Shown here: in pieces, positions 1 through 64,000 of the stretch
Numbering within the stretch: position 1 is the stretch's first letter
Layout: each line of letters starts with the position of its first letter
Assembly: GCA_018830485.1 (NCBI GenBank)
Contig: JAHJRQ010000015.1
Span: forward strand, 682,001-746,000
Source of the DNA: Pseudomonadota bacterium
GTDB lineage: Bacteria; Desulfobacterota; Desulfobulbia; Desulfobulbales; Desulfurivibrionaceae
Length of the DNA: 64,000 nt
Direction of reading: 5' to 3'
The notes under the pieces: model-generated
The model's database searches: none
What the model saw: only the letters and a program-made list of their open reading frames with translations
What the model was told of the DNA's origin: nothing
Program-made: the position numbers and the translations under genes

Positions 1-1791
1 CAGTGGTTCAGCTCGATTTGGTCGATCCGCGGGGTGCACACCAGCCTCAATCCCCAGGTGCTGCTGCTGATCAATGGCGTCCCCTTCACCTCCAGCTACC
101 AGGGCAGCCGCTTCTCTAGCTTCCAGATGCCGGTGGCCATGATCTCCAGAGTGGAGGTGGTGCGAGGGCCGGGCTCAGCTCTGCACGGGGCGGACGCTTT
201 TGCCGGCACGGTCAACGTCATCACCAAGGACAACTTCGAGATAGACGGCACTCAGGCAGGAGCGCGTTACGGTTCCTTCGACACCTCCGGCATCTGGGCT
301 CAGCATGGGGGCCAGTACCATGGCTTTGACGTGGCCTTCGGCGTGGAACGGCGCAAGAGCGGCGGTGACACGGGCAGGATTATCGAACGGGACTATCTCC
401 ACGCTGTCGGCGCTAGCGCCCTCTCCAACGCTCCGGGCTATATCAACACCGCTAATGAGCAGCTTGACAGCCATCTCATGCTGCGCAAGGAGAACTGGAC
501 CCTGCGTCTTTACGGCTCTATGCAGGAAGCCGCCGCTGGGCCCGGCGGCTTCCAGGCAATCACCTACGGCAATGATGTTGATACAAAATCATTGCTTGCC
601 GATCTTGCCTGGCACAACGACACGCTGGCAGAGAACTGGGAGCTGGAGAGCCGCATCTATTATTCCTATATCTACCAAGATAGCTTTATTCAATATTTTC
701 CCGCCGCCTTTCTCAACATGCTGGGCAATCCCATCTATACCTCTAGGGACGGCGGAGCGGAGGCGGGCGGCTTGTACAAGGGTTTCCGCGACCACCGGCT
801 TCGCATCGGCGTCGGCGCCAAGTCATATGATTTTGGCAGGGATCAGTACAAAAACTTCGGGGCTGCCGCCGTTGCCGACCCGTTCGGAGCCATGGTGCAT
901 GTGACCGATCCGGCCCATATCTATATTGACGAGGCGAGCCGGACCCTGTGGTACGGCTTGATTCAGGACGAATGGCAATTTGCCCGGCACTGGACCCTTA
1001 CCGTCGGTCTGCGTCATGACGAGTACTCCGACTTCGGCTCTACCGTCAATCCCAGAGCGGCCCTGGTCTGGGAGACCCGCTACGATCTGACCACCAAGTT
1101 GATGTACGGTCAGGCCTTCCGCGCCCCCTCCTTCGGTGAACAGTACGTCAAGAACAATCCGGTGGTCATCGGCAACCAAAATCTTATGCCGGAGGAGATC
1201 GAAACCATCGAACTGGCCTTTGACTACCAGCCCACCAAGAATCTTCGTCTGATCCTCAGCCTGTTCAACTATGAGGCCACGGAGCTTATCGAGGCTGTCG
1301 GCCCTAGTCTGCCCCAAGCTTATACCAACAACGGTGAGCAGGAGGGCCGGGGCTTTGAGGTGGAGCTGGACTGGTTGCTGCATCGTGATTTCCGGCTGCG
1401 GGCTAACTTTGCCTGTCAGCGTTCGACAAACAAAAAGCTTGACGACGCAGTGGTGCCGGATGCTCCCGGGCAACAATTCTATCTCAATCCCATTTGGACC
1501 TTCCTGCCGGACTGGTCCCTGAATGGTCAGTTTTATTGGATCGGCGACCGCCATCGGGCCCAGGGGGATCCGCGCGGTGATATTGCCGATTACGAGGTGG
1601 TTAACCTGATAGTGCGACGCAAGAACATCGCCAACAACTGGGAAGCGGCGGCGGGAATTCAGAACCTTTTTGACGAGGTGGGCCGGATTTCCAGCCCCCA
1701 TGCGGCGGCAGCCCCGGACGGCGCCTATATCCCCTACGATTACCCCATAGAAGGCCGGGCGGTCTGGGCGGAGTTGAAATATTATTTCTAG
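1..1791 (+). CDS. TonB-dependent outer-membrane receptor, 5' end outside window
   Basis: The frame is open from base 1, so the signal peptide, TonB box and part of the plug are missing. The visible 596 residues begin inside the plug domain, with the typical stretch VEVVRGPGSALHGADAFAG followed by NVITKD. They continue through a long beta-barrel rich in aromatic-ending strands. The protein ends in ELKYYF, and the terminal Phe is the usual outer-membrane assembly signal. Such receptors take up chelated metals, cobalamin or other large ligands using TonB energy. The ligand cannot be read from the sequence. A good intrinsic terminator follows. Family call firm; substrate unknown. Confidence 0.9.
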   Translation, partial: QWFSSIWSIRGVHTSLNPQVLLLINGVPFTSSYQGSRFSSFQMPVAMISRVEVVRGPGSALHGADAFAGTVNVITKDNFEIDGTQAGARYGSFDTSGIWAQHGGQYHGFDVAFGVERRKSGGDTGRIIERDYLHAVGASALSNAPGYINTANEQLDSHLMLRKENWTLRLYGSMQEAAAGPGGFQAITYGNDVDTKSLLADLAWHNDTLAENWELESRIYYSYIYQDSFIQYFPAAFLNMLGNPIYTSRDGGAEAGGLYKGFRDHRLRIGVGAKSYDFGRDQYKNFGAAAVADPFGAMVHVTDPAHIYIDEASRTLWYGLIQDEWQFARHWTLTVGLRHDEYSDFGSTVNPRAALVWETRYDLTTKLMYGQAFRAPSFGEQYVKNNPVVIGNQNLMPEEIETIELAFDYQPTKNLRLILSLFNYEATELIEAVGPSLPQAYTNNGEQEGRGFEVELDWLLHRDFRLRANFACQRSTNKKLDDAVVPDAPGQQFYLNPIWTFLPDWSLNGQFYWIGDRHRAQGDPRGDIADYEVVNLIVRRKNIANNWEAAAGIQNLFDEVGRISSPHAAAAPDGAYIPYDYPIEGRAVWAELKYYF

Positions 1792-1815
1792 GTGTTTGTT
1801 GGTCCGGCAAGGCAT

Positions 1816-1852
1816 AAGGCTTTGGTTGCCGAAAGGCGGGCAAAGCCTTTTT
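1816..1852 (+). terminator. Rho-independent terminator of the TonB receptor gene
   Basis: A 9-bp stem (1816-1824 with 1841-1849) continues, after one G-G mismatch, into a short inner stem (1826-1830 with 1835-1839) closed by a GAAA tetraloop. A T run follows at 1848-1852. It lies 25 bases after the receptor stop and before the citrate-synthase-like gene. Confidence 0.75.
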
Positions 1853-1878
1853 GCATATAAACGAAGCGTAGGCGGCAT

Positions 1879-2703
1879 ATGACAACTCGGAAAAATCAGG
1901 TTAGAAAGCGGGACATGTCCTTTGCCAACCGGACCATGACGAAGATTTGGCAGGAGATCCCATCCGAGCAGAATCCCTATTTGGCGGAAGCGTGCCGCTG
2001 TCATGGCTATGACATCCTTGAGCTAGCCCAGAAGAGGAGCTTCAGCGAGGTTCTTTTTCTCCTCTTTCAAGGCGAGCTGCCAACTCCGGAGCAAGCCAGG
2101 ATGCTGGAGTTTCTGTTTGTTTCCATGATCAACCCAGGTCCACGCCACCCGGCCACGCGGGCTGCCATGAACGCTGGGGTTGGAAAGACGACCCCCGCGC
2201 ACATCTTGCCCATTGGTCTCAATGCACTTGGCAGTGAATATTTGGGTGGGCAAGAGGTTGAGGCGGCTATCCGGTTTTTCAGAAAAAATCTTCGGGATTC
2301 TCCTAATGCTCTTGTCGCGGAATGTCTCAAGGGAGAGCGCCCGCACAAGGGTGATTGGCATATTGTGCCGGGATTTGGCAGTCGATTTGGGGAAATCGAC
2401 CCAATGCCTCTCAAAATTATTGCTCTGCTCCGAACAAAAGGAAGCGGCCAGGCCATCTCCTGGGGGTGCAGTTTTGCCGAGGCCTTAAAGCCATATGGGA
2501 TGGGATGGTTGTCAACCGGGGTGGTGGCAGCCGTATTGAGTGATCTGGGATTTCTGCCGCAAACAGGAGCTGGTCTTTTTCAACTTATTTGTGCGCCAGG
2601 AATTTTAGCCCATGGTCTTGAGTTGACCAACAAACCAATCAGTGCCATGCCTTTTTTAGATGAGGAGCACTATGTTATCGAACCTGAATCTCGCAAAAAG
2701 TGA
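1879..2703 (+). CDS. Citrate-synthase-like protein A, catalytic histidines absent
   Basis: 274 residues that resemble the citrate synthase/citryl-CoA lyase fold from end to end: CHGYD near 41-45, FQGELP at 63-68, HPATR at 90-94, LGSEYLGGQ at 117-125, PGFGSRFG at 164-171 and SDLGFLPQTGAGLF at 221-234. In true citrate synthases the GPAHGG and GFGHR motifs carry the substrate-binding and catalytic histidines. Here those positions read SEYLGG and GFGSR, so both are lost. The Asp of the DLG motif (222) remains. The gene overlaps the next one, which encodes a second protein of the same fold, so a heterodimer is plausible. Base use is AT-richer than the surroundings. An alternative in-frame ATG lies at 1915. 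Function unknown. Confidence 0.7.
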   Translation: MTTRKNQVRKRDMSFANRTMTKIWQEIPSEQNPYLAEACRCHGYDILELAQKRSFSEVLFLLFQGELPTPEQARMLEFLFVSMINPGPRHPATRAAMNAGVGKTTPAHILPIGLNALGSEYLGGQEVEAAIRFFRKNLRDSPNALVAECLKGERPHKGDWHIVPGFGSRFGEIDPMPLKIIALLRTKGSGQAISWGCSFAEALKPYGMGWLSTGVVAAVLSDLGFLPQTGAGLFQLICAPGILAHGLELTNKPISAMPFLDEEHYVIEPESRKK

Positions 2704-3508
2704 TACGTTTTTTTGGGATGAAAAACGTGGAGTAATACGGACCCGCAAAGGGGGGTGGATACCTGGCGAGGCGGTTTATTGTCACGGCTTTGATATGATG
2801 GAGAATCTGGTAGGGCAGGCCTCGTATTTTCAGGTTTTGGTCCTCAATGCAACGGGACGCCTCCCGGAAAGGCGACTGGCGGATTGGCTGGAGGCGTATT
2901 TTGTTTGCAACAGTTATCCAGACGCGCGGATCTGGTGTAATCAAGTGGGAAGTCTGTTTGGAACCATGCGCGCTACGCCGGTCAGTGCCATAAGTGCAGG
3001 CATCCTTGCCTCTGATTCTAAAATGTATGGTCCAGGTACAATTAAGGCCGGAGTTAAATTCTTTGTAGATGCAGTGGCTAAAAAACGAGGGGGGATATCT
3101 GTTGAAGAAATTGTACTCTCATGCCAGCGAGGCCCTCGAGCAAAACCCGTAATCCTTGGATATGCGAGGCCTGTAGCCAATGGTGATGAACGGATTGAAG
3201 CCATGGAGCGTGTTACAAAAAAACTTGGTTTCGAGCATGGGGAACATCTTTCTTTGGCTTTTGATATTGAAAAAATAATGTTGGAGAAAACCAAAGAACA
3301 AATGAATGCATTAGCCTATGTTCTCCCTTTTCTGTGTGACCAGGGTTTTTCCGTTCAAGAAATTTACTGTTTGTTAGCTGCTCTTGTCTATGCTGGAGTT
3401 ATTGCCTGCTACGCCGAGGCCGCCGATCAGCCGCCGGAATCGTTCTTTCCATTGCACTGCGAAGACATCGACTATCAGGGCAAGCCGCCTCGGCCTGTTC
3501 CTGCGTGA
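2672..3508 (+). CDS. Citrate-synthase-like protein B, catalytic histidines absent
   Basis: 278 residues, a diverged relative of the preceding gene product. It shares CHGFD (38-42) and TGRLP (61-65), and has MYGPG (118-122) where citrate synthase has AHGG, and GYARPV (163-168) where citrate synthase has GFGHRV. Both active-site histidines are therefore missing here too. The tail DIDYQGKPPRPVPA resembles the C-terminus of citryl-CoA-lyase-like proteins. The ATG at 2672 is preferred over the one at 2660 because GAGGAG lies four bases upstream. The reading frame overlaps gene A by 32 bases, so translation is probably coupled. Parts of the gene (about 3040-3400) are clearly AT-rich, which suggests transfer. 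cysC follows after 25 bases. Function unknown. Confidence 0.68.
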   Translation: MLSNLNLAKSDTFFWDEKRGVIRTRKGGWIPGEAVYCHGFDMMENLVGQASYFQVLVLNATGRLPERRLADWLEAYFVCNSYPDARIWCNQVGSLFGTMRATPVSAISAGILASDSKMYGPGTIKAGVKFFVDAVAKKRGGISVEEIVLSCQRGPRAKPVILGYARPVANGDERIEAMERVTKKLGFEHGEHLSLAFDIEKIMLEKTKEQMNALAYVLPFLCDQGFSVQEIYCLLAALVYAGVIACYAEAADQPPESFFPLHCEDIDYQGKPPRPVPA

Positions 3509-3533
3509 GAAGATATTGCGAGACTAAGGGCGC

Positions 3534-4136
3534 ATGACAAAAAACAACATTGTCTGGCACATGGCCACCGTGAACCGAGCGCGCCGGGAAGAGGCGAGCC
3601 GCCATCGCAGCATGGTCCTGTGGTTTACCGGTCTTTCCGGAGCAGGCAAATCAACCCTGGCCCACGCAGTGGAGGAGCGGCTTTTCTCCATGGGCGCCCA
3701 CACCTATGTCTTTGACGGGGACAACGTTCGCCATGGCTTGTGCCGGGACTTGGGCTTCGACAGAGAAGAGCGGAGCGAGAACATCCGGCGGATCGCGGAA
3801 ATGGTCAAGCTCTTCCTTGATGCCGGGATCATTGCGCTTACCGCCTTTATTTCTCCCTTTCGCGAGGATCGGCAACGGGTGCGGGAGATCCTCGGCGCGG
3901 ATAATTTTTTTGAAATCTACTGCCGCTGCTCCCTGGAAACCTGTGAACAGCGGGATGTGAAAGGGATATACCGCAAGGCCCGTCTCGGTGAAGTGGCGCA
4001 TTTCACCGGCATCACCGCACCCTATGAGGAGCCGGAGCATCCGGATCTGGTGTTGGACACTGACCGGCAACCCCTTGCGGAGAGCGTGGAAGCGGTGGTG
4101 AAGGCAATCGGGGAGCGGGTATTTTTCGATTGTTGA
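3534..4136 (+). CDS. cysC: Adenylyl-sulfate kinase (APS kinase)
   Basis: 200 residues. A P-loop GLSGAGKS lies at 33-40, followed by DGDNVRHGL (61-69), the family's APS-binding region, and later FISPFREDR and KARLGEVAHFTGI. The enzyme phosphorylates APS to PAPS with ATP in the cytoplasm. PAPS is the sulfuryl donor for sulfotransferases, and one is encoded immediately convergent with this gene, the stop codons abutting at 4136/4137. In a dissimilatory sulfate reducer APS normally goes to APS reductase, so a kinase here points to making a sulfated product. It is probably co-transcribed with the two citrate-synthase-like genes. Identity is firm. Confidence 0.95.
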   Translation: MTKNNIVWHMATVNRARREEASRHRSMVLWFTGLSGAGKSTLAHAVEERLFSMGAHTYVFDGDNVRHGLCRDLGFDREERSENIRRIAEMVKLFLDAGIIALTAFISPFREDRQRVREILGADNFFEIYCRCSLETCEQRDVKGIYRKARLGEVAHFTGITAPYEEPEHPDLVLDTDRQPLAESVEAVVKAIGERVFFDC

Positions 4137-5258
4137 TTACTCTCCCGTTTCTTCCATGTCGTAACGTTCAAAGACAAAAGCAAATTCCTTTGAGATGCGC
4201 TCCCGGCTCAGGCCGAACTCCGCCAGTTCCTTTACCTTGTGTTTCCGTTGATAGGTTCCCTGTTTTTCAGCACGTTCCCGTATCGCCTGCCGCAGCTCCT
4301 CACTGATTGCAAGGCCGGTGAACTCCATGATCCGTTCAAAGGCGCTGCTCAAGTCGTTGCGCAATTGCTCGTAGGGCAGGATCATGACCCTGTCCGGCGG
4401 CAGTTCATTCCGTACATCCATCTCGTAAAGGTAACGGTACAGGTCTACCATTCCCTGGAGGCGATGTTCGTTGTAACGCTGGAGCAACTCCGGCCGGACC
4501 TGCTTGATGCCCCATCGGAACTCGATGCTGTTGTGCAGCAGGGAGAGAAAGGACGGCACCACATGATGGGGGCTGCGCATGATGAAGATGAAGCGGGCAT
4601 CCGGGTAGAACTCCAGCATGGTCTTGAGCCGGAAGGTGGAGAAGTGGGTCTGGGCGATGATCCGGCTTTTTCCGGTGGAGTACAGGTGGCGCCGGAAGCA
4701 ACCATCCAGAAAGCGCATGGAGCGTAGCCGTGCCTCTTTCGGCTGGCGATCGTGGTATTGGATTTCCGGGTAAGTTCGCTCGTCAAAGGAAAGCATGCCG
4801 ATGGTGATGAAGTTGGTGTCGTAGTTATGCAAGAAGAGCATCTCCTCTTCCTCGGTCTTGTCCAGCGCCATGCGGTGGCCGGTCCATGCCGGCATCACCT
4901 CGCCCTTGCCTTTTTTGATCAGCATCTTCACCAGAGGGTGAAACAGAGCCCGGGCCGTGAGGGCCGGGAAGAAGAGGTGCCAGGTGTGGAAAGGGGCTGC
5001 CTCTTCGTGCTGGGTCAGCAGATGGTGGAGAAAGGTGGTGCCGCTTCTGGGATGGCCGATGATGAAGATGGGCTTTTCCACCCTGACCTTGCGGAAGCCG
5101 GGGAAAAAGAGGTGGTCCAGGGCCATGGTCAGGGCGGTGAGGATTTTCATCGTGGGTTCGACCAGAAGCCAGGTAAGAAAAACCGGGCCGAATCCGTATA
5201 CCCGCCAGGTAACGCGAAGGATTCGCAGATAGGTTTTCAGCATGAAAACAAAGCGCAT
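4137..5258 (-). CDS. Sulfotransferase family protein
   Basis: 373 residues. The PAPS 5'-phosphosulfate-binding loop is clear near 66-78 (IIGHPRSGTTFLH), and a second PAPS-contacting region is likely around RFIFIMRSPHHVVPS. A hydrophobic stretch around 24-50 may anchor the protein to the membrane. The family (Sulfotransfer_3 type) moves a sulfuryl group from PAPS to a hydroxyl or amine of a small molecule, lipid or glycan. The acceptor cannot be predicted. Its stop abuts the cysC stop, and cysC would supply the donor, so the two probably work together although they are transcribed towards each other. Confidence 0.85.
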   Translation of the reverse strand: MRFVFMLKTYLRILRVTWRVYGFGPVFLTWLLVEPTMKILTALTMALDHLFFPGFRKVRVEKPIFIIGHPRSGTTFLHHLLTQHEEAAPFHTWHLFFPALTARALFHPLVKMLIKKGKGEVMPAWTGHRMALDKTEEEEMLFLHNYDTNFITIGMLSFDERTYPEIQYHDRQPKEARLRSMRFLDGCFRRHLYSTGKSRIIAQTHFSTFRLKTMLEFYPDARFIFIMRSPHHVVPSFLSLLHNSIEFRWGIKQVRPELLQRYNEHRLQGMVDLYRYLYEMDVRNELPPDRVMILPYEQLRNDLSSAFERIMEFTGLAISEELRQAIRERAEKQGTYQRKHKVKELAEFGLSRERISKEFAFVFERYDMEETGE

Positions 5259-5303
5259 TTTTTATTCCTCTCGACAAGAGCAAATATCTCTTCTTTACTG
5301 TCT

Positions 5304-5332
5304 ATTGTAACATCGTATTTCCATACTGGAAA
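5304..5332 (-). promoter_or_regulatory. Candidate sigma-70 promoter of the sulfotransferase gene
   Basis: Read on the minus strand: TTTCCA (5327-5332), 17 bases, TACAAT (5304-5309). The -10 matches the consensus at five of six positions and the -35 at four of six. It sits about 45 bases upstream of the start codon. Confidence 0.45.
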
Positions 5333-5422
5333 ATAGAGGGAAGTCGCAAGCTATTTTGCGGCTTTTGTGTCGCACGGTTAAAGCGGCGAGTTCCCTATAT
5401 AAAGCCATCCTGGGGGGGGTGT

Positions 5423-7135
5423 ATGAATACTGCGGAAATGATGATCGATCTGTTGAGTCATGTCGGAGTTGAGTATATTTTCGGCGTACCTGGAGGAGCC
5501 ATTGAGGACCTGAATACCGCGATCTATCACAACAAAAAGGGGGTCAGGCCCATCGTCACCAAGCATGAGGCGGGTGCCGCCTTCATGGCCGACGGCTATG
5601 CCCGGGTTTCACGGAGGCTCGGCGTGTGCTGCTCCACGGCAGGCCCAGGCGCCTCGAACCTGATCACCGGCTTGGCTTCTGCCTATGCCGATCAGATTCC
5701 GGTCCTGGCGCTCACCGGCCAGGTGGCCACGTCGGTGTTCGGCAAAGGGGCCATTCAGGAATCCGGCTCCGAAGGGGTGAACATCACAAATATCTTCCGG
5801 AATTTCACCAAGTACAGCGGCATGCTGATCACGGAAGACCGTGCCCAATACATGCTGCAGAAGGCTGTACGAATCGCCATGAGCGGCCCCACAGGTCCGA
5901 CCCATCTCAACCTGCCCACCGACATCATGAAGCGTGAGGTGGACCAGAAAAAGCTCTGTTCCCTCAAAATGGATGGCCGTCTTTTTGACAGGGAGAGCGT
6001 CAAGCGGGCTGCCGGGTATCTGGCGGCGGCAAAGCGGCCGGTGGTAATTGCCGGCTGGGGGGTCGTTCTTTCCCGGGCCGCCTATGAACTGCTTGAGCTT
6101 GCGCAGCTCCTTCAGGTGCCGGTGGCAACCTCTCCCAAAGCCAAGGGAATTTTTCCGGAATCGCATCCCCTGTCGTTGGGGGTATTAGGCTTTGCCGGCA
6201 GTCCTGCAGCCAAGGAATATATTATTGAAAATGAGGTGGACGTGGTGCTTGGGGTGGGTACCAGCTTTTCCGAGATGATGACCAGCGGCTGGGACGACCG
6301 CATCCATCCCACCGAGCACCTGATCCATATCGATGTCGATCCGGAGAAGATCGGCAGGAATTACTGCACCTCGGTCGCGCTGGTGGGAGATGCCAGGATG
6401 AATCTCAAGGAGCTGTGCGAGGCGATCTTGGAAGAGCGCCCGCAGCAGTATTCCGCTGTTCAAGGCAATTCGGTGGAGGAGGGCATCGCGGCCCTGCACC
6501 GGAAACACCAGGATGTCCCGGAGGACTTCAGCGGCAGGGAAAATCTTTACCACCCGCAGAAGCTGGTGCAGGACATTCAGCGCGCCTTCCCTGCTGATAC
6601 CGTATATTTTGCTGATATCGGCACTTCCATGGCCTGGGCAATTCGGCATATGACCATTGACCGGCCGTACTGTTTTTATGTCTCCCTGGGCTTCGGCTCC
6701 ATGGGGTATGCGGTGGCGGCTCCGGTGGGCGCCAAGCTGGCGATGCCGGAGCGGCCGGTGGTGGCCATGGTTGGGGATGGCTCTTTTCTGATGAACGGGT
6801 TTGAAGTTGCCACCGCAGTGGACAATGATATCCCCGTGATCTGGGTGGTTTTCAATAATGCCATGCTGGGCATGGTCCATCATGGGCGGCGGCTTTTCAA
6901 AACCCCGATCCCGGACGGGCTGCCGCCTCGTTTCAAGCGGGTTGATTTTGTCCAAATAGCCGAAGGCCTGGGGGCCCGGGGAATCCGGCTTGATGGAGCC
7001 AACCCGCTTACGCCCGAGCTGGCTCGCGAGATCCTTGCGGAAGGGCGGCCGACCGTGCTGGATGTCTGGATCGACGAGGAGGTCGTTCCGCCCATTCACA
7101 GCCGCATCGCCACCGTGGACAAGCATTTCGGTTGA
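5423..7135 (+). CDS. Acetolactate-synthase-like thiamine pyrophosphate enzyme
   Basis: 570 residues with the three-domain layout of the TPP-dependent acetolactate synthase/pyruvate oxidase family. The N-terminal Pyr domain has FGVPGG (20-25) and the catalytic Glu49 in KHEAGAAFMADGYAR. A central nucleotide-binding-like domain follows. The C-terminal PP domain has the TPP/Mg2+ motif from GDGSF (about 450) to NN (about 480). Length and motifs fit biosynthetic acetolactate synthase, but no small regulatory subunit (ilvN) or other branched-chain gene is adjacent, so another 2-oxoacid reaction is possible. A run of G at 5411-5418 serves as the ribosome binding site. A decayed copy of a dispersed repeat follows the stop codon. 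Confidence 0.8.
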   Translation: MNTAEMMIDLLSHVGVEYIFGVPGGAIEDLNTAIYHNKKGVRPIVTKHEAGAAFMADGYARVSRRLGVCCSTAGPGASNLITGLASAYADQIPVLALTGQVATSVFGKGAIQESGSEGVNITNIFRNFTKYSGMLITEDRAQYMLQKAVRIAMSGPTGPTHLNLPTDIMKREVDQKKLCSLKMDGRLFDRESVKRAAGYLAAAKRPVVIAGWGVVLSRAAYELLELAQLLQVPVATSPKAKGIFPESHPLSLGVLGFAGSPAAKEYIIENEVDVVLGVGTSFSEMMTSGWDDRIHPTEHLIHIDVDPEKIGRNYCTSVALVGDARMNLKELCEAILEERPQQYSAVQGNSVEEGIAALHRKHQDVPEDFSGRENLYHPQKLVQDIQRAFPADTVYFADIGTSMAWAIRHMTIDRPYCFYVSLGFGSMGYAVAAPVGAKLAMPERPVVAMVGDGSFLMNGFEVATAVDNDIPVIWVVFNNAMLGMVHHGRRLFKTPIPDGLPPRFKRVDFVQIAEGLGARGIRLDGANPLTPELAREILAEGRPTVLDVWIDEEVVPPIHSRIATVDKHFG

Positions 7136-7167
7136 GATGTACGGGGCTGCCAGGCCTCCTGCCCGCC

Positions 7168-7196
7168 TCTGCGGCAACAGCGAAGCGGCGCCGCAG
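7168..7196. repeat. Decayed copy of the CAGCAG intergenic repeat
   Basis: 29 bases match, with about three differences, the 3' end of the repeat copy at 36908-37048 (TCTGCGGCA, CAGCGAAGCGGCGC). It lies 33 bases after the stop codon of the TPP enzyme. The rest of the 268-base gap before the kinase at 7404 shows no gene. Confidence 0.45.
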
Positions 7197-7403
7197 CGGA
7201 TGCGGTCCGGATGATTTCCATGGTTTTCGGCTTTAGCCGGACAGTTGCATTTTTTCTTGCCTTTTCGTTTTTCCCCCCGGTACCATGAAAGAGCCGGGTC
7301 GGAACATGCTGTTTTTACAGCCTGTGCTCAATGCGGGAGGAGAATTTTTTTCTTCCGGCATCCATGGCGGGAAAAACAGTTTTTGAACTGCGGCGGAGAG
7401 ACC

Positions 7404-9179
7404 ATGCGGAAGCGACCGACAATCAGCATATACCTGCTGGGCATGAACATGGTCCTGCTTTGCGTTCTCTTCCCGGCCTTCAGTTATTTTATCCTCAGGG
7501 AAACCTTTCAGCTTCGCGATATTCAGCTTGATCGCAACATCAAAATGATCCGGCAGGGTCTGGTCATTCGAAGCGCCTCCCTGGTCCGGAATACGGCCAT
7601 GAGCGCAAGAGAGGCCGTGGCAGGCTTTGACTTCACCTTTTTACAGAACCTGGTTGCCGAGGTGGTCCGGGACGATCCCGAAATTCTTTACTGTATGATC
7701 ATGGATCGGTCACGGACAGTTATCGCACATAACGAAAGAAGCCTGGTCGGCAGCTCCCTGACCGGTCCGCTTGACGACAAGGCCGCTCTTTTGATGGATA
7801 CGACATTTCCCATAGAGCGGCCGAGCGGGAAAGTCCCGGTGGAATATTTCTGGCCGGAGGATGGAAAAGACGGCGGCAGAGTTTTGGAGGCGGTTTTTCC
7901 CGTCTACAGCGGGGAGGCGCTTTGGGGAGTAATCCGTTGCGGCTATACTTTGGCGCCCCTTGAGGAGGAAATTGTAAGGGCGCAGGCGGAATGGACCGCG
8001 CAGATGCGACAGGTTACCATCAATTTTCTCTATATCCTGCTGGGTTTCTTTCTTGCAGGCCTGGCGGTGGTAACCCTCCTGACCCGTTTCTTTGTGCGGG
8101 CGACCAGTGTGTTGCATGCCGGTGTCCGGCAGGTGGCGGCCGGGGAGCTTGATAGGGAAATAGCCTTGCCGGATATGGCTTGCGAGGAATTCGTCGATCT
8201 GGCGGCTTCGTTCAACAGCATGACCGAAAAATTGCGCCTGATGCGGCAGCAGCTTGACGACTACGCCCGTTCTCTGGAGCGGAAGGTGGAGGAGAGGACG
8301 CGGGAACTTGAGGAGGCGCAGGGCATCATGGTCCGACAGGCCCACGAAGCGGGCATGGCCGAGATGGCGGTGGGTGTGCTGCACAACATCGGCAACGCTA
8401 TCACTCCGGCGCAGGTGGGGGCCACGACGCTGTGCAACCATCTGGCTGAAAGCCCTCTTCGTTCCAGGCTGGAGGAAGCCGTTGCGCCCTTGCGTGATTT
8501 TCTTGAGGGAAAGCGTTTGCTTGCCCAGGAGGAAAAAGAGTATTGCCTCGATATCCTCCGGCATCTGCCCGCTGCGGTCACCGAGGAGTTCGACCGCACC
8601 GTCAACGAACTTCGTTCCATTATCGGGAAACATCGGCATATAGAAAGCATTATCCGGCTGCAGATGCGTTATGCCCGGCTGATGGACAACTCCGAGAACC
8701 TCGATATCAACAGACTTGTGCAGGATGCGCTGAAAATTCTGGCGTATGATATCGGCAAGCGTCATATAACCATTGAAATCCGGCTTGGGGAGGTGCCCCC
8801 GGTCAAGGCGGAAGAGGCGAAGCTTCTCCAGGTTCTGGTCAATCTGATCAAAAACGGCTATGAGGCCATGGATGGCTTCCTCGGCAAAAAGCGGGAGTTG
8901 GCCATCTCCACGAATACCCGGGAGGAGAACGGACAACTCCTGGTCCTCTTTTCCGTAAAGGATACGGGGTGCGGATTCACCGACGAGGAAAAGAAGCGCT
9001 TTTTCAGTTTCGGATATTCCACTAAAGAGCGGGGCAGCGGGTTCGGGTTGCATGCCTGCGCCAATTACATGATTGCCAATAAAGGTTTTATTGAGGCGGA
9101 GAGTGAAGGGCCGGGAAAAGGGGCACGCTTTATTGTGCTTTTGCCTGCCGCAGTCTCGGAGCGGCCACATGCGGAATAA
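7404..9179 (+). CDS. Membrane sensor histidine kinase with HAMP domain
   Basis: 591 residues. TM1 at about 8-30, an extracytoplasmic sensor region at about 35-205, TM2 at about 208-230, then HAMP and a coiled coil (SLERKVEERTRELEEAQ). The phosphoacceptor region is MAVGVLHNIGNAITPAQVG. It belongs to the His-Asn-Ile-Gly-Asn type of H box rather than the usual His-Glu. The ATPase domain shows NLIKNGYEAM (N box), DTGCGF (G1) and GSGFGLH (G2). The ATG at 7404 is preferred to a start at 7245 because GGAGAG lies just upstream and the protein then begins with a normal TM helix. A receiver-rich hybrid kinase follows 97 bases later and is its likely partner. Confidence 0.88.
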   Translation: MRKRPTISIYLLGMNMVLLCVLFPAFSYFILRETFQLRDIQLDRNIKMIRQGLVIRSASLVRNTAMSAREAVAGFDFTFLQNLVAEVVRDDPEILYCMIMDRSRTVIAHNERSLVGSSLTGPLDDKAALLMDTTFPIERPSGKVPVEYFWPEDGKDGGRVLEAVFPVYSGEALWGVIRCGYTLAPLEEEIVRAQAEWTAQMRQVTINFLYILLGFFLAGLAVVTLLTRFFVRATSVLHAGVRQVAAGELDREIALPDMACEEFVDLAASFNSMTEKLRLMRQQLDDYARSLERKVEERTRELEEAQGIMVRQAHEAGMAEMAVGVLHNIGNAITPAQVGATTLCNHLAESPLRSRLEEAVAPLRDFLEGKRLLAQEEKEYCLDILRHLPAAVTEEFDRTVNELRSIIGKHRHIESIIRLQMRYARLMDNSENLDINRLVQDALKILAYDIGKRHITIEIRLGEVPPVKAEEAKLLQVLVNLIKNGYEAMDGFLGKKRELAISTNTREENGQLLVLFSVKDTGCGFTDEEKKRFFSFGYSTKERGSGFGLHACANYMIANKGFIEAESEGPGKGARFIVLLPAAVSERPHAE

Positions 9180-9276
9180 GGAAAAGTGCATGCAACTCTT
9201 CCAGTTCGGGGACGGAAAGGCTCGATGAAGGCAGCGGGACAGGGTGTGGAGCAGAAAAAGGAGGGGGGACAAGGCA

Positions 9277-11352
9277 ATGGCAAGGGATATGAAGCAGCAG
9301 CCCCGCCGTATTCTGGTAATTGATGATGATCTGGATGTCTGGAAGGCATATCAACTGGTTTTGGCTCCGGAAACGGTGTCTTCCGGAGCATCCGTAGAGA
9401 AAATAAACCGTCTTCTTTCCCCAGGGATGGAGAATGATCCGGCAGCCGCGCATTTTTCCCTTTCTTTCGCCGCGCAGGGCCAAGAAGGTTTTGCCATGGT
9501 GGAGGAGGCGGCGCGCAGGGAAGAACCATTTGCCCTCGCCTTTGTCGATGTTCGGATGCCCCCCGGCTGGGACGGAATGGAGACGGCAAAGCGAATCCGC
9601 GTCGTGGATCCGGAGATTGAGCTGGTTATTGTTACGGCCTATTCCGATCACAGCATTGAGGAGATAGTCCGGGCCGTCGGCTCTTCGGAAAAGCTGCTCT
9701 TTTTGCGCAAGCCCTTTGATCCGGATGAAATCAGGCAGCTTGCCCTTTCGCTCACGATCAAGTGGCATCTCGCCCGGCTGGCTGAACAGCAGCGCAAGGA
9801 TCTCATCGCCTCGGAGCATCGTTTTCGTTCCCTGGTGGAGACAACCAGCGATTTTGTCTGGGAAGTTGATCGTGAAGGATTTTTTACCTACTGTTCACCG
9901 GTGAGTCGGGATCTGTACGGGTATGCTCCCGAAGAACTGGTGGGCAGAATATTTTTTGAAGTGCTCGCCGAGCCCGAAAACCGGGATCGGTTTCGGCAGG
10001 CCTTTGCCTCCTGTGTGGATTCTGGCAGCCGGTGGTGGGAGGTGGAGCATCGCTGTCTCACCAAGGAGGGACGGGTAATCGTTGTGGAGTCGAGCGGCAT
10101 GCCGGTGTTTGATGGCCAGGGCCAGGTGTGCGGATATCGCGGGATCGACCGGGATATCACGGCACGGAAGGAGAATGAAACCCAGCGGCAACGGCTGGAG
10201 GAGCGGTTTCGGCAGACCCAGAAACTGGAGGCATTGGGAACCCTGGCCGGCGGCATTGCCCATGACTTGAACAACATCCTGACCCCGATTCTTGTCAATT
10301 CCCAGCTTGGCAAGATACAGACCGCCGGGAACAATGAACTCCACGCGAAGTTTGAGACCATCGAAAGCTGTGGGCGGCGGGCGGCGGATCTGATCCGTCG
10401 TATCCTTTCTTTTTCCAGGAAGCAGAAAATTGAAGTGCAGCCGCTTGATCTGTGTCAGCTGATCCAGGAATTCACCAAGATGTTGAGCCGGCTGATTCGG
10501 GAGGATATCACCCTCAATGTCGCGCTCCCGGAAAAATTATGGGCCGTGCTGGTCGATCGCAGTCAGATGGAGCAAGTGCTCATGAATCTGGTGGTCAATG
10601 CCAGGGACGCCATGGAGAAAGGCGGCGAACTCAGGATCAGTGCGGAAAACACGAGGGTGGCCGCGAACTCACTCTACGATGTCGACTTGCGGGAGATTTG
10701 TGGTGATTTTGTTGTGCTTGCTGTCAGCGACCAGGGCTGCGGCATCGATGCGAAAAAGATGACCATGATCTTTGACCCCTTTTTCACCACCAAGGAAGTG
10801 GGCAAGGGAACCGGGCTTGGTTTGGCCACGGTGCACGGGATTGTCGCCCAGCACGATGGCCATATTTTAGTGGAATCCGAGGAGGGCAAGGGCAGCACTT
10901 TCAAGGTCTATCTGCCGAAAAGTGAAGATGCTGTTTCTGGGGAAAAGAAGGAGATCACCTCGCTCCACCTGGAGGAGGGAACGGAAAGCATTCTGCTGGT
11001 GGAGGATGACGTCGAAGTGTTGCAGATTTTGGCCGCAACCCTGGAGGGACTCGGCTATAAGGTTGCGGCGGTGGCCAACGGGAAGGACGCCCTGGATATT
11101 TTTGCAAAGAAGGGAGCGGAAATTGATATGCTGGTGACCGATTTGATTATGCCGGGTCTGGGAGGCAAGGCCTTGGGCAGGGCGGTCAGGGATCGGATAC
11201 CCGATCTGCCTATCCTCTATATGACCGGGTACGCCTTTGATGTTGAGACACAGGAACTGGAGGAGGAACGAGGTTCCGCCCTGCTGCAAAAACCTTTTGC
11301 CATGGATCATTTTGCTCGGGTGGTCCGGAAATTACTGGACTCCAGGCCATAG
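9277..11352 (+). CDS. Soluble hybrid histidine kinase: REC-PAS-HisKA-HATPase-REC
   Basis: 691 residues with no membrane segment. The N-terminal receiver (about 10-155) has IDDD and FVDVRMPPGWDG as its phospho-acceptor strand and FLRKPFD near its end. It carries an unusual insertion of about 30 residues after the first helix. A PAS domain follows (about 185-300), then a HisKA H box [15 protein letters not shown], an HATPase domain (NLVVNARDAM, DQGCGID, GTGLGLATVHG) and a C-terminal receiver (LLVEDDVEVL, VTDLIMPG, LLQKPF). This layout suits a phosphorelay fed by the membrane kinase encoded just upstream. The ATG at 9277 follows AAGGAGG at 9258; a GTG at 9244 is the alternative. Confidence 0.88.
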   Translation: MARDMKQQPRRILVIDDDLDVWKAYQLVLAPETVSSGASVEKINRLLSPGMENDPAAAHFSLSFAAQGQEGFAMVEEAARREEPFALAFVDVRMPPGWDGMETAKRIRVVDPEIELVIVTAYSDHSIEEIVRAVGSSEKLLFLRKPFDPDEIRQLALSLTIKWHLARLAEQQRKDLIASEHRFRSLVETTSDFVWEVDREGFFTYCSPVSRDLYGYAPEELVGRIFFEVLAEPENRDRFRQAFASCVDSGSRWWEVEHRCLTKEGRVIVVESSGMPVFDGQGQVCGYRGIDRDITARKENETQRQRLEERFRQTQKLEALGTLAGGIAHDLNNILTPILVNSQLGKIQTAGNNELHAKFETIESCGRRAADLIRRILSFSRKQKIEVQPLDLCQLIQEFTKMLSRLIREDITLNVALPEKLWAVLVDRSQMEQVLMNLVVNARDAMEKGGELRISAENTRVAANSLYDVDLREICGDFVVLAVSDQGCGIDAKKMTMIFDPFFTTKEVGKGTGLGLATVHGIVAQHDGHILVESEEGKGSTFKVYLPKSEDAVSGEKKEITSLHLEEGTESILLVEDDVEVLQILAATLEGLGYKVAAVANGKDALDIFAKKGAEIDMLVTDLIMPGLGGKALGRAVRDRIPDLPILYMTGYAFDVETQELEEERGSALLQKPFAMDHFARVVRKLLDSRP

Positions 11353-11403
11353 GCCTTGGGTGAATGGTCATTTTCTTTGTTAAACGGCAGGGCCGCCGGT
11401 TTT

Positions 11404-13329
11404 CTAGAGGGCGGGGCTGAGCACTATCTCCTCCTGGAGATGCATAAGACGATCAATGTCCAGGAGAATGGTCACGCCCTCGGGGAGTTTGGCCATGCCC
11501 AGCAAACACTGACTGTCAACCGTGCTCCCGAATTTCGGGGGATCTTCCACATCCTGTTCCTTGATGCTGACCACCTCGGATACCGAGTCGACAATGATGC
11601 CGATGAGCCGGGAGCCGGTGAGGCCGGAAACCTCCACCACGATGATGCAGGTGCGGGCATCGTATTCCGCGCTTTCCATGCCGAACTTGCTCCGCATATC
11701 CATGACCGGAATGATCTTGTCCCGTAAATTGATGACCCCTTTAAAAAAGGGCGGCATCTGCGGCAGCTCGTGGATGGAGATCAGGCCGATGATCTCCCGG
11801 ACATCGAGGATGCCGAGGCCGTAACGTTCATCGCCCAGGGTGAAGATAAGATACTTGCCTTCTCGGGAGGCAAGGGCCTGATCGATGCCCAGCTTTTTGG
11901 CCGCGCCCCGGGGCGCGCCCTTTTCCTGGCCTGTGCCTGCCGCGCTCGGCAGGTTCTTGCAGGCGATATCGGCAAAGCGGGTGTCGACAAAATCCGCGAG
12001 ATTGATGCGCCGGCCGATCTCCATCTTGCTGGTCATGTAATCCTGGATGGTCTCCAGGTCTTCCTTGACCGGATAGAGGTTGTCCGTGGTGATGCCCTGG
12101 GGGTCGGAAAGCACATTGCGCAGCAGGGCGGGCTCCAGGCCGATTTTCTTTTGCGGATCGAGGAAGTTCACGGCGATTTCCGCTGCCTCGTCGACATGAT
12201 CCCGGATATAGATGCCGGATTCCACCAGCATGGTGGTGAATTCCTGCACCGCCTCCGGGTATTTCTTGAGAATTTCATCCCGGAAAACCACGACGCAGCA
12301 GGGGTGATCCTGCCACACCTCGCTGGAGAGAAACTGCCGCTCGGCAATGCCTGCGGTAATGGCCCGAGAACCGATGGGCTCGGCCACCAGGAAACCGCTT
12401 GCCTCGGCATTGTCCTTTAAAAATTCCGGCATGGCCACCGGCGGCACCACGTCGAAGAGCACGTTGACCGCTTCCTTGCCCACCACCCCGGGACGTAAGC
12501 CCATCTGGGTGAAGTACATGTGGGCCAGCATGTTGTGGACCGACATCTTGTGCGGGATATAGAAGGTCTTGTGCTTGAAGAACTGCTGGTACGGTTTTGC
12601 ATACTTGCCGCTTTTGTTGCGCACGCAGATGCTGCCGTTGCGGTGGGCGAAAAGCACCAGCTTGATGGGCACGCCGTAGCTGAACAGGTCCATGGCCATG
12701 GGGGCCAGGATAAAGGCCCCGTCCACTTCGCTGTTTTCCAGGGCGTTCTGCACCGGGTTCCAGCCCGGCATGCAGAGGGTGTCCAGGCTGAAGTGCTTCG
12801 GAGACTTCCGGCCCGAGGCCACCTGATGCTTGAGCACGCCCAGGGCCAGATGGTCGGTGATCTGGATGTGGGCCATCTTGAGCGTGACCTTGCCCTCGGC
12901 GCTGATCTTGGGTCCTTCCTCTTTTTTGGGGGCTGGGGTCTGCTTGAAGCCGAAAATCTCCTCGATGAGAACCTTGAGCTCGTCCGGGGTAAAGGGCTTG
13001 GCCACCACGCCGTTGGCGCCGGCCTCCTTGGCCTTGGCCACGTAGGCCTTGTCGCCGTGGCCGGTGGCCATAAGAAAGGGGAGGTTCTTGAAACCGTCTT
13101 GCTCGCGCATCCATTGCAGCAGCTGGTAGCCGTCGCAGTTGGGCATGGACCAGTCGCTGATGACCAGGGCAATGCCCGGCTCGGCGCCGAGTTTTTCCTT
13201 GGCGTCGTTGCCGTCCACCGCCTCGACGATGTTGGTGAAGCCGACCTGGCCGAGAATCTTGGCCTCCATCTTGCGCATGGTGCCGGCGTCTTCAACGAGT
13301 AAAATCTTCATCTGCGGATCAAGCGCCAT
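11404..13329 (-). CDS. Triple fusion: receiver - NMT1/NrtA-like solute-binding domain - CheW
   Basis: 641 residues. Residues 1-125 are a CheY-like receiver (LLVEDAGTMRKME, VISDWSMPNCDGYQ, VAKPFTPDEL). A linker rich in Pro and Lys leads to about 290 residues resembling NrtA/SsuA-type periplasmic binding proteins (MAHIQITDHLALGVLKHQV, then GWNPVQNALENSEVDGAFIL). From about 490 to the end there is a CheW domain (FTLGDERYGLGILDVREII, then LPQMPPFFKGVINLRDKIIP). The start has a strong site (GGAGG) and no signal peptide, so the binding-protein domain should be cytoplasmic. In effect it is a CheV (CheW plus receiver) with a ligand-binding module between the two parts. No chemoreceptor or CheA gene lies in the window. 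Confidence 0.85.
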   Translation of the reverse strand: MALDPQMKILLVEDAGTMRKMEAKILGQVGFTNIVEAVDGNDAKEKLGAEPGIALVISDWSMPNCDGYQLLQWMREQDGFKNLPFLMATGHGDKAYVAKAKEAGANGVVAKPFTPDELKVLIEEIFGFKQTPAPKKEEGPKISAEGKVTLKMAHIQITDHLALGVLKHQVASGRKSPKHFSLDTLCMPGWNPVQNALENSEVDGAFILAPMAMDLFSYGVPIKLVLFAHRNGSICVRNKSGKYAKPYQQFFKHKTFYIPHKMSVHNMLAHMYFTQMGLRPGVVGKEAVNVLFDVVPPVAMPEFLKDNAEASGFLVAEPIGSRAITAGIAERQFLSSEVWQDHPCCVVVFRDEILKKYPEAVQEFTTMLVESGIYIRDHVDEAAEIAVNFLDPQKKIGLEPALLRNVLSDPQGITTDNLYPVKEDLETIQDYMTSKMEIGRRINLADFVDTRFADIACKNLPSAAGTGQEKGAPRGAAKKLGIDQALASREGKYLIFTLGDERYGLGILDVREIIGLISIHELPQMPPFFKGVINLRDKIIPVMDMRSKFGMESAEYDARTCIIVVEVSGLTGSRLIGIIVDSVSEVVSIKEQDVEDPPKFGSTVDSQCLLGMAKLPEGVTILLDIDRLMHLQEEIVLSPAL

Positions 13330-13349
13330 TGTGCCACCTCCTGCGGTAT

Positions 13350-13378
13350 ACTATAGAGGAAGAAAAACGTTTCGACAA
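13350..13378 (-). promoter_or_regulatory. Candidate sigma-70 promoter of the REC-SBP-CheW gene
   Basis: Minus strand: TTGTCG (13373-13378), exactly 17 bases, TATAGT (13350-13355), about 20 bases upstream of the start codon at 13329. Confidence 0.55.
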
Positions 13379-13470
13379 GTTCGGAGAATTTTTTCGGGCG
13401 GTCCCGGCACGAAGGTTTTATATTGGGGAATCAGGGCATAACGGCTTTCTCTTCAACTCAGGATATGTGC

Positions 13471-14325
13471 ATGACGGAAAAAATTCTCTACACCCTCCAT
13501 GAAACCCAGGCCCTGCTGGAGCAAGGAGCGGTGCTGCTGGTGGATATCCGCGATCAGGACACCTTTGCCGAAGGGCACATCCCCGGGGCGGTGAACATGC
13601 CGGAGATTTTTTCCTTCTTAAGCGAGAGCACCCCGGAAGGGCTGGTCGCCCTGCAGAATACCTTTGAGGCGAGTTTTTCCCGGGTGGGCGTCACCCATAA
13701 CCAGAAGGTTGTTTTTTACGAAGACAGCTTCGACACCCGGTATGGCGCTTCCTGTCGCGGCTACTGGCTGGCCTGCTATCTCGGTCACCCGGATTGCGGC
13801 ATTCTGGACGGCGGTTTCTGGGCCTGGCAGCAGTACGGGTTGCCCGAGGAAACCGTTGAAGTCCCGCCGGTCCCCAGTCGGTTTCTCCCCCGTCCAAACA
13901 CCGCCCTGATGGCGACCAGGGATGATGTTCTCGCGGCTCTGAACGATCCCCGAACCATTCTCCTCGACAACCGGGATGCCAACGAATGGCTGGGCCACAC
14001 CTCCTCGCCCTACGGCTTCGATTTTTCCCCCCGGCGGGGGAGGATCCCCACCGCCCGCTGGATCGAGTGGTACAGTTTCATGACCCGGGATGCGATTCCT
14101 GCCTTCCGGCCAGCCCATGAAATAAGGGCGCTGTGCGCCAGCCAGGGGATCTTTCCGGACAGCGAGGTCATCATCTTCTGTTTCAAGGGTTCGCGGGCGG
14201 CCAATACCTATGTGGCATTGAAGCTGGCCGGTTTCAATCGCTTGCGGGTCTATTTCGCCTCCTGGAACGAATGGTCCAGGGATCCGAGCCTGCCCATCGA
14301 GAGCGGTGAGCCGCGGGGCGCCTGA
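13471..14325 (+). CDS. Tandem-rhodanese sulfurtransferase
   Basis: 284 residues with two rhodanese modules. The N-terminal one has VDIRDQDTFAEGHIPGAVNM and LDGGFWAWQQYGLP. The C-terminal one has LLDNRDANEWLG and the active-site loop IIFCFKGSRAANTY, with the sulfur-carrying Cys in CFKGSR. Enzymes of this type move a sulfane sulfur from thiosulfate, 3-mercaptopyruvate or a persulfide to an acceptor. No signal peptide is seen, so it is probably cytoplasmic. The ATG at 13471 is chosen over 13465 and 13423 because CAGGA lies seven bases upstream. It is transcribed divergently from the REC-SBP-CheW gene. Confidence 0.85.
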   Translation: MTEKILYTLHETQALLEQGAVLLVDIRDQDTFAEGHIPGAVNMPEIFSFLSESTPEGLVALQNTFEASFSRVGVTHNQKVVFYEDSFDTRYGASCRGYWLACYLGHPDCGILDGGFWAWQQYGLPEETVEVPPVPSRFLPRPNTALMATRDDVLAALNDPRTILLDNRDANEWLGHTSSPYGFDFSPRRGRIPTARWIEWYSFMTRDAIPAFRPAHEIRALCASQGIFPDSEVIIFCFKGSRAANTYVALKLAGFNRLRVYFASWNEWSRDPSLPIESGEPRGA

Positions 14326-14353
14326 TTTCCCGGCTTGTTGCGTTCTTCTCCTG

Positions 14354-14376
14354 GCCCGTCTCGGCGGGGCTTTTTT
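14354..14376 (+). terminator. Possible intrinsic terminator after the rhodanese gene
   Basis: A short GC stem (GCCC at 14354-14357 with GGGC at 14367-14370) is followed directly by six T. The stem is short, so this is tentative. Confidence 0.4.
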
Positions 14377-14460
14377 CTTGCCAGCTCCGGGGAAAAATGG
14401 TCAAGTGGCCGCGAACCCGCGCCTTCCCCCCTTCATAACCCCATCCGCGCAGCCTGTTCC

Positions 14461-15030
14461 ATGGAATTTTCCTCAATCCTGCTCATCGCCCTGGCCCTGG
14501 CCGTGGACGCTTTTGCCGTGGCCTTGGCCGCCGGGGTCAGCCTGTGTCAGGTGAATTCCCGGCAGGTGTTCCGTCTGGCCTTCCACTTTGGTTTTTTTCA
14601 GGCCGGGATGAACATCCTCGGCTGGCTGGGCGGGCTTACGGTCCGTTCCTCCATCGAAGCCTTTGACCACTGGCTCGCCTTTGGTCTCCTCGCCTTCGTA
14701 GGGGTCAAGATGATCTGGGAGGCGATTCGGGAGGAGCACGAGGCGAAAGAGGGCGCGGACCCCACCAAAGGCCGGATGCTCATCACCCTCTCGGTTGCAA
14801 CGAGCATCGACTCCCTGGCCGTGGGCTTGAGTTTTGCCGTGCTTGAGATCAGCGTCTGGCTTCCGGCTCTGATCATCGGTCTGGTCGCTTCGGGACTTAC
14901 CGCGCTGGGTCTGCGGCTGGGCTGTCTGCTGGGAGCGGCCTCGCGGTTGGGCTCCCGGGCCGAGATTGTCGGCGGCCTGGTTCTCATCGGTATTGGCTTC
15001 AAAATTCTCCATGAACACGGGGTGTTATAG
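14461..15030 (+). CDS. mntP: Manganese efflux pump MntP
   Basis: 189 residues, the usual length, made of six hydrophobic helices. The family's conserved acidic residues are visible in LALAVDAFAVALAAG (TM1) and in SVATSIDSLAVGLSFA (TM4), each with the Asp used for Mn2+ export. The family exports Mn2+ across the inner membrane. I looked for a yybP-ykoY manganese riboswitch in the 135 bases upstream and did not see its core sequence. The start at 14461 begins directly at the first TM helix; an upstream in-frame extension would be unusual. Confidence 0.9.
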   Translation: MEFSSILLIALALAVDAFAVALAAGVSLCQVNSRQVFRLAFHFGFFQAGMNILGWLGGLTVRSSIEAFDHWLAFGLLAFVGVKMIWEAIREEHEAKEGADPTKGRMLITLSVATSIDSLAVGLSFAVLEISVWLPALIIGLVASGLTALGLRLGCLLGAASRLGSRAEIVGGLVLIGIGFKILHEHGVL

Positions 15031-15116
15031 TCATTCTCCCTCCCGGTTTTCATACATTTCCATTGCATTCTCAAAGGGGCGCTGGTATGTTTTTTTGTCT
15101 TGAGCTTCCTTTAAAT

Positions 15117-15180
15117 TTAGGAGCCGTTACGAAGCAAACGCTGCTGTTTTGATTTTTTCGTTACGGCTCCTTATGCCGTT
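15117..15180 (+). repeat. 64-base dispersed repeat, copy A, with hairpin
   Basis: The element starts TTAGGAGCCGTTAC and ends CTCCTTATGCCGTT. A second copy of exactly the same length is at 54724-54787 on the other strand. In this copy positions 15120-15133 pair with 15157-15170 (13 base pairs and one T-T mismatch). It lies between mntP and the ThiC-family gene. Confidence 0.6.
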
Positions 15181-15272
15181 GTGGGCCATCACGAGGACGA
15201 CATCGTTTGGTGCAACGGCTTACTGTCAACAACACCCTGCGGCCCGCGCCGGAGGTTATCGGAGAACCTGTG

Positions 15273-16574
15273 ATGAGTATTCGCGAAGACGCCATCAGGG
15301 GCGCATGCACCCCTCTTTTTGAAAACTGTGCTGCCAACGAGAACGTCACGGTCCAGGTCCTGATGCAGGGGGTTGCCGCTGGCACGATCTGCATTCCCAA
15401 GAACAAAAATCATGCATTCGACCGGATCATGGCTGTGGGCAAGGGCTTGTCCACCAAGGTCAACGCCAATATCGGCTCCTCCAAGGATTATCCCGAGGTG
15501 AGCCAGGAGCTGCAGAAGCTCTGCGTCTGCCTCAAGGCCGGAGCCGATACGGTTATGGACCTTTCCATGGGCGGCGAGTTGAACGAGATCCGCCGCGAGA
15601 TCCTGAAAAGCTGCCCCATCCCCCTTGGCACCGTGCCCATCTATCAGTCCATCGCCGAGGTGGTGGAGAAGCAGAAGAAAAAGATCGGCGAGGTCACGGT
15701 TGCCCAGATGTTCAAGGGCATTGAGCAGCAGGCCCAGGACGGCGTCGATTTCATGACCATCCATTCCGGCATCACCAGAAGCACCCTGGACCGGGTCCGC
15801 AACCATCCCCGGCTCATGGGCGTGGTCAGCCGGGGCGGGTCGTTTACCATCGAGTGGATGAGCTACAACAAGAAAGAAAATCCCATGTACGAGCATTTTG
15901 ACGAGCTGCTCGCCATCCTCAAGGAGCACGAAGTCACCCTCAGCCTGGGCGACGGCATCCGGCCCGGCTGCCTGGCCGATGCCACCGACCGGGGCCAGGT
16001 CCAGGAATTGATCCACCTGGGCGAGTTGACCCAGCGCGCCTGGGAGGCAGGGGTGCAGGTGATGGTCGAGGGGCCGGGCCACATGCCGCTCAATCAAATC
16101 ACGGCCAATATTCTTTTGCAGAAGCAGCTTTGCCTTGGCGCGCCCTTTTATGTGCTGGGGCCGCTGGTCACGGACATCGCGCCGGGCTACGACCACATCA
16201 CCGGCGCCATTGGCGGGGCCATTGCCGGCGCGGCTGGGGCGGACTTCCTCTGCTACGTGACCCCGGCCGAGCATCTTAAATTGCCCAGCGCCGAGGATGT
16301 GCACGAGGGGGTCATGGCCTCCCGCATCGCCGCCCACGCGGCGGACATCGCCAAGGGGCTGCCCGGCGCCATTGAGAAAGACATCGCCATGGCCAAGTGC
16401 CGCAACAATCTGGACTGGAAAGGCCAGATCGAGCTGTCCATCGATCCGGAAAAGGCGCGGCGTTTCCGGGAGGAGGGGAGTTCCTACAAGGGCGACGCCT
16501 GCAGCATGTGCGGCTCGTACTGCGCCATCAAGGTGTACAAGCAGGCCACCGCCTCCGACCGCTTGCAGAAATAA
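15273..16574 (+). CDS. thiC: ThiC-family radical SAM enzyme (HMP-P synthase or a BzaF-type paralogue)
   Basis: 433 residues matching the ThiC fold throughout, for example TKVNANIGSS, GADTVMDLSMGG, DGVDFMTIHSGITR, TLSLGDGIRPGCLADATDR, EGPGHMP and GPLVTDIAPGYDHIT. The C-terminal CSMCGSYC (CX2CX4C) binds the radical SAM 4Fe-4S cluster. ThiC converts aminoimidazole ribotide to the thiamine pyrimidine. Paralogues called BzaA/B/F instead make hydroxybenzimidazole for the cobamide lower ligand in anaerobes. Several positions differ from usual ThiC (NKNH for NINH, IEWMSYNKKENPMYEHFDE), no thi gene adjoins and no TPP riboswitch is visible, so BzaF is a real alternative. The start follows CGGAGAA at 15259; GTG at 15210 is possible. 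Confidence 0.85.
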   Translation: MSIREDAIRGACTPLFENCAANENVTVQVLMQGVAAGTICIPKNKNHAFDRIMAVGKGLSTKVNANIGSSKDYPEVSQELQKLCVCLKAGADTVMDLSMGGELNEIRREILKSCPIPLGTVPIYQSIAEVVEKQKKKIGEVTVAQMFKGIEQQAQDGVDFMTIHSGITRSTLDRVRNHPRLMGVVSRGGSFTIEWMSYNKKENPMYEHFDELLAILKEHEVTLSLGDGIRPGCLADATDRGQVQELIHLGELTQRAWEAGVQVMVEGPGHMPLNQITANILLQKQLCLGAPFYVLGPLVTDIAPGYDHITGAIGGAIAGAAGADFLCYVTPAEHLKLPSAEDVHEGVMASRIAAHAADIAKGLPGAIEKDIAMAKCRNNLDWKGQIELSIDPEKARRFREEGSSYKGDACSMCGSYCAIKVYKQATASDRLQK

Positions 16575-16606
16575 TTTCGTAATCACCACAGAGGAGGACG
16601 CAGCGC

Positions 16607-16939
16607 ATGACCGAATTTCTGGGGCAGATTGTCGATTTTGTCAACAGCACCAACGTGCCGCAACAGTTCCGCGAGGTAGACTTTAGGGGGCTTTTCACCA
16701 ACACTTGGTTTCTGGTCCCCTTTATCGGTTTCATCTGCTACAACCTCTACAAGCAGGCCGTGGACACCCTGGTCCTGACCGGGCTCGGTTTCGGGCTGTG
16801 GCTTTTCAGCGGGAGCCGCTACATGGAGGGGTTGGTGGTGGACGGTGCGCTCCAGATCGGCAAGGTCTTGCCCGTGGCCGGGGTATTCATCGGCGCCATT
16901 GCCATTGCCGTCTACTTCCTCTTCATGCGTTCCGACTGA
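16607..16939 (+). CDS. Small membrane protein, function unknown
   Basis: 110 residues. A short amphipathic N-terminus is followed by three predicted TM helices (about 33-50, 54-70 and 83-108) ending in FLFMRSD. A site like AGAGGAGG lies nine bases upstream of the ATG. It sits 32 bases after the ThiC-family gene and 23 bases before the glycosylase gene, so all three may be one transcript. I do not recognise a family. Confidence 0.7.
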   Translation: MTEFLGQIVDFVNSTNVPQQFREVDFRGLFTNTWFLVPFIGFICYNLYKQAVDTLVLTGLGFGLWLFSGSRYMEGLVVDGALQIGKVLPVAGVFIGAIAIAVYFLFMRSD

Positions 16940-16962
16940 TTGTCGGCAGGGATGCAGCAACC

Positions 16963-17598
16963 GTGAGCAACCGGATTGAGGAAATCCACACCCGTCTTTT
17001 CGCGCATTTCGGGCCCCAGCACTGGTGGCCCGGTGAAACCCCATTTGAGATCATGCTCGGCGCGGTTCTGACCCAGAACACCAGTTGGCGCAACGTGAGC
17101 ATGGTCATCGAATCATTGCGGAGGGAGGGGCTTCTCTCCTTTGACGCCCTGGAAGCCCTGCCCCTGGAGGTTCTCGCCGAAAAAATCCGGCCGTCGGGGT
17201 ACTACAACCAGAAGGCCAAACGGATCAAGGGGCTTTTCGCCGCCATCCGGGCAGAGAGCGGGGATCTTGAGGCCTTTTTTGCGCAGAGCACCCACACCCT
17301 CCGGGAAAAATTGCTGGCCATAAAGGGAATCGGTCCGGAAACCGCGGATTCCATCACGCTGTATGGCGCCGGAAAACCGGTGTTCGTGGTGGATGCCTAC
17401 ACCTACCGCATCCTGCTCCGACATGACCTCATTGCGGAAGACGCAGGGTATGAAGAGATCCAGGATCTTTTCCTGGGCAAGCTGCCCACCGACGCCCAGC
17501 TCTTCAACGAGTACCACGCCCTTCTGGTTCGCCTTGCCAAGGAATACTGCAAGAAAACCAATCCGCTCTGCGATGGCTGCCCCTTGCAGGGTGTTTAG
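16963..17598 (+). CDS. Endonuclease III-like DNA glycosylase (MagIII-like)
   Basis: 211 residues with the helix-hairpin-helix and Gly/Pro...Asp loop: LLAIKGIGPETADSITLYG, then VFVVDAYTYRI with the catalytic Asp. In bifunctional EndoIII the hairpin reads GVGRKTA and its Lys attacks the sugar. Here it is GIGPETA, so a monofunctional glycosylase of the alkylation-repair (MagIII) type is more likely. The C-terminus has CKKTNPLCDGCPLQGV, which gives only three of the four Fe-S cysteines (CX6CX2C) before the stop. The GTG start at 16963 follows GCAGGGA. The longer in-frame extension overlaps the membrane gene in another frame and is unlikely. Confidence 0.82.
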   Translation: MSNRIEEIHTRLFAHFGPQHWWPGETPFEIMLGAVLTQNTSWRNVSMVIESLRREGLLSFDALEALPLEVLAEKIRPSGYYNQKAKRIKGLFAAIRAESGDLEAFFAQSTHTLREKLLAIKGIGPETADSITLYGAGKPVFVVDAYTYRILLRHDLIAEDAGYEEIQDLFLGKLPTDAQLFNEYHALLVRLAKEYCKKTNPLCDGCPLQGV

Positions 17599-17834
17599 CC
17601 CAGGGTCTGATTTTCGGTTGACACGGGTTTCTAAAACCAAGTAAAGAGCTTGTGCTGGTTTGAATTGTATCGTGGCGGTGTGGACCCCTGATTTTCTTGT
17701 TGCCTTCCCCCCCTTTCTCCTCTCCCGTCAACTCAAGCGAGCGGCTGTTGTGTTTCCGGAGTTGCCGCTGGACGGCCCGTAATAATGAGATGCTGGCCGG
17801 ATAAAATTCCGCCCCGGACAGGAGGCGCACCGAC

Positions 17835-18791
17835 ATGCTTACCGTGTACAAACGCTTTGATCATCAGTTGCAGATCGTCACGGACAGCGGGCCTGTGTCC
17901 AGATCCTGGATTCGCATGGTCAACCCGACCTCGGAGGAAATCAGCACGGTTTCCACCTCCACCGGGGTGCCGGAAGACTTGCTCCGCGCCGCGCTGGACT
18001 CGGAAGAACGCTCCCGTATCGAAATCGAAGACAACTGCATGCTGGTGCTCACCAATTTTCCGGTGCTGCGCGGGCCGGACATGTACGACACCCTGCCGCT
18101 GGGCATCATTCTGACCCCGGACCAGGTCATTACCGTCTCGCTGGAAGAAACCGAGATCCTGCCCGGAAACATCGTCGGCCCCGGGGCCCCGGCCTATTAC
18201 AACACCGGCAAGCGCACCCGCTTTCTTTTTCAGATTCTCTACAAGACCGCCAAGGTGTATCTGCGCTTCATCCATCAGATCAACCGCCAAACCGATGAAA
18301 TCGAGCGGCATCTGCGTAAATCGATGAACAATGCGGAGGTTTTCAGGCTGTTCGACATGGAAAAGGGCCTTACCTACTTCACTGTGGCCCTGCGCTCCAA
18401 CGGCCTGGTTCTGGAGCGGCTGCTGCGGCTCAGAAAGAACAGCGCCCTGCAGCATTTGCTGCCGCAGTACGAAGAGGATGAGGACATCCTCGAGGACGCC
18501 ATTATTGAAAACCGTCAGGCACTTGAGATGGTGCAGATGTACTCCGACATCCTCAGCGGCATGATGGACGCCTTCACCTCGGTGATCTCCAACAACTTGA
18601 ACCAGGTGATGAAGCTGCTCGCCTCCATCACCATCCTGATCTCCACTCCTACCATGATCTCCAGCTTCTGGGGCATGAACGTCGGGGTGCCGTTACTGGG
18701 GCAGCAATTTGGCTTCTGGGTCGTGCTTGGCCTCTCCATCGGGCTCACCGGACTGGCCGGGTTTGTGCTCTGGAAGAAGCGGATGTTTTAG
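17835..18791 (+). CDS. corA: CorA-family magnesium/divalent cation transporter
   Basis: 318 residues. A large soluble N-terminal domain is followed by two C-terminal TM helices. The selectivity signature GMN appears in SSFWGMNVGVPLL just after TM1. The family forms a pentameric inner-membrane channel for Mg2+, sometimes Co2+ or Ni2+. AGGAGGCG lies seven bases upstream of the ATG. A dispersed CAGCAG repeat starts directly after the stop codon. Confidence 0.92.
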   Translation: MLTVYKRFDHQLQIVTDSGPVSRSWIRMVNPTSEEISTVSTSTGVPEDLLRAALDSEERSRIEIEDNCMLVLTNFPVLRGPDMYDTLPLGIILTPDQVITVSLEETEILPGNIVGPGAPAYYNTGKRTRFLFQILYKTAKVYLRFIHQINRQTDEIERHLRKSMNNAEVFRLFDMEKGLTYFTVALRSNGLVLERLLRLRKNSALQHLLPQYEEDEDILEDAIIENRQALEMVQMYSDILSGMMDAFTSVISNNLNQVMKLLASITILISTPTMISSFWGMNVGVPLLGQQFGFWVVLGLSIGLTGLAGFVLWKKRMF

Positions 18792-18792
18792 T

Positions 18793-18882
18793 AACTGTTC
18801 AGCAGCACCGCATGTGCCCGGCACACTTCGCCGGCCTCTTCCTGACAGCTCCTGCAGCAGCGACGCGGCGCTGCTGCATAGT
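18793..18882. repeat. CAGCAG intergenic repeat, copy after corA
   Basis: Begins AACTGTTCAGCAGCACCGCA and ends near GCGGCGCTGCTGC, with inner CACACTTCGC, CCTCTTCCT and CAGCAGCG. The same blocks occur in the same order at 24321-24423 and 36908-37048. The ends are inverted (CAGCAGC and GCTGCTG). It starts two bases after the corA stop. Confidence 0.65.
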
Positions 18883-18905
18883 TGCCGAGCCTTTCCGGTT
18901 CCGCG

Positions 18906-19691
18906 CTATTCGCTTTCCCCTTTGCCGGGGGCTTTTTGTCCGTCCCGCCAGAGCAGTTGTCTGCAGACCCCCCGGATGATCTTGATCTCCTTTGACTTCA
19001 GCCCTATCCGCCCGAGAAATTGGCGGATGCTCTTCATCCAGTAATCATCCTCCCCGTTTTTCAAGAAGCCGATGGCGGCAAGCGTTTCTTCCACATGTCC
19101 GAACATCGCCTCCAGCTCCCCCTTGTTGCCCTGCTTGGGAAGCGAGATGGGAAAGGCGTTGCGGCTCACTGCGTCCAGGACGCTGTAATGGAGTTCGTGG
19201 CAGAGGATGGCCACGGCCTGGGCCAGGTTGAGGGAGGAAAAATCAACCGTCGGGATGGTGGTGATCTGGTTGCAGTAGCGGAGCTCCTCGTTGGCCAACC
19301 CCCGGTCTTCCGGGCCGAAGAGCAGTGCGACCCGGTTGTTCTTGAGCTGGGGCAGGACCTCCCCCATGAGCTGCCTGGGGCTGTTGACCGTGGTTCGTTT
19401 TCTGCCCTGGCGGGCCGAGGTGCCCAGCACCCAGCCGAAGGGGGCCAGGGCCTCCCCCAGTTCCCGGTGGTGTTCCAGGGTGTCGATGAGATGGGCTGCC
19501 TTGGCGGTGGCCAGGGTGAGCATCCTCTCGCGGTCCGGTACTTCCCGGCAGACGAGGATGAGCCTGCCAATCCCCATGTTCGCCGCAACCCGCGCGGCGG
19601 AGCCGACATTTTCGGCAAACTTTGGGGAGACCAGGACGATGGCCGCCTGACCCATCAGTTCCCGCACCGTATCCTGCACCGCCTCGTTCAT
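18906..19691 (-). CDS. trmJ: TrmJ/SpoU-family RNA 2'-O-methyltransferase
   Basis: 261 residues with the SPOUT trefoil-knot motifs: SPKFAENVGSAARVAANMG (motif 1), LLFGPEDRGLANEEL (motif 2) and FSSLNLAQAVAILCHEL (motif 3). TrmJ methylates the ribose at position 32 of tRNA using SAM. The C-terminal helical extension fits TrmJ better than other SpoU enzymes. The start overlaps the rnr stop by four bases (ATGA), so the two genes are co-translated. Confidence 0.85.
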   Translation of the reverse strand: MNEAVQDTVRELMGQAAIVLVSPKFAENVGSAARVAANMGIGRLILVCREVPDRERMLTLATAKAAHLIDTLEHHRELGEALAPFGWVLGTSARQGRKRTTVNSPRQLMGEVLPQLKNNRVALLFGPEDRGLANEELRYCNQITTIPTVDFSSLNLAQAVAILCHELHYSVLDAVSRNAFPISLPKQGNKGELEAMFGHVEETLAAIGFLKNGEDDYWMKSIRQFLGRIGLKSKEIKIIRGVCRQLLWRDGQKAPGKGESE

Positions 19692-22003
19692 TTGTCTGGA
19701 GCAGGCCGCTTCTTTGGTTGGGCCACGGATTTTTTCCGGGGCTTGGCCTGGCTTGGCGGGCGTTTTTTTGGGGCAGCCTGGACCAAGTCCGTGGCCCGGG
19801 CCAGCTTTTCCTCCACGCTGAAATTGATCCGCCGCCGGGGGATCTCCACGCTGGTAAGGCGCACCCGCACCAGATCCCCGATCTGGAAGACGGTCTTGGT
19901 CCGCTGGCCGATGAGCCGGTGGCGGCCCTGCTCCAGTTCGTAATAATCGTCGCGCATCTCGGTGATGGGCACGGCGCCGTTGACAAAGACCTCGGTCAGT
20001 TCGACGAACAACCCGAAGGCGGTGACCCCGGAGATGATGGCCTCAAAGGTCTCGTCGATCTTGTCGGCCATGAAATGGACCTGGAGCCGCTCCACCATCT
20101 CCCGGTCCGCCTCCACCGCCACCCGCTCCCGCTTTGAGAGAAAGGTGCCGGATTCCTCGGTGGACACCGCTTCGGGGCCGGGCTTTTCCCGCCCCTTTTT
20201 TTGCAGGCTTGCGGCCAGGGCCCGGTGGACCATGAGGTCCGGGTACCTGCGGATGGGGGAGGTGAAGTGGGTGTAGTGGGTGGCGGCCAGGCCGAAATGG
20301 CCGAGATTGTGGGGGGAGTAACGGGCCTGCTGCATGGTGCGCAGCAGCAGGTTGCTGATGATATACTCCTGGGGGGTGCCCGCCGCCATGGCCAATACCT
20401 TGCCGAACCACTGGGGCGAGCCGCCGCCGTCGTCCACCGGAAGCCCCATGCTCTGGGCAAACTCGGTGAACTCCGCCACCTTGAGCGGGTCGGGTGCTTC
20501 GTGGATCCGGTAGAGGGAGTCGATCTTGCCCTGTTCCAACGCCTCGGCCACCGCCTCGTTGGCTGCGAGCATGAATTCCTCGATGAGCTTGTGGGCCTGG
20601 TTGCGCTCGCTGCGCGTGATGGTCTGCACGGTGTTGTCCTCGCCCAGCACCACCAGGGGCTCCGGGAGTTCAAAACCGATGCTCCCTCGCTTGGTCCGCT
20701 GCTTTTCCAGGCTCAGGGCCAGTCGGCCCATGCGTTCCAGATCCTCCACCATGTCGCTGTACTGGCCGCGCACCGTTTCATCCTTGTCCGCCAGGATCTG
20801 TTTAACCTTTGTATAGGTGAGGCGGTATTTGCTGCGGATGATGCTCTTCATGAAGCGTTTGGCCAACCGGTTGCCGTGCTCGTCGAAATCGAGCATGGCG
20901 GTGAAGGTGTAGCGGTCTTCATCGGGCACCAGGCTGCAGAGGTTGTTGGAGAGCCGTTCCGGCAGCATGGGGATGACCCGGGTGGGGAAATAGACGCTGG
21001 TGCCGCGCTGATAAGCCTCAACATCTACCGGGGTTTGCGGCCGCACATAATGGCTGACATCGGCGATGGAAACGTAGAGCCGATACCCCTTTTTCAGCGG
21101 TTCGATGGCCACGGCGTCGTCAAAATCGCGGGCGGTTTCCCCGTCGATGGTCACATGGGGTATCGTGCGCAAATCGGTGCGGGAGGCGGACATTTTCACC
21201 TCCGGGTCCAGCGCCTCCACCTGGCCGATCACCTCCTGGGTGAAGACATGGGGCAGGTCGAACTTGCGGATGACCATCTCGGTCTGCACCTGGATGTCCT
21301 TGGGATTGCCCAGCACCTCGAGGATGATGCCGTCCAGGTTGCGCTGCCCGGCGGCAAAGGAGGTGACCTCGGCCAGGACCGCGTCGCCGTTTTTGGCACC
21401 CCGGCTGTCTTCCTTGCGGATGATCAGATTGTAGGGAAAGCGGGAGTCCTCCGGGGTCACCAACCCGGTGGCGCCTCCGGCCATGTAAGTACCGACCAGC
21501 CGAGTGGTGGCCCGGCTCAGGACCGCGATCACCCGTCCTTCGTAACGGCCCTGGCGGCGGCTCATCAACTGGACCAGCACCTTGTCGTTGTGGGCCGAGC
21601 CGCCCAGCATGCCGGGCGGGATAAAGACGTCCTGGTCGATCTCCAGTTCGGCCGGGGCCTCGGTGGGCGCGACAAAGCCGTAGCCCTTGGTGGTCACGCT
21701 GATCGGGCCGGCGAAGAGTTCCGCGCTTGTGCGCAGGGAAAAGGTTTCCCGTTTGCAGGAAAGCACCTTGCGGCGGCAGAGATCATCCAGCACCCCCAGC
21801 ACCTCCTGGCGATGGCTCTTGCTCAACCCCAGGGCTGCAAAGATGTCCCTTGCGGAAAGCGGCATCTCCGCAGTGTAGAGCCGGCCGAGAATTTCGCCCT
21901 CAAAGCGGTCGTCCTGGCGCTGGCGCGGCCCCTTGCCGGCCTCGCGCTGCCGCTTCCCCGGCCGCCCCTGTTTGCTGCGGAAAACTTTTCTTCTCTGTGT
22001 CAC
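19688..22003 (-). CDS. rnr: Ribonuclease R
   Basis: 771 residues, in the usual range. A basic N-terminus precedes a winged-helix region, two cold-shock-like OB domains, the RNB catalytic domain (TIDGETARDFDDAVAIE with the Mg2+-binding Asp residues; HYTHFTSPIRRYPDLMVHR) and a C-terminal S1 domain (VTAFGLFVELTEVFVNGAVP). It ends with a Lys/Pro-rich tail. RNase R degrades structured RNA 3' to 5' and matures or clears rRNA and mRNA. The start is a GTG at 22001-22003. trmJ follows in the same operon. Confidence 0.93.
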   Translation of the reverse strand: MTQRRKVFRSKQGRPGKRQREAGKGPRQRQDDRFEGEILGRLYTAEMPLSARDIFAALGLSKSHRQEVLGVLDDLCRRKVLSCKRETFSLRTSAELFAGPISVTTKGYGFVAPTEAPAELEIDQDVFIPPGMLGGSAHNDKVLVQLMSRRQGRYEGRVIAVLSRATTRLVGTYMAGGATGLVTPEDSRFPYNLIIRKEDSRGAKNGDAVLAEVTSFAAGQRNLDGIILEVLGNPKDIQVQTEMVIRKFDLPHVFTQEVIGQVEALDPEVKMSASRTDLRTIPHVTIDGETARDFDDAVAIEPLKKGYRLYVSIADVSHYVRPQTPVDVEAYQRGTSVYFPTRVIPMLPERLSNNLCSLVPDEDRYTFTAMLDFDEHGNRLAKRFMKSIIRSKYRLTYTKVKQILADKDETVRGQYSDMVEDLERMGRLALSLEKQRTKRGSIGFELPEPLVVLGEDNTVQTITRSERNQAHKLIEEFMLAANEAVAEALEQGKIDSLYRIHEAPDPLKVAEFTEFAQSMGLPVDDGGGSPQWFGKVLAMAAGTPQEYIISNLLLRTMQQARYSPHNLGHFGLAATHYTHFTSPIRRYPDLMVHRALAASLQKKGREKPGPEAVSTEESGTFLSKRERVAVEADREMVERLQVHFMADKIDETFEAIISGVTAFGLFVELTEVFVNGAVPITEMRDDYYELEQGRHRLIGQRTKTVFQIGDLVRVRLTSVEIPRRRINFSVEEKLARATDLVQAAPKKRPPSQAKPRKKSVAQPKKRPAPDK

Positions 22004-22206
22004 GGGTGTGCCTCGTATGGTTTGTGTCTCGGTCCGGCATTACGTTGGATAGTGACGCTTTTTTTTTAAAGAAATGGAAAATCATTGCACAAGGGCTGAG
22101 AACGAAATACCCTTACAAAACAACCTGACAACTGTAATTATAGCGCATTTGCAGGGACAGGGCATCCCATTTACCCATCACCGGACAAGAAAGACACGCG
22201 ACCTCC

Positions 22207-24321
22207 ATGGCCCCTTCCAAAAAATTCAACATAGCCGCCTATTGCGAGCGCATGGAGCAGCTTCTCGGCGGGCAGGAAGGGGTGGCCAAAGTCTTCTGGG
22301 AGGCGTTGTCCTTTGCGGTTTCCGCCCATCAGGACCAGCGGCGCAAGTCCGGCGAGGCCTATGTCAGCCATCCCCTCCAGGTGGCGAAAATCCTGGTTGA
22401 GGAGCTGGACATCCGCGACCCGGAGCTGCTGGCCGCGGCCGTGCTCCACGACACGGTTGAGGACGTGCCCGAAGTGACCAGCGAGGTCATCGGCGAGATA
22501 TTCGGCAAGAACATCGAGATCATCGTCGATGCCTGCACCAAGATCACCAACTTTTCCGGAAACAAGCAGACTTTTTACAAGCTGGTCCACCGCAAGCTTT
22601 TTTCCGGGGCCGCGGCCCATCTTGAGGTTCTCTTGATCAAGCTGGCCGACCGCTTGCACAACCTGCGGACCATGGGTTCCATGCCCAAGGACAAGCGGCA
22701 GAAGATCGCCGAGGAAACCCTGGACATTTACGCGCCCCTGGCCAAGGTCATGGGCTTGAACTCCATCAAGCGGGAGCTCTACACCCTGGCCCTGATGTAC
22801 AAATTTCCCCGACAGAGCCAGAAGGTGCTGGCTGCGATCAAGCGGCTGCAGGGCAGCGAAGAGGTGCTGGCCATCAAGCGCACCCTTGAGGAGCGGATGA
22901 AGGAGGTATGGATCACCCACGAGATCCGCCTCAACCCCAAGGGGCTGTGGGCCTACTTTGATCCGGCCCATAAGGTGCTGCACAAAACCATTGCCAACCC
23001 TCTGGAATTCATCATTGTTACCAACGATATCCAAACCTGTTACCGGATTCTCGGGGTCATCAACCAAAATTATCCGCCCATCCCGCGCACCATCCGGGAC
23101 TTCATCGCCAATCCCAAGGCCACCGGCTACCAGAGCCTGCATGTCCGCGCCAATATCAAGGGGCGCAACTACCTGTTCAAGATCCGCACCACCGAAATGA
23201 CCACCTCCTCCCGCACCGGCCTGGTGCGGGAATGGTTTGCCCACAAGACCGTGCCTTCCGGTTTCGAGGTGGAGCTGCGGGAGATGCTCGACATCCTGGG
23301 GACGGACGAGGATCTCTCCTACCGGGAGATGATCGCGGTAAGCGGCAAAAAGGCGATCTACACCTATACACCCAAGGGCGACCCTGTTGAGCTTCCCGCC
23401 CACAGCATCGTGCTGGATTTCGCCTTCAAGGTACATACCGATGTGGGCAAACGCTGCATCATGGCCAGGATCGGCAAGCGGCAGGTGGCTCCCGACGCCC
23501 TTCTCGAAGACGGCGATCAGGTGGAGATCATCTGCCAGAAGGAGCCGGTGCGTTTCGAACCGGATATCCAGCACCGGTGCCAGACCCCCAGGGCCCGGGC
23601 CGAGCTTTCCAAACTGTTCCGCCAACGGCGGGAGAGTCTGGCCAGCATGATCGGCGAGAGTATCCTTCGCCAGGAACTCAAGCGCTACGGGTTGCCCTAT
23701 GAGATTCTGGAAAATCCTGGCATGGCAGGTATCATGGGTCCCCTCGGGGCACGGGAGCTGCCGGAGCTTTTTCTTGGCCTGGGCGAGGGGAGGTTTCGGC
23801 TGCGGGAACTCATCAACGAAATCAAGACCCGGCTGTACGCGGGAAGGGAGACCCTGCAGCCTCCCACCGGCAGCCTGAACCGCATCGAGCTTGCCACCCT
23901 GGATCCGGCCTGCATCAAGTTTTCCCGCTGCTGCAATCCGGTACCCACGGAAAAAGGGCTGTACGGCCTGCTCAGCGAGCGGGGGCTTTCCGTGCATCAG
24001 AAGGAATGCGCCACCATCACCTCCCTGCAGGTGCAGCGGGAGGATGTGGTGGAGGTGCGCTGGCGGCTCAAGGAGACCCCGGTGCCAAAGCCGCAGACCA
24101 TCCTCATTCTGGAGGCCCCGTCCCGCAACCGCGTTCTCATGATGCTGAGCGTGGCCCCGGAAGAGATGAAGATCAGCGAGATCGAACTGCTCTCCAGCCA
24201 GCCGTCGCGCACCTCGGCCTGGCAGATCAACTTTCAGGTCGACACCCTGCAGGGGCTCAAGAATATCCTTGTTCACCTGGGCAAGACCGGGATGGCCTTT
24301 GAATTCGGGCTGGAACAGTAA
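22207..24321 (+). CDS. relA: Bifunctional (p)ppGpp synthetase/hydrolase (RelA/SpoT family)
   Basis: 704 residues. The HD hydrolase domain keeps its metal site (HPLQVAK; AAVLHDTVEDV with HD and ED). The synthetase domain follows (NPLEFIIVTNDIQTCYRILGVI; FIANPKATGYQSLHV). Then come a TGS domain (IYTYTPKGDPVELPAHSIVL), a zinc/conserved-Cys stretch (CIKFSRCCNPVPTEKGLYG) and a C-terminal ACT domain. Both activities should therefore be present, as expected for the single Rsh of most non-gamma bacteria. A CAGCAG repeat begins at the stop codon. Confidence 0.93.
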   Translation: MAPSKKFNIAAYCERMEQLLGGQEGVAKVFWEALSFAVSAHQDQRRKSGEAYVSHPLQVAKILVEELDIRDPELLAAAVLHDTVEDVPEVTSEVIGEIFGKNIEIIVDACTKITNFSGNKQTFYKLVHRKLFSGAAAHLEVLLIKLADRLHNLRTMGSMPKDKRQKIAEETLDIYAPLAKVMGLNSIKRELYTLALMYKFPRQSQKVLAAIKRLQGSEEVLAIKRTLEERMKEVWITHEIRLNPKGLWAYFDPAHKVLHKTIANPLEFIIVTNDIQTCYRILGVINQNYPPIPRTIRDFIANPKATGYQSLHVRANIKGRNYLFKIRTTEMTTSSRTGLVREWFAHKTVPSGFEVELREMLDILGTDEDLSYREMIAVSGKKAIYTYTPKGDPVELPAHSIVLDFAFKVHTDVGKRCIMARIGKRQVAPDALLEDGDQVEIICQKEPVRFEPDIQHRCQTPRARAELSKLFRQRRESLASMIGESILRQELKRYGLPYEILENPGMAGIMGPLGARELPELFLGLGEGRFRLRELINEIKTRLYAGRETLQPPTGSLNRIELATLDPACIKFSRCCNPVPTEKGLYGLLSERGLSVHQKECATITSLQVQREDVVEVRWRLKETPVPKPQTILILEAPSRNRVLMMLSVAPEEMKISEIELLSSQPSRTSAWQINFQVDTLQGLKNILVHLGKTGMAFEFGLEQ

Positions 24322-24423
24322 ACTGTTCAGCAGCACCACATCTGCGTTGTCATCGGCCTGCTCATGTGCGAGAGCACACTTCGCAGGCCTCTTCCTAGCA
24401 TCTGCGGCACTGCTGAACAGTTT
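24321..24423. repeat. CAGCAG intergenic repeat, most symmetrical copy
   Basis: Perfect 13-base inverted ends, AACTGTTCAGCAG at 24321 and CTGCTGAACAGTT ending at 24422. Inside are CATCTGCG, GTCATCGGCCTGCTCATGTG, AGCACACTTCGCAGG and CCTCTTCC, in the same order as at 36908-37048. It starts at the last base of the (p)ppGpp gene. Confidence 0.7.
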
Positions 24424-24478
24424 CCTCCATTTCCAGCATTCCAGCACCAAGCAGGTCGTTTGCTTGCTTTGTCCCCGC

Positions 24479-25159
24479 TTACAGTTTCTCCCCCATGGCC
24501 AGATCCTCCAGGCCGTCGCGGTCTAAAATGGTGATCCGCGCCCCTTCGCTGCTGATCAATCCCTGTTTTGTGAGCTTGGTCAGGATGCGGGAGAGGGTTT
24601 CCGGGATGGTGCCCAGCAGGCTGGCCAGTTGGGCCTTGCCGATGTTGAGCGTCACTGTGTCGCTGCCCCCCTGCTGGGTGCTGAGGAAAAGGATGTGGGC
24701 CGCCACCCTCCCCGGGACTTCCTTGAGCGAGAGATCCTCGATCAGGTGGGCAAATTTCTTGAGCCGCATGGACAGGGTGGCCAGCATGTTCATGGCCAGG
24801 GCCGGATTGGTCCGGATCAGGTCGATGAAGGCGCGGCGCGGGATGAAGAGGGTCCGGCTTTTTTCGAGAGCCAGGGCATGGGCCGGGAAGGTCGAGCCCA
24901 TGAAAACGGCGGCCTCGGCAAAGGGCTCCCCAGGCCCGAAGATGTGGAGGATCTGCTCCTTGCCCTCCATGGATAGCTTGTAGATCTTGACCAATCCCTC
25001 CATGACCACATAAAATCCGGCGCCCGGATCGCCTTCGGCAAAGATGGATTGCCCGCGGGCGTAGTCCTGGAGGGTGATGATCATGGTCAGCTCGTCATAC
25101 TGCTCGGGGGTCAGGCCGGCAAACAAAGGAACCTGTTTGAGAAAAGACATGAGTTCCAT
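24479..25159 (-). CDS. Crp/Fnr-family transcription regulator
   Basis: 226 residues. The N-terminal cyclic-nucleotide-binding-type beta-roll (about 10-125) is followed by the long dimerisation helix and a C-terminal winged HTH (IGKAQLASLLGTIPETLSRILTKL). The Fe-S cysteines of FNR are absent, so it is a Crp-, DNR- or HcpR-like regulator. Its effector cannot be read from the sequence. HcpR-type nitrosative-stress regulators are common in sulfate reducers. It lies three bases after the PPTase gene in the same operon. AAGGAG precedes the start. Confidence 0.88.
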   Translation of the reverse strand: MELMSFLKQVPLFAGLTPEQYDELTMIITLQDYARGQSIFAEGDPGAGFYVVMEGLVKIYKLSMEGKEQILHIFGPGEPFAEAAVFMGSTFPAHALALEKSRTLFIPRRAFIDLIRTNPALAMNMLATLSMRLKKFAHLIEDLSLKEVPGRVAAHILFLSTQQGGSDTVTLNIGKAQLASLLGTIPETLSRILTKLTKQGLISSEGARITILDRDGLEDLAMGEKL

Positions 25160-25162
25160 GGG

Positions 25163-25927
25163 TTACTCCTTTCCGGCGGGCGGGCACGTCATGGCCCAGG
25201 CCAGGTTGTCGGTAAAAAAACAGAGCACGGTGGTGTGCGCAGGGCGGGAATCCTCCGCTCGGCCCGGGGCAACAGTCAGCGCCAGCGGGTTGTGCGGAGT
25301 GCCTTGCCCGCCGCGGCTTGCAAGCAAGCGAATTTCCAGGAGGCCGAGCAGGGGGGTGATCCGGACCATCTTGCGCATTGCCTCCTTGGCCGTCCACAGC
25401 ATGGTGAGTCGCTCCGTTTCCGAAAAAGAGAGGGGCAGCGAGGCCTGCAGGATATCTTCCTCGTCCGCAGAGGCAAAGCATTCCTTTACCCGGAGAATTT
25501 TGTCGCCGGGTTGCTGGATGTCAAGGCCGCAGGGGAGATTTGCCGCCAGGGCCGCGGCCAGCGGCCCGCTGTGGGAGATGGAGATGAAGGGCGGTGCAGG
25601 GTGCGCCCCGGCCGCCACATAGGGGCGGCCATCTTTTTCGGTTCGGATCGCCAGCTCCGGCCACGCTGCCGGTGATTCGCCCAGGATCGCCGCCGCCGCC
25701 CACTTGGCCGCCATTCGTCCTCCCAGCCATTCAAGCCGCCTTTTTTCCAGGCGAAAGCCCTCCCATTGCGCCATCTCGTCCGCGTTCAGGCAGGCATGCG
25801 CCTCCCCGGACTCCTGATCCGCGAGGGCGGCAAGCCGCACCGCTCCCAGCCGCAATTGGGCTGCCGGAACAAAGTGGCGCTGCCAGTCCTGCCTGTATTC
25901 CTCAAAAATGGCTTGGGCCAACGCCAT
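25163..25927 (-). CDS. 4'-phosphopantetheinyl transferase (Sfp type)
   Basis: 254 residues. The Sfp-family motifs are present: FISISHSGPLAAALAA, a GLDIQQ metal-binding stretch equivalent to GVDIE, and WTAKEAMRKMV with the catalytic WTxKEAxxK pattern. The enzyme moves the phosphopantetheine arm from CoA to a Ser of acyl or peptidyl carrier proteins. No carrier-protein pathway lies nearby, so its target is unknown. The ATG at 25927 has AAGGAGAG just upstream and is preferred to the in-frame start at 26017. Translation is probably coupled to the Crp-family gene. Confidence 0.82.
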   Translation of the reverse strand: MALAQAIFEEYRQDWQRHFVPAAQLRLGAVRLAALADQESGEAHACLNADEMAQWEGFRLEKRRLEWLGGRMAAKWAAAAILGESPAAWPELAIRTEKDGRPYVAAGAHPAPPFISISHSGPLAAALAANLPCGLDIQQPGDKILRVKECFASADEEDILQASLPLSFSETERLTMLWTAKEAMRKMVRITPLLGLLEIRLLASRGGQGTPHNPLALTVAPGRAEDSRPAHTTVLCFFTDNLAWAMTCPPAGKE

Positions 25928-26007
25928 TGTTCTCTCCTTGTAGGAAAATCCTTGCTCTTGTCCGTAAGTTTTTGTAAGGATTAGATAATATGTTTCAGGG
26001 GTCAACC

Positions 26008-26580
26008 ATGACTGCAATTGATTTCGGCGTCATCGCCATCATGCTCATCTTTCTTGTTCGCGGCATCTGGATCGGCTTCATTCGCCAGTTGGCCTCCTTG
26101 GCGGCGCTCATTCTCGGCTACCTTTTTGCCGGACGGTATTACGAACAGATAAGCCCGCACCTTTCTTTCCTTATCCCTTCGCCGCAAATCTCTTTTCTGG
26201 TGACCTACGCCCTGCTGTTTCTCGCGGTTTTTTTGGGAGTCCTGGCCATTGGCTATGTGCTCAAAAAGGTCATGAGCCTCTCGCTTCTCGGCTGGTTTGA
26301 CCGGCTCATGGGCGGCCTCTTCGGTCTGGTCAAGGCGGGAGTGGTGGTGACCGTTCTCTTCATGGTGATGTCCGGGCTGCTGGCGGACTCCAATCCGCTG
26401 CTGACCCGTTCCCTGACCTCGCCCTATCTGTTTAAAAGTTCCGGCTTCCTGCTTGCCTCTGTCCCCGACCGGAATTTGCACCGCCATCTACTGCCCAGGG
26501 CGCCTGCCATCGGCCGCCCTGACCTTGCCATACCAGCGGGCAAGCCGGTCCGGAGTGAACCCGCAATAAAAGCCCAATAA
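26008..26580 (+). CDS. CvpA-family membrane protein
   Basis: 190 residues. Four predicted TM helices with the CvpA opening (TAIDFGVIAIMLIFLVRGIWIGFIRQ) and the later GWFDRLMGGLFGLVKAGVVV. The family is linked to envelope homeostasis and, in E. coli, to colicin V export; its exact role is not settled. The last ~31 codons (from about 26488) overlap the convergent glycosyltransferase gene and read as a basic, Pro-rich tail unlike the hydrophilic end usual for the family. The C-terminus may be altered by a frameshift or by rearrangement. The ATG at 26008 is preferred over 25990. Confidence 0.75.
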   Translation: MTAIDFGVIAIMLIFLVRGIWIGFIRQLASLAALILGYLFAGRYYEQISPHLSFLIPSPQISFLVTYALLFLAVFLGVLAIGYVLKKVMSLSLLGWFDRLMGGLFGLVKAGVVVTVLFMVMSGLLADSNPLLTRSLTSPYLFKSSGFLLASVPDRNLHRHLLPRAPAIGRPDLAIPAGKPVRSEPAIKAQ

Positions 26581-27213
26581 AATAAGCTGATTCACCGCGG
26601 TTGTCCGCATCAGTCCCAGCCGTTGCCAGCGCCGGGCCGAGGTGAGCGCCGGCGCTGCGAGCAGGGCGATCCGCCCCATTTTCCGCAAGCGGAGCACCAA
26701 CTCAAGATCTTCCAGCAGAGCAAGCTCCCGAAACCCTCCCATTGCCTGAAACCGGGCGGCGGGGAGAAACAGCGCCTGGTCGCCATAGGGGAGCTCCAGC
26801 CAACCGGCCCGCCAATTGACGCAATATTCCAAGAGCCGGAAGCGCCAGCCTGCGGCAGCAACGGCGAAACGGAAGGCTCCGGCCACGACCCCCGGCTGCC
26901 CCAGGGTTTTGTGGATCTGCGCGGCAAAGCCTTCGGGCAATCTGGTGTCGGCATGGAGAAAGAGGAGCACCCTGCCGCGCGCCGCCCGTGCCCCTGCGTT
27001 CTGCTGACAGCCGCGTCCCCGGGGCGCCTCTATCACTCTGGCCCCGGCGGTCATGGCCAGGGAGGCGGTTGCGTCCCGGCTGCCGCCATCGGCCACTATC
27101 ACTTCCACCCCAGGCTGTCCGGCCAACCCGGCCAGGGTTTCGCCGATGCAGCCCTCCTCATTGAGGGTCGGGATGACAATGGAAATGTCGTAGGTCTTCC
27201 TGTCGGTCGACAT
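26488..27213 (-). CDS. Family 2 glycosyltransferase, rSAM/selenodomain-associated transferase 2 type
   Basis: 241 residues. A GT-A fold start, ISIVIPTLNEEGCIGETLAGLAG, is followed by VIVADGGSRDAT, a bound-nucleotide strand LLFLHADTRLPEGF and the acceptor-side EDLELVLRLRKMG. The small size and tail (TPDRLARWYGKVR) fit the TIGR04283-like group, usually encoded beside a TIGR04282 transferase, as here. The start may be ATG 27213 or TTG 27219. Both overlap the upstream gene, so translation is probably coupled. Substrate unknown. Confidence 0.8.
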   Translation of the reverse strand: MSTDRKTYDISIVIPTLNEEGCIGETLAGLAGQPGVEVIVADGGSRDATASLAMTAGARVIEAPRGRGCQQNAGARAARGRVLLFLHADTRLPEGFAAQIHKTLGQPGVVAGAFRFAVAAAGWRFRLLEYCVNWRAGWLELPYGDQALFLPAARFQAMGGFRELALLEDLELVLRLRKMGRIALLAAPALTSARRWQRLGLMRTTAVNQLILLGFYCGFTPDRLARWYGKVRAADGRRPGQ

Positions 27214-27787
27214 CGGCAAGGGGTTCCAGAAGGTGGGTGGAAAGATTCAATCCGCGCGCCTGTTTCAGGGTTGCGGCCAAGACCTCGCCGGTGCCCCAGG
27301 GGATCCCGGCAAAAAGAGCGGGGGCCGGCCGGTTGAGGCCGACCAGATAATATCCCCCGTCCATGGCCGGGCCGAGCACCAGATCCCGGGATTCCAGGGC
27401 TGCCAAGGCCTGGGCAAAATGAACGGGGCCAAGACCTGGGCAATCGGCGCCGATAACCGCCACCCGGCGGCTGCCTTGGGCAAAGGCGTGGGCAAAGGCC
27501 CGGTGCAATCGGTCGCCCAAGCCGCCCTCGCCCTGGTCCAGGCAGGGAATGTCGCTGGAAAGCCAGGCCGCCATGGCCTGTTGGTCCCCGCCTGTATAGC
27601 GAATCTCCAGGTCAACCGGATATTTCCCGGCAAACACGACCATCCGGGCGACAATCCTTTCGCTCATCCGCCGGTGCAGCGCGGCCGCGCCCTCGGCTCC
27701 CAGGGCCGGGATCAACCGGGTTTTTGCCCGTCCCGGCTCGGGATACCGGGTAAAAAGAATGAGCCGCGCCTCTCCGGATTTCTCCAT
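27158..27787 (-). CDS. DUF2064/CofC-like transferase, rSAM/selenodomain-associated transferase 1 type
   Basis: 209 residues of a small nucleotidyl/glycosyltransferase-like fold: LILFTRYPEPGRAKTRLIPA at the start, VAVIGADCPGLGPVHFAQAL, and LVLGPAMDGGYYLVGLNRP. These are hallmarks of the TIGR04282 group. Its usual partner, transferase 2, overlaps it by 56 bases downstream. The radical SAM protein often found with this pair is not adjacent. GGAGAG lies upstream of the ATG at 27787. Confidence 0.82.
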   Translation of the reverse strand: MEKSGEARLILFTRYPEPGRAKTRLIPALGAEGAAALHRRMSERIVARMVVFAGKYPVDLEIRYTGGDQQAMAAWLSSDIPCLDQGEGGLGDRLHRAFAHAFAQGSRRVAVIGADCPGLGPVHFAQALAALESRDLVLGPAMDGGYYLVGLNRPAPALFAGIPWGTGEVLAATLKQARGLNLSTHLLEPLADVDRQEDLRHFHCHPDPQ

Positions 27788-27908
27788 TTTTTGTTCACTC
27801 TCCGGGCCGGGACGCACTGATGGGAACATCCTTGCCGCAGGGTCTGTTCTCCGCTATACTTGCCACCAGGATCCTTCCCCAACAACCCATCACCATACCA
27901 GCCATCCC

Positions 27909-28679
27909 GTGACCGTCAAAAGAAAAAAGAAACGCCCGGACCCTTGTTCCTACCGGAAGAGAATCTACCGGAGCCGTGTCGCGCCTGGAGGGTTGGTCAG
28001 TTTCGAGGTGCGGATCCGGGAAACGGATTTGCACATCCTTTCCGGTACGGACCTGCGCCAAGAGGCCACGGCGGCGGTGTTCCGGTATCGCGGTCAGTTG
28101 GAAGGCTACATTGCGCACCATCCGGAATTCGCCACCTCCCTGATCCCTCTTGCCGCAGACCCCACCGCCCCGCCCATTGTTAAAACCATGCTCGCCGCGG
28201 GCCTGGCGGCGGAGGTCGGGCCCATGGCCGGGGTGGCCGGGGCCATGGCCGAATATGTCGGGCTGGATCTTTTGGCTGCGGGCGCAGGGGAGGTGGTGGT
28301 GGAAAATGGCGGCGATATTTTTTTTTGCCGCAACCAGGAAAGCGTGGTCGGGATCTTTGCCGGGCTGTCGCCGCTCAGCAACCGGGTGGGGTTGAAGATT
28401 GCCGCAGGCCGCATGCCCCTCGGCATCTGCACCTCCTCGGGCACCGTGGGCCATTCCCTGAGTCTGGGCGAGGCCGATGCCGTTACGGTGCTGGCCAAGG
28501 ATACCGCCCTGGCCGACGCGGTGGCCACCCTGGTCGGCAACATGGTTCAGCCGGGGCAGGGGCTTGAACCTGCCCTCGGCAAGGGTTCCGCCGTAGCAGG
28601 GGTTTTGGGGGTGGTCATCATCCGGGGTGAGGAGTTGGGCGCCTGGGGGGAGGTGGAGCTGGTGCCGCTGGGGGGATGA
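27909..28679 (+). CDS. UPF0280 (ApbE-like fold) protein
   Basis: 256 residues. The conserved core includes APPIVKTMLAAGLAAEVGPM, AGVAGAMAEYVGLDLL, EVVVENGGDIFF and GICTSSGTVGHSLSLGEADAVTVLA, which identify the UPF0280 family, distant relatives of the flavin transferase ApbE. No biochemical role is established to my knowledge. The GTG at 27909 is chosen because the following MTVKRKKK start is family-like and upstream codons overlap the divergent gene. No strong ribosome site is visible, so the start is uncertain. Confidence 0.75.
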   Translation: MTVKRKKKRPDPCSYRKRIYRSRVAPGGLVSFEVRIRETDLHILSGTDLRQEATAAVFRYRGQLEGYIAHHPEFATSLIPLAADPTAPPIVKTMLAAGLAAEVGPMAGVAGAMAEYVGLDLLAAGAGEVVVENGGDIFFCRNQESVVGIFAGLSPLSNRVGLKIAAGRMPLGICTSSGTVGHSLSLGEADAVTVLAKDTALADAVATLVGNMVQPGQGLEPALGKGSAVAGVLGVVIIRGEELGAWGEVELVPLGG

Positions 28680-28787
28680 ATCCTTTTTATCGTTTCCCCC
28701 CGGCTGAGTATGATACTTTGTATAATGAACGCGCTGCCCGCCATGGAGGGGGGTGCAGAGGGGTTTCCCAAGGGATAGGCATTGCCG

Positions 28788-31148
28788 ATGCGTGATTTTC
28801 TGGAACAATTAACCGGGGCAACGGAATTCATGCCGCGCGGCTATTGCCTTGTCTGGGATCCGGCCCTTCTCTGGCTCCATGCCGGTTCGGATGTTGTCAC
28901 CGGCCTGGCCTATCTGCTCATCGCCGCCATGCTCTTTTATCTGGTTGCAAAACGCCGCGATCTTCCTTTTTTCTGGTTGTTTCTTCTCTTTGGCGCTTTT
29001 ATTCTTGCCTGCGGCCTCACGCATTTTTTCGCCGCCTGGACGATCTATGTCCCCTCCCATTGGGAGGAGGGGCTTGTCAAGGCGGTCACGGCCCTTATCT
29101 CCATCGTCACGGCGCTGTTGCTTCTTCCGCTTTTGCCAAAATTGCTGATCTTGCCCAATCTTTCCAGATCCCTGGAAGAAAACAAGCGGCTGAATCGCGA
29201 ACTGGAGCATCAGATCGAAACCTTGCGGAAATCCGAGGAGCGGTTCCGCTCCCTTGTCAATGCCTCGTATGATGCAATCGTGATAGCCGACGAGCAGGGA
29301 AACATTCTGTCGGTCAACGGCGCCACGGAAAAGATGTTCGGCTATGGGGAAAAGGAGCTGGAAGGCAAGCCGATGACCACTCTCATACCCGAACGATACA
29401 GGGAAAGCCATTATCTGGGTTTGAAGAACTTTGTGGTCGCGGACATGGCGCCGCACACGGGTACGGCTTTTGATTTTGCCGGCCGGCGAAAGGACGGAAG
29501 CGAATTCTCCCTGGAGCTGAATGTCTCCATCTGGGTTTCGGAGGGGGAGATCAATTTCGGCGCGGTCATCAGGGATGTTACCGAACGTACCCGCCTGGAG
29601 GCGGAGACGTTCAATGCCCAGCAGCGGTTCAAGACCTTGGTGGACAGCCTGGATGCCTTGGTATATGTCGCCGACTTTGAAACCCATGAGCTTCTTTTCG
29701 TGAACAGATATGGCCGGGAGGTCTGGGGGGAAATTGCGGGACAGATCTGCTGGCAGGCCCTGCAAACCGGCCAGACAGGGCCGTGTGCCTTCTGCACCAA
29801 CGACAGATTGCTGGATAAGGCCGGAAGGCCGACCGGCGTTCATGTCTGGGAGTTTCAAAACACGGTGAATAGCCAGTGGTATGAATGCCGGGATCAGGCC
29901 GTCGAATGGACCGACGGCAGATATGTCCGCATGGAGGTCGCCACCAATATCACCGGTCGCAAGCGGGCGGAGCAGGAAAAGGCCGAGCTGGAGGCGCAGA
30001 TCCGCACTACCCAGAAGATGGAGGCCATCGGCACCCTGGCCGGCGGCATTGCCCACGACTTCAACAATATCCTGGTCCCGATCATTGCCTACACCGACAT
30101 GGTCATGGCCACCGAAACTCCCGGCAGCGCAAACTGGCAGAATCTGCAGGAGGTGTACAAAGCCGCCAATCGGGCCAAGGAACTGGTGAAACAGATCCTG
30201 ACCTTCAGCCGGGAGCGGGAGCATGCGATCTGCCCGGTCCAGATCGTCCCGGTGGTCAAGGAGTCCCTCAAACTGCTGAAGGCCTCGCTGCCCAGCACCA
30301 TCGAGATCACGCAACGGCTGGAGGCCGAGGGCGTCACCATCCTTGCGGATCCTACCCAGATCCACCAGATCGTCATGAATCTCTGCACCAATGCCTACCA
30401 TGCCATGCGGGAACAGGGCGGGATCATGGAGGTGACCTTGTCCCAGGTGGCGATCGGCTCGGGAGACACCCTGGACCGCAGGCTGGTCCCAGGTTCGTAC
30501 CTTGCGCTCACCGTGAGCGATACCGGGCCGGGCATGGACCAGGCAACCATGGAACGGATCTTTGATCCCTATTTCACCACGCGCAAACACGGGGAGGGGA
30601 CCGGACTCGGCCTTGCCGTAGTGCTGGGGATCGTGAAGAAATGCGGGGGGGATATCCGGGTGTACAGCGAGCCAGGGCAGGGGGCGTCGTTTCATGTCTA
30701 TTTTCCCGTGCTGGGCAAGGCCGAAGAGGGATTGAGCTCCATCCTGAGCACCGCTCCGGTCACCGGCGATGAACGGCTCCTGCTGGTGGACGACGAGCCG
30801 CAAATTGTCGAATCCATGCAGAAGATGCTTGAATTTCACGGCTACCATGTCACCACGAAAACAAGCAGCGTCGAGGCCCTTGAGGTTTTCCGCCTTGGAC
30901 CCGAGGGCTTTGATCTGGTCATTACCGACCAGACCATGCCTTTCATGACCGGCGATCAACTGGTGCTGGAGTTGAAAAAAATCCGGCCGGATATCCCGGT
31001 CGTCCTCTGTACGGGATTCAGTCTGGGCATGGATGAGGCCAAGGCAAAGGCGTTGGGGATTGACGCTTTTCTCCTGAAGCCTGTTTTGCGAAAAGAGATG
31101 AGTGAAACAATCAGAAGGGTGCTGGACACAGGGAAAAACGGACAGTGA
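28788..31148 (+). CDS. Hybrid histidine kinase with ethylene-receptor-like membrane domain
   Basis: 786 residues. The first 130 contain three TM helices of the ETR1-type ethylene-binding domain: [12 protein letters not shown] with Asp35 in TM1 and [17 protein letters not shown] with Cys75 and His79 in TM2. In plant ETR1 the matching Asp25, Cys65 and His69 bind Cu(I) and ethylene. A coiled coil follows, then two PAS domains (about 150-265 and 280-390), a HisKA H box [15 protein letters not shown], an HATPase ([25 protein letters not shown]) and a receiver ([29 protein letters not shown]). The second PAS contains CAFCTND. The ligand could be ethylene or only bound copper. The ATG at 28788 is preferred over TTG 28782. 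Confidence 0.88.
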
Positions 31149-31246
31149 CGAGGTGCGCGCACTGTTTTCCCGGTTTTTAAACTTTTTCTTCCCGCAAGCC
31201 GAAACGTATCCTGAAGAGGCAACATCATTTTCAGGAGGGTTTCGCC

Positions 31247-32308
31247 ATGAAGATTGCCGCCGCCGGAGTCAGTCTGGCAAGCGCCCACGCCTTGCACGAA
31301 GAGCAGAGCAGGAAGGAGTCCCTCCGGTTCTGGGTGGGCAATGAACGGCCCGTCTTCGCCGGGGAAGAAGAGCTGCCGGCTTCCCGGGCGCTGATTTCCC
31401 CCAAGGCCAGGCAGCGTGCACAGGCGGTGTCCCAATCTGTGCCGGGCGGAGATGGTGTTGAAGCAGCGCCAGCGGATGCTTCTTCGCCGGAAGACCCCAA
31501 GCTCACAGCCATGCGCCTCATTTTGGAGGCGCTCACCGGCAGGAAGATCCGTATCGCCAGCTTTGCGTCCCTCTCCCCTGAAGATCCCGCAACTCCGCAA
31601 CAGGGCGCCAGCCCGGAAGAAACTCCGCCATCCCGCCAGGGATGGGGGCTTGAGTACGACCTCGTGGAAACAGCGACCGAGCAGGAGTCCCTCGATTTTT
31701 CCGCAGGGGGCCAGGTTGTCACCGTTGACGGGCAGGTCATTGATTTTCAGCTTCAGCTTGCCATGCGCCGGGAGTTCACCGCCACGCACAATGTGCGGAT
31801 TCGGGGGGGAGACGCCCTGTTGATTGATCCGCTGGTGATCAATTTCAACGGTAAGGCGGCGGCGCTCAGCGATATGCGCTTCGCCTTTGACCTCGATGGG
31901 GACGGCACGAGCGAGCAGATAACAGGCCTTGCCCCGGGCAATGGTTTTTTGGCCTTTGACCGCAATGGCGACGGCAGGATCAACAACGGCCTGGAGCTTT
32001 TCGGCCCGGCCAGCGGCAATGGCTTTGCCGAACTGGCCCGGCTGGACAGCGACAACAACGGCTGGCTTGATGAAAACGACCCGCTGTACGGCCAGTTGCG
32101 GGTGTGGATGCGGGAGGAGGGAGGAAATGAATCGCTGGTCACCCTTGCGCAAAAGAATGTCGGCGCCATTCTGCTCCGCCCGGTGGAAACCCCGTTTGCC
32201 CTCAAAAACAGTGTAAACGTGTTGCAGGGACAGCTTCGGGAATCCTCGATTTTTCTGAAGGAAACCGGCGAAGCGGGAACGGTGCAGGAGATCGATTTTG
32301 TCGTTTGA
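31247..32308 (+). CDS. EF-hand-like calcium-binding protein of unknown function
   Basis: 353 residues. The N-terminal ~140 look disordered and rich in Ala, Pro and Glu. The C-terminal part has three clustered Ca2+-loop-like stretches: FDLDGDGTSEQI, FDRNGDGRINNG and LDSDNNGWLDEND, in the order seen in large calcium-binding surface proteins (LELFGPASGNGFAELARLD). No signal peptide is visible, so export, if any, is by another route. CAGGAGGG lies upstream of the ATG. It is flanked by two signalling genes with which no link can be shown. Confidence 0.7.
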   Translation: MKIAAAGVSLASAHALHEEQSRKESLRFWVGNERPVFAGEEELPASRALISPKARQRAQAVSQSVPGGDGVEAAPADASSPEDPKLTAMRLILEALTGRKIRIASFASLSPEDPATPQQGASPEETPPSRQGWGLEYDLVETATEQESLDFSAGGQVVTVDGQVIDFQLQLAMRREFTATHNVRIRGGDALLIDPLVINFNGKAAALSDMRFAFDLDGDGTSEQITGLAPGNGFLAFDRNGDGRINNGLELFGPASGNGFAELARLDSDNNGWLDENDPLYGQLRVWMREEGGNESLVTLAQKNVGAILLRPVETPFALKNSVNVLQGQLRESSIFLKETGEAGTVQEIDFVV

Positions 32309-32314
32309 CGACGG

Positions 32315-33430
32315 CTAGGACATGGGCAGGGTGAAGGTGAAGGTGGAGCCCTGGCCAGGGGTTGACCGCACCGTGATCGCGCCGCGATGGGCCTGGGCTA
32401 CGGTCTGACTGAGGCTCAATCCCAGGCCGACTCCGGAAACAGCGGCCTGCGCCGATCCTGGCGCGGCCTGGGCGCCTTTGGTGGTGAAAAACGGGTCGAA
32501 GATCTTGGGCAGATATTCCTTGGAAATGCCGCAGCCGTTATCCGTGACCCGGACAAAAATATTTTCGTCCTGCCTTCCGGTTTCGATGCGGACGATGCGC
32601 GTCTCTTTTCCCAGGGTGGCATGGGCGGCGTTGCGGATCAGGTTCATGACCAACTGCTTGACCAGGCCGTAATTGAGCACCGCGTTGCACTCCTCGGCAA
32701 ACTCGGTTTCGATCCGGATGCCTTCAATGTCCATCTCCTTGCGGCAGAAGGAAAGCGCCTCGGTCACCGTATCCGTCAGGCTCCCGTGGGTAAAACCCCA
32801 TTGGGTGCTCTGGTCGCTGAAGGTGGCCAGCTCCTTGATGATTTCCGTGCCTCGCCTGGCGCAAATCCGAACCTGTTCGAGATGCTCGCGCACCTCGGCG
32901 GGCAGATCCTTATGGAGCAGGGCCAACTGCACATAACCCAGGATGCCCACATCGATATTGTTGAACTGGTGGGAGATCCCGGCCACGAGATGGCCGAGGG
33001 CCGCGAGGCGCTCCGCCCGCTGGAGCTGTTCCGCTGCCCGGCGGCGGAAGCACATGGCCTCATGGTACTGGAAACCGTTGCGCACGGCCATGACCAGTTC
33101 CCTGCCGTCCTGCCAGGGCTTGGTGATGTACCGCCAGACCGCTTCCTCACTCACCGCCTGCATGATGCTGTCGATATCCAGGTAGGCGGTGAAGATCATC
33201 CCGACAAAAAACGGGTTTTTCTCGCGGGCACGGTGGAGAAACTCCAGCCCGCTCATGCCGGTCATGCGCAGGTCGCTGACAATGACCTGGGGCGAATCCT
33301 CTCCCACCAGCCGAAGGGCTTCTTCGCCGCTATTGGCCAGGAGCAGGGTATGCTCCTCTTTGGCAAAGGCCAGTTCGATGGTTTTGAGGATCACCGGGTT
33401 GTCATCGACAAAGAGCACGGTCTTGGGCAT
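32315..33430 (-). CDS. Receiver-histidine kinase, soluble
   Basis: 371 residues. N-terminal receiver (about 1-120: LFVDDNPVILKT, VIVSDLRMTGMSG, YITKPWQDGREL), then a HisKA-like dimerisation domain with GHLVAGISHQFNNIDVG and an HATPase domain (NLIRNAAHA, DNGCGISKEYL, GVGLGLSLSQTV). No membrane segment or PAS. The receiver placed before the kinase suggests that it receives a phosphoryl group or is controlled by another kinase. It is convergent with the EF-hand gene, with six bases between stops. Confidence 0.87.
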   Translation of the reverse strand: MPKTVLFVDDNPVILKTIELAFAKEEHTLLLANSGEEALRLVGEDSPQVIVSDLRMTGMSGLEFLHRAREKNPFFVGMIFTAYLDIDSIMQAVSEEAVWRYITKPWQDGRELVMAVRNGFQYHEAMCFRRRAAEQLQRAERLAALGHLVAGISHQFNNIDVGILGYVQLALLHKDLPAEVREHLEQVRICARRGTEIIKELATFSDQSTQWGFTHGSLTDTVTEALSFCRKEMDIEGIRIETEFAEECNAVLNYGLVKQLVMNLIRNAAHATLGKETRIVRIETGRQDENIFVRVTDNGCGISKEYLPKIFDPFFTTKGAQAAPGSAQAAVSGVGLGLSLSQTVAQAHRGAITVRSTPGQGSTFTFTLPMS

Positions 33431-33534
33431 AAAGGGTTCCTGTTTGAGGATTGTGGCTGCGCTTCCTTGGTTCAGGATATAACGGCGACCGAAACCCTGT
33501 CAAATAATTCCTGCCCGCCGCATGGTTCGCCCCG

Positions 33535-33709
33535 TAGAGCTTGTCCGTAAATAAATTTTTGGTGGTCGCATCCGGCTTTTGGCTGCTCCTCAATCACAAA
33601 ATCCTTGCCGGAGCGCTGCTATGCCTGTGGTTGTGCGCAATAGTCCCACCGAAATTCGTCTCACGATACGGCGCGATCCCTGAAAAGATTATTTTCGGAC
33701 AAGCTCTTA
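33535..33709. mobile_element. Miniature inverted-repeat element (MITE), about 175 bp
   Basis: Inverted ends: 33535-33554 reads TAGAGCTTGTCCGTAAATAA, and the reverse complement of 33689-33709 reads TAAGAGCTTGTCCGAAAATAA. The core GAGCTTGTCCG is perfect and TA sits at both outer edges, as with TA-targeting (IS630/Tc1-like) elements. The interior encodes no transposase. The right end lies inside the last codon of nikR and provides its stop. Confidence 0.65.
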
Positions 33710-34126
33710 GTGAAGCTCCTCGCCGGTGGTGGTCATGACCAACTGGCCGTGCTTGACCCCTTTTACCCCGATGAGTTCGTTGGCGATCCGTTTCACCTCT
33801 CCCACCACCCCCCGCACCACCAGGACCTCCAGGCAGTTATGCGCGTCGAGATGTACATGGAGCGCCGAGATAACCCGGTCATGGTGGGCATGCTGGTGCT
33901 CGGTCAGCTTGTCGGAAAGATCCCGGACATGGTGGTTGTACACCAGGGTTACGGTGCCCACCACTTCCGCGTCACCGGCAGCCCATTTCTCCTCCACCAG
34001 CGCCGAGCGGATCAGGTCGCGGATCGCCTCGGAGCGGTTCATGTAGCCCTTGGCCTCGATGAGCCGGTCATAGCTTTCCAGGAGATTTTCATCGAGCGAG
34101 ATTCCGAAGCGGATGGTTTTTCCCAT
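33707..34126 (-). CDS. nikR: Nickel-responsive regulator NikR
   Basis: 139 residues. An N-terminal ribbon-helix-helix DNA-binding domain ([32 protein letters not shown]) is joined to the ACT-like nickel-binding domain. The four E. coli Ni2+ ligands (H76, H87, H89, C95) match H79, H90, H92 and C98 with identical spacing. When Ni2+ is bound the tetramer represses nickel uptake. It is divergent from the NikMN-Q-O transporter, which it very likely controls. Its stop codon (33707-33709) lies in the end of the inserted MITE, so the native C-terminus may have differed slightly. Confidence 0.93.
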
Positions 34127-34147
34127 GTGGTTGCTCCTTGAAATATG

Positions 34148-34176
34148 TTGACACCAGTTGTGAGATACTGTATGTA
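34148..34176 (+). promoter_or_regulatory. Candidate sigma-70 promoter of the nickel transporter operon
   Basis: TTGACA (34148-34153), 17 bases, TATGTA (34171-34176). It lies about 70 bases upstream of the NikMN start and just upstream of the putative NikR site. Confidence 0.55.
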
Positions 34177-34180
34177 TTTC

Positions 34181-34207
34181 GTGTTACCATAAAAAATGTC
34201 GTGCTAC
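34181..34207. promoter_or_regulatory. Putative NikR operator, GTGTTAC-N13-GTGCTAC
   Basis: GTGTTAC at 34181-34187 and GTGCTAC at 34201-34207 are separated by 13 bases, in the gap between nikR and its target operon and directly downstream of the predicted -10. My recollection of published deltaproteobacterial NikR sites is GTGTTAC-N13/14-GTAACAC. The left half and the spacing fit, but the right half is in direct orientation. Confidence 0.4.
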
Positions 34208-34247
34208 TTACTGCAGGCGTGTAGCCCACACACACAAGGAGAAACCC

Positions 34248-35270
34248 ATGCACATGGCAGACGCATTGCTATCCCCGGCGGTCGGCGGGACCATGTGGGC
34301 AGCTTCCGCCGGCGCCATCATATACTGTTCCCGGAAGCTGCGCCTGGAAATGGACGGGAGCAAGGCGCCCCTCATGGGTGTTCTTGGCGCCTTCATCTTT
34401 GCGGCGCAGATGATCAACTTCACCATTCCGGCCACCGGCTCCAGCGGCCATCTCGGCGGCGCTCTTCTTCTGGCGGTCTTGCTCGGGCCGCCAGCGGCCT
34501 TCATCACCATCGCCTCGGTGCTGGTGGTGCAGGCGCTGTTTTTTGCCGACGGCGGCTTGCTGGCCCTGGGCTGCAACATCTTCAATCTCGGATTTCTGCC
34601 GGCCTGTATCGCCTACCCCTTCATCTATAGGCCCTTGGTCGGCAGTGCGCCGAGCACAACCCGGATAACCGTGGCCGCAATGGTTGCCGCCATCGTCGGC
34701 CTTCAACTGGGTGCCTTTGCCGTGGTCCTTGAAACGGTGGCCTCGGGGATTTCCGCGCTGCCCCTTGCCGCCTTTGCCGGTCTCATGCAGCCCATCCATC
34801 TGGCCATCGGCGTGGTGGAGGGATTGGTGACCGCGGCGGTGGTTTCTTTTGTATATCAAGCCAGGCCGGAGATCATCGAGAGCGTCCGGCAGGCTCACCT
34901 CCTCGGGCAAACCCCTGTGCGCAAGGTTCTGGCACTCTTTCTCGGCGCAGCCTTGCTGACCGGCGGCTTCGTTTCCTGGTTTGCCTCGGAAAACCCCGAT
35001 GGGTTGGAATGGGCCATTGCCGGAGTCACTGGCGTCGAAGAACTCGCCGCGGCGGAAGATGGTCTGCACACTCGCCTCGCTGCGCTCCAGGCATCGGTCG
35101 CCTTTCTGCCGGATTATACGTTTAAAAAACCGGCGCAACAACCGGAAAACGTAGCAGGAGAGGAAAGTTCTCTGGGCACCAGTGTGGCCGGAGTGGTGGG
35201 CGGCCTGCTCACCCTGGCCATTGCCGTGTTGAGCGGCCTGTTGCTGCGAAGGCAGGGAAGGGCGGTCTGA
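34248..35270 (+). CDS. cbiM: Nickel ECF transporter substrate-specific component NikMN (CbiM family)
   Basis: 340 residues. It starts MHMADAL; the MH start with His2 is the family's metal-binding N-terminus. The NikM/CbiM membrane domain fills about 1-205. Near 247-252 PDGLE marks the fused NikN domain, which ends with another TM helix. With CbiQ and CbiO it forms an energy-coupling-factor importer for Ni2+ (or Co2+). The adjacent NikR and the absence of cobalamin genes or a cobalamin riboswitch favour nickel. AAGGAG lies upstream of the ATG. Confidence 0.92.
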   Translation: MHMADALLSPAVGGTMWAASAGAIIYCSRKLRLEMDGSKAPLMGVLGAFIFAAQMINFTIPATGSSGHLGGALLLAVLLGPPAAFITIASVLVVQALFFADGGLLALGCNIFNLGFLPACIAYPFIYRPLVGSAPSTTRITVAAMVAAIVGLQLGAFAVVLETVASGISALPLAAFAGLMQPIHLAIGVVEGLVTAAVVSFVYQARPEIIESVRQAHLLGQTPVRKVLALFLGAALLTGGFVSWFASENPDGLEWAIAGVTGVEELAAAEDGLHTRLAALQASVAFLPDYTFKKPAQQPENVAGEESSLGTSVAGVVGGLLTLAIAVLSGLLLRRQGRAV

Positions 35271-35350
35271 GACGGCAGGAAAGTCCGGAAATCGCGTAAA
35301 CACGGGGAGGAGGCGCACGGCCTCTTCCCCTCTTTTTTTAGGAGAGGCGG

Positions 35351-36163
35351 ATGGCCTCCATTGCCGGCGCAATAACGGAATTCAGACAGCTTGATCTGCT
35401 GGCCAACGGGGATACGTCCGTGCATCGGCTCGATGCCAGGGCCAAGGTGTTGGTGACCCTGGCATTCATCCTGGCGGTGGTTTCCTTGGGGAAATACGAG
35501 CTGGCAGCCCTGTTTCCGTTTTTTCTCTACCCGGCGGTGATCATGGCGCTCGGCAATCTGCCGGTGCGCTTTATCGCCGGGAAAATTCTGGTTGTCCTGC
35601 CCTTTGCCCTGATGGTGGGCATGTTCAATCCCCTTTTTGATCAGACGGTGCTGGTCCGTCTCGGTCCCCTTGGGGTCAGCGGCGGCTGGCTTTCCTTTGC
35701 CTCTATTTTGGTCCGGGCGACGCTCACGGTCGGGGCCGCCCTCATCCTGGTGGCAGTAACCGGATTTTCCGCGATCTGCCATGCCCTGGATCAGTTGGGA
35801 ATGCCCCGGATCTTCACCGTGCAGCTCCTTTTCCTTCACCGCTATCTGTTTGTGCTCATCGAAGAAGGCGGCCGGACGGCGCGGGCCCGCGAATTGCGTG
35901 CTTTCGGCACAAAAGGATTTGGGTGGCGCTCCTACGGTTCGCTGCTCAGCCAGCTTCTCTTGCGGACCTGGCTGCGGGCTGAGCGGATCCATCTCGCCAT
36001 GCTGGCCAGGGGATTCACCGGCGAATTCCATCCGCGCCGGACAACCCGGTTCGAGGTCAGGGATTTTCTGTTTCTCGCGGGCTGGTCCGGGGTGTTTCTT
36101 TTTTTTAGGCTGGTCAATGTCTCTCAGCTTCTGGGGGCGATCGTTACAGGGGGGAGAGGATGA
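35351..36163 (+). CDS. cbiQ: ECF transporter transmembrane component (CbiQ/NikQ)
   Basis: 270 residues with about five TM helices. The T-component signature occurs in the cytoplasmic region as ERIHLAMLARGFTGE (ARG motif), preceded by GRTARARELRAFG. This is the part that couples the substrate-binding unit to the ATPases. It begins LDARAKVLVTLAFILAVV after a short N-terminus. The stop overlaps the start of the ATPase gene by four bases, so stoichiometric translation is likely. AGGAGAGGCGG precedes the ATG. Confidence 0.92.
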   Translation: MASIAGAITEFRQLDLLANGDTSVHRLDARAKVLVTLAFILAVVSLGKYELAALFPFFLYPAVIMALGNLPVRFIAGKILVVLPFALMVGMFNPLFDQTVLVRLGPLGVSGGWLSFASILVRATLTVGAALILVAVTGFSAICHALDQLGMPRIFTVQLLFLHRYLFVLIEEGGRTARARELRAFGTKGFGWRSYGSLLSQLLLRTWLRAERIHLAMLARGFTGEFHPRRTTRFEVRDFLFLAGWSGVFLFFRLVNVSQLLGAIVTGGRG

Positions 36164-36909
36164 GCCATCATATTGTCGAGGTCAGGGACCTGCGTCATGT
36201 CTATCCCGACGGCACCGAAGCGTTGCGGACCGTTTCCTTCCGGATCACCCACGGCGAGTCGGTGGCGATCATCGGCGCCAACGGGGCGGGCAAGTCCACC
36301 TTGCTCCTGCATCTGAACGGGTATCTGGCAACCAGCCAGGGGACAATCCGCATCGGGGATTTTCCCCTGACCCCCGCCACGCTGCCCGAGATCCGGCGCA
36401 CGGTGGGCATGGTGTTCCAGGATCCGGACGACCAGCTCTTCATGCCGACGGTGTTTGACGATGTGGCCTTTGGCCCGTTGAATCTGGGCCTTACCGGGGA
36501 TGAGGTGGAAGAGCGGGTGCAAGAGGCCTTGGCCCGGGTGGGCGCCGGACATCTGCGCGACAAGCCTCCGTACCGGTTGTCCGGCGGGGAAAAGAAGCGG
36601 GTGGCCATCGCCACGGTGCTGGCCATGTCGCCGGACATTCTGGTCATGGATGAGCCGACCAGCGGGCTTGATCCCTTTGCCCGGCGGCAGCTCATGGGTC
36701 TCTTGAAAGATTTCCGCCACACCAGGATTTTCACCAGCCACGATCTGGACATGGTCTTGGAGCTGTGCGAGCGGACCATTGTTTTGCACGAAGGCGAGGT
36801 CCGGGCCGATGGCCCCACCCTGGATATCTTTCGAGACGAAGCGCTGCTTGCTGCCTGCCGGCTGGAAAAGCCTTTTGCCATGCAGGGATGTCCGGTTTGC
36901 AATCGCTAA
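36160..36909 (+). CDS. cbiO: ECF transporter ATPase (CbiO/NikO)
   Basis: 249 residues of an ABC ATPase: Walker A GANGAGKST (about 43-51), Q-loop in VFQDPDDQLFMPTV (the DDQL form usual for ECF ATPases), signature LSGGEKKR, Walker B ILVMDEPTSGLDP and a switch His in FTSHDLDM. The C-terminus ends in CPVCNR. It powers nickel uptake with the two preceding proteins. A CAGCAG repeat begins at the stop codon. Confidence 0.93.
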   Translation: MSHHIVEVRDLRHVYPDGTEALRTVSFRITHGESVAIIGANGAGKSTLLLHLNGYLATSQGTIRIGDFPLTPATLPEIRRTVGMVFQDPDDQLFMPTVFDDVAFGPLNLGLTGDEVEERVQEALARVGAGHLRDKPPYRLSGGEKKRVAIATVLAMSPDILVMDEPTSGLDPFARRQLMGLLKDFRHTRIFTSHDLDMVLELCERTIVLHEGEVRADGPTLDIFRDEALLAACRLEKPFAMQGCPVCNR

Positions 36910-37048
36910 CCGTCCAGCAGCACCGCATCTGCTTCGCAGTCTCGCTACGTTCGCTTAGATGTCATCGGCCTGCTCATGTGCAATAGCACACTGTGCAGAC
37001 CTCTTTCGCGCATCTGCGGCAGCAGCGAAGCGGCGCTGCTGAACGGTT
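36908..37048. repeat. CAGCAG intergenic repeat, longest copy
   Basis: Starts AACCGTCCAGCAGCACCGCA and ends GCTGCTGAACGGTT, again with inverted ends. It holds an extra 35-base segment (CTTCGCAGTCTCGCTACG...) relative to the copy at 24321. An inner hairpin (CAGCAGCG at 37020-37027 with CGCTGCTG at 37034-37041) is perfect over eight pairs. It starts at the end of the CbiO gene. Confidence 0.7.
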
Positions 37049-37095
37049 ATGACAGCCATCACTTTCCTTATTCTTCAGCCGGATAAGGCTGCGCC

Positions 37096-37518
37096 TTACT
37101 TGCAGCGCACCACCAGCACGCTGCAGGGGGCATGGCCGATTACCCGCGCCGTGGTGCTGCCCATAAGCAGCCGTACGAGGCCGGTGCGGCCATGGGTGCC
37201 GAGGACGATCAGATCCACCTTGCTTTTCTTTGCTGTTTCCACCAGTGCTTCCTGGGTGGAGGTCGAGACGACGATCTTGGTCTCGCAGGTGAGCCCGGCC
37301 TTTTTCACCTTGGCCGCGGCCCGGTCCAGGTCGGTGCGCCCTTTTTTTTCCATCAGTTCGTGTGCGTCCGGCGCCATGGCCTGGAATTCGATATCGATTT
37401 CCGGGGCGCTCACCAGCAGGAGCTTCGCCTTCGACCCCTTTGCCATGGCCATCGCTTCCTTCAGGGCGCACTCACTGAATTGTGTGCCGTCATAGCCAAC
37501 CATGATTTTTTTATACAT
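37096..37518 (-). CDS. Universal stress protein (single UspA domain)
   Basis: 140 residues. The UspA fold is clear: MYKKIMVGYDGTQFSECALKEA at the start and DLIVLGTHGRTGLVRLLMGS, the GX2GX9GS-type ATP-binding loop, near 111-127. ATP-binding Usp proteins help survival in growth arrest, oxygen or redox stress. GGGAGGATG lies before the ATG. It is one of three Usp-like genes within 5.3 kb. Confidence 0.9.
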   Translation of the reverse strand: MYKKIMVGYDGTQFSECALKEAMAMAKGSKAKLLLVSAPEIDIEFQAMAPDAHELMEKKGRTDLDRAAAKVKKAGLTCETKIVVSTSTQEALVETAKKSKVDLIVLGTHGRTGLVRLLMGSTTARVIGHAPCSVLVVRCK

Positions 37519-37658
37519 AGCATCCTCCCTCGCAGATGTTTACCAACAGGACCGGCTCTGGTGTTTTGTCGCCCGGCACGGGTTGAACTCTTCTGAATTA
37601 TTATCCGTAATCGCCGGGGAGTTTGTCAAAACAAAAAAAGAATGGGCGGAAGCTCGAT

Positions 37659-39173
37659 TTAACAGAAAAAAGCGGCATGGTTGGAGGTGAAAATCGGCGG
37701 GTCGCGCTGGAGAATCCGGGCAATATCCGGGTGACGCTTGAATTCCTGATCGAGAAACCGCCGGATTTTCGTGCGCGACCACCCTGTGGGATGCTCGAAA
37801 TCGGTGTACAGGGAGAGATCTCCCCCATAAAATTCGCTGCGCGCCACACAGGGAGCTTCCGGGCTGCCAATGGGCATGTTGAACACGGCCAGATTGAGGA
37901 AGGTGATGGCTGTATGGTGGCGGGCCACGAACTCCATGGTTTGCCGTGCTTCGGTAAGCGACTCCGAGGGGGTGCCGAAGAGCAGATAGATGTAGGTGGC
38001 GATTCCTGCCTCGGCCAGGGTTTGCAGCACCTTTTCGATCAGGGCCAGATCCTGCCCCTTGTTCATGGCCTCCAGCACTGACTGGTCCCCAGACTCCAGG
38101 CCCAGTTTCAGCATCCGGCAGCCGGAGCGGCGCAGGGATCGGCAGAAAGCCCCATCGGCCAGCAGGGGGGTAATGCGGGCAAAGCCGTACCAGTCGATCC
38201 CCGGCGGTTCGGCGGCCAGGGCCTGCATCAGGGCCGGGCTCACTGCGTTGTCGAGAAAATGGAGCAAAGCCGGGCGGTTGGGCTGGACAGCGGCTTTGAG
38301 CGCGGCGATATCGGCCAGCACCGTGACGGGGGGGATCTGCAGGTACGGGTTGCCTTCGGCCTTTTCCGGGCAAAAAAGGCACTTGTTCCAGTAGCAGCCC
38401 GAAGAGGCGGCGTAGGGGAGGATAAGGCCGGGGGCCAGGTAGTCGGCGAGCGGCAGGCCGGAATAGGAAGGGGTGTGGTGAGCCGGCGAAAAATCGGCGC
38501 CCATGAGGCGAACCAGCGTTTCTTCTCCCGGGCCGGCAAGGCAATGATCGATGAGCCCGGCAAAGGGATTGCGCCAAGCCGGGTTGCGCAGCCAGGAGGT
38601 GACCAGCCCGCCTCCCAGCACGATGGGCAGCCCCGGATACTGTTTTTTGAGAAAGCCGGCCATGGCAAAGGTGGTCGGGGCTTGGCTCAGGTAGTTCAGG
38701 GAGATGCCGATGAGGGCAGGGCGTGTTTCCGCGAGGAGAGCGGGAAGCCGGGTTGCGAAATAGGGAAAGAAGATGTTTGCCGCAGGCGTCTCGGCAGTCC
38801 GGAGAAGATCCGCGCTGCTCAAGGGAGAAAGGTCCTGTTCCTGATAATTGGCCAGGGTGAGGGAGAGATTCCGGCTTCGGCCGGCCTGCTCCAGCACCCG
38901 GTTGACATCCGCCACTGCCCGCCGGTAGCGGGAAGGGTTTGTGTACAGCTCCTGGCTGTGCAGGGATGCCAGATTATCCTTGAGATTGCGGCCTGCGCGG
39001 AGGCTCCAGGTGTCCGCGCCCTGGGGTGGGGAGGCGAGCAGGAACATCTGCCCTTCCAGATTGGCGTCCAGCAAGGTGCAGGGAAGGCTTTGGCCCCGGA
39101 TGGTCCCGGCTAAACGGGCAATCCCGGCGGGAGGTTCGCAACCCTTGGCGGCTGGGGGATGGATGAGAAGCAT
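37659..39173 (-). CDS. B12-binding-type radical SAM protein
   Basis: 504 residues. The N-terminal part begins LLIHPPAAKGCEPPAGIARLAG, as in cobalamin-binding radical SAM proteins, and continues with GISLNYLSQ and PIVLGGGLVTSW. The radical SAM cluster motif is SSGCYWNKCLFCPE, with Cys spacing CX4CX2C rather than CX3CX2C, near 250. Later, LKLGLESGDQSVLEAMNKG is the conserved SAM-barrel stretch. The substrate is unknown. Nothing adjacent indicates a pathway. The start has only a weak ribosome site. Confidence 0.78.
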   Translation of the reverse strand: MLLIHPPAAKGCEPPAGIARLAGTIRGQSLPCTLLDANLEGQMFLLASPPQGADTWSLRAGRNLKDNLASLHSQELYTNPSRYRRAVADVNRVLEQAGRSRNLSLTLANYQEQDLSPLSSADLLRTAETPAANIFFPYFATRLPALLAETRPALIGISLNYLSQAPTTFAMAGFLKKQYPGLPIVLGGGLVTSWLRNPAWRNPFAGLIDHCLAGPGEETLVRLMGADFSPAHHTPSYSGLPLADYLAPGLILPYAASSGCYWNKCLFCPEKAEGNPYLQIPPVTVLADIAALKAAVQPNRPALLHFLDNAVSPALMQALAAEPPGIDWYGFARITPLLADGAFCRSLRRSGCRMLKLGLESGDQSVLEAMNKGQDLALIEKVLQTLAEAGIATYIYLLFGTPSESLTEARQTMEFVARHHTAITFLNLAVFNMPIGSPEAPCVARSEFYGGDLSLYTDFEHPTGWSRTKIRRFLDQEFKRHPDIARILQRDPPIFTSNHAAFFC

Positions 39174-39243
39174 GGGAGTGAAGATACCCGAATGCGGGCG
39201 GGAGCGCCATGGGCAAAGCTGTACGAGAAGCCTCGGCCCACTG

Positions 39244-39274
39244 AAAAAAAGCGGGCGCTCGGATGAGCGCCCGC
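39244..39274 (-). terminator. Strong Rho-independent terminator for the stress-protein operon
   Basis: A perfect 10-bp stem, GCGGGCGCTC (39251-39260) with GAGCGCCCGC (39265-39274), has a four-base loop. On the minus strand it is followed by seven T (39250-39244). It lies 35 bases past the stop of the tandem Usp gene and ends the operon that starts near 42.7 kb. Confidence 0.9.
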
Positions 39275-39308
39275 GGGAAACAGGTTGTGGGTGAAGGGCG
39301 GCTTGCGT

Positions 39309-40163
39309 TTACAGGTGGCAGATCAAAACCGGGCAGTCCGCATAGCCGATAACCCGTTCCGTGACGCTGCCCATGAGCAGGCGGGTCAAGCCTTTCCTGC
39401 CATGGGAGCCCATGACGATGAGGGTGGCGGAGATTTCCGCGGCCAGGTCGGTTATGGCCTGATGGGGATCGCCATCCCGCACGAACAACTCCGCCTGGAC
39501 TCCGAGATCCCTACCCCAGTTGCGGACCTTGTCCAGGACCTTGTCCGCTTCCTGGTAAAGTTCTTTCGCCACCTCCTGGCCAAGGGCGTAAAACTCGTCA
39601 TTGGTGTAGACCACCGAAACGGCGTTGAGTTTGGTTTTCCTTTCCTGGGCTATCTCCAGGGCTCGGGCCAGGGCGTTGTCGCAACAGGTGGAGCCGTCCG
39701 TGGCCAGCAGGATACTCTCCCAGGAGAGCTTGCCGGTTTCCGGAGTCACCAGGACATCCTTGTTCGTGTGTCCGATGACCCGGGCGGTGACGCTGCCGAT
39801 GAGGGCCCGTTCCACCGTGCCCTTGCCCCGGCGGCCCATGATAATCAGATCGCAGTTTTCCTCTTCGGCGACATGGACGATCTGCTCATAGGGTTCTCCC
39901 TGTTCCAGATTGGTCAGGATGTTGACCCCTTCGCGGTCCGCCAGTTGCCGGGCCTCGGCCAGCATTTCCTGGCCGGGTCCGGTGATGGCTTCCTTGATGT
40001 CCGAAACCCCGATGAGCTCCAAGTCCCCCTGGTAGGGGGGGACAACGGCGAGCATCTTGATCCAGCTCTTGTCCTCCCCGGCAAGCCGGCTTGCCAGGGA
40101 GAGCGCGTTTCGAGCTGAGGGAGAACCGTCGTAGGCAACGAGGATCTTCCGGTACTTAGCCAT
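39309..40163 (-). CDS. Tandem universal stress protein (two UspA domains)
   Basis: 284 residues containing two UspA domains. Both nucleotide loops are present: LIIMGRRGKGTVERALIGSVTARVIGH near 130-156 and TLIVMGSHGRKGLTRLLMGS near 252-271. The first domain begins YRKILVAYDGSPSARNAL. The start overlaps the permease stop by eight bases, so it is coupled to that gene, and a strong terminator follows. It is the last gene of the putative sigma-54 operon. Confidence 0.9.
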   Translation of the reverse strand: MAKYRKILVAYDGSPSARNALSLASRLAGEDKSWIKMLAVVPPYQGDLELIGVSDIKEAITGPGQEMLAEARQLADREGVNILTNLEQGEPYEQIVHVAEEENCDLIIMGRRGKGTVERALIGSVTARVIGHTNKDVLVTPETGKLSWESILLATDGSTCCDNALARALEIAQERKTKLNAVSVVYTNDEFYALGQEVAKELYQEADKVLDKVRNWGRDLGVQAELFVRDGDPHQAITDLAAEISATLIVMGSHGRKGLTRLLMGSVTERVIGYADCPVLICHL

Positions 40164-41496
40164 TGCTGACGCCCAGCACCGCTTTCTTGCTTCTGCTGTC
40201 GGCGGTCATGCCTTTGATCATGGCCACGATGATGATGAGCGCCGCGGAACCCAGGGCTGCGACCAGAGACCAGAAGCTGATGCCTTCGAGCAGGGCCAGG
40301 GTGTTTTCCTGTATGGGTCTCATCAGCTCAAGGTCGATCAGGTAGCCGGGGATCTTGACGCCGCGGCTGACTGCGACAATGAGCATGGTGGTGGCCATGA
40401 CCACCTTGATGATGTAATCCTTGACATAGGTGGTTCCCAGGGCGCCGAGCTGTACGCCGATAAGGGAGGTGGCCAAAAGCAGCAGGGCGAGGCGGATATC
40501 GATGAGGCCGGAGAGACCCCACTGCACGGAACCCCAGGCGCCCATGACAAAGGCGATGATCAGTTCGGTGGCGCTGGCCACCACGGCGGAGGCGCCGATT
40601 ACATAGATCATGCCGGGGACGCCGACGAAGCCGCCCACCGCGATGGTGGCTGCGAGCATGCCGGTGAGCAGGCCGACCGGGATGGTGATCCAGGCGGAGA
40701 TGGTCACCTTGGCGGTTTTGAAGTGCATCATGGGCGCGAGCTGGATCTTCTGCATGCGCAGGGCCAGCTTGCTCACGGTTTCCTTGCCGCCGCCGCTGGC
40801 GAGTTTCCAGGCATCAAAAAACACATAGCCGCCGACAAAGACCAGGACCACCATGAACACCGCGCTGATGTAAAGGTTGGAGCCTGCGCCGCCGAACTGG
40901 TTCAGGATGTATTTCTGGATCTTGATCCCGATCTGCACGCCGATGACAGCGGTGACGGCCATGACCAGACCGAGCTTGATGTCGGCCTGGCCGTATTTCC
41001 AGCGCTTGTAGGCGCCGACCATGGCCTTTGGGAACTTGTGGCACATGTTGCTGGCCACGGCCACCGCGCCGGGAACGCCCAGGGACATCATGGCCGGGGT
41101 CATGACAAAGGCGCCGCCGGAGCCGATGAAGCCGGAGAGCAGGCCGCCAACGGCGCCGATAACCAGCAGGGCAATGAGCTTGCTGGCGGTCATGTCCATG
41201 AACATGACGGAGATATCCTTCATCACATTGCCGGCCTCGGCATGTTTATCCAGATTGATCAACACCTTCTGGTTCATGGCGATGTCCTCGGGCTCCATCT
41301 TCTCGTTCAGGGCCAAGGTCACCAATTCCTTGGTGCCGTCTTTTTCAAAAAGAACCGTGCGCTCCGCGCTGTTCACTTCGGTAATAATACCCTTGAGCAT
41401 GTCCTTGGACGGTCCGTCGCCGGCGGCAAGGGCCGAGTGGGCGGACAGGGACAGGGGGAGCAGGGCGAACATGAGTATGAGCAGTAACTTCTTCAT
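40156..41496 (-). CDS. TauE/SafE-family permease with N-terminal periplasmic domain
   Basis: 446 residues. A signal peptide (MKKLLLILMFALLPLSLSAHSALA) precedes a periplasmic domain of about 70 residues (LKGIITEVNSAERTVLFEKD...), then eight or so TM helices. The family core appears in GGLLSGFIGSGGAFVMTPAMMSLGVPG and again in the second half (GMLAATIAVGGFVGVPGMIYVIG). Family members export sulfite or organosulfonates, or carry other anions. The extra soluble domain resembles a small beta-barrel and may bind the substrate or a partner. It is flanked by stress-protein genes in one operon. Confidence 0.85.
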   Translation of the reverse strand: MKKLLLILMFALLPLSLSAHSALAAGDGPSKDMLKGIITEVNSAERTVLFEKDGTKELVTLALNEKMEPEDIAMNQKVLINLDKHAEAGNVMKDISVMFMDMTASKLIALLVIGAVGGLLSGFIGSGGAFVMTPAMMSLGVPGAVAVASNMCHKFPKAMVGAYKRWKYGQADIKLGLVMAVTAVIGVQIGIKIQKYILNQFGGAGSNLYISAVFMVVLVFVGGYVFFDAWKLASGGGKETVSKLALRMQKIQLAPMMHFKTAKVTISAWITIPVGLLTGMLAATIAVGGFVGVPGMIYVIGASAVVASATELIIAFVMGAWGSVQWGLSGLIDIRLALLLLATSLIGVQLGALGTTYVKDYIIKVVMATTMLIVAVSRGVKIPGYLIDLELMRPIQENTLALLEGISFWSLVAALGSAALIIIVAMIKGMTADSRSKKAVLGVSNG

Positions 41497-41535
41497 TGCG
41501 GGTAAATCTCCTTTATGCGGGCCGGTGCGGCCGGT

Positions 41536-41883
41536 TTATTTTTTTGCTTCAATGCCAAGGGCGCCCAGAAGGTTGCTGGCAAAGGCCCCATGGATAAAGG
41601 AAAAGAAAAAGGCCGCTCCCACCGGATACATCCAGCGCCAGCCGCCCATGGTGAAGATCTCGGTGACCAGCTTTTCGTTGGTGAAGAGCAGGTAATAGGC
41701 GGAAAGCGACATCGTCCCGAAGATGACGGTCTTCAGGTGGGGCTTGCTTTTTGCCGCCGGGGCCGGGGATTTGCCGTGCCGGCGGGTGGCTTTTTCGCCC
41801 AGGATCCGGCGGGCGGTGTCGTGTTCGCCCGCCTCGGCAAAGGCGACAGCCGACATGTTTTTGTCAAAGGTGGTGATGGTCAT
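41536..41883 (-). CDS. FAEA-module small membrane protein
   Basis: 115 residues. It begins with a short helix, NMSAVAFAEAGEHDTARRIL (9-28), which it shares with the two gene products upstream in the same operon. A basic Pro/Ala linker (about 32-49) leads to two probable TM helices (about 52-67 and 85-107). No known family is recognised for the membrane part. It lies between the Usp-like gene and the TauE/SafE permease, so it may be an accessory subunit of the permease. AAGGGAAAAAAG precedes the ATG. Confidence 0.75.
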   Translation of the reverse strand: MTITTFDKNMSAVAFAEAGEHDTARRILGEKATRRHGKSPAPAAKSKPHLKTVIFGTMSLSAYYLLFTNEKLVTEIFTMGGWRWMYPVGAAFFFSFIHGAFASNLLGALGIEAKK

Positions 41884-41920
41884 CTTTTTTCCCTTTTGTG
41901 GTGTGAATGGAGTTGTGAAG

Positions 41921-42448
41921 TCATGCCCTGACGGATGACCCTGCGTACATCACGACAGGGCAGTGCAGGGCCTGAAATTTGGCGATCATGTTTTCTTTAG
42001 CCTTGCGGCATTGTGGGCCGTCCGGTTCCAGCGCATCGAAGACAACGCAGAGGATGTCCCTGCGGGAGCCGGCATGCCGGAGTACTTCGTCGGCCAGGCA
42101 GTCAAGCCCGCTGACCGGTTGATAGAGCACGCCCTTTTCCTGCAAGGCGTGGTTCAGGGCGGCGAGGGGCTCTTTTTCCTGTCCCAAGCCGGAGGCGGTT
42201 TCATTCTCCGGCATGTTCAGCATGTGGAAGATCTCCAGGCCGCCGCCCAGGCGTTGACAGAGATGCAGGGTATAGCTGATGGTTCTTGGGGCGAGTTCCG
42301 GCTTGTCGGTGCCCAGAAGCACCCGTTTGCGCGCATTCTTGTTTGTCTGGAGAAACTGGCGAGCCGTCTCGAACTCGCCGGCCTCGGCAAAGGTCGCCGC
42401 AGTCATGGCTGCTTCAAGTTTTTTGAACATCGTCGTCAGTGCGCTCAT
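41921..42448 (-). CDS. FAEA-module fused to a Usp-like domain
   Basis: 175 residues. The N-terminal helix AMTAATFAEAGEFETARQFL (14-33) matches those of the neighbouring genes. From about 37 on, RVLLGTDKPELAPRTISYTL and LEIFHML resemble the first strands of a universal stress protein. The C-terminal VVMYAG strand fits the same fold, but the Usp ATP loop GX2GX9GS is not visible. The ATG at 42448 is chosen because the in-frame upstream part is low-complexity, basic and overlaps the upstream gene. Second gene of the putative sigma-54 operon. Confidence 0.72.
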   Translation of the reverse strand: MSALTTMFKKLEAAMTAATFAEAGEFETARQFLQTNKNARKRVLLGTDKPELAPRTISYTLHLCQRLGGGLEIFHMLNMPENETASGLGQEKEPLAALNHALQEKGVLYQPVSGLDCLADEVLRHAGSRRDILCVVFDALEPDGPQCRKAKENMIAKFQALHCPVVMYAGSSVRA

Positions 42449-42476
42449 GGTCGTTTCCGGGGAAAGGGTGTTCGGT

Positions 42477-42656
42477 TTAATGGGTTGCCGGGTTCGGCAG
42501 GATCTGGCCGCCGGGTATTTCCGTGGCCTGCGGTGCCGGTTTGCTCGGCGTTGATTTCCTGTTGCCGGCGTATTTTTGCGCCAGTTCGGGTTCGTTGGCT
42601 TCGGCAAAGGTAATGGCTGTCATCAGGCGGTCGATGCGATTCAATATGGTGTTCAT
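42477..42656 (-). CDS. FAEA-module miniprotein
   Basis: 59 residues: MNTILNRIDRL, then MTAITFAEANEPELAQKYAG (12-31), then a Pro/Thr-rich tail with no predicted structure. It is essentially the shared helix on its own. AAGGAGA lies seven bases before the ATG at 42656. It is the first gene after the sigma-54 promoter (42728-42743), with a leader of about 60 bases. Function unknown; a docking or adaptor peptide is a reasonable guess given that two co-transcribed proteins carry the same module. Confidence 0.7.
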   Translation of the reverse strand: MNTILNRIDRLMTAITFAEANEPELAQKYAGNRKSTPSKPAPQATEIPGGQILPNPATH

Positions 42657-42711
42657 GGTGGTTCTCCTTTCTCTGTGGATGGTGCGTGAAACCGGGACAT
42701 GTCTTGGTGCT

Positions 42712-42913
42712 GTTGCCAGTTGCATTGAGCAACAAGCGTGCCAGGGATGATTTTCGGTTTTTTACGTTTTGTTTCAATATGTTGCGTGCGCTTTGGATTT
42801 TTCAGGAAATGTTTCAGTTATGCAACGTGAAGCTTGGTAAAAAAATAATAATCAATAAAATTAGTTAGATGTGTCGGTGTTGCAATAGGAAAACCAGTGT
42901 TGCCAAATGCAAC
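42712..42913. promoter_or_regulatory. Array of GTTGC/GCAAC half-sites (putative activator sites)
   Basis: GTTGC occurs at 42712, 42719, 42781, 42879 and 42899; GCAAC at 42729, 42822 and 42909. Two full palindromes, GTTGC-N5-GCAAC, lie at 42719-42733 (overlapping the -12 box of the sigma-54 promoter) and 42899-42913 (about 160 bases upstream of it). The second has a further half-site exactly 20 bases away. Chance would give well under one half-site in 200 bases. They are the likely binding sites of the NtrC-type regulator encoded at 44456. Confidence 0.65.
42728..42743 (-). promoter_or_regulatory. Sigma-54 (RpoN) promoter of the FAEA/Usp/TauE operon
   Basis: Minus strand: TGGCACG (42743-42737), four bases, TTGCT (42732-42728). 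This matches the -24/-12 consensus TGGCACG-N4-TTGCA/T. Transcription should begin about 12 bases on, giving a leader of about 60 bases before the start codon at 42656. Confidence 0.85.
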
Positions 42914-43005
42914 CCCTGGACTTTGTTTTTCGCTGGGAGTATTGTGCTCTCGAACAGGAAACCGGCAGGGCGAATCGGCACCCTTGCGGGAAAGGAAGGC
43001 AGATC

Positions 43006-44469
43006 ATGTTCCACCTCGGCATACGCAAGAAGATTACCTACGGTTTTTATCTGCTGCTCCTTCTAATGGTGGGCTCCGCCGTGCTGACCTATGCCCTGGT
43101 CAAGCGCGTGGAAGACCAGGTTGCCTTCAGCGAGGTTATCGAGGATTTTTTCAATACGACCCTTGAGCTGCGCAGGTTCGAGAAGAATTATTTTCTCTAC
43201 CGGCAGGCGAAGGATTTCCAGGAAAACCAGTTGTATTGGGGACAAATCAGGGACATCTATGAAAATAACGCGGCGGCCCTGCATCAGGTGGTCTCCTTGC
43301 CGGAGACCCAGCAGTTGGCGCGGGTGATCGATGCGTATAACAGGCACATGGGGCAGCTCCATGCCTATTACCAGCAGATTGCCCAAGGGGCGGACTACGC
43401 GGCCAGCGGCCACACCCAGGAAAAGCTGGAGGAGCAACTCCGTTCCACCGGGAAAGAGCTCACCGAGTTCGGCGAAAAAACCCGGAGTGCCGTAAAGCGG
43501 AAAATCACGACCCTCCTGAAAACGACCCAGAAGATTCTCCTTGCCTCCATGCTCTGTCTGTTTGTTTCCGCCCTCACCATTGCCGCCCTGCTGGGAAGGA
43601 AGGTGGTGAATTCCCTGAAGATTCTTGAAGGATATACCAAAAAGATTTCCCAGGGGGATTTCGTGGATGTCGCGGTGGGGGAAGGGGAGGAGGAGATCCG
43701 ATCATTGCTCAGGGCCTTCAACCGGATGACCAGGGAATTGCAGATGCGGCAGCATCAATTGGTGCAATCGGAAAAACTGGCGGCGCTCGGCACCCTACTC
43801 TCCGGAGTGGCCCACGAGCTGAACAATCCTCTGTCCAACATCTCCACTTCGGCCCAGATTCTGGGGGAGGAGATCGACGAGGACAATGTGGAGTTCAAGA
43901 AGAGTTTGATAGGCCAGATCGAGATGCAGTCGGACAAGGCGCGCGATATCGTCCGTACCCTGCTGGAGTTTTCGCGGATCAAGGAATTCAAAAAGGAGCA
44001 GCTGTTCTTCAAAAAGCTGGTGGATGAAACCATCCTCCTCCTCCGCGGGCACGTTCCCGGCGAAGTGGTTATCGGAGTGGACGTTCCGGAGGATCTTTCC
44101 ATTGTCGTTGACAAGCAGCGCATGCAGCAGGTTCTGCTCAATCTGATCAAGAACGGGATCGATGCGATGCAGGGCAGCGGGCATATCTGGATTTCCGCCC
44201 TTGGCACCGGGTGCGGCACCGGGCTGGATGAGGTGGAAATCATCATCGAGGACGACGGGCCCGGGATCGATGCGGAACATGTCAACAGGATCTTTGACCC
44301 GTTTTTCACCACCAAGGACGTGGGCAAGGGCTCCGGCCTGGGATTGTTCATTGTGCATGACATCATCGAGTGGCATGGCGGGTCCATCAGCGTGGACAGC
44401 AGGCCAGGGCTCGGCACTACTTTCATTATCTGGCTACCGGGAGAGCAACAGGAACATGGTCACGAATGA
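43006..44469 (+). CDS. Membrane sensor histidine kinase (partner of the NtrC-type regulator)
   Basis: 487 residues. TM1 at about 10-31 is followed by a helical extracytoplasmic domain to about 175 (LELRRFEKNYFLYRQAKDF, as in helical-bundle sensors). TM2 lies at about 177-197, then HAMP (NSLKILEGYTKKISQGDF), HisKA with GTLLSGVAHELNNPLSNI and HATPase (NLIKNGIDAM, DDGPGIDAEH, GSGLGLFIVHD). AAGGAAGG precedes the ATG at 43006; the in-frame extension to 42907 runs over the regulatory palindrome and is unlikely. It overlaps the regulator gene by 14 bases. The stimulus is unknown. Confidence 0.9.
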   Translation: MFHLGIRKKITYGFYLLLLLMVGSAVLTYALVKRVEDQVAFSEVIEDFFNTTLELRRFEKNYFLYRQAKDFQENQLYWGQIRDIYENNAAALHQVVSLPETQQLARVIDAYNRHMGQLHAYYQQIAQGADYAASGHTQEKLEEQLRSTGKELTEFGEKTRSAVKRKITTLLKTTQKILLASMLCLFVSALTIAALLGRKVVNSLKILEGYTKKISQGDFVDVAVGEGEEEIRSLLRAFNRMTRELQMRQHQLVQSEKLAALGTLLSGVAHELNNPLSNISTSAQILGEEIDEDNVEFKKSLIGQIEMQSDKARDIVRTLLEFSRIKEFKKEQLFFKKLVDETILLLRGHVPGEVVIGVDVPEDLSIVVDKQRMQQVLLNLIKNGIDAMQGSGHIWISALGTGCGTGLDEVEIIIEDDGPGIDAEHVNRIFDPFFTTKDVGKGSGLGLFIVHDIIEWHGGSISVDSRPGLGTTFIIWLPGEQQEHGHE

Positions 44470-45823
44470 CGAACCCACAAGGATCTTGGTCGTTGACGAC
44501 GAAGAGATTGCCTTGAACAACCTCAAGCATGTTTTGAAGAAAGAGGGGTACGAGGTCACCGCCTCACAGAGCGGTCCCCGGGCCCTGTATCTGCTGGAGG
44601 AGAACATGTTTGACCTGGTCCTGACCGATTTGAAGATGGAAAAGGTCGGGGGGATGCAGATCCTGAAACGCACCAGGGAGCTGTATCCGGACACCGAGGT
44701 GATCATGATCACCGGGTACGCCACGGTGGATTCGGCCATTGAGGCGATGAAGGGCGGGGCGTACCATTATATTGCCAAGCCCTACAAGCTGGACGAGGTC
44801 CGGAAGGTTGTGCGGGAAGCCCTGGAGAAAACCAGGCTCAAACGGGAAAACTCCAGGTTGCGGGAGCATCTCAAGGCGTTCCAGGGAGATGCCCGCATCA
44901 TCACCGATAACTCCGGGATGAAAAAATTGCTGGCCACGGCCGGCCAGGTTGCCACCTCGGACAGCAACGTGGTGATCTGCGGGGAGTCAGGCACCGGCAA
45001 GGAGCTGCTGGCCCAATTTGTTCATAGTTGCAGCAACCGCCGTAACGGGCCTCTGCTTTCCGTGAATTGCGGGGCTTTCCAGGAAGATCTGTTGGCCAAT
45101 GAGCTCTTCGGGCACGAGAAAGGGGCGTTTACCGGGGCGGTGGAAATGAAGAAGGGCTTGGTGGAGATGGCCGATGGCGGCACCCTTTTTCTCGATGAGA
45201 TCACCGAGATGTCTCCGGCCATGCAGGTGAAGCTCCTCCGGGTGATCCAGGAAAAAGAGGTGATGCATCTCGGCGGGGTTTCACCGATCAAGGTCAATGT
45301 CCGCTTTCTTGCGGCAACCAACCGGAACCTCCAGGAGGAGGTAAAACTGGGGCATTTCCGGCAGGATCTGTTTTTCCGGATCAATGTGGTGGCACTCCAT
45401 ATCCCGCCCCTGGCCGAGCGCAAGGATGACCTGCCTCTGCTGATCCAGCATTTTATCCGAAAATACGGGGTGTTGATGCACAAGGAGGTGCGCAATATCG
45501 AGCCGGAGGTGGTGGATATTCTGCTGCGCTACGATTTTCCGGGCAATGTCCGGGAGCTGGAAAACATCATCGAGCGGGGGGTGGCGCTGGCCAGCGGCGA
45601 CACCATTGAGGTCGGCCACCTGCCGGAAGATCTGCGCGACGCTTCGTTTCATACCTTCCGCCGGAAAAGCGGCGGCATCCCCAGCCTTGCCGATCAGGAA
45701 CGGGCCTATATCGAGTGGGTGTTGAAGGAGCACGGGGACAACAAGAGCCTGGCCGCCCAGGTTCTGGGCATTGACCGGGTTTCCCTCTGGCGCAAGATCA
45801 AGAAGTACGAACTTGAGGCCTGA
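44456..45823 (+). CDS. NtrC-type sigma-54-dependent response regulator
   Basis: 455 residues. Receiver (RILVVDDEEIAL, VLTDLKMEKVGG, YIAKPYKLDE), AAA+ domain with Walker A GESGTGKE, the sigma-54 contact loop GAFTGA, Walker B GGTLFLDEITEM and the R-finger region, then a Fis-type HTH (NKSLAAQVLGIDRVSLWRKIKKY). It activates sigma-54 RNA polymerase. Its most likely target is the divergent operon, whose control region has a consensus sigma-54 promoter and paired palindromes. The ATG at 44456 lies inside the end of the kinase gene, so the two are translated together. Confidence 0.93.
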   Translation: MVTNDEPTRILVVDDEEIALNNLKHVLKKEGYEVTASQSGPRALYLLEENMFDLVLTDLKMEKVGGMQILKRTRELYPDTEVIMITGYATVDSAIEAMKGGAYHYIAKPYKLDEVRKVVREALEKTRLKRENSRLREHLKAFQGDARIITDNSGMKKLLATAGQVATSDSNVVICGESGTGKELLAQFVHSCSNRRNGPLLSVNCGAFQEDLLANELFGHEKGAFTGAVEMKKGLVEMADGGTLFLDEITEMSPAMQVKLLRVIQEKEVMHLGGVSPIKVNVRFLAATNRNLQEEVKLGHFRQDLFFRINVVALHIPPLAERKDDLPLLIQHFIRKYGVLMHKEVRNIEPEVVDILLRYDFPGNVRELENIIERGVALASGDTIEVGHLPEDLRDASFHTFRRKSGGIPSLADQERAYIEWVLKEHGDNKSLAAQVLGIDRVSLWRKIKKYELEA

Positions 45824-45857
45824 AGGCTGACGGGCGAGCGGCCTGCCCAGCGGTGCG

Positions 45858-46346
45858 TTAGTGGGTTGTTGCCTTGTCGGGATTGGGCTGGGGCGGCAGC
45901 AGCAGGCCGAATCCGCTGCCCAGCCTGCGGACCAGTTCGATGAAACTGTGGGGCATGGGCAGGTCGCGTTCAACCAGGAGAATGCCCAGATCTTGCGCCT
46001 GCCGGAGGATGGCGGTGCTGTCCTCTCCTTCCTGATGGTCGCACAGGGATTGGATGCGGAGGGCGTCGGTGAGGGGAATCCGCAGTTCCTCCAGCATGGC
46101 CCCGAGCCTGCCCTGCTCCTGGGCAATGAGGTCCGCGTGGTTCCGGGCAAATGCGGCAAAGGGTTCCTCGTGGGAGGGAACGCCGAAGACCGCATTGATC
46201 AGCGCCCCGGCAAGCTTGGCGATGAAGGCGGCTTCGCGTTCGGGATGCTTGGTGGTCAGCGTTTCTTTCAGTTTTTTAAAAGAGATCATCTTCACGATCT
46301 CGACTCCCTCGCGCAGGACGGGAATCAGTTTGCTTTCAAAGGCCAT
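45858..46346 (-). CDS. Hypothetical protein of the ParA/PilZ cluster
   Basis: 162 residues, soluble and mostly helical. No motif is recognised. GGAAGGA precedes the ATG. It follows the ParA-like gene on the same strand after 77 bases and is the last of five same-strand genes. A role with the ParA-like ATPase is inferred only from position. Confidence 0.65.
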   Translation of the reverse strand: MAFESKLIPVLREGVEIVKMISFKKLKETLTTKHPEREAAFIAKLAGALINAVFGVPSHEEPFAAFARNHADLIAQEQGRLGAMLEELRIPLTDALRIQSLCDHQEGEDSTAILRQAQDLGILLVERDLPMPHSFIELVRRLGSGFGLLLPPQPNPDKATTH

Positions 46347-46423
46347 GGGCGGAATCCTTCCCTAGTCCTGGACGGTTGTGCAGTCTTGCTATTTCCCGGC
46401 AATGCGCGCGGCATGGGGGCGGA

Positions 46424-47395
46424 TCAGGTGAAAAGGTCCGGTTCGCCGGTGACCTTGCGGACAAGATCCCGGTAATCCTGGGCGCCGTTGGACCCGGGGG
46501 CAAACTCAAAAATGGTCTGGCCATAGGCAGGAGCCTCGGAGAGACGGACGTTGTAGCGGATCGGGGCGCAGACCTTTTCTCCGTATATTTTTTCAATCTC
46601 CTCCAAAAACTCGCTGCCCCTTTTCACCCGCATGTCGCGGAAGGTGGGCAAAATGTAGCGCAGTTCGACTTCCTTGCGGAATTTCTGGATGGAGGCGATG
46701 CTTTTCAGGAATTCGCCAAAGCCCTGGATGGACATGACCTCAAGGGAGACCGGGGTCATCAGCTCGTTGACATAGAAAAGGACATTGACGGTGAGCGGAT
46801 CCCAGCCCGGAGAGGTGTCCACCACCACGTAATCGTAGTCTTTTTCCAGCGGGGTGAGGGCCTGGGCAATGGTCAACTCGCCGCCGTAGTCCTTGCGGTC
46901 GATGAGGCGCTTGAGGCCTGCCAGGGATTTGCCGCCGGCCAGGATCCAGAGATTTTTACGGGCCTGGATGATTGCCTCCTCGGGGGGGAGTTCGCCGGTT
47001 ACCAGCTCGGTGAGGCCGCCTTTGGGTTTTACGCCCAGCATGAAGCTTGACTGCCCTTGGGTATCGGTATCAACCAGCAGAACCCTTTTCCCGGCCAGGG
47101 CGAGGCCGGCAGCGAGATTCACCGAAGTGGTGGTTTTGCCGACCCCGCCCTTGCTCAACGAGACGCCGATTCTTCTGGTTTCCTGCTCGGACTGAGGCGC
47201 GGAGCCGGGATTAGGGTCCGGGACCATTTCGACCGGGGAGGGCTGCGGCTGTGCCGGTGGAGGCGTTTCTTCTCGGGGAATATCGAGGGGGAACTGCTGC
47301 CCGCACCCCTGGCACCGCGCCATCCTGACATTGGGCGGGATCCTCTTTTCGTCGATGTTGTGCTCTTTTTTGCAATGGGGGCAAGTGATTATCAT
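46424..47395 (-). CDS. ParA/MinD-like ATPase with N-terminal zinc ribbon
   Basis: 323 residues. Residues 1-40 form an MJ0042-type zinc ribbon: CPHCKKEHNIDEKRIPPN, then RCQGCGQQF (two CX2C pairs). A Pro-rich linker leads to a ParA ATPase starting RRIGVSLSKGGVGKTTTSVN (deviant Walker A with the signature Lys), followed by VLLVDTDTQGQSS and VVVDTSPGWDP (Walker B). ParA ATPases position DNA, chemotaxis arrays or other cargo. The chromosome-type parB gene is not next to it; instead a small basic protein and a PilZ protein are encoded upstream. The zinc ribbon may be the cargo or membrane contact. Confidence 0.85.
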   Translation of the reverse strand: MIITCPHCKKEHNIDEKRIPPNVRMARCQGCGQQFPLDIPREETPPPAQPQPSPVEMVPDPNPGSAPQSEQETRRIGVSLSKGGVGKTTTSVNLAAGLALAGKRVLLVDTDTQGQSSFMLGVKPKGGLTELVTGELPPEEAIIQARKNLWILAGGKSLAGLKRLIDRKDYGGELTIAQALTPLEKDYDYVVVDTSPGWDPLTVNVLFYVNELMTPVSLEVMSIQGFGEFLKSIASIQKFRKEVELRYILPTFRDMRVKRGSEFLEEIEKIYGEKVCAPIRYNVRLSEAPAYGQTIFEFAPGSNGAQDYRDLVRKVTGEPDLFT

Positions 47396-47431
47396 TGTGA
47401 AGTCTCCGGGCCGGCCGTGGCCAACTTCTGG

Positions 47432-47833
47432 TTATTTCTTGCGGATGTCCTTGAGGATTTCTTTCATCAGGTGGCTTTTTTCCCCCTTTTCCTCAAAATC
47501 CTTGAGGATCATGGTCAGCGCCTGATTGACGATCCGTGATTTTGAAATGCGGGATTTCAGCCGCGGCTGCACAAGTTCGTTTATTTTCTCCCGCGCGTCA
47601 TCCAGATCCTCGAAAATCTCCTCGGAAAGATAGTGGGTGGATTTTTTCTTGCTGTCGCCGGGCGAGGGTTTCTTGTGCTCCTTGCCCGGCGAGCTTTCCG
47701 CCGGAGCTGTGGCGATTGGTGTTTCTCCGGTGCGATGGATCAGCTTGGCAAGGGAGGACGCCTCATGCGTTGTATCCTCCTCCCCCCCCTTCAGCAGGTC
47801 ATCCATGATGTCGTGTTTATTTTTTGCCGACAT
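47432..47833 (-). CDS. Small basic protein, possible ParA partner
   Basis: 133 residues. The first ~65 are Lys/Ser/Pro-rich and probably disordered. The C-terminal ~65 (YLSEEIFEDLDDAREKINEL, then ISKSRIVNQALTMIL) resemble a ribbon-helix-helix or helical DNA-binding region. Small disordered-plus-RHH proteins often serve as ParA activators. The gene lies 36 bases upstream of the ParA-like gene on the same strand. Family not certain. Confidence 0.65.
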   Translation of the reverse strand: MSAKNKHDIMDDLLKGGEEDTTHEASSLAKLIHRTGETPIATAPAESSPGKEHKKPSPGDSKKKSTHYLSEEIFEDLDDAREKINELVQPRLKSRISKSRIVNQALTMILKDFEEKGEKSHLMKEILKDIRKK

Positions 47834-47863
47834 TTTCCCCCGGGTCCATGATGAGGTTGCGAT

Positions 47864-48334
47864 TCAATCCCGGCCAAGGTCGGCGGAGCGGCTTGTTTCA
47901 CCAAAGAGCTTGGCGTGATGGACGGAGAGAAAATGCTGCAGGGCCTGCTCGTCCTTTTTGTTCAGATCGATGAACTCGATTCCGCAGTGGCATTCGCCGG
48001 AGGTCTCGCTTGGCGAGATATGGGTGACTTTTCCCTGGAGGACGATGGTGTTGTCGCCGACATGCAGCGTGATGTCGTAAAGCGTGCCGGCCAGAAAGCC
48101 GCCAAGGGCTGGAACCAGGAGGCCCAGGCCGCGACTACCGATATCGCAGACCCGGTGGGTGCGGCCATCGATTTCGGCACAGACCGGATCATCGTCCAGA
48201 ATGGGTTCCCGGTAGTTCTTGCGGATGATTTTTTGGAGATCGGTATGTGCAGGGGTGGCTCCGTCCGGAGCCACGGGCAAGCCCGTAAGCTCCCAAGGGG
48301 CTATTTCTTCGGTCCCGCTTTCTTTCTTGGTCAT
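47864..48334 (-). CDS. PilZ-domain protein
   Basis: 156 residues. The PilZ region starts with an Arg-containing stretch IIRKNYREPILDDDPV, followed by RVCDIGSRGLGLLV, a D/NxSxxG-like motif, and CHCGIEFIDLNKKDEQAL. A c-di-GMP role is likely, but the RxxxR motif is degenerate, so binding is not certain. The start at 48334 has AAGGAG upstream and is preferred to 48460. It is probably driven by the promoter at 48433-48460 and followed by the ParA genes. Confidence 0.75.
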   Translation of the reverse strand: MTKKESGTEEIAPWELTGLPVAPDGATPAHTDLQKIIRKNYREPILDDDPVCAEIDGRTHRVCDIGSRGLGLLVPALGGFLAGTLYDITLHVGDNTIVLQGKVTHISPSETSGECHCGIEFIDLNKKDEQALQHFLSVHHAKLFGETSRSADLGRD

Positions 48335-48432
48335 TACCGACTCCTTATGGTCATATGCTGCCGAGAGGCAAAAAAAGTCTGAAAAAAAGCGCTTGCTCCC
48401 AAAGACGTGCGAGTATGGAGGAGATGATTGAT

Positions 48433-48460
48433 TATTTATTGGCATTGCCAAGATTGTCAA
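48433..48460 (-). promoter_or_regulatory. Candidate sigma-70 promoter of pilZ with an embedded palindrome
   Basis: Minus strand: TTGACA (48455-48460), 16 bases, TAAATA (48433-48438). The spacer holds the perfect palindrome TTGGCA-T-TGCCAA (48439-48451), in the right place for a repressor operator. Confidence 0.5.
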
Positions 48461-48590
48461 GGCAAAACAGTCAGTTGTTGCGGCTTGACAGGGGCGGGGC
48501 GGAGTTGCGGCGACTGCGGGAAAAGTCCGGAGGCGGGTACGGCGTGGTTCTTCCGCATGCAGCTTGGGATCGGCCCGCAGGCCGACGCGC

Positions 48591-49031
48591 TCAACCCAGC
48601 TCGGGAAATTTCACCTTGAGGGTTTCCTTGTCCGCGGTGCGTTCGACTTTTACCTGGACCTCGATCTGGTCATTTTTAAGCCCGAGGGTCAGCGGCATCC
48701 CCCCCTTGTCTTCCTCCAGATGGAGGATGGCGCGCATAATGGAGATGATCTTGTTGAAGACAGCCCTGGCCGGCGGGCGCAAGGCGATTTTTTCGGCCTC
48801 ATGCTTGATGGTGACGGTGATCTTGTCGTTTTTCCGCTTGAGGGAAAGCTGGCGGGCCTCTTCGGTCAGGGTGAGGAGGAGGGCCAGGGCCAGATACCGG
48901 AGCGCGTCCTCCTGGATGTCGGCGGAAGGGGCGTCCGCCACTTTTTGAATGGTGGCGGCATAGTCCGTGCCAAGATAGCAGTCACACATTTCCATAAGTT
49001 TGAGATGAAGGTTCGGGTCATGTATTTCCAT
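48591..49031 (-). CDS. Hypothetical protein upstream of the PilZ/ParA genes
   Basis: 146 residues, predicted soluble, alternating helix and strand. No motif is recognised. The N-terminal half includes DIQEDALRYLALALLLTLTE and the C-terminal half has charged strands (IEVQVKVERTADKETLKVKF). AGGAGACG precedes the ATG. It is the first of the five minus-strand genes between 45.8 and 49.0 kb, but a 256-base gap with its own promoter separates it from pilZ. Confidence 0.65.
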   Translation of the reverse strand: MEIHDPNLHLKLMEMCDCYLGTDYAATIQKVADAPSADIQEDALRYLALALLLTLTEEARQLSLKRKNDKITVTIKHEAEKIALRPPARAVFNKIISIMRAILHLEEDKGGMPLTLGLKNDQIEVQVKVERTADKETLKVKFPELG

Positions 49032-49173
49032 GGCGTCTCCTGTTCTGGTCCTGCGGGGAAAGAATCCTCTGCCTCTTCGGTCATATTGCTATGAAGGGCT
49101 TTGTCGTGTCAAGGGAAAGAATGGCGGAAAGCACAGGGTTTTTAGCGCCTTGCGCTGCGGGCTTGAAAGAATT

Positions 49174-49202
49174 TTGACAGCGTGGCGCCGGCCTGCTATA
49201 TT
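49174..49202 (+). promoter_or_regulatory. Sigma-70 promoter of hemL
   Basis: TTGACA (49174-49179), exactly 17 bases, TATATT (49197-49202). This is a near-consensus promoter, about 120 bases upstream of the hemL start. Confidence 0.75.
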
Positions 49203-49324
49203 TCCGGCTCGCCGGAGAGAGAAAGTGCATTGTCAAGGCGTTCCAGCCGTGACGGCGTCCGGCGCCCTCGTTCCTTGTTGGTGCGGAATCATCAATCATT
49301 AGAGAAGGCAAGGAGTTCAGAAAT

Positions 49325-50617
49325 ATGAAAACCGACCAATCGCAGAGCCTTTTTGCCAGGGCGCAGCAGCTCATTCCCGGTGGAGTAAACAGCCCGGTGC
49401 GGGCCTGTAAATCCGTGGGCTGTGATCCTCTTTTTGTCAAGAAAGCCGCCGGTTCAAAAATTCAGGATGTGGATGGCAACGAGTTTCTCGATTTTGTCTG
49501 CTCCTGGGGGCCCATGATCCTTGGGCATAACCATCCGGCCGTGGTGGAGGCCATTGAGAAAACCCTGCAAGACGGCACCAGCTTCGGCGCCCCCTGCCCC
49601 CTGGAGGTTGAACTGGCCGAGTTGGTGATAGGCGCCCTGCCCTCGGTGGAAAAAGTGCGTTTCGTCAGTTCCGGCACCGAGGCGACCATGAGCGCCATCC
49701 GGCTGGCCAGGGGGTACACCGGCCGCAAGGTGGTGGTGAAGTTCGACGGCTGCTACCATGGCCATGCCGACAGCTTTCTGGTCAAGGCGGGTTCCGGGGT
49801 GATCACCCTCGGCATTCCCGGCAGCCCCGGGGTGCCGGAGGATATTGTCAAGAACACGGTGTCTATTCCTTATAATAACCCGGAGATCCTGGAAAAGACC
49901 CTGCGGGATGAAAAACTGGACATTGCCTGCGTGATCATCGAGCCGGTGGCCGGCAACATGGGGGTCGTCGCCCCGCAGCCCGGTTTTCTGCAAAAGCTGC
50001 GCGCCCTGACTACGGAACTGGGCATCGTCCTCATCTTCGACGAGGTTATCACCGGCTTGCGCCTGTCCTTGGGCGGGGCGCAGGAATACTTCGGGGTTAT
50101 GCCCGATCTCACCTGTCTGGGCAAGATCATCGGCGGCGGTCTGCCGGTTGGGGCCTATGGCGGCAAGAAGGAGCTGATGGACACCATTTCGCCGGTGGGC
50201 CCGGTGTACCAGGCCGGAACCCTGTCCGGCAATCCCCTGGCCATGGCGGCGGGCGCCGCAACCATGCGGCAGTTGGCCCAGCCCGGCTTTTATGCCGCGC
50301 TGGAGGAGAAATCGGCCCGCTTTGCCCAGGGGTTGACCACGCTTGCCCAAAAATATCTGCCCGGACAGACCACCCTGAACCGGGTGGGTTCCATGATGAC
50401 GGCTTTTTTCACCCCTGGGCCGGTGGTGGATTTCGACTCCGCCATGCAGGCGGATACGGCCAGATATGGCCAACATTTCCGGCAGATGCAGGCGCAGGGG
50501 ATCTGGCTGGCGCCCTCCCAGTTCGAGGCACTTTTTATTTCCGCCGCGCAAAGCGAGGCCGAGCTGGCCATGGCGCTGGAGAAAACTGAATGCTCATTCA
50601 AAAAAATGGCAAAATGA
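49325..50617 (+). CDS. hemL: Glutamate-1-semialdehyde 2,1-aminomutase
   Basis: 430 residues, the normal length. A class-III aminotransferase fold with HemL signatures: RAQQLIPGGVNSPVRACKSVG at the start, FDGCYHGHADSFLVKAGSG, IFDEVITGLR, and the PLP lysine in LGKIIGGGLPVGAYGG. YQAGTLSGNPLAMAAG follows. It makes 5-aminolevulinate from glutamate semialdehyde, the step after HemA, whose gene lies 13 kb downstream. AAGGAG precedes the start. Confidence 0.96.
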   Translation: MKTDQSQSLFARAQQLIPGGVNSPVRACKSVGCDPLFVKKAAGSKIQDVDGNEFLDFVCSWGPMILGHNHPAVVEAIEKTLQDGTSFGAPCPLEVELAELVIGALPSVEKVRFVSSGTEATMSAIRLARGYTGRKVVVKFDGCYHGHADSFLVKAGSGVITLGIPGSPGVPEDIVKNTVSIPYNNPEILEKTLRDEKLDIACVIIEPVAGNMGVVAPQPGFLQKLRALTTELGIVLIFDEVITGLRLSLGGAQEYFGVMPDLTCLGKIIGGGLPVGAYGGKKELMDTISPVGPVYQAGTLSGNPLAMAAGAATMRQLAQPGFYAALEEKSARFAQGLTTLAQKYLPGQTTLNRVGSMMTAFFTPGPVVDFDSAMQADTARYGQHFRQMQAQGIWLAPSQFEALFISAAQSEAELAMALEKTECSFKKMAK

Positions 50618-50628
50618 GAAAAAAGCCG

Positions 50629-50657
50629 TTGACTTTGGGGTGATGCAATGCTAGTAA
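50629..50657 (+). promoter_or_regulatory. Sigma-70 promoter of the ATP synthase Fo operon
   Basis: TTGACT (50629-50634), 17 bases, TAGTAA (50652-50657), between hemL and the first Fo gene and about 58 bases upstream of its start. Confidence 0.6.
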
Positions 50658-50714
50658 TCCTATCGGTCATAACTCGATGAATCCTTTGTCCGGGCTGTGT
50701 GGCAGGGGGTGAAG

Positions 50715-50939
50715 ATGTCCAATAATCGAAAGGATACACTGCGGTTGCTGGCGCAGTTCAGCACCGTTGGCATGACCGTTGCTTTCTCCATCTTTATCGG
50801 AGTCGGCATCGGTTATTATCTGGACCATACGGTATTTGGCGGCAGAACCTCGCCCTGGTTGACCCTGATTTTTCTCGGGTTCGGGGTGGCGGCGGCCTTC
50901 AAAAACCTCTACGACATGGCCAACAGAAAGGATCTCTGA
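50715..50939 (+). CDS. AtpZ/AtpI-type small ATP synthase accessory protein
   Basis: 74 residues with two TM helices. The family pattern is FSTVGMTVAFSIFIGVGIGYYLD, then SPWLTLIFLGFGVAAAFKNLYDM. These small proteins sit at the head of ATP synthase operons and are thought to help assemble the c-ring or to carry Mg2+. The ATG at 50715 follows GGGGGTGAAG. Its stop shares bases with the start of the next gene. Confidence 0.82.
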   Translation: MSNNRKDTLRLLAQFSTVGMTVAFSIFIGVGIGYYLDHTVFGGRTSPWLTLIFLGFGVAAAFKNLYDMANRKDL

Positions 50940-51340
50940 TGCCGGTTAGTGGTTCACCCGCATCGGGAGGTGAGGTGTCGCTCACCAAGGTTATGGTGTG
51001 CAACTGGCTGTTGCTGGGAGTGCTCACCGGTTTGGCCTGGTTGGGGTATTCAGGCTTCCATGCCCGTTCGGTTTTTATCGGCGGAGCGATTGCAAATCTC
51101 AGCTTCCTGTTTTTGAAAAGGGATCTGCTCCGCTTGCTGGCTGGGCCGCTTGAGGCGGTCAAGCCGTTGTTTTTTATGCGATATTATCTGCGGCTGTTTG
51201 TGGTCGTGGGGGTTCTCTTCCTGCTGGTCAGGTACCGGTTGGTTCACACCTTCGCACTGCTTATTGGCCTGTCCACCGTGCTTTTGGGCATCGGACTAGC
51301 CGTCATGGTCGCAGCAAGAAGTATTTACTCGACAAAGTAG
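50939..51340 (+). CDS. ATP synthase subunit I
   Basis: 133 residues with four TM helices (about 20-36, 42-56, 82-99, 104-124). The context is between the AtpZ-like gene and atpB, where subunit I (AtpI) is expected. AtpI assists c-ring assembly and is not part of the finished enzyme. Its ATG overlaps the previous stop codon (TGATG). Sequence conservation in this family is weak, so the call rests partly on position. Confidence 0.75.
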   Translation: MPVSGSPASGGEVSLTKVMVCNWLLLGVLTGLAWLGYSGFHARSVFIGGAIANLSFLFLKRDLLRLLAGPLEAVKPLFFMRYYLRLFVVVGVLFLLVRYRLVHTFALLIGLSTVLLGIGLAVMVAARSIYSTK

Positions 51341-51371
51341 TACTAAGGTTAAGGAGGCTCGTGCACGGTCC

Positions 51372-52094
51372 ATGGAACATCCAATACTGTTTATCTCGCT
51401 GATTCTGCAAAGTCTGGGGATGCCGGTTCCCCATGGTCCGGTTGGGGACACGCTGCTGGCCAAGCTGGTTTCCCCGCACATGACCTATACCTGGCTGGTC
51501 ATGCTTTTCCTGATCATCGTTCCGAAGCTGACCCTGGGTCAGATGTCCCTGGTGCCCGGCAAGGGTCAGAATTTCTGGGAGGTCGTCATCGGCGGCCTTG
51601 AAGGATTCATGGCGGACAACATGGGCAAGGAAGGGGCTCGGATGATGTTCCCCATGCTCGCCACCTTTGCCCTCTACATCCTGGTGGCGAACATGATCGG
51701 CCTTATGCCGGGATTCATGTCTCCCACCTCCAACCTCAACATCACCCTGGCCTGTACCCTGATCGTTTTCTTCACCACCCACATCCTGGGCGTGAAGTTC
51801 CACGGGGTCGGTTATATCAAGCATTTCCTCGGTCCCATTCCCTGGCTGATTCCCCTCATGCTCCCCATCGAGCTTATCAGCCATTTCGCCCGTATTCTGT
51901 CGCTCTCCATCCGTCTTTTCGGCAACATCATGGCCAAGGAGACCCTGCTGGGCATCCTGTTCATGCTGGCGGGCGCCTACTTTGCCCCGCTGCCGATTCT
52001 GTGTCTCGGCGTGTTTGTTTCCATCGTGCAGGCGCTGGTTTTTCTGCTGCTTTCGATCCTCTATTTTTCCGCTGCCATGGAGCATGCCCACTAA
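51372..52094 (+). CDS. atpB: ATP synthase Fo subunit a
   Basis: 240 residues with five or six TM helices. The essential Arg of the proton path is in LSLSIRLFGNIMAKE (the LxIRLFGN motif), preceded by LPIELISHFARI, and the C-terminal helix reads VSIVQALVFLLLSILYFSAAM. It forms the half-channels beside the c-ring. It lies in the Fo operon ahead of atpE, and the F1 genes are elsewhere, as is usual in this group. Confidence 0.95.
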   Translation: MEHPILFISLILQSLGMPVPHGPVGDTLLAKLVSPHMTYTWLVMLFLIIVPKLTLGQMSLVPGKGQNFWEVVIGGLEGFMADNMGKEGARMMFPMLATFALYILVANMIGLMPGFMSPTSNLNITLACTLIVFFTTHILGVKFHGVGYIKHFLGPIPWLIPLMLPIELISHFARILSLSIRLFGNIMAKETLLGILFMLAGAYFAPLPILCLGVFVSIVQALVFLLLSILYFSAAMEHAH

Positions 52095-52103
52095 TTTGTG
52101 TAA

Positions 52104-52505
<402 letters not shown>

Positions 52506-52531
52506 TTTTTTCGCGATATTTCAGGTGGGTA

Positions 52532-52563
52532 AGGCCGCAGGGGAAATCCCTTGCGGCCTTTTC
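52532..52563 (+). terminator. Rho-independent terminator of the Fo operon
   Basis: A 13-bp stem (52532-52544 with 52549-52561, one G-T pair) has the loop AAAT and a T run. It is 27 bases after the atpE stop. Confidence 0.9.
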
Positions 52564-52584
52564 TGCTTTCTGGGGTCTGTTCTG

Positions 52585-53328
52585 ATGAGCGAAGCCGTTG
52601 TCCATCCCTTGCGCGGCAAGAACGAGCCGCAACTTCCTGCCTGCGGGCTGCTGCTGCTCAATCCCTCCGAGGCTCGACAAGCTGCGCAGATTGCAGGACA
52701 GCAGGAGTGGGCCCGGCATTTTCTGTTTCACAGCAATCTCTTTTCTGCCCAAGCGCCTCCGATGTTCTGGGCAGGACCTGCGGTTGGCGCGCCCATGGCC
52801 GTTATTTGCCTGGAAAAGTTCATTGCTTTAGGGGCCAGCAGGATCATTGTCTGCGGCTGGTGCGGCTCGCTCCAGCCGGGCCTTGGCGTGGGCGAATTGG
52901 TGGCTCCGACCTGGGGTATCAGCGAGGAAGGCACCTCCGCACATTATCCCGTGGCGGGCAAGGTCGAATCCTCTCCCCGGTTGCGCCAGGAGCTGCAGGA
53001 CTTTTTTGCCAGCACGGGAACAGAACTCAAGGAAGGGCCGATCTGGACCACCGACGCCCTGTACCGTGAAACCCGGGAGAAGGTTGTCCGCTATGGCCGC
53101 GAGGGCATTCTTGCTGTGGACATGGAGTGTTCCGCGCTCCTGCAGGTTGCAGCGTTTCGCCGGGTTGAGCTGGCTGCGGTTCTGATGGTTTCCGATTTGC
53201 TGTGGCAGGACCCCTGGCAGCCCGGATTCCAAGGCAAGGAATTCCGCAAGCGTTCACAGGGCTTGGTGGCAGACCTGCTGCGCTGTGTCGGTGGCCTGGC
53301 AGTTGAAGAGAAAGGAGTGAGGCGATGA
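52585..53328 (+). CDS. Nucleoside phosphorylase family protein
   Basis: 247 residues of the PNP/UDP phosphorylase fold: FWAGPAVGAPMAVICLEKFIALG, IIVCGWCGSLQPGLGVGELVAP, and VDMECSALLQVAAFR, the nucleoside-binding MEC/S stretch. Substrate (purine nucleoside, uridine or a methylthio compound) cannot be set. The ATG at 52585 is preferred to an upstream start inside the terminator. The stop overlaps the rimO start by four bases. Confidence 0.85.
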   Translation: MSEAVVHPLRGKNEPQLPACGLLLLNPSEARQAAQIAGQQEWARHFLFHSNLFSAQAPPMFWAGPAVGAPMAVICLEKFIALGASRIIVCGWCGSLQPGLGVGELVAPTWGISEEGTSAHYPVAGKVESSPRLRQELQDFFASTGTELKEGPIWTTDALYRETREKVVRYGREGILAVDMECSALLQVAAFRRVELAAVLMVSDLLWQDPWQPGFQGKEFRKRSQGLVADLLRCVGGLAVEEKGVRR

Positions 53329-54683
53329 TGCGAACGGTTTTTACTGTCAGTCTGGGCTGTCCCAAAAATCTGGTGGATACGGAGCTCATGCTTGGGTTGC
53401 TGGTCGAGGCCGGCTTCGCGCCCTGCGAGGATGCGGAAGAGGCTGATCTGCTGCTGGTCAACACCTGCGGCTTTATCCAGTCCGCTGTGGAAGAGGGGAT
53501 CGAGGAGATTTTCACCCTGGCGGAGGTCAAGGAGCGCCACCCTGAAAAAAAACTGGCGGTGGTCGGCTGCATGGTGCAACGCTACGGCGCGGACCTTGCC
53601 AAGGAGCTTCCCGAGGTGGATCTCTTCATCGGCACCGAGGGAACCCAGGATATCGTCGGCAGATTGCAGGAGCTTGCCCAGGCTGATCATCCGCAGGTGC
53701 ACCTTGCCCCGCCCACCTTTCTGCTGGATTCCTCCTGGCCGCGCAAACTTTCTGCCCCGGCGCATCGGGCCTATATGAAAGTGACCGAGGGATGCTCCAA
53801 CCGCTGTAGCTATTGCCTGATTCCCTCCCTGCGCGGCGACCTGCGCAGCCGGCGCCTTGATGATCTGGCGCATGAGGCGCAGATGCTGGCGGAAAACAGG
53901 GTGCAAGAGCTGACCTTCGTGGCCCAGGATCTCACCGCTTACGGCCTGGATCTGGGACCCGGCGCGCCCCGGCTGGTGGATTTGCTCCGCGCCTTGCTTG
54001 CGGCCTGCAACATCCCCTGGTTCCGCCTCCTCTATCTCTATCCCACCCGGGTCAATACAGAGCTCCTTGAATTCATGGCGGCCAATCCCCGGATTGTCCC
54101 CTATCTGGATATACCCCTCCAGCACGTCTCTGATTCGGTGCTCAAGGGCATGAACCGGCCCTATGGCCGCAAGCAGATCGAGACGCTCCTGGGAAAGATC
54201 CGTTCGATCCTGCCCCAGGCCGCCATTCGCACCACCTTCATGGTGGGTTTCCCCGGGGAAACCGGGGCGGATGTGCAGCAGCTTGCCGAATTCATGCAGG
54301 AACAGAAACTGGCCCATGTCGGGATCTTCGGCTACTCAAACGAAGAGGGGTGCGCCGCTTATAATCTGGCTGGGCAATGCAGCGAAGAGGAAAAGAGCGA
54401 GCGGAGGAAACGGCTCATGGCGCTGCAGGGCGGGGTATCCCTTGCCAAAAATCAGGCAATGGTGGGCAGGGTGGAAGAGGTGCTGGTGGAGGGCTGGAGC
54501 CGTGAAACCGATCTCCTGCTGGAAGGGAGAACCCGTTTTCAGGCCCCGGAGATCGATGGCTGCGTCTATATCAATGCCGGCGTGGCAAATCCGGGGGATA
54601 TCGTGGAGGTGCTGATCACCGAGGCGCACCCCTATGATCTCGTGGGCGAGATTGTCGAGCATGGGCAGGACAGCGACGAGTAA
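53325..54683 (+). CDS. rimO: Ribosomal protein S12 methylthiotransferase RimO
   Basis: 452 residues. The RimO-specific opening VSLGCPKNLVDTELMLGLL is present, with N-terminal cluster cysteines in LGCPK, VNTCGF and VGCM, then the radical SAM motif CSNRCSYCLIP (CX3CX2C). A C-terminal TRAM domain ends the protein. It adds a methylthio group to Asp of ribosomal protein S12 using two Fe-S clusters. Start at 53325 or 53328. Coupled to the phosphorylase gene. Confidence 0.95.
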   Translation: MMRTVFTVSLGCPKNLVDTELMLGLLVEAGFAPCEDAEEADLLLVNTCGFIQSAVEEGIEEIFTLAEVKERHPEKKLAVVGCMVQRYGADLAKELPEVDLFIGTEGTQDIVGRLQELAQADHPQVHLAPPTFLLDSSWPRKLSAPAHRAYMKVTEGCSNRCSYCLIPSLRGDLRSRRLDDLAHEAQMLAENRVQELTFVAQDLTAYGLDLGPGAPRLVDLLRALLAACNIPWFRLLYLYPTRVNTELLEFMAANPRIVPYLDIPLQHVSDSVLKGMNRPYGRKQIETLLGKIRSILPQAAIRTTFMVGFPGETGADVQQLAEFMQEQKLAHVGIFGYSNEEGCAAYNLAGQCSEEEKSERRKRLMALQGGVSLAKNQAMVGRVEEVLVEGWSRETDLLLEGRTRFQAPEIDGCVYINAGVANPGDIVEVLITEAHPYDLVGEIVEHGQDSDE

Positions 54684-54723
54684 GCCGTTATGCGAGAGCA
54701 ATCATGCTGTTTTTCATGGGAAG

Positions 54724-54787
54724 AACGGCATAAGGAGAGGTAAGAAAAGGGGCACAAACACAGATCATGTTCTGTAACGGCTCCTAA
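54724..54787 (-). repeat. 64-base dispersed repeat, copy B
   Basis: Reverse complement of copy A at 15117-15180: same length, identical first 14 bases (TTAGGAGCCGTTAC) and last 14 (CTCCTTATGCCGTT), with a diverged middle. It begins at the stop codon of the HU/IHF gene and runs downstream of it. The hairpin seen in copy A is not conserved here. Confidence 0.6.
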
Positions 54788-55068
54788 TCAGCCGATTCGT
54801 TGACCTTTTCCTTCAGTTCCTTGCCGACTTTGAAGAAGGGAAGTTTTTTCGGCTTGACCTTGATTTTCTCTCCGGTTTTCGGGTTGCGGCCGAAATACGA
54901 ATCGTACTCCTTGACCACAAAACTGCCAAAGCCGCGGATCTCTATGCTCTCGCCATTTGCCAGGGCGTCACCCATGGCATCAAGGATGGTGGTCACGGCT
55001 GAGCTCGCGTCCCGCAAGGGGACATTCATTTCTTCAGCCAGTGCTTCGATCAACTCCGATTTGTTCAT
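54784..55068 (-). CDS. HU/IHF-family DNA-binding protein
   Basis: 94 residues. The histone-like fold: MNKSELIEALAEEMNVPLRDA, then IEIRGFGSFVVKEYDS, the DNA-bending arm with GRNPKTGEKIKVKPKKLPFFK, and GKELKEKVN at the end. KSELIE, IEIRGFGSF and GKEL resemble IHF-beta more than HU, but the distinction is not certain. IHF would fit the sigma-54 promoter in this window. GGAGAAGGGCG precedes the ATG at 55068. The stop codon lies inside a copy of the 64-base repeat. Confidence 0.93.
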   Translation of the reverse strand: MNKSELIEALAEEMNVPLRDASSAVTTILDAMGDALANGESIEIRGFGSFVVKEYDSYFGRNPKTGEKIKVKPKKLPFFKVGKELKEKVNESAD

Positions 55069-55165
55069 CGCCCTTCTCCGATGTGCTGCCGTTAAAAAAA
55101 TAATATTAAATACAGGGGGATAAAACATCTTAAACAGCTAAGTGCTCAATTGTAAAGAGGATTTT

Positions 55166-55879
55166 TTAAGAGAAAATTTTGGCCAGATCCGCAGGGGTGA
55201 GGCGGCGGTATCTGCCGGTGGGCAAGGCGCCAAGCCGCAGGCCTCCGTAGGCGATGCGCTTGAGCGCGAGTACCCGGTGGCCGATGGCTTGGCACATCAG
55301 GCGGACTTGCCGTTTGCGCCCCTCGTGGATGGTGATTTCCAGAGTGGTTGTCGCTGGCTCCTTGGAAATGATGCGCACCGTGGCCGGCCAGGTTTTTTTC
55401 CCCTCAAGCTCAACACCCTCCTCAAGCATCCGGATTTTTTCAGGGGTCGGCAAGCCGCGCACTTCAGCCTGGTAGGTTCGTTCTATTTCAAAGCGCGGGT
55501 GGAGAATGCGTTCGGCAAAATCGCCGTCATTGGTCAGGATGAGCGCGCCCTCGGTGTCAAAATCAAGGCGGCCCACGGGAAAGACCCGGCTGGTGACGCC
55601 GGTGAGCAGGGAGGAAACAATGGGTCTTCCCTGGGGATCGTGGAGGGTGGTGACGTAGCCCCGGGGTTTGTTGAGCAGGAGATATATTTTTTCTTCTTCA
55701 ATGCACAGGGGCCGTCCTTCAAAGGCGATAACCTGCGTGCTTGGATCAACCTTGCAACCCATCTCGGTGACGACCTTGCCGTCCACCGTGATTTTTCCCA
55801 GGCGGATCAGCTCCTCGGCATTGCGGCGGGAGGCGAGCCCGGCCTTGGCCAGGATTTTTTGCAGCCGTTCTTCGGGCAT
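55166..55879 (-). CDS. rluB: RsuA/RluB-family 23S rRNA pseudouridine synthase
   Basis: 237 residues. An N-terminal S4 RNA-binding domain (RLQKILAKAGLASRRNAEELI) is followed by the catalytic domain with LLLNKPRGYVTT and the active-site Asp in VGRLDFDTEGALILTNDG, then IHEGRKRQVRLMCQAIGH. The RluB subgroup isomerises U2605 of 23S rRNA. The ATG at 55879 starts the usual MPEERLQK; a longer in-frame start at 55927 is possible. Confidence 0.88.
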   Translation of the reverse strand: MPEERLQKILAKAGLASRRNAEELIRLGKITVDGKVVTEMGCKVDPSTQVIAFEGRPLCIEEEKIYLLLNKPRGYVTTLHDPQGRPIVSSLLTGVTSRVFPVGRLDFDTEGALILTNDGDFAERILHPRFEIERTYQAEVRGLPTPEKIRMLEEGVELEGKKTWPATVRIISKEPATTTLEITIHEGRKRQVRLMCQAIGHRVLALKRIAYGGLRLGALPTGRYRRLTPADLAKIFS

Positions 55880-55978
55880 GGAAATGTGCTGTGGAGTCAG
55901 GCGCGGGAATACGCGGCAGGGATGCAACAGAAAAAGAGGCCCTTACGGGAGGGCTGCCCGGGAAGGGGAAGCAGGTGC

Positions 55979-56413
55979 TCAGGCATGGTAGTCGCCGCGC
56001 CTGAGTTTTGCGGACTCGACATACGAGGCTGTGGCCACCCGCTCAAGGATGGCTGAGAGAGGGTGGTTCCCCGGAAGTTGATTTTTGAGATGCACCAAGG
56101 CTGCGGTGTCATTTTCAAGGGCGTCGGCAAATGGTTCAAGGTCCTGGGCGGAAAAAGCTGGATTACCCAAGGCGGCGCTGAATTTTTCCAGGGTATTGAT
56201 GGTCTCTTCGGTCAGGGAAATGCCTTCCAGCCTGAGGGCGGCGGCGATTGGCGCGGTGGCGGAAGCGGCGGCGATGGTTGTGGCGGCCGGGCTTTTGGCG
56301 GCAGCCAGTTCCTGGGCCAGGATATCCTGGAAGGAAGCGCCCGCGACCGAGGGACCGCCTTTGCCGATGCTTGCAACATCCTGCTGGCCAGGAGTAATCG
56401 CGGTGATCTTCAT
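55979..56413 (-). CDS. Hypothetical protein, Ala-rich
   Basis: 144 residues. The N-terminus MKITAITPGQQDVASIGKG and SFQDILAQEL are followed by an Ala/Thr-rich linker and a helical C-terminal domain. The layout recalls small flagellar-accessory proteins, but no family motif is certain and no flagellar gene is nearby. GGGGAG precedes the ATG at 56413. Confidence 0.6.
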   Translation of the reverse strand: MKITAITPGQQDVASIGKGGPSVAGASFQDILAQELAAAKSPAATTIAAASATAPIAAALRLEGISLTEETINTLEKFSAALGNPAFSAQDLEPFADALENDTAALVHLKNQLPGNHPLSAILERVATASYVESAKLRRGDYHA

Positions 56414-56513
56414 GATGGACTCCCCATGGTTGATGATTGCCCTGCCTACACCATAGCTATTCGGCATAAGAATCGTCAATCTTTAAGAGAAAAGCGGCGC
56501 AAAAATTCCCTGC

Positions 56514-58298
56514 TTACCGGTAGCGGGACGGCAGGATCTCGTTGATTTTTCCGTCCACCAACCGTTTTGTTTTTTCGTCCACCTCAAGAACCTCCGGGTA
56601 CCAGGGCTTCAGGCGGCAGTCAAAGATGATGGGCGGGGTAAGAATGGGGTGGAAGCGGCGCAGCTCGGTGGCGGCCGCATGGATGTCGGCGGCCGGTTCG
56701 AAGCGGGTGAAAAGGGTCCAGAGAAATTCCTGGAGATTCTCCGTGGCTGCCTTGGCATCGTCCACCAGCACCACCACCTGCCAGTCGGCCAGCGCCGGGC
56801 AGTGGGCCAGATGGGCGGGAAGATCCTGCCGGCCGGCAAAGCCCTCCCCCTGCACCACCAGGGTGCCGGGGAGAAAGACCTCTGCCGTGGTGCAGCCCTG
56901 GGGCAGTTCGCCGTGGAAGGACGGGGGCAGGATGCGGCGGGGCTCCTTGCCAAGCCCCATCATCATGGCCTTGGAACCGTTGTTCACCGATGGGCCGGTG
57001 TAGTCCAGGGTGTCCTGGGATACATTGGCAAAGACGAAGAGGTCGGTCTGCCAGTTGATCCGCTCCAGCACATGGACCCACAGTTTTTTGAAATCCGTGA
57101 TCTCGATGTCGCCGTCGGTGAGGATCAGGAACTTGGTGAGCGACAACTGCCCCTCGCCCAGAATGCGCAGGCCCGAGGCAAAGGCCTCGCGGGGGTAGCG
57201 GTTGGTGACCTTGGCCGCGGCCAGGCAGTGGAAGCCGGTCTCGCCAAAGGTTTTGAGCTGGCGAACCCCGTTCATCACCAACGGGAAGAGCGGGGAGAGC
57301 AGATCCTGGAGATAGTCGCCGATGTAGAAATCCTCCTGCCGGGGGCGTCCCACCACCGTGGCCGGATAGATGGCGTCGCGGCGATGGTAAAGCCGTTCGA
57401 CATGGAAGACCGGGTAGTCGTGGGTGAGCGAGTTGTAGCCGTAATGATCGCCGAATGGGCCTTCCGGTCGCCGCATGTGGGGCGGGACAAAGCCCTTGGC
57501 TGCGAATTCGGCGTGGGCAACCAGCGGGTGGCCGCCTGCAGGATCGCGGGTTATGGGCAGCTTTTCGCCAAGCAGCAGGGAGGCCAGCATCAGCTCCGGG
57601 ATATTTTCCGGCAGAGGGGCGATGGCGGCCAGCATCAGGGCCGGCGGCCCTCCGATGTACAGTGTCATGGGCAACGCTTCGTTGCGGCTTTCCGCGGCAT
57701 GGTAATGGTAGCCGCCGCCCTTGTGGATCTGCCAGTGGATGCCGGTGGTGCGGTCATCAAAGCGCTGGATGCGGTACATGCCCAGGTTGTGGCCCCTGCC
57801 GTCCGGGTGTTCGGTGTAGACCAGAGGCAGGGTGACAAAGGCGCCGCCGTCCGTGGCCCAGGAGGTGAGCAGAGGCAGTTCGCCCAGCCGGGCCGGACTC
57901 TGGCAGACCTCCAGGATGGGGGCCTTGGCCGCCGGAACCCTTTTCAGCCCCACCTTGGTGGCCTGGCCCAGCAGAGAGCGCATCTCCCAGATTTTGCCGA
58001 GGTTCGGCGGCATCAGGGTTTCCGCCGCCCGGACCAGATCGGTCACGAATTGCTGGGGCCGTTTGCCAAAGGCCAGCTCAAGCCTGCGGGCGGTGCCGAA
58101 GAGGTTGGTGACCACAGGGAAGCTGCTGCCCCTGACATTGGTGAACAACAGGGCCGGGCCGCCCTGGGCGATTACCCGGCGATGGATCTCGGCAATCTCC
58201 AGATCCGGGTCAACCGGGGTGGAAACCTCGAGCAGGGAATCTTCCCTCCGCAGGATTTCGAGAAAGGCTCTAAGGTCTCTGATAATATTCTGGCTCAC
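56514..58298 (-). CDS. UbiD-family decarboxylase
   Basis: 594 residues, in the range of UbiD and its anaerobic relatives. Conserved stretches include IHWQIHKGGGYHYHAAE (binding of the prenylated flavin and metal), the Glu-rich EGPFGDHYGYNSLTHDYPV, and LILTDGDIEITDFK. UbiD enzymes use prenyl-FMN made by UbiX to add or remove CO2 on aromatic or unsaturated acids. The role could be menaquinone (futalosine route) or aromatic degradation. No ubiX or mqn gene adjoins. Confidence 0.88.
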   Translation of the reverse strand: MSQNIIRDLRAFLEILRREDSLLEVSTPVDPDLEIAEIHRRVIAQGGPALLFTNVRGSSFPVVTNLFGTARRLELAFGKRPQQFVTDLVRAAETLMPPNLGKIWEMRSLLGQATKVGLKRVPAAKAPILEVCQSPARLGELPLLTSWATDGGAFVTLPLVYTEHPDGRGHNLGMYRIQRFDDRTTGIHWQIHKGGGYHYHAAESRNEALPMTLYIGGPPALMLAAIAPLPENIPELMLASLLLGEKLPITRDPAGGHPLVAHAEFAAKGFVPPHMRRPEGPFGDHYGYNSLTHDYPVFHVERLYHRRDAIYPATVVGRPRQEDFYIGDYLQDLLSPLFPLVMNGVRQLKTFGETGFHCLAAAKVTNRYPREAFASGLRILGEGQLSLTKFLILTDGDIEITDFKKLWVHVLERINWQTDLFVFANVSQDTLDYTGPSVNNGSKAMMMGLGKEPRRILPPSFHGELPQGCTTAEVFLPGTLVVQGEGFAGRQDLPAHLAHCPALADWQVVVLVDDAKAATENLQEFLWTLFTRFEPAADIHAAATELRRFHPILTPPIIFDCRLKPWYPEVLEVDEKTKRLVDGKINEILPSRYR

Positions 58299-58347
58299 CT
58301 TTGCGCTCTCCTTGCTGGTATGCTATTTTGTGAGTATAAATGAAGGC

Positions 58348-58593
58348 TTAATCCTTGAGGAACAGACGGTGGTATTCTGTTTCGCTACAATGTTTATGCA
58401 TCAGGCTGGAAAGAAAATCAAGGAGCGAGGTGATTTCCTCCTCTTTCAGGCGGGGGATGAGGGTCTGCAGGAAGGCGGGTTCGGCGAATCGCTGCAGAAA
58501 CGCCGCGAGGGAACGTTCGTCTGTTTCCCGGTTCAGGCCAAAGCAGATTTCTTGTGCGTGCAGGTGAGTGGGGGGAGTTTTTTGGCTGTCCAT
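58348..58593 (-). CDS. Small conserved-looking protein, function unknown
   Basis: 81 residues, charged and helical. The end MHKHCSETEYHRLFLKD is distinctive, and I believe it resembles small deltaproteobacterial proteins with a similar HLSEEEYH tail. It is encoded just upstream of ubiD on the same strand (50 bases) and divergent from the PilZ gene. Confidence 0.6.
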   Translation of the reverse strand: MDSQKTPPTHLHAQEICFGLNRETDERSLAAFLQRFAEPAFLQTLIPRLKEEEITSLLDFLSSLMHKHCSETEYHRLFLKD

Positions 58594-58656
58594 GGCGGCT
58601 TCCGGAAATTGTGGGTTAAGAAATGATCGCTTGTAAAAGCAGTGAGTGATGGAAAA

Positions 58657-59361
58657 ATGTCAAGGCAATGGATAACCTTGGAAAATGGGACGCAATCCAC
58701 CGAGTCTCCGGAGTTGATCCGGATGGCCCTCGACCGGTTGCGGGAAAAAAGGGAGCTCATTTCCCTGGTGCATACCGGGTATCAGTCCCCCATGACGGTC
58801 ATCGTCAACTACGATGATCGGATGCTCGAGATCGACAAGCCCATCGACTGGCCCGGAACCCTGGGGATCATCCATATCCTGTTCAGGGACGAGACCATGG
58901 TCTGGAACAAGGTGCGCGTCCAGGTGATCCGCACCACCGAAAGCAGCATCTTCACCGAGTTTCCCACCATCCTGTTTCGCCTGCAGCGCCGGACCAACTA
59001 CCGGGTCGGAGTGCCCAACGGCAGCACGGTCATGTTCATGCATAACAATGAAATGCGGCAAGGGTTCCAGGTCATAGATGTCAGCGCCAACGGGATCTTT
59101 GTCTGCACCGACAGGTTCGCCCCCCTGCAACCCGGGGATATCCTCCTTGATCTGGCGGTATTTTTTCCCGGCGCCGGAACCGGGTTGAGCGCAGGCACCT
59201 ATATGAACATCAGCAGGGCAAAGGTAATGCGGGCAACCCGGGGAGACAATAAAAAATATTGCTATGGGATCCTTTTTGACCTTACCAAGGGGGAAGAGGA
59301 AACCCTTCTCCAGTATGTGCGTCTGCGAGAGCGGGAGCTGTTGCGCAAAGGGATGTTTTGA
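58657..59361 (+). CDS. PilZ-domain (YcgR-like) c-di-GMP effector
   Basis: 234 residues. The N-terminal YcgR-N-like domain (about 25-105) is followed by the PilZ domain with QRRTNYRVGVP (RxxxR) and DVSANGIFV (DxSxxG), both intact c-di-GMP-binding motifs. YcgR-type proteins slow the flagellar motor or tune surface behaviour. Two starts are possible, ATG 58657 and GTG 58642. Unlike the PilZ gene at 48 kb, both binding motifs are complete here. Confidence 0.85.
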   Translation: MSRQWITLENGTQSTESPELIRMALDRLREKRELISLVHTGYQSPMTVIVNYDDRMLEIDKPIDWPGTLGIIHILFRDETMVWNKVRVQVIRTTESSIFTEFPTILFRLQRRTNYRVGVPNGSTVMFMHNNEMRQGFQVIDVSANGIFVCTDRFAPLQPGDILLDLAVFFPGAGTGLSAGTYMNISRAKVMRATRGDNKKYCYGILFDLTKGEEETLLQYVRLRERELLRKGMF

Positions 59362-59392
59362 GCTTTTTTCGTGCGCCCTCGCCCCAAGCCGA

Positions 59393-59785
59393 CTAGATAA
59401 TGCGCCACAAGACTTTGCGGGAGCGGGGGCCGTCAAACTCGCAGAAGAAGATTTTTTGCCAGGTGCCGAGCTGGAGCCGGCCATTTTCAATGAAGACCGT
59501 TACCGAGCTGCCGGTGAGCGAGGCCATGACATGGGCCGGAGAATTGCCTTCTGCATGCCGGTACCGGATGTGCGGCACGATTTTTTGCAGGGCGGCAAGG
59601 ATATCGCTCTGCACGTCGGGGTCGGCGCCCTCGTTGATGGTCAAGCCGGCGGTGGTGTGCGGATTGTACACATGGCAGACGCCATCAACAATGGTGCTTG
59701 CGGTCACGGCTTTTTGGAGCTGGGCGGTGATGTCGGAAAACTGCATGGTTGCCGAGGTGGAAACAACAAGGGTTCCTGCGGGCAT
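59393..59785 (-). CDS. YjbQ/UPF0047-family protein
   Basis: 130 residues. Family hallmarks: NPHTTAGLTINEGADPDVQSD, then HAEGNSPAHVMASLTGSS and GTWQKIFFCEFDGPRSRKV. Members show a weak thiamine-phosphate-synthase-like activity, and their main role is not settled. It stands alone, convergent with the PilZ gene. Confidence 0.88.
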   Translation of the reverse strand: MPAGTLVVSTSATMQFSDITAQLQKAVTASTIVDGVCHVYNPHTTAGLTINEGADPDVQSDILAALQKIVPHIRYRHAEGNSPAHVMASLTGSSVTVFIENGRLQLGTWQKIFFCEFDGPRSRKVLWRII

Positions 59786-59914
59786 GGTTAAAGATCTCCT
59801 GGACAGGGATGATGGGTACGCGCGACCTTTTGTGTAAGGAAATTGTACTATATTAGATTGCGGAACGCGTCAAATTGATTATAGAGCGGATTGATGCAAA
59901 GAGGGAAGGAGGCT

Positions 59915-60547
59915 ATGGTAGAGAACGTTTTTAAAAATCTTCAGTGGCTCGGGCATGACGCTTTTCTGCTGCGGGCCGGGGGCAAGGTCGTCTATTTCGA
60001 TCCCTTCCAGCTCGGTTCCGGCTTGCCGCCGGCCGATATCATCTGTATTTCCCATGAACACTACGACCACTGCTCCCCCGCTGACGTGCGGATGATCCAG
60101 CAGCCCTCCACCCTCATTGTTGCCGAAGCACAGTGTGCGGCACAGCTTAAGGGCAGGATCGTATCCCTTGCCCCGGGCGAACGGTGCGAGGAGCAGGGGA
60201 TTACCATCGAGGCCGTCCCTGCCTACAACACCAACAAGCAGTTTCACCCCCATGCCAACCGGTGGCTGGGGTTTATCCTCACCGTGGATGGGGTGCGGCT
60301 GTACCATGCCGGAGATACCGATTATATTCCGGAGATGAAAAATATCCGGGCGGATATCGCCCTGCTGCCTGTTTCCGGCACCTATGTGATGACCGCCGAG
60401 GAAGCGGCGCAAGCGGCTCTTGCCATCGGGCCCACGATCGCGGTGCCCATGCATTACGGCGCCATTGTCGGAACGGACGAAGACGCGAAACGGTTTGCCG
60501 CATTGCTTGCCGGCACGATACGGGTGGAAATCCTTGGCCGCGGATAA
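59915..60547 (+). CDS. UPF0173-type metal-dependent hydrolase
   Basis: 210 residues of the metallo-beta-lactamase fold. The metal motif ISHEHYDHCSP (HxHxDH) and later HAGDTDYIPEM and VPMHYGAIVG match the family. The substrate is unknown. GGAAGGAGG is placed well before the ATG at 59915. It overlaps the next gene by 14 bases. Confidence 0.87.
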   Translation: MVENVFKNLQWLGHDAFLLRAGGKVVYFDPFQLGSGLPPADIICISHEHYDHCSPADVRMIQQPSTLIVAEAQCAAQLKGRIVSLAPGERCEEQGITIEAVPAYNTNKQFHPHANRWLGFILTVDGVRLYHAGDTDYIPEMKNIRADIALLPVSGTYVMTAEEAAQAALAIGPTIAVPMHYGAIVGTDEDAKRFAALLAGTIRVEILGRG

Positions 60548-61229
60548 TTCGCAATATTTCCCGGTCTGCCTCAAGGTCGCCGGGCGGCAATGTGTGGTCA
60601 TCGGCGGCGGCCGGGTTGGCGAGCGCAAGGTGCAAGGGCTGTTGGCCCATGGCGCCCTGGTTCGGGTGATCAGCCCCGAGTTGAGCGAACCGCTTGCCGC
60701 CCTGCTGCGGACCGGCGCGATTGACTGGCTGGACCGCCTGTATCAGGAAGGCGATTTGGCCGGGGCTTTTCTGGTCATTGCCGCCACCGATGATCCGCTC
60801 GCTCAGGAGCGGATTCATGCCGAGGCCGAGGCGCGCAATATCCTGCTCAATGTGGCGGATGTGCCGAAATGGTGCAACTTTATTCTTCCGGCCACGGCGC
60901 GACGGGGCGATCTCTCCATCTCCGTTTCCACCGCCGGGAAAAGCCCGGCTCTGGCCAGCACCCTGCGTCAGGCGCTGGAGGTCCAATTCGGCCCCGAATA
61001 CGGGGTGCTGGTGGAGATCCTCGGAACCCTGCGGGATACCGTTCTGGCCGAGGGCCGGCCGCATTCGGAGAACAAGATGATTTTTGCCCGGCTGGCTGAT
61101 CCCGAAATGGCGCTCTGGATTAAAGCCGGGCTGTGGCAGAAGCTTGCCGGCCACATTCAGGAAGTCCTTGGGCCTGATGTCCCCCTTGCCTGCCTGGAGA
61201 AGGCCCGGCAGACATACGAGCAATCGTGA
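60534..61229 (+). CDS. Precorrin-2 dehydrogenase/sirohydrochlorin ferrochelatase (CysG-N/Met8-like)
   Basis: 231 residues. A Rossmann fold starts VAGRQCVVIGGGRVGERKVQGLL, followed by VIAATDDPLAQERIH, NVADVPKWCNFILPA and ISVSTAGKSPALASTLRQ, which match CysG N-terminal domain proteins. It oxidises precorrin-2 with NAD+ and can insert iron to make siroheme, the cofactor of sulfite reductases. The probable start is TTG at 60534, overlapping the hydrolase gene. It leads into ccsA and hemA, a common order in the Desulfobacterota. Confidence 0.88.
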   Translation: MAADNSQYFPVCLKVAGRQCVVIGGGRVGERKVQGLLAHGALVRVISPELSEPLAALLRTGAIDWLDRLYQEGDLAGAFLVIAATDDPLAQERIHAEAEARNILLNVADVPKWCNFILPATARRGDLSISVSTAGKSPALASTLRQALEVQFGPEYGVLVEILGTLRDTVLAEGRPHSENKMIFARLADPEMALWIKAGLWQKLAGHIQEVLGPDVPLACLEKARQTYEQS

Positions 61230-61346
61230 CGGATTCGCGGAAAGGTTGAAAAGTCACAGATCCGGAATAGGAAAAGGAAGAATTACCAAGCCATAACTGT
61301 TGAAAACGCGTTTTTTGCGATTTCAATAATCTTCAGGAGCGGCGCG

Positions 61347-62162
61347 ATGACCCTGTTGTTTCAGCTCACCCTGTATCTGTATCTTCTGGCCACCGCGGTG
61401 TATGTGGCTCATTTCCTTTCCCAGCAGAAAAAGGTGCGGGCGGTTGCCCGGGCGATTCTTCTCGTCGGCGGGGTACTGCATACCGTTTATTTTGTTGTCC
61501 GTTATGTTGCTGCGGGGCATACCCCCCTGACCAGCAACCATGAAGCGGTCTCCTTCTTTGCCTGGTCAATGACCTGGGCTTTCTTGTCGTTCTGGTGGCG
61601 GTACCGGGTGAAAAATTTCGGCGTCTTTGTTTCGCCGCTTATTTCCCTGCTGATGCTCATCGCCGCCTTTTCCTCCCAGGAGATACGGCCATTGGCCCCG
61701 GCCCTCAAGAGCAACTGGCTGCCGGTGCATGCCAGTCTCGCCATCATGGCCAACGGCTTCATGGCCCTGGCTTTTTGCGGCGGGGTGATGTACCTGCTCC
61801 AGGAGCGGGAGATCAAGAAAAAAAAATTCGGGATATTCTACAGCCGATTGCCCTCTCTCGAAGCGTTGGATACCCTGAATCAGCATTGTCTGACGCTGGG
61901 ATTTCTCTTTCTGACCCTGGGGATCGTTACCGGTTCCGTCTGGGCAAAGCAGGCCTGGGGGGCATATTGGCAGTGGGATCCCAAGGAAACCTGGTCGCTG
62001 ATCACCTGGCTCATCTACGCGGCCATTCTCCACCAGCGGCTCACCGTGGGCTGGCGGCGCAGGCGGGCGGCGATCATGGCCATTGTCGGGTTCGGCTCGG
62101 TGCTTTTCACCCTATGGGGTGTGACCTATCTGTTGGGGGGTGTGCACTCCTATGTTGGCTGA
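61347..62162 (+). CDS. ccsA: Cytochrome c biogenesis protein CcsA/HemX-like
   Basis: 271 residues with eight TM helices. The haem-handling tryptophan-rich motif reads WGAYWQWDPKETWSLITW (WWD domain), with His residues in NHEAVSF and LPVHASLAI. CcsA with CcsB forms system II, which moves haem to the periplasm and ligates it to apocytochromes. The homologue beside hemA is often called HemX. CAGGAG precedes the start, and the end overlaps hemA by 11 bases. Confidence 0.88.
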   Translation: MTLLFQLTLYLYLLATAVYVAHFLSQQKKVRAVARAILLVGGVLHTVYFVVRYVAAGHTPLTSNHEAVSFFAWSMTWAFLSFWWRYRVKNFGVFVSPLISLLMLIAAFSSQEIRPLAPALKSNWLPVHASLAIMANGFMALAFCGGVMYLLQEREIKKKKFGIFYSRLPSLEALDTLNQHCLTLGFLFLTLGIVTGSVWAKQAWGAYWQWDPKETWSLITWLIYAAILHQRLTVGWRRRRAAIMAIVGFGSVLFTLWGVTYLLGGVHSYVG

Positions 62163-63438
62163 GAGTATCGTCATTATCGGCGTGAATCATAAGACCGCTC
62201 CGGTGGCGGTGCGGGAGAAGCTGGCGTTTTCCGGGGATTGCGCCGGGCCGCTCGTTACGCTGATGAACATCGAGGGGTGCAGGGAGTGCTGCTTTCTTTC
62301 CACCTGCAACCGGGTGGAGGTCATTTTTGTGGCCAGCGACCCGGCTGCGGCTGCGGTGGCGGTGCGGGGCTTCCTTTTTGCCAAGAGCGGCCTTGGTGAT
62401 GCCGAGGCCCAGCAGTTCAGCTATCTCTACCAGGGCAAGGACGCGGTGACGCACCTGTACAAGGTGGCCGCCAGCCTTGATTCCATGGTGGTGGGCGAAC
62501 CCCAGATCCTCGGGCAGTTGAAGCAGGCCTACCGCGAAGCGGTGGAGCAGAAGACCACAGGCGTCATCCTGAACCGGCTGCTGCACAAATCCTTTTCCGT
62601 GGCGAAACGGGTGCGCACCGAAACCAATATCGGCGGCAGTGCGGTTTCCATCAGTTACGCGGCGGTGGAGCTGGCAAAAAAGATCTTCGGAAGTCTGCGG
62701 GACAAGTCCGTGCTTCTGGTGGGGGCCGGGGAGATGGCTGAACTGGCGGCCGAGCATCTGGTCAGGCAGGGGATAGGGCGGGTTATCGTGGCCAACCGGA
62801 CCTTGGAGCGGGCGGTCAAACTGGCCCAACGCTTTAACGGCACCGCGGTTGGCTTGGCCGAGTTGACCACCCAATTGGCGGAGGTGGATATCCTGGTCAG
62901 TTCCACCGGGGCCACCGACCTGATTCTCCGCAAGGATGAGGTGAAGCCGCTGATGCGGCAGCGGAAAAACAAGCCGCTCTTTCTTATTGATATCGCGGTG
63001 CCCCGCGACCTTGACCCGGAACTCAATGATCTGGACAATGTCTATCTCTATGATATCGACGACCTGAAAAACGTGGTCGATGTGAACAAGGCGGAGCGGG
63101 AAAAAGAGGCCCTGCGGGCGGAAGGCATTGTCGCCGAGGAGGTGGTCAAGTTCGGGCAATGGCTGGAAGGCATGGAGCTGGCCCCCACCATAACGGCCAT
63201 CCGGCAAAAGGCCAACACCATCCGGGAGGCCGAGGTGGCCAAAACCCTGAGTGTCCTGAAGTCTCTGTCGGAAAATGAGCGGCGTTCGGTGGAGATGCTG
63301 GCCAACGCCATTGTCAACAAGCTGCTGCACGAACCCATGGTATTCCTGAAAAACAGCACCCCCCACGACAATCCGCAGATCAAGCTAGCTTTTGTCCGGC
63401 AGTTGTTCGGCCTTGACAATGAATCTTCGGAGCAGTAG
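62152..63438 (+). CDS. hemA: Glutamyl-tRNA reductase
   Basis: 428 residues. GVNHKTAPVAVREKL opens the catalytic domain. The nucleophile Cys52 sits in FLSTCNRVEVIF. SLDSMVVGEPQILGQLK and an NADPH-binding domain (VLLVGAGEMAELAAEHL) follow, then a C-terminal dimerisation helix. It reduces glutamyl-tRNA to glutamate semialdehyde, the first committed step of tetrapyrrole synthesis; hemL at 49 kb does the next step. The ATG at 62152 lies inside the ccsA end. Confidence 0.96.
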   Translation: MLAESIVIIGVNHKTAPVAVREKLAFSGDCAGPLVTLMNIEGCRECCFLSTCNRVEVIFVASDPAAAAVAVRGFLFAKSGLGDAEAQQFSYLYQGKDAVTHLYKVAASLDSMVVGEPQILGQLKQAYREAVEQKTTGVILNRLLHKSFSVAKRVRTETNIGGSAVSISYAAVELAKKIFGSLRDKSVLLVGAGEMAELAAEHLVRQGIGRVIVANRTLERAVKLAQRFNGTAVGLAELTTQLAEVDILVSSTGATDLILRKDEVKPLMRQRKNKPLFLIDIAVPRDLDPELNDLDNVYLYDIDDLKNVVDVNKAEREKEALRAEGIVAEEVVKFGQWLEGMELAPTITAIRQKANTIREAEVAKTLSVLKSLSENERRSVEMLANAIVNKLLHEPMVFLKNSTPHDNPQIKLAFVRQLFGLDNESSEQ

Positions 63439-63455
63439 CCGCCTTGGGAAAATGT

Positions 63456-63484
63456 TTGACATGTCGCATGGCTCTGAGTAATAT
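63456..63484 (+). promoter_or_regulatory. Sigma-70 promoter of rpmH-rnpA
   Basis: TTGACA (63456-63461), 17 bases, TAATAT (63479-63484); TATAAT at 63482 overlaps. It is about 150 bases upstream of rpmH. No further gene is seen between it and rpmH. Confidence 0.7.
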
Positions 63485-63630
63485 AATGTGCTTTATTGCC
63501 GGGCGGAATCTTTTGCGTTTTTGGTATGGTTTCCGTAAGAGTGCGTGACGCAAGGCCCGGGCGCTGCGAGACAGCGAAAATGAGAGGCAGGCCCTAGAGG
63601 CACTAACAGAAGAGAAAAAGGAAGACGATC

Positions 63631-63768
63631 ATGAGCAAGAGAACTTTTCAGCCGAGCAACCTCAAAAGGCACCGCACCCATGGCTTTCGGGCCAGAATGC
63701 AGACAAAGAACGGGCGGGCCGTCATCAACCGTCGCCGGGCCAAGGGACGCAAGCGGCTGACCGTGTAG
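63631..63768 (+). CDS. rpmH: Ribosomal protein L34
   Basis: 45 residues: [19 protein letters not shown], then [20 protein letters not shown] and RLTV. This is the conserved L34 sequence at the usual length. AAGGAAGA lies before the ATG. It is followed by rnpA, the near-universal order, often close to oriC. Confidence 0.97.
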
Positions 63769-63802
63769 TTTCTCTTCGGCACAACAGCACCGTTCGCGTC
63801 GA

Positions 63803-64000
63803 ATGAAAGCCCAGCCCCTCTCCAAGGCCATGCTGCTGGTCAAGCCCTGGCAGTACAGGATGGTGTATGAGCAGGGAAAACGGGTGCGCGGTCAGAATTT
63901 TACCGTGATCCATGCGCCGAACAGCGGTGCGGGCAACAGGCTGGGCATAAGTATCCACGGAGTACGGCAGGCTGTTCAGCGAAACAGGATCAAGAGGATA
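63803..64000 (+). CDS. rnpA: Ribonuclease P protein component, 3' end outside window
   Basis: 66 residues are visible. WQYRMVYEQGKRVRGQNF is followed by LGISIHGVRQAVQRNRIKR, the start of the RNR signature typical of RnpA. The protein binds the RNase P RNA to mature tRNA 5' ends. The frame runs off the window at 64000, and yidD/yidC would be expected next. Confidence 0.93.
   Translation, partial: MKAQPLSKAMLLVKPWQYRMVYEQGKRVRGQNFTVIHAPNSGAGNRLGISIHGVRQAVQRNRIKRI

Follow-up and report, generated by a model that had tools for sequence, protein, structure and literature searches.

Three adjacent genes on the minus strand of the analysed window (the whole stretch of 64,000 nucleotides) encode a mini-protein, a protein with a domain like that of the universal stress proteins (Usp) and a protein with two hydrophobic segments, and all three are headed by the same module of about 25 residues, predicted to form a helix-turn-helix hairpin, which recurs in the Desulfobacterota in operons with anion transporters and σ54 regulators. 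The three genes (P0001, P0002 and P0003, Table 1) lie exactly where the original prediction had placed them, and its central claim holds, namely that next to a TauE permease one common segment heads three proteins whose bodies differ, as a profile finds all three copies; P0001 contains indeed little beyond the segment. The module might be a single TPR-like hairpin that acts as an intermolecular assembly tag, building a complex of Usp and receiver proteins that regulates the transporter, and the chances that this reading is right are considered to be about even.

Table 1. Features of the module operon and of the divergent two-component genes, in positions of the window.
Feature	Position	Strand	Remarks
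σ54 (-24/-12) promoter, TGGCACGCTTGTTGCT	42728..42743	-	12/12 consensus positions; about 72 nt 5' of the start of the first gene
P0001, mini-protein of 59 aa, barely exceeding the module	42477..42656	-	leave-order-out profile E = 1.2e-9
Hairpin module of P0001, LNRIDRLMTAITFAEANEPELAQKYAGN	42561..42644	-	
P0002, 175 aa, N-terminal module and divergent Usp domain without ATP signature	41921..42448	-	
Hairpin module of P0002, FKKLEAAMTAATFAEAGEFETARQFLQT	42344..42427	-	profile E = 1.7e-12; helices in the AlphaFold model
P0003, 115 aa, N-terminal module and two hydrophobic segments	41536..41883	-	
Hairpin module of P0003, ITTFDKNMSAVAFAEAGEHDTARRILGE	41794..41877	-	profile E = 2.7e-12
P0004, TauE/SafE (TSUP) permease, 446 aa, with N-terminal extension	40156..41496	-	PF01925 E = 1.1e-34
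P0005, tandem universal stress protein, nucleotide signature in both domains	39309..40163	-	PF00582 E = 4.9e-63
Divergent sensor histidine kinase (HAMP, HisKA, HATPase)	42907..44469	+	true start may lie downstream
NtrC-type σ54 response regulator (receiver, AAA+, Fis HTH)	44456..45823	+	

The genes on the minus strand are very likely co-transcribed, since the spacers between P0001 and P0002, P0002 and P0003, and P0003 and the TauE gene are 28, 37 and 39 nt respectively, and the TauE gene overlaps the tandem-Usp gene. P0002 starts with the ATG at 42448 and there is no need for a longer frame starting with TTG. The permease passes the PF01925 cut-off of 32.6 with 120.6 bits, NCBIfam assigns no family to P0001, P0002 or P0003, and mini-, module-Usp and module-TM proteins as a whole give only weak Usp or TPR scores and otherwise fit no named family. 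Homologues of P0003 are found at L109:9275-9616, L215:7592-8287 and L204:7764-8198. Elsewhere in the window (11404-13329, minus strand) there is a protein of 641 aa with an unusual mix of a receiver, an NMT1-type substrate-binding domain and a CheW domain.

The likeness of the three segments is not due to chance, because a profile trained on 95 segments, all from outside the order of the window, finds them with the E-values of Table 1 in a search of the 755 ORFs of the window and locus L005. No other ORF of the window is matched, significant matches elsewhere are confined to a second module cluster of this genome, and the rest have E > 10. The module starts a few residues 5' of the internal Met noted earlier (FKKLEAAMTAATFAEAGEFETARQFLQ in P0002). 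The 2.9-Mb genome has six occurrences of a DNA pattern for FAEA[x]E, namely five in coding sequence, three of them in the window and two in the second cluster, both clusters adjoining a TauE gene, and one in antisense, which is due to chance. The coding copies differ in their codons, indicating that the module is conserved at the protein level. The three copies of the window are all N-terminal and in adjacent genes, as would be expected of a chance likeness or of a translational leader conserved at the DNA level, but such an origin is rejected as next to impossible by E-values of 1e-9 to 1e-12, by C-terminal copies on receivers and by the synonymous codon differences.

In total 178 distinct copies of the module were gathered, nearly all from Desulfobacterota, and the consensus of 110 of these is K-x-K-[LIF]-E-D-x-[MF]-x-A-[AVI]-[TA]-F-A-E-A-G-E-[FH]-[ED]-T-A-[RK]-E-[IL]-[LM]. 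With the F of FAE set to 0, residues A-3, A1, E2 and A9 are present in at least 93% of the 110 copies, and F0 and G4 in 87%. The module is present in 21 of the 27 genomes of the family of the window (E up to 0.1), in 34 of 297 genomes sampled over the phylum (E up to 0.01) and in 64 of 150 genomes of the order around G299 (E up to 0.01). Metagenome-assembled genomes with module loci are labelled Desulfovibrionaceae, Desulfobulbaceae, Syntrophaceae and Desulfobacteraceae, and also Latescibacterota and Nitrospirae, of which the last two are possibly mis-binned. The module is found alone in mini-proteins, at the N-terminus of Usp-like and two-TM proteins and at the C-terminus of response-regulator receivers, being terminal in most of the proteins that carry it, and up to five copies may follow each other in one chain; the original picture of a single N-terminal segment was thus too narrow. 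The mini-proteins of L072, L080, L086, L097, L105 and L106 have strongly basic C-terminal tails, several of which end with R-x-R-x-Y-[KR]-[ST], and the mini-protein of the window has no such tail.

The shared segment could also be a relic of the duplication and fusion of one small gene within the operon, with no common function at present. Copies on unlike protein classes are slightly more identical within the same operon (0.403) than across operons (0.378), as such a relic would have it, but the most alike are copies of the same class in different operons (0.418), the class labels beating 1000 of 1000 shuffles, indicating that the module classes are old and separate. The core residues are moreover retained in 87–100% of the 110 copies over the whole phylum, which makes a relic very improbable. 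A search of the PDB sequences with the module profile gave one match only, with E = 0.51 and judged to be due to chance, and no description of the shared module was found in the literature, including the papers on the Desulfovibrio vulgaris operons (PMC3333781, PMC10102598), so that the module looks undescribed.

The AlphaFold model of P0002 (20 aligned sequences, mean pLDDT 83) has helices at residues 2–22 and 26–37 followed by an alpha/beta domain, and the module is predicted to be a helix-turn-helix hairpin with a TPR-like register. In this model the segment is folded and not disordered, as would be needed for a docking role, but it is a hairpin of two helices and not the single helix first proposed. 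The resemblance to TPR (Pfam TPR_4 and TPR_6) consists of a helix-turn-helix of equal length, small residues that match TPR positions 8 and 20, a Gly at position 15 and the spacing of tandem copies, which is most often 34 residues (12 of 37 spacings). TPR_6 and TPR_4 also recur as sub-threshold Pfam matches over the module in a fitting register. In contrast to TPR, the module is mostly a single isolated copy, the spacing varies between 31 and 53, and no TPR profile reaches the Pfam cut-off at the module, the best match having E 0.0077 and 17.2 bits against a cut-off of 27. A model of a double-module protein has two stacked hairpins at low confidence, and the TPR matches of this model are non-significant. 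Because of the sub-threshold scores, the low confidence of the double-module model and matches that are sporadic across the wider module set, the module is called TPR-like and not TPR. A protein of L121 has three copies of the module, and five tandem modules are found in proteins of 210–238 aa at L216:8402-9034 and L217:8616-9332, where the adjacent receivers are without a module.

The body of P0002 matches the Pfam Usp family with E = 0.0068, which falls short of the cut-off, and 14 of 20 P0002 homologues match PF00582 (E up to 1). Its AlphaFold model has the Usp fold, with a VIA-align Z of 11.9 to UspA (3s3t) over 125 residues at an rmsd of 3.2, in rows that span residues 38–175 only and are thus uninformative on the hairpin, and the best Foldseek match is TeaD with E 1.1e-5. 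Judged from the model, this is a Usp domain that has diverged. The ATP-binding subgroup of Usp proteins is marked by the nucleotide signature G-2x-G-9x-G(S/T), which is absent from all 23 module-Usp proteins, P0002 included, as expected if these bodies have a structural or partner role. P0005 carries the signature twice, as GRRGKGTVERALIGS and GSHGRKGLTRLLMGS.

The second cluster of the genome is located about 56 kb away (L005:7490-8805) and encodes a 97-aa protein with two module copies and two receivers, one degenerate and one genuine, which both have a C-terminal module. Downstream of these come a dCache histidine kinase, a receiver and a further TauE permease. Double-module proteins such as L005:8512-8805 have an additional C-terminal motif, approximately FLE-x-x-GL-x-G-[VI]-x-x-x-YG. 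Two types of operon recur. Type A, to which the window belongs, contains a mini-protein, a module-Usp protein, sometimes a module protein with two TM segments, a transporter and a Usp, with a histidine kinase and a σ54 response regulator nearby. Type B contains a σ54 activator, a dCache histidine kinase, a receiver, a 220-aa HATPase protein, TauE and one or two receivers with a C-terminal module, and often also a double-module protein of about 97 aa.

For a comparison of the gene context 63 clusters were hand-picked among the matches of the genome searches, and since some near relatives are included the fractions are descriptive only. The module is not widespread in unrelated single genes with no operon link: an anion transporter, either TauE/TSUP or DASS/CitMHS-TrkA_C, lies no more than 8 kb away in 58 of the 63 clusters, 56 have a σ54 activator, and a histidine kinase is found in 58. 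Among 59 control loci, which are related receivers without the module from a receiver-type alignment scan biased to type B operons, TauE is found in 5 and either transporter in 18. σ54 promoters with at least 11 of 12 consensus positions precede 17 of 69 clusters, of both operon types, versus 0.43% of random stretches. TauE is present in 44 of the 63 clusters, so the association with this permease stands as a recurrent one, but it is not specific, as DASS/CitMHS-TrkA_C takes its place in others. Several type A clusters have a DASS-type transporter next to their module genes, and the constant partner class is therefore the anion transporter and not TauE.

The strongest argument for an assembly tag is the exchange of Usp domains (type A) for receivers (type B) on one and the same module, beside transporters of one class, as it indicates that the module serves as wiring and the bodies as readers of signals. 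In addition, a Usp protein that modulates a transporter is known in TeaD, and operons of this type in D. vulgaris have chlorate and molybdate phenotypes (PMC10102598). Further support comes from the prevalent spacing of 34 residues, the arrays of five copies, the sub-threshold TPR matches, the lack of the ATP signature in the module-Usp bodies, the confidently predicted hairpin of P0002, the presence of at least two module copies in 43 of the 63 clusters (at least two module proteins in 39), the conservation at the protein level over the phylum, the unrelated bodies, and the context of transporters and σ54 regulation. As one hairpin by itself is too short for a stable solenoid, the hairpins on different products of an operon would stack onto one another, or each onto its own kind, to form a short composite solenoid. 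The stacked hairpins would gather the regulatory bodies, namely Usp domains without the signature in type A and receivers in type B; the complex of the window would also take in the two-TM protein P0003. It may then adjust the anion permease after the two-component system has sensed an anion or general stress, and P0005 with its intact nucleotide motif could supply a nucleotide signal, in the way that TeaD modulates TeaABC. The full arrangement, a split solenoid in which hairpins on several operon proteins co-assemble and thereby plug Usp or phospho-receiver readers onto anion transporters of unrelated families, is possible but rather doubtful. If the hairpins do stack between chains, they would provide a simple, swappable wiring for the regulation of transporters. 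Recruitment of a soluble protein to the membrane, which had been suggested from the window, does not hold as a general role, for few clusters have a membrane-anchored version.

The main rival of the assembly tag is a common partner without a module: the modules might all bind, for example, the histidine kinase, a cytoplasmic face of the permease or the HATPase protein of 220 aa, so that the tagged proteins dock there in turn. In 20 of the 63 clusters only a single module is detectable, and the hairpin must therefore sometimes bind itself or another partner; some Desulfovibrio-like genomes (G238, G299) have one copy in total, and their operons retain histidine kinases and TauE, as docking to a third partner would predict. 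The multi-copy clusters and the tandem arrays are, on the other hand, superfluous for a simple docking peptide, and the module is kept whether the permease is of the TauE or the DASS family, which leaves this alternative unlikely.

The hairpin could also be a recognition tag for a protease, that is a degron or adaptor site, mainly for a Lon protein with an inserted receiver (receiver-Lon), by which the tagged proteins would be cleared once the stress ends. A receiver-Lon is encoded within 8 kb of 23 of the 41 type A clusters, the tag is terminal in most proteins, and in D. vulgaris the receiver-Lon acts with the histidine kinase and the response regulator as judged by cofitness (PMC10102598). 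Such a Lon degron is less likely, however, since only one of the 22 type B clusters has a receiver-Lon nearby and the genome of the window has none, its three Lon proteins being ordinary ones, about 800 aa long and with no receiver inserted; in addition the module is predicted to be folded, and a degron would hardly come in arrays of up to five copies. We therefore regard it as improbable.

The type of operon is already known, together with phenotypes (stress, chlorate, molybdate) and a regulator, while the shared module was not found described, so that the earlier statement that no such system had been described applies to the module and not to the operon, which is known genetically in D. vulgaris. 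There, DVU3303-3305 (receiver-Lon, histidine kinase and σ54 response regulator) regulate DVU3302-3298, which encode membrane and hypothetical proteins, some of them with UspA domains (PMC3333781), and the transporter DVU3299 is important under chlorate, the DVU3303-3305 trio being cofit (PMC10102598). The operon of the window has the layout of this "three-component general stress" locus (DVU3298-3305), with σ54 response regulator and histidine kinase genes divergent to an operon of Usp, hypothetical, membrane and anion transporter genes with a σ54 promoter, but it is without the receiver-Lon as third component and has an extra module-TM protein. Locus L208 combines the DVU3298-3305 gene order with a module-bearing mini-protein, and the rubredoxin of its genus is 90% identical to that of D. 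vulgaris. DVU0539-0545, which responds to molybdate, encodes two Usp proteins, a transporter and a 133-aa TM protein (PMC10102598), and by its published description also resembles the window in having a histidine kinase and a response regulator divergent to these genes; its transporter is, however, assigned to the PSE family (TC 2.A.98) and not to TSUP, and the gene order is unlike that of the window. At L204 a module-TM protein of a size near that of the 133-aa protein is located beside TauE. What such Desulfovibrio transporters carry is, according to PMC4641369, not known. The third system of interest is TeaD (PDB 3hgm), a Usp protein that modulates the TRAP transporter TeaABC (PMC9006882); like P0002 it has the Usp fold and is encoded with a transporter, but TeaD binds ATP and has no hairpin module, whereas P0002 is without the nucleotide signature.

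The module links mini-, Usp- and TM proteins that are otherwise without a family, and it predicts which gene products form a complex, a prediction that is directly testable since mutant fitness data exist for such operons in D. vulgaris. It is of relevance for sulfate reducers, in which it is still uncertain which proteins deal with sulfate and with toxic oxyanions such as chlorate and molybdate.

Some further observations were made in the neighbourhood of the clusters. The Lon protein of L086:9619-11637, and of many other type A neighbourhoods, has a receiver between the N-terminal part and the AAA domain and is thus of the DVU3303 type. The receiver of the response regulator in the genome of the window is 49% identical to the receiver inserted in receiver-Lon, which would fit a single kinase driving both. 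At L236 (G000:C13, about 189.0–190.8 kb), and also at L237, the TSUP gene is split into two in-frame halves, which in L236 are located at 2-1438 and 1460-1849 and encode a long periplasmic-type domain with the first half of the permease and a 129-aa second half, respectively. The same single TAA inside the match is found in about ten genomes of several genera.
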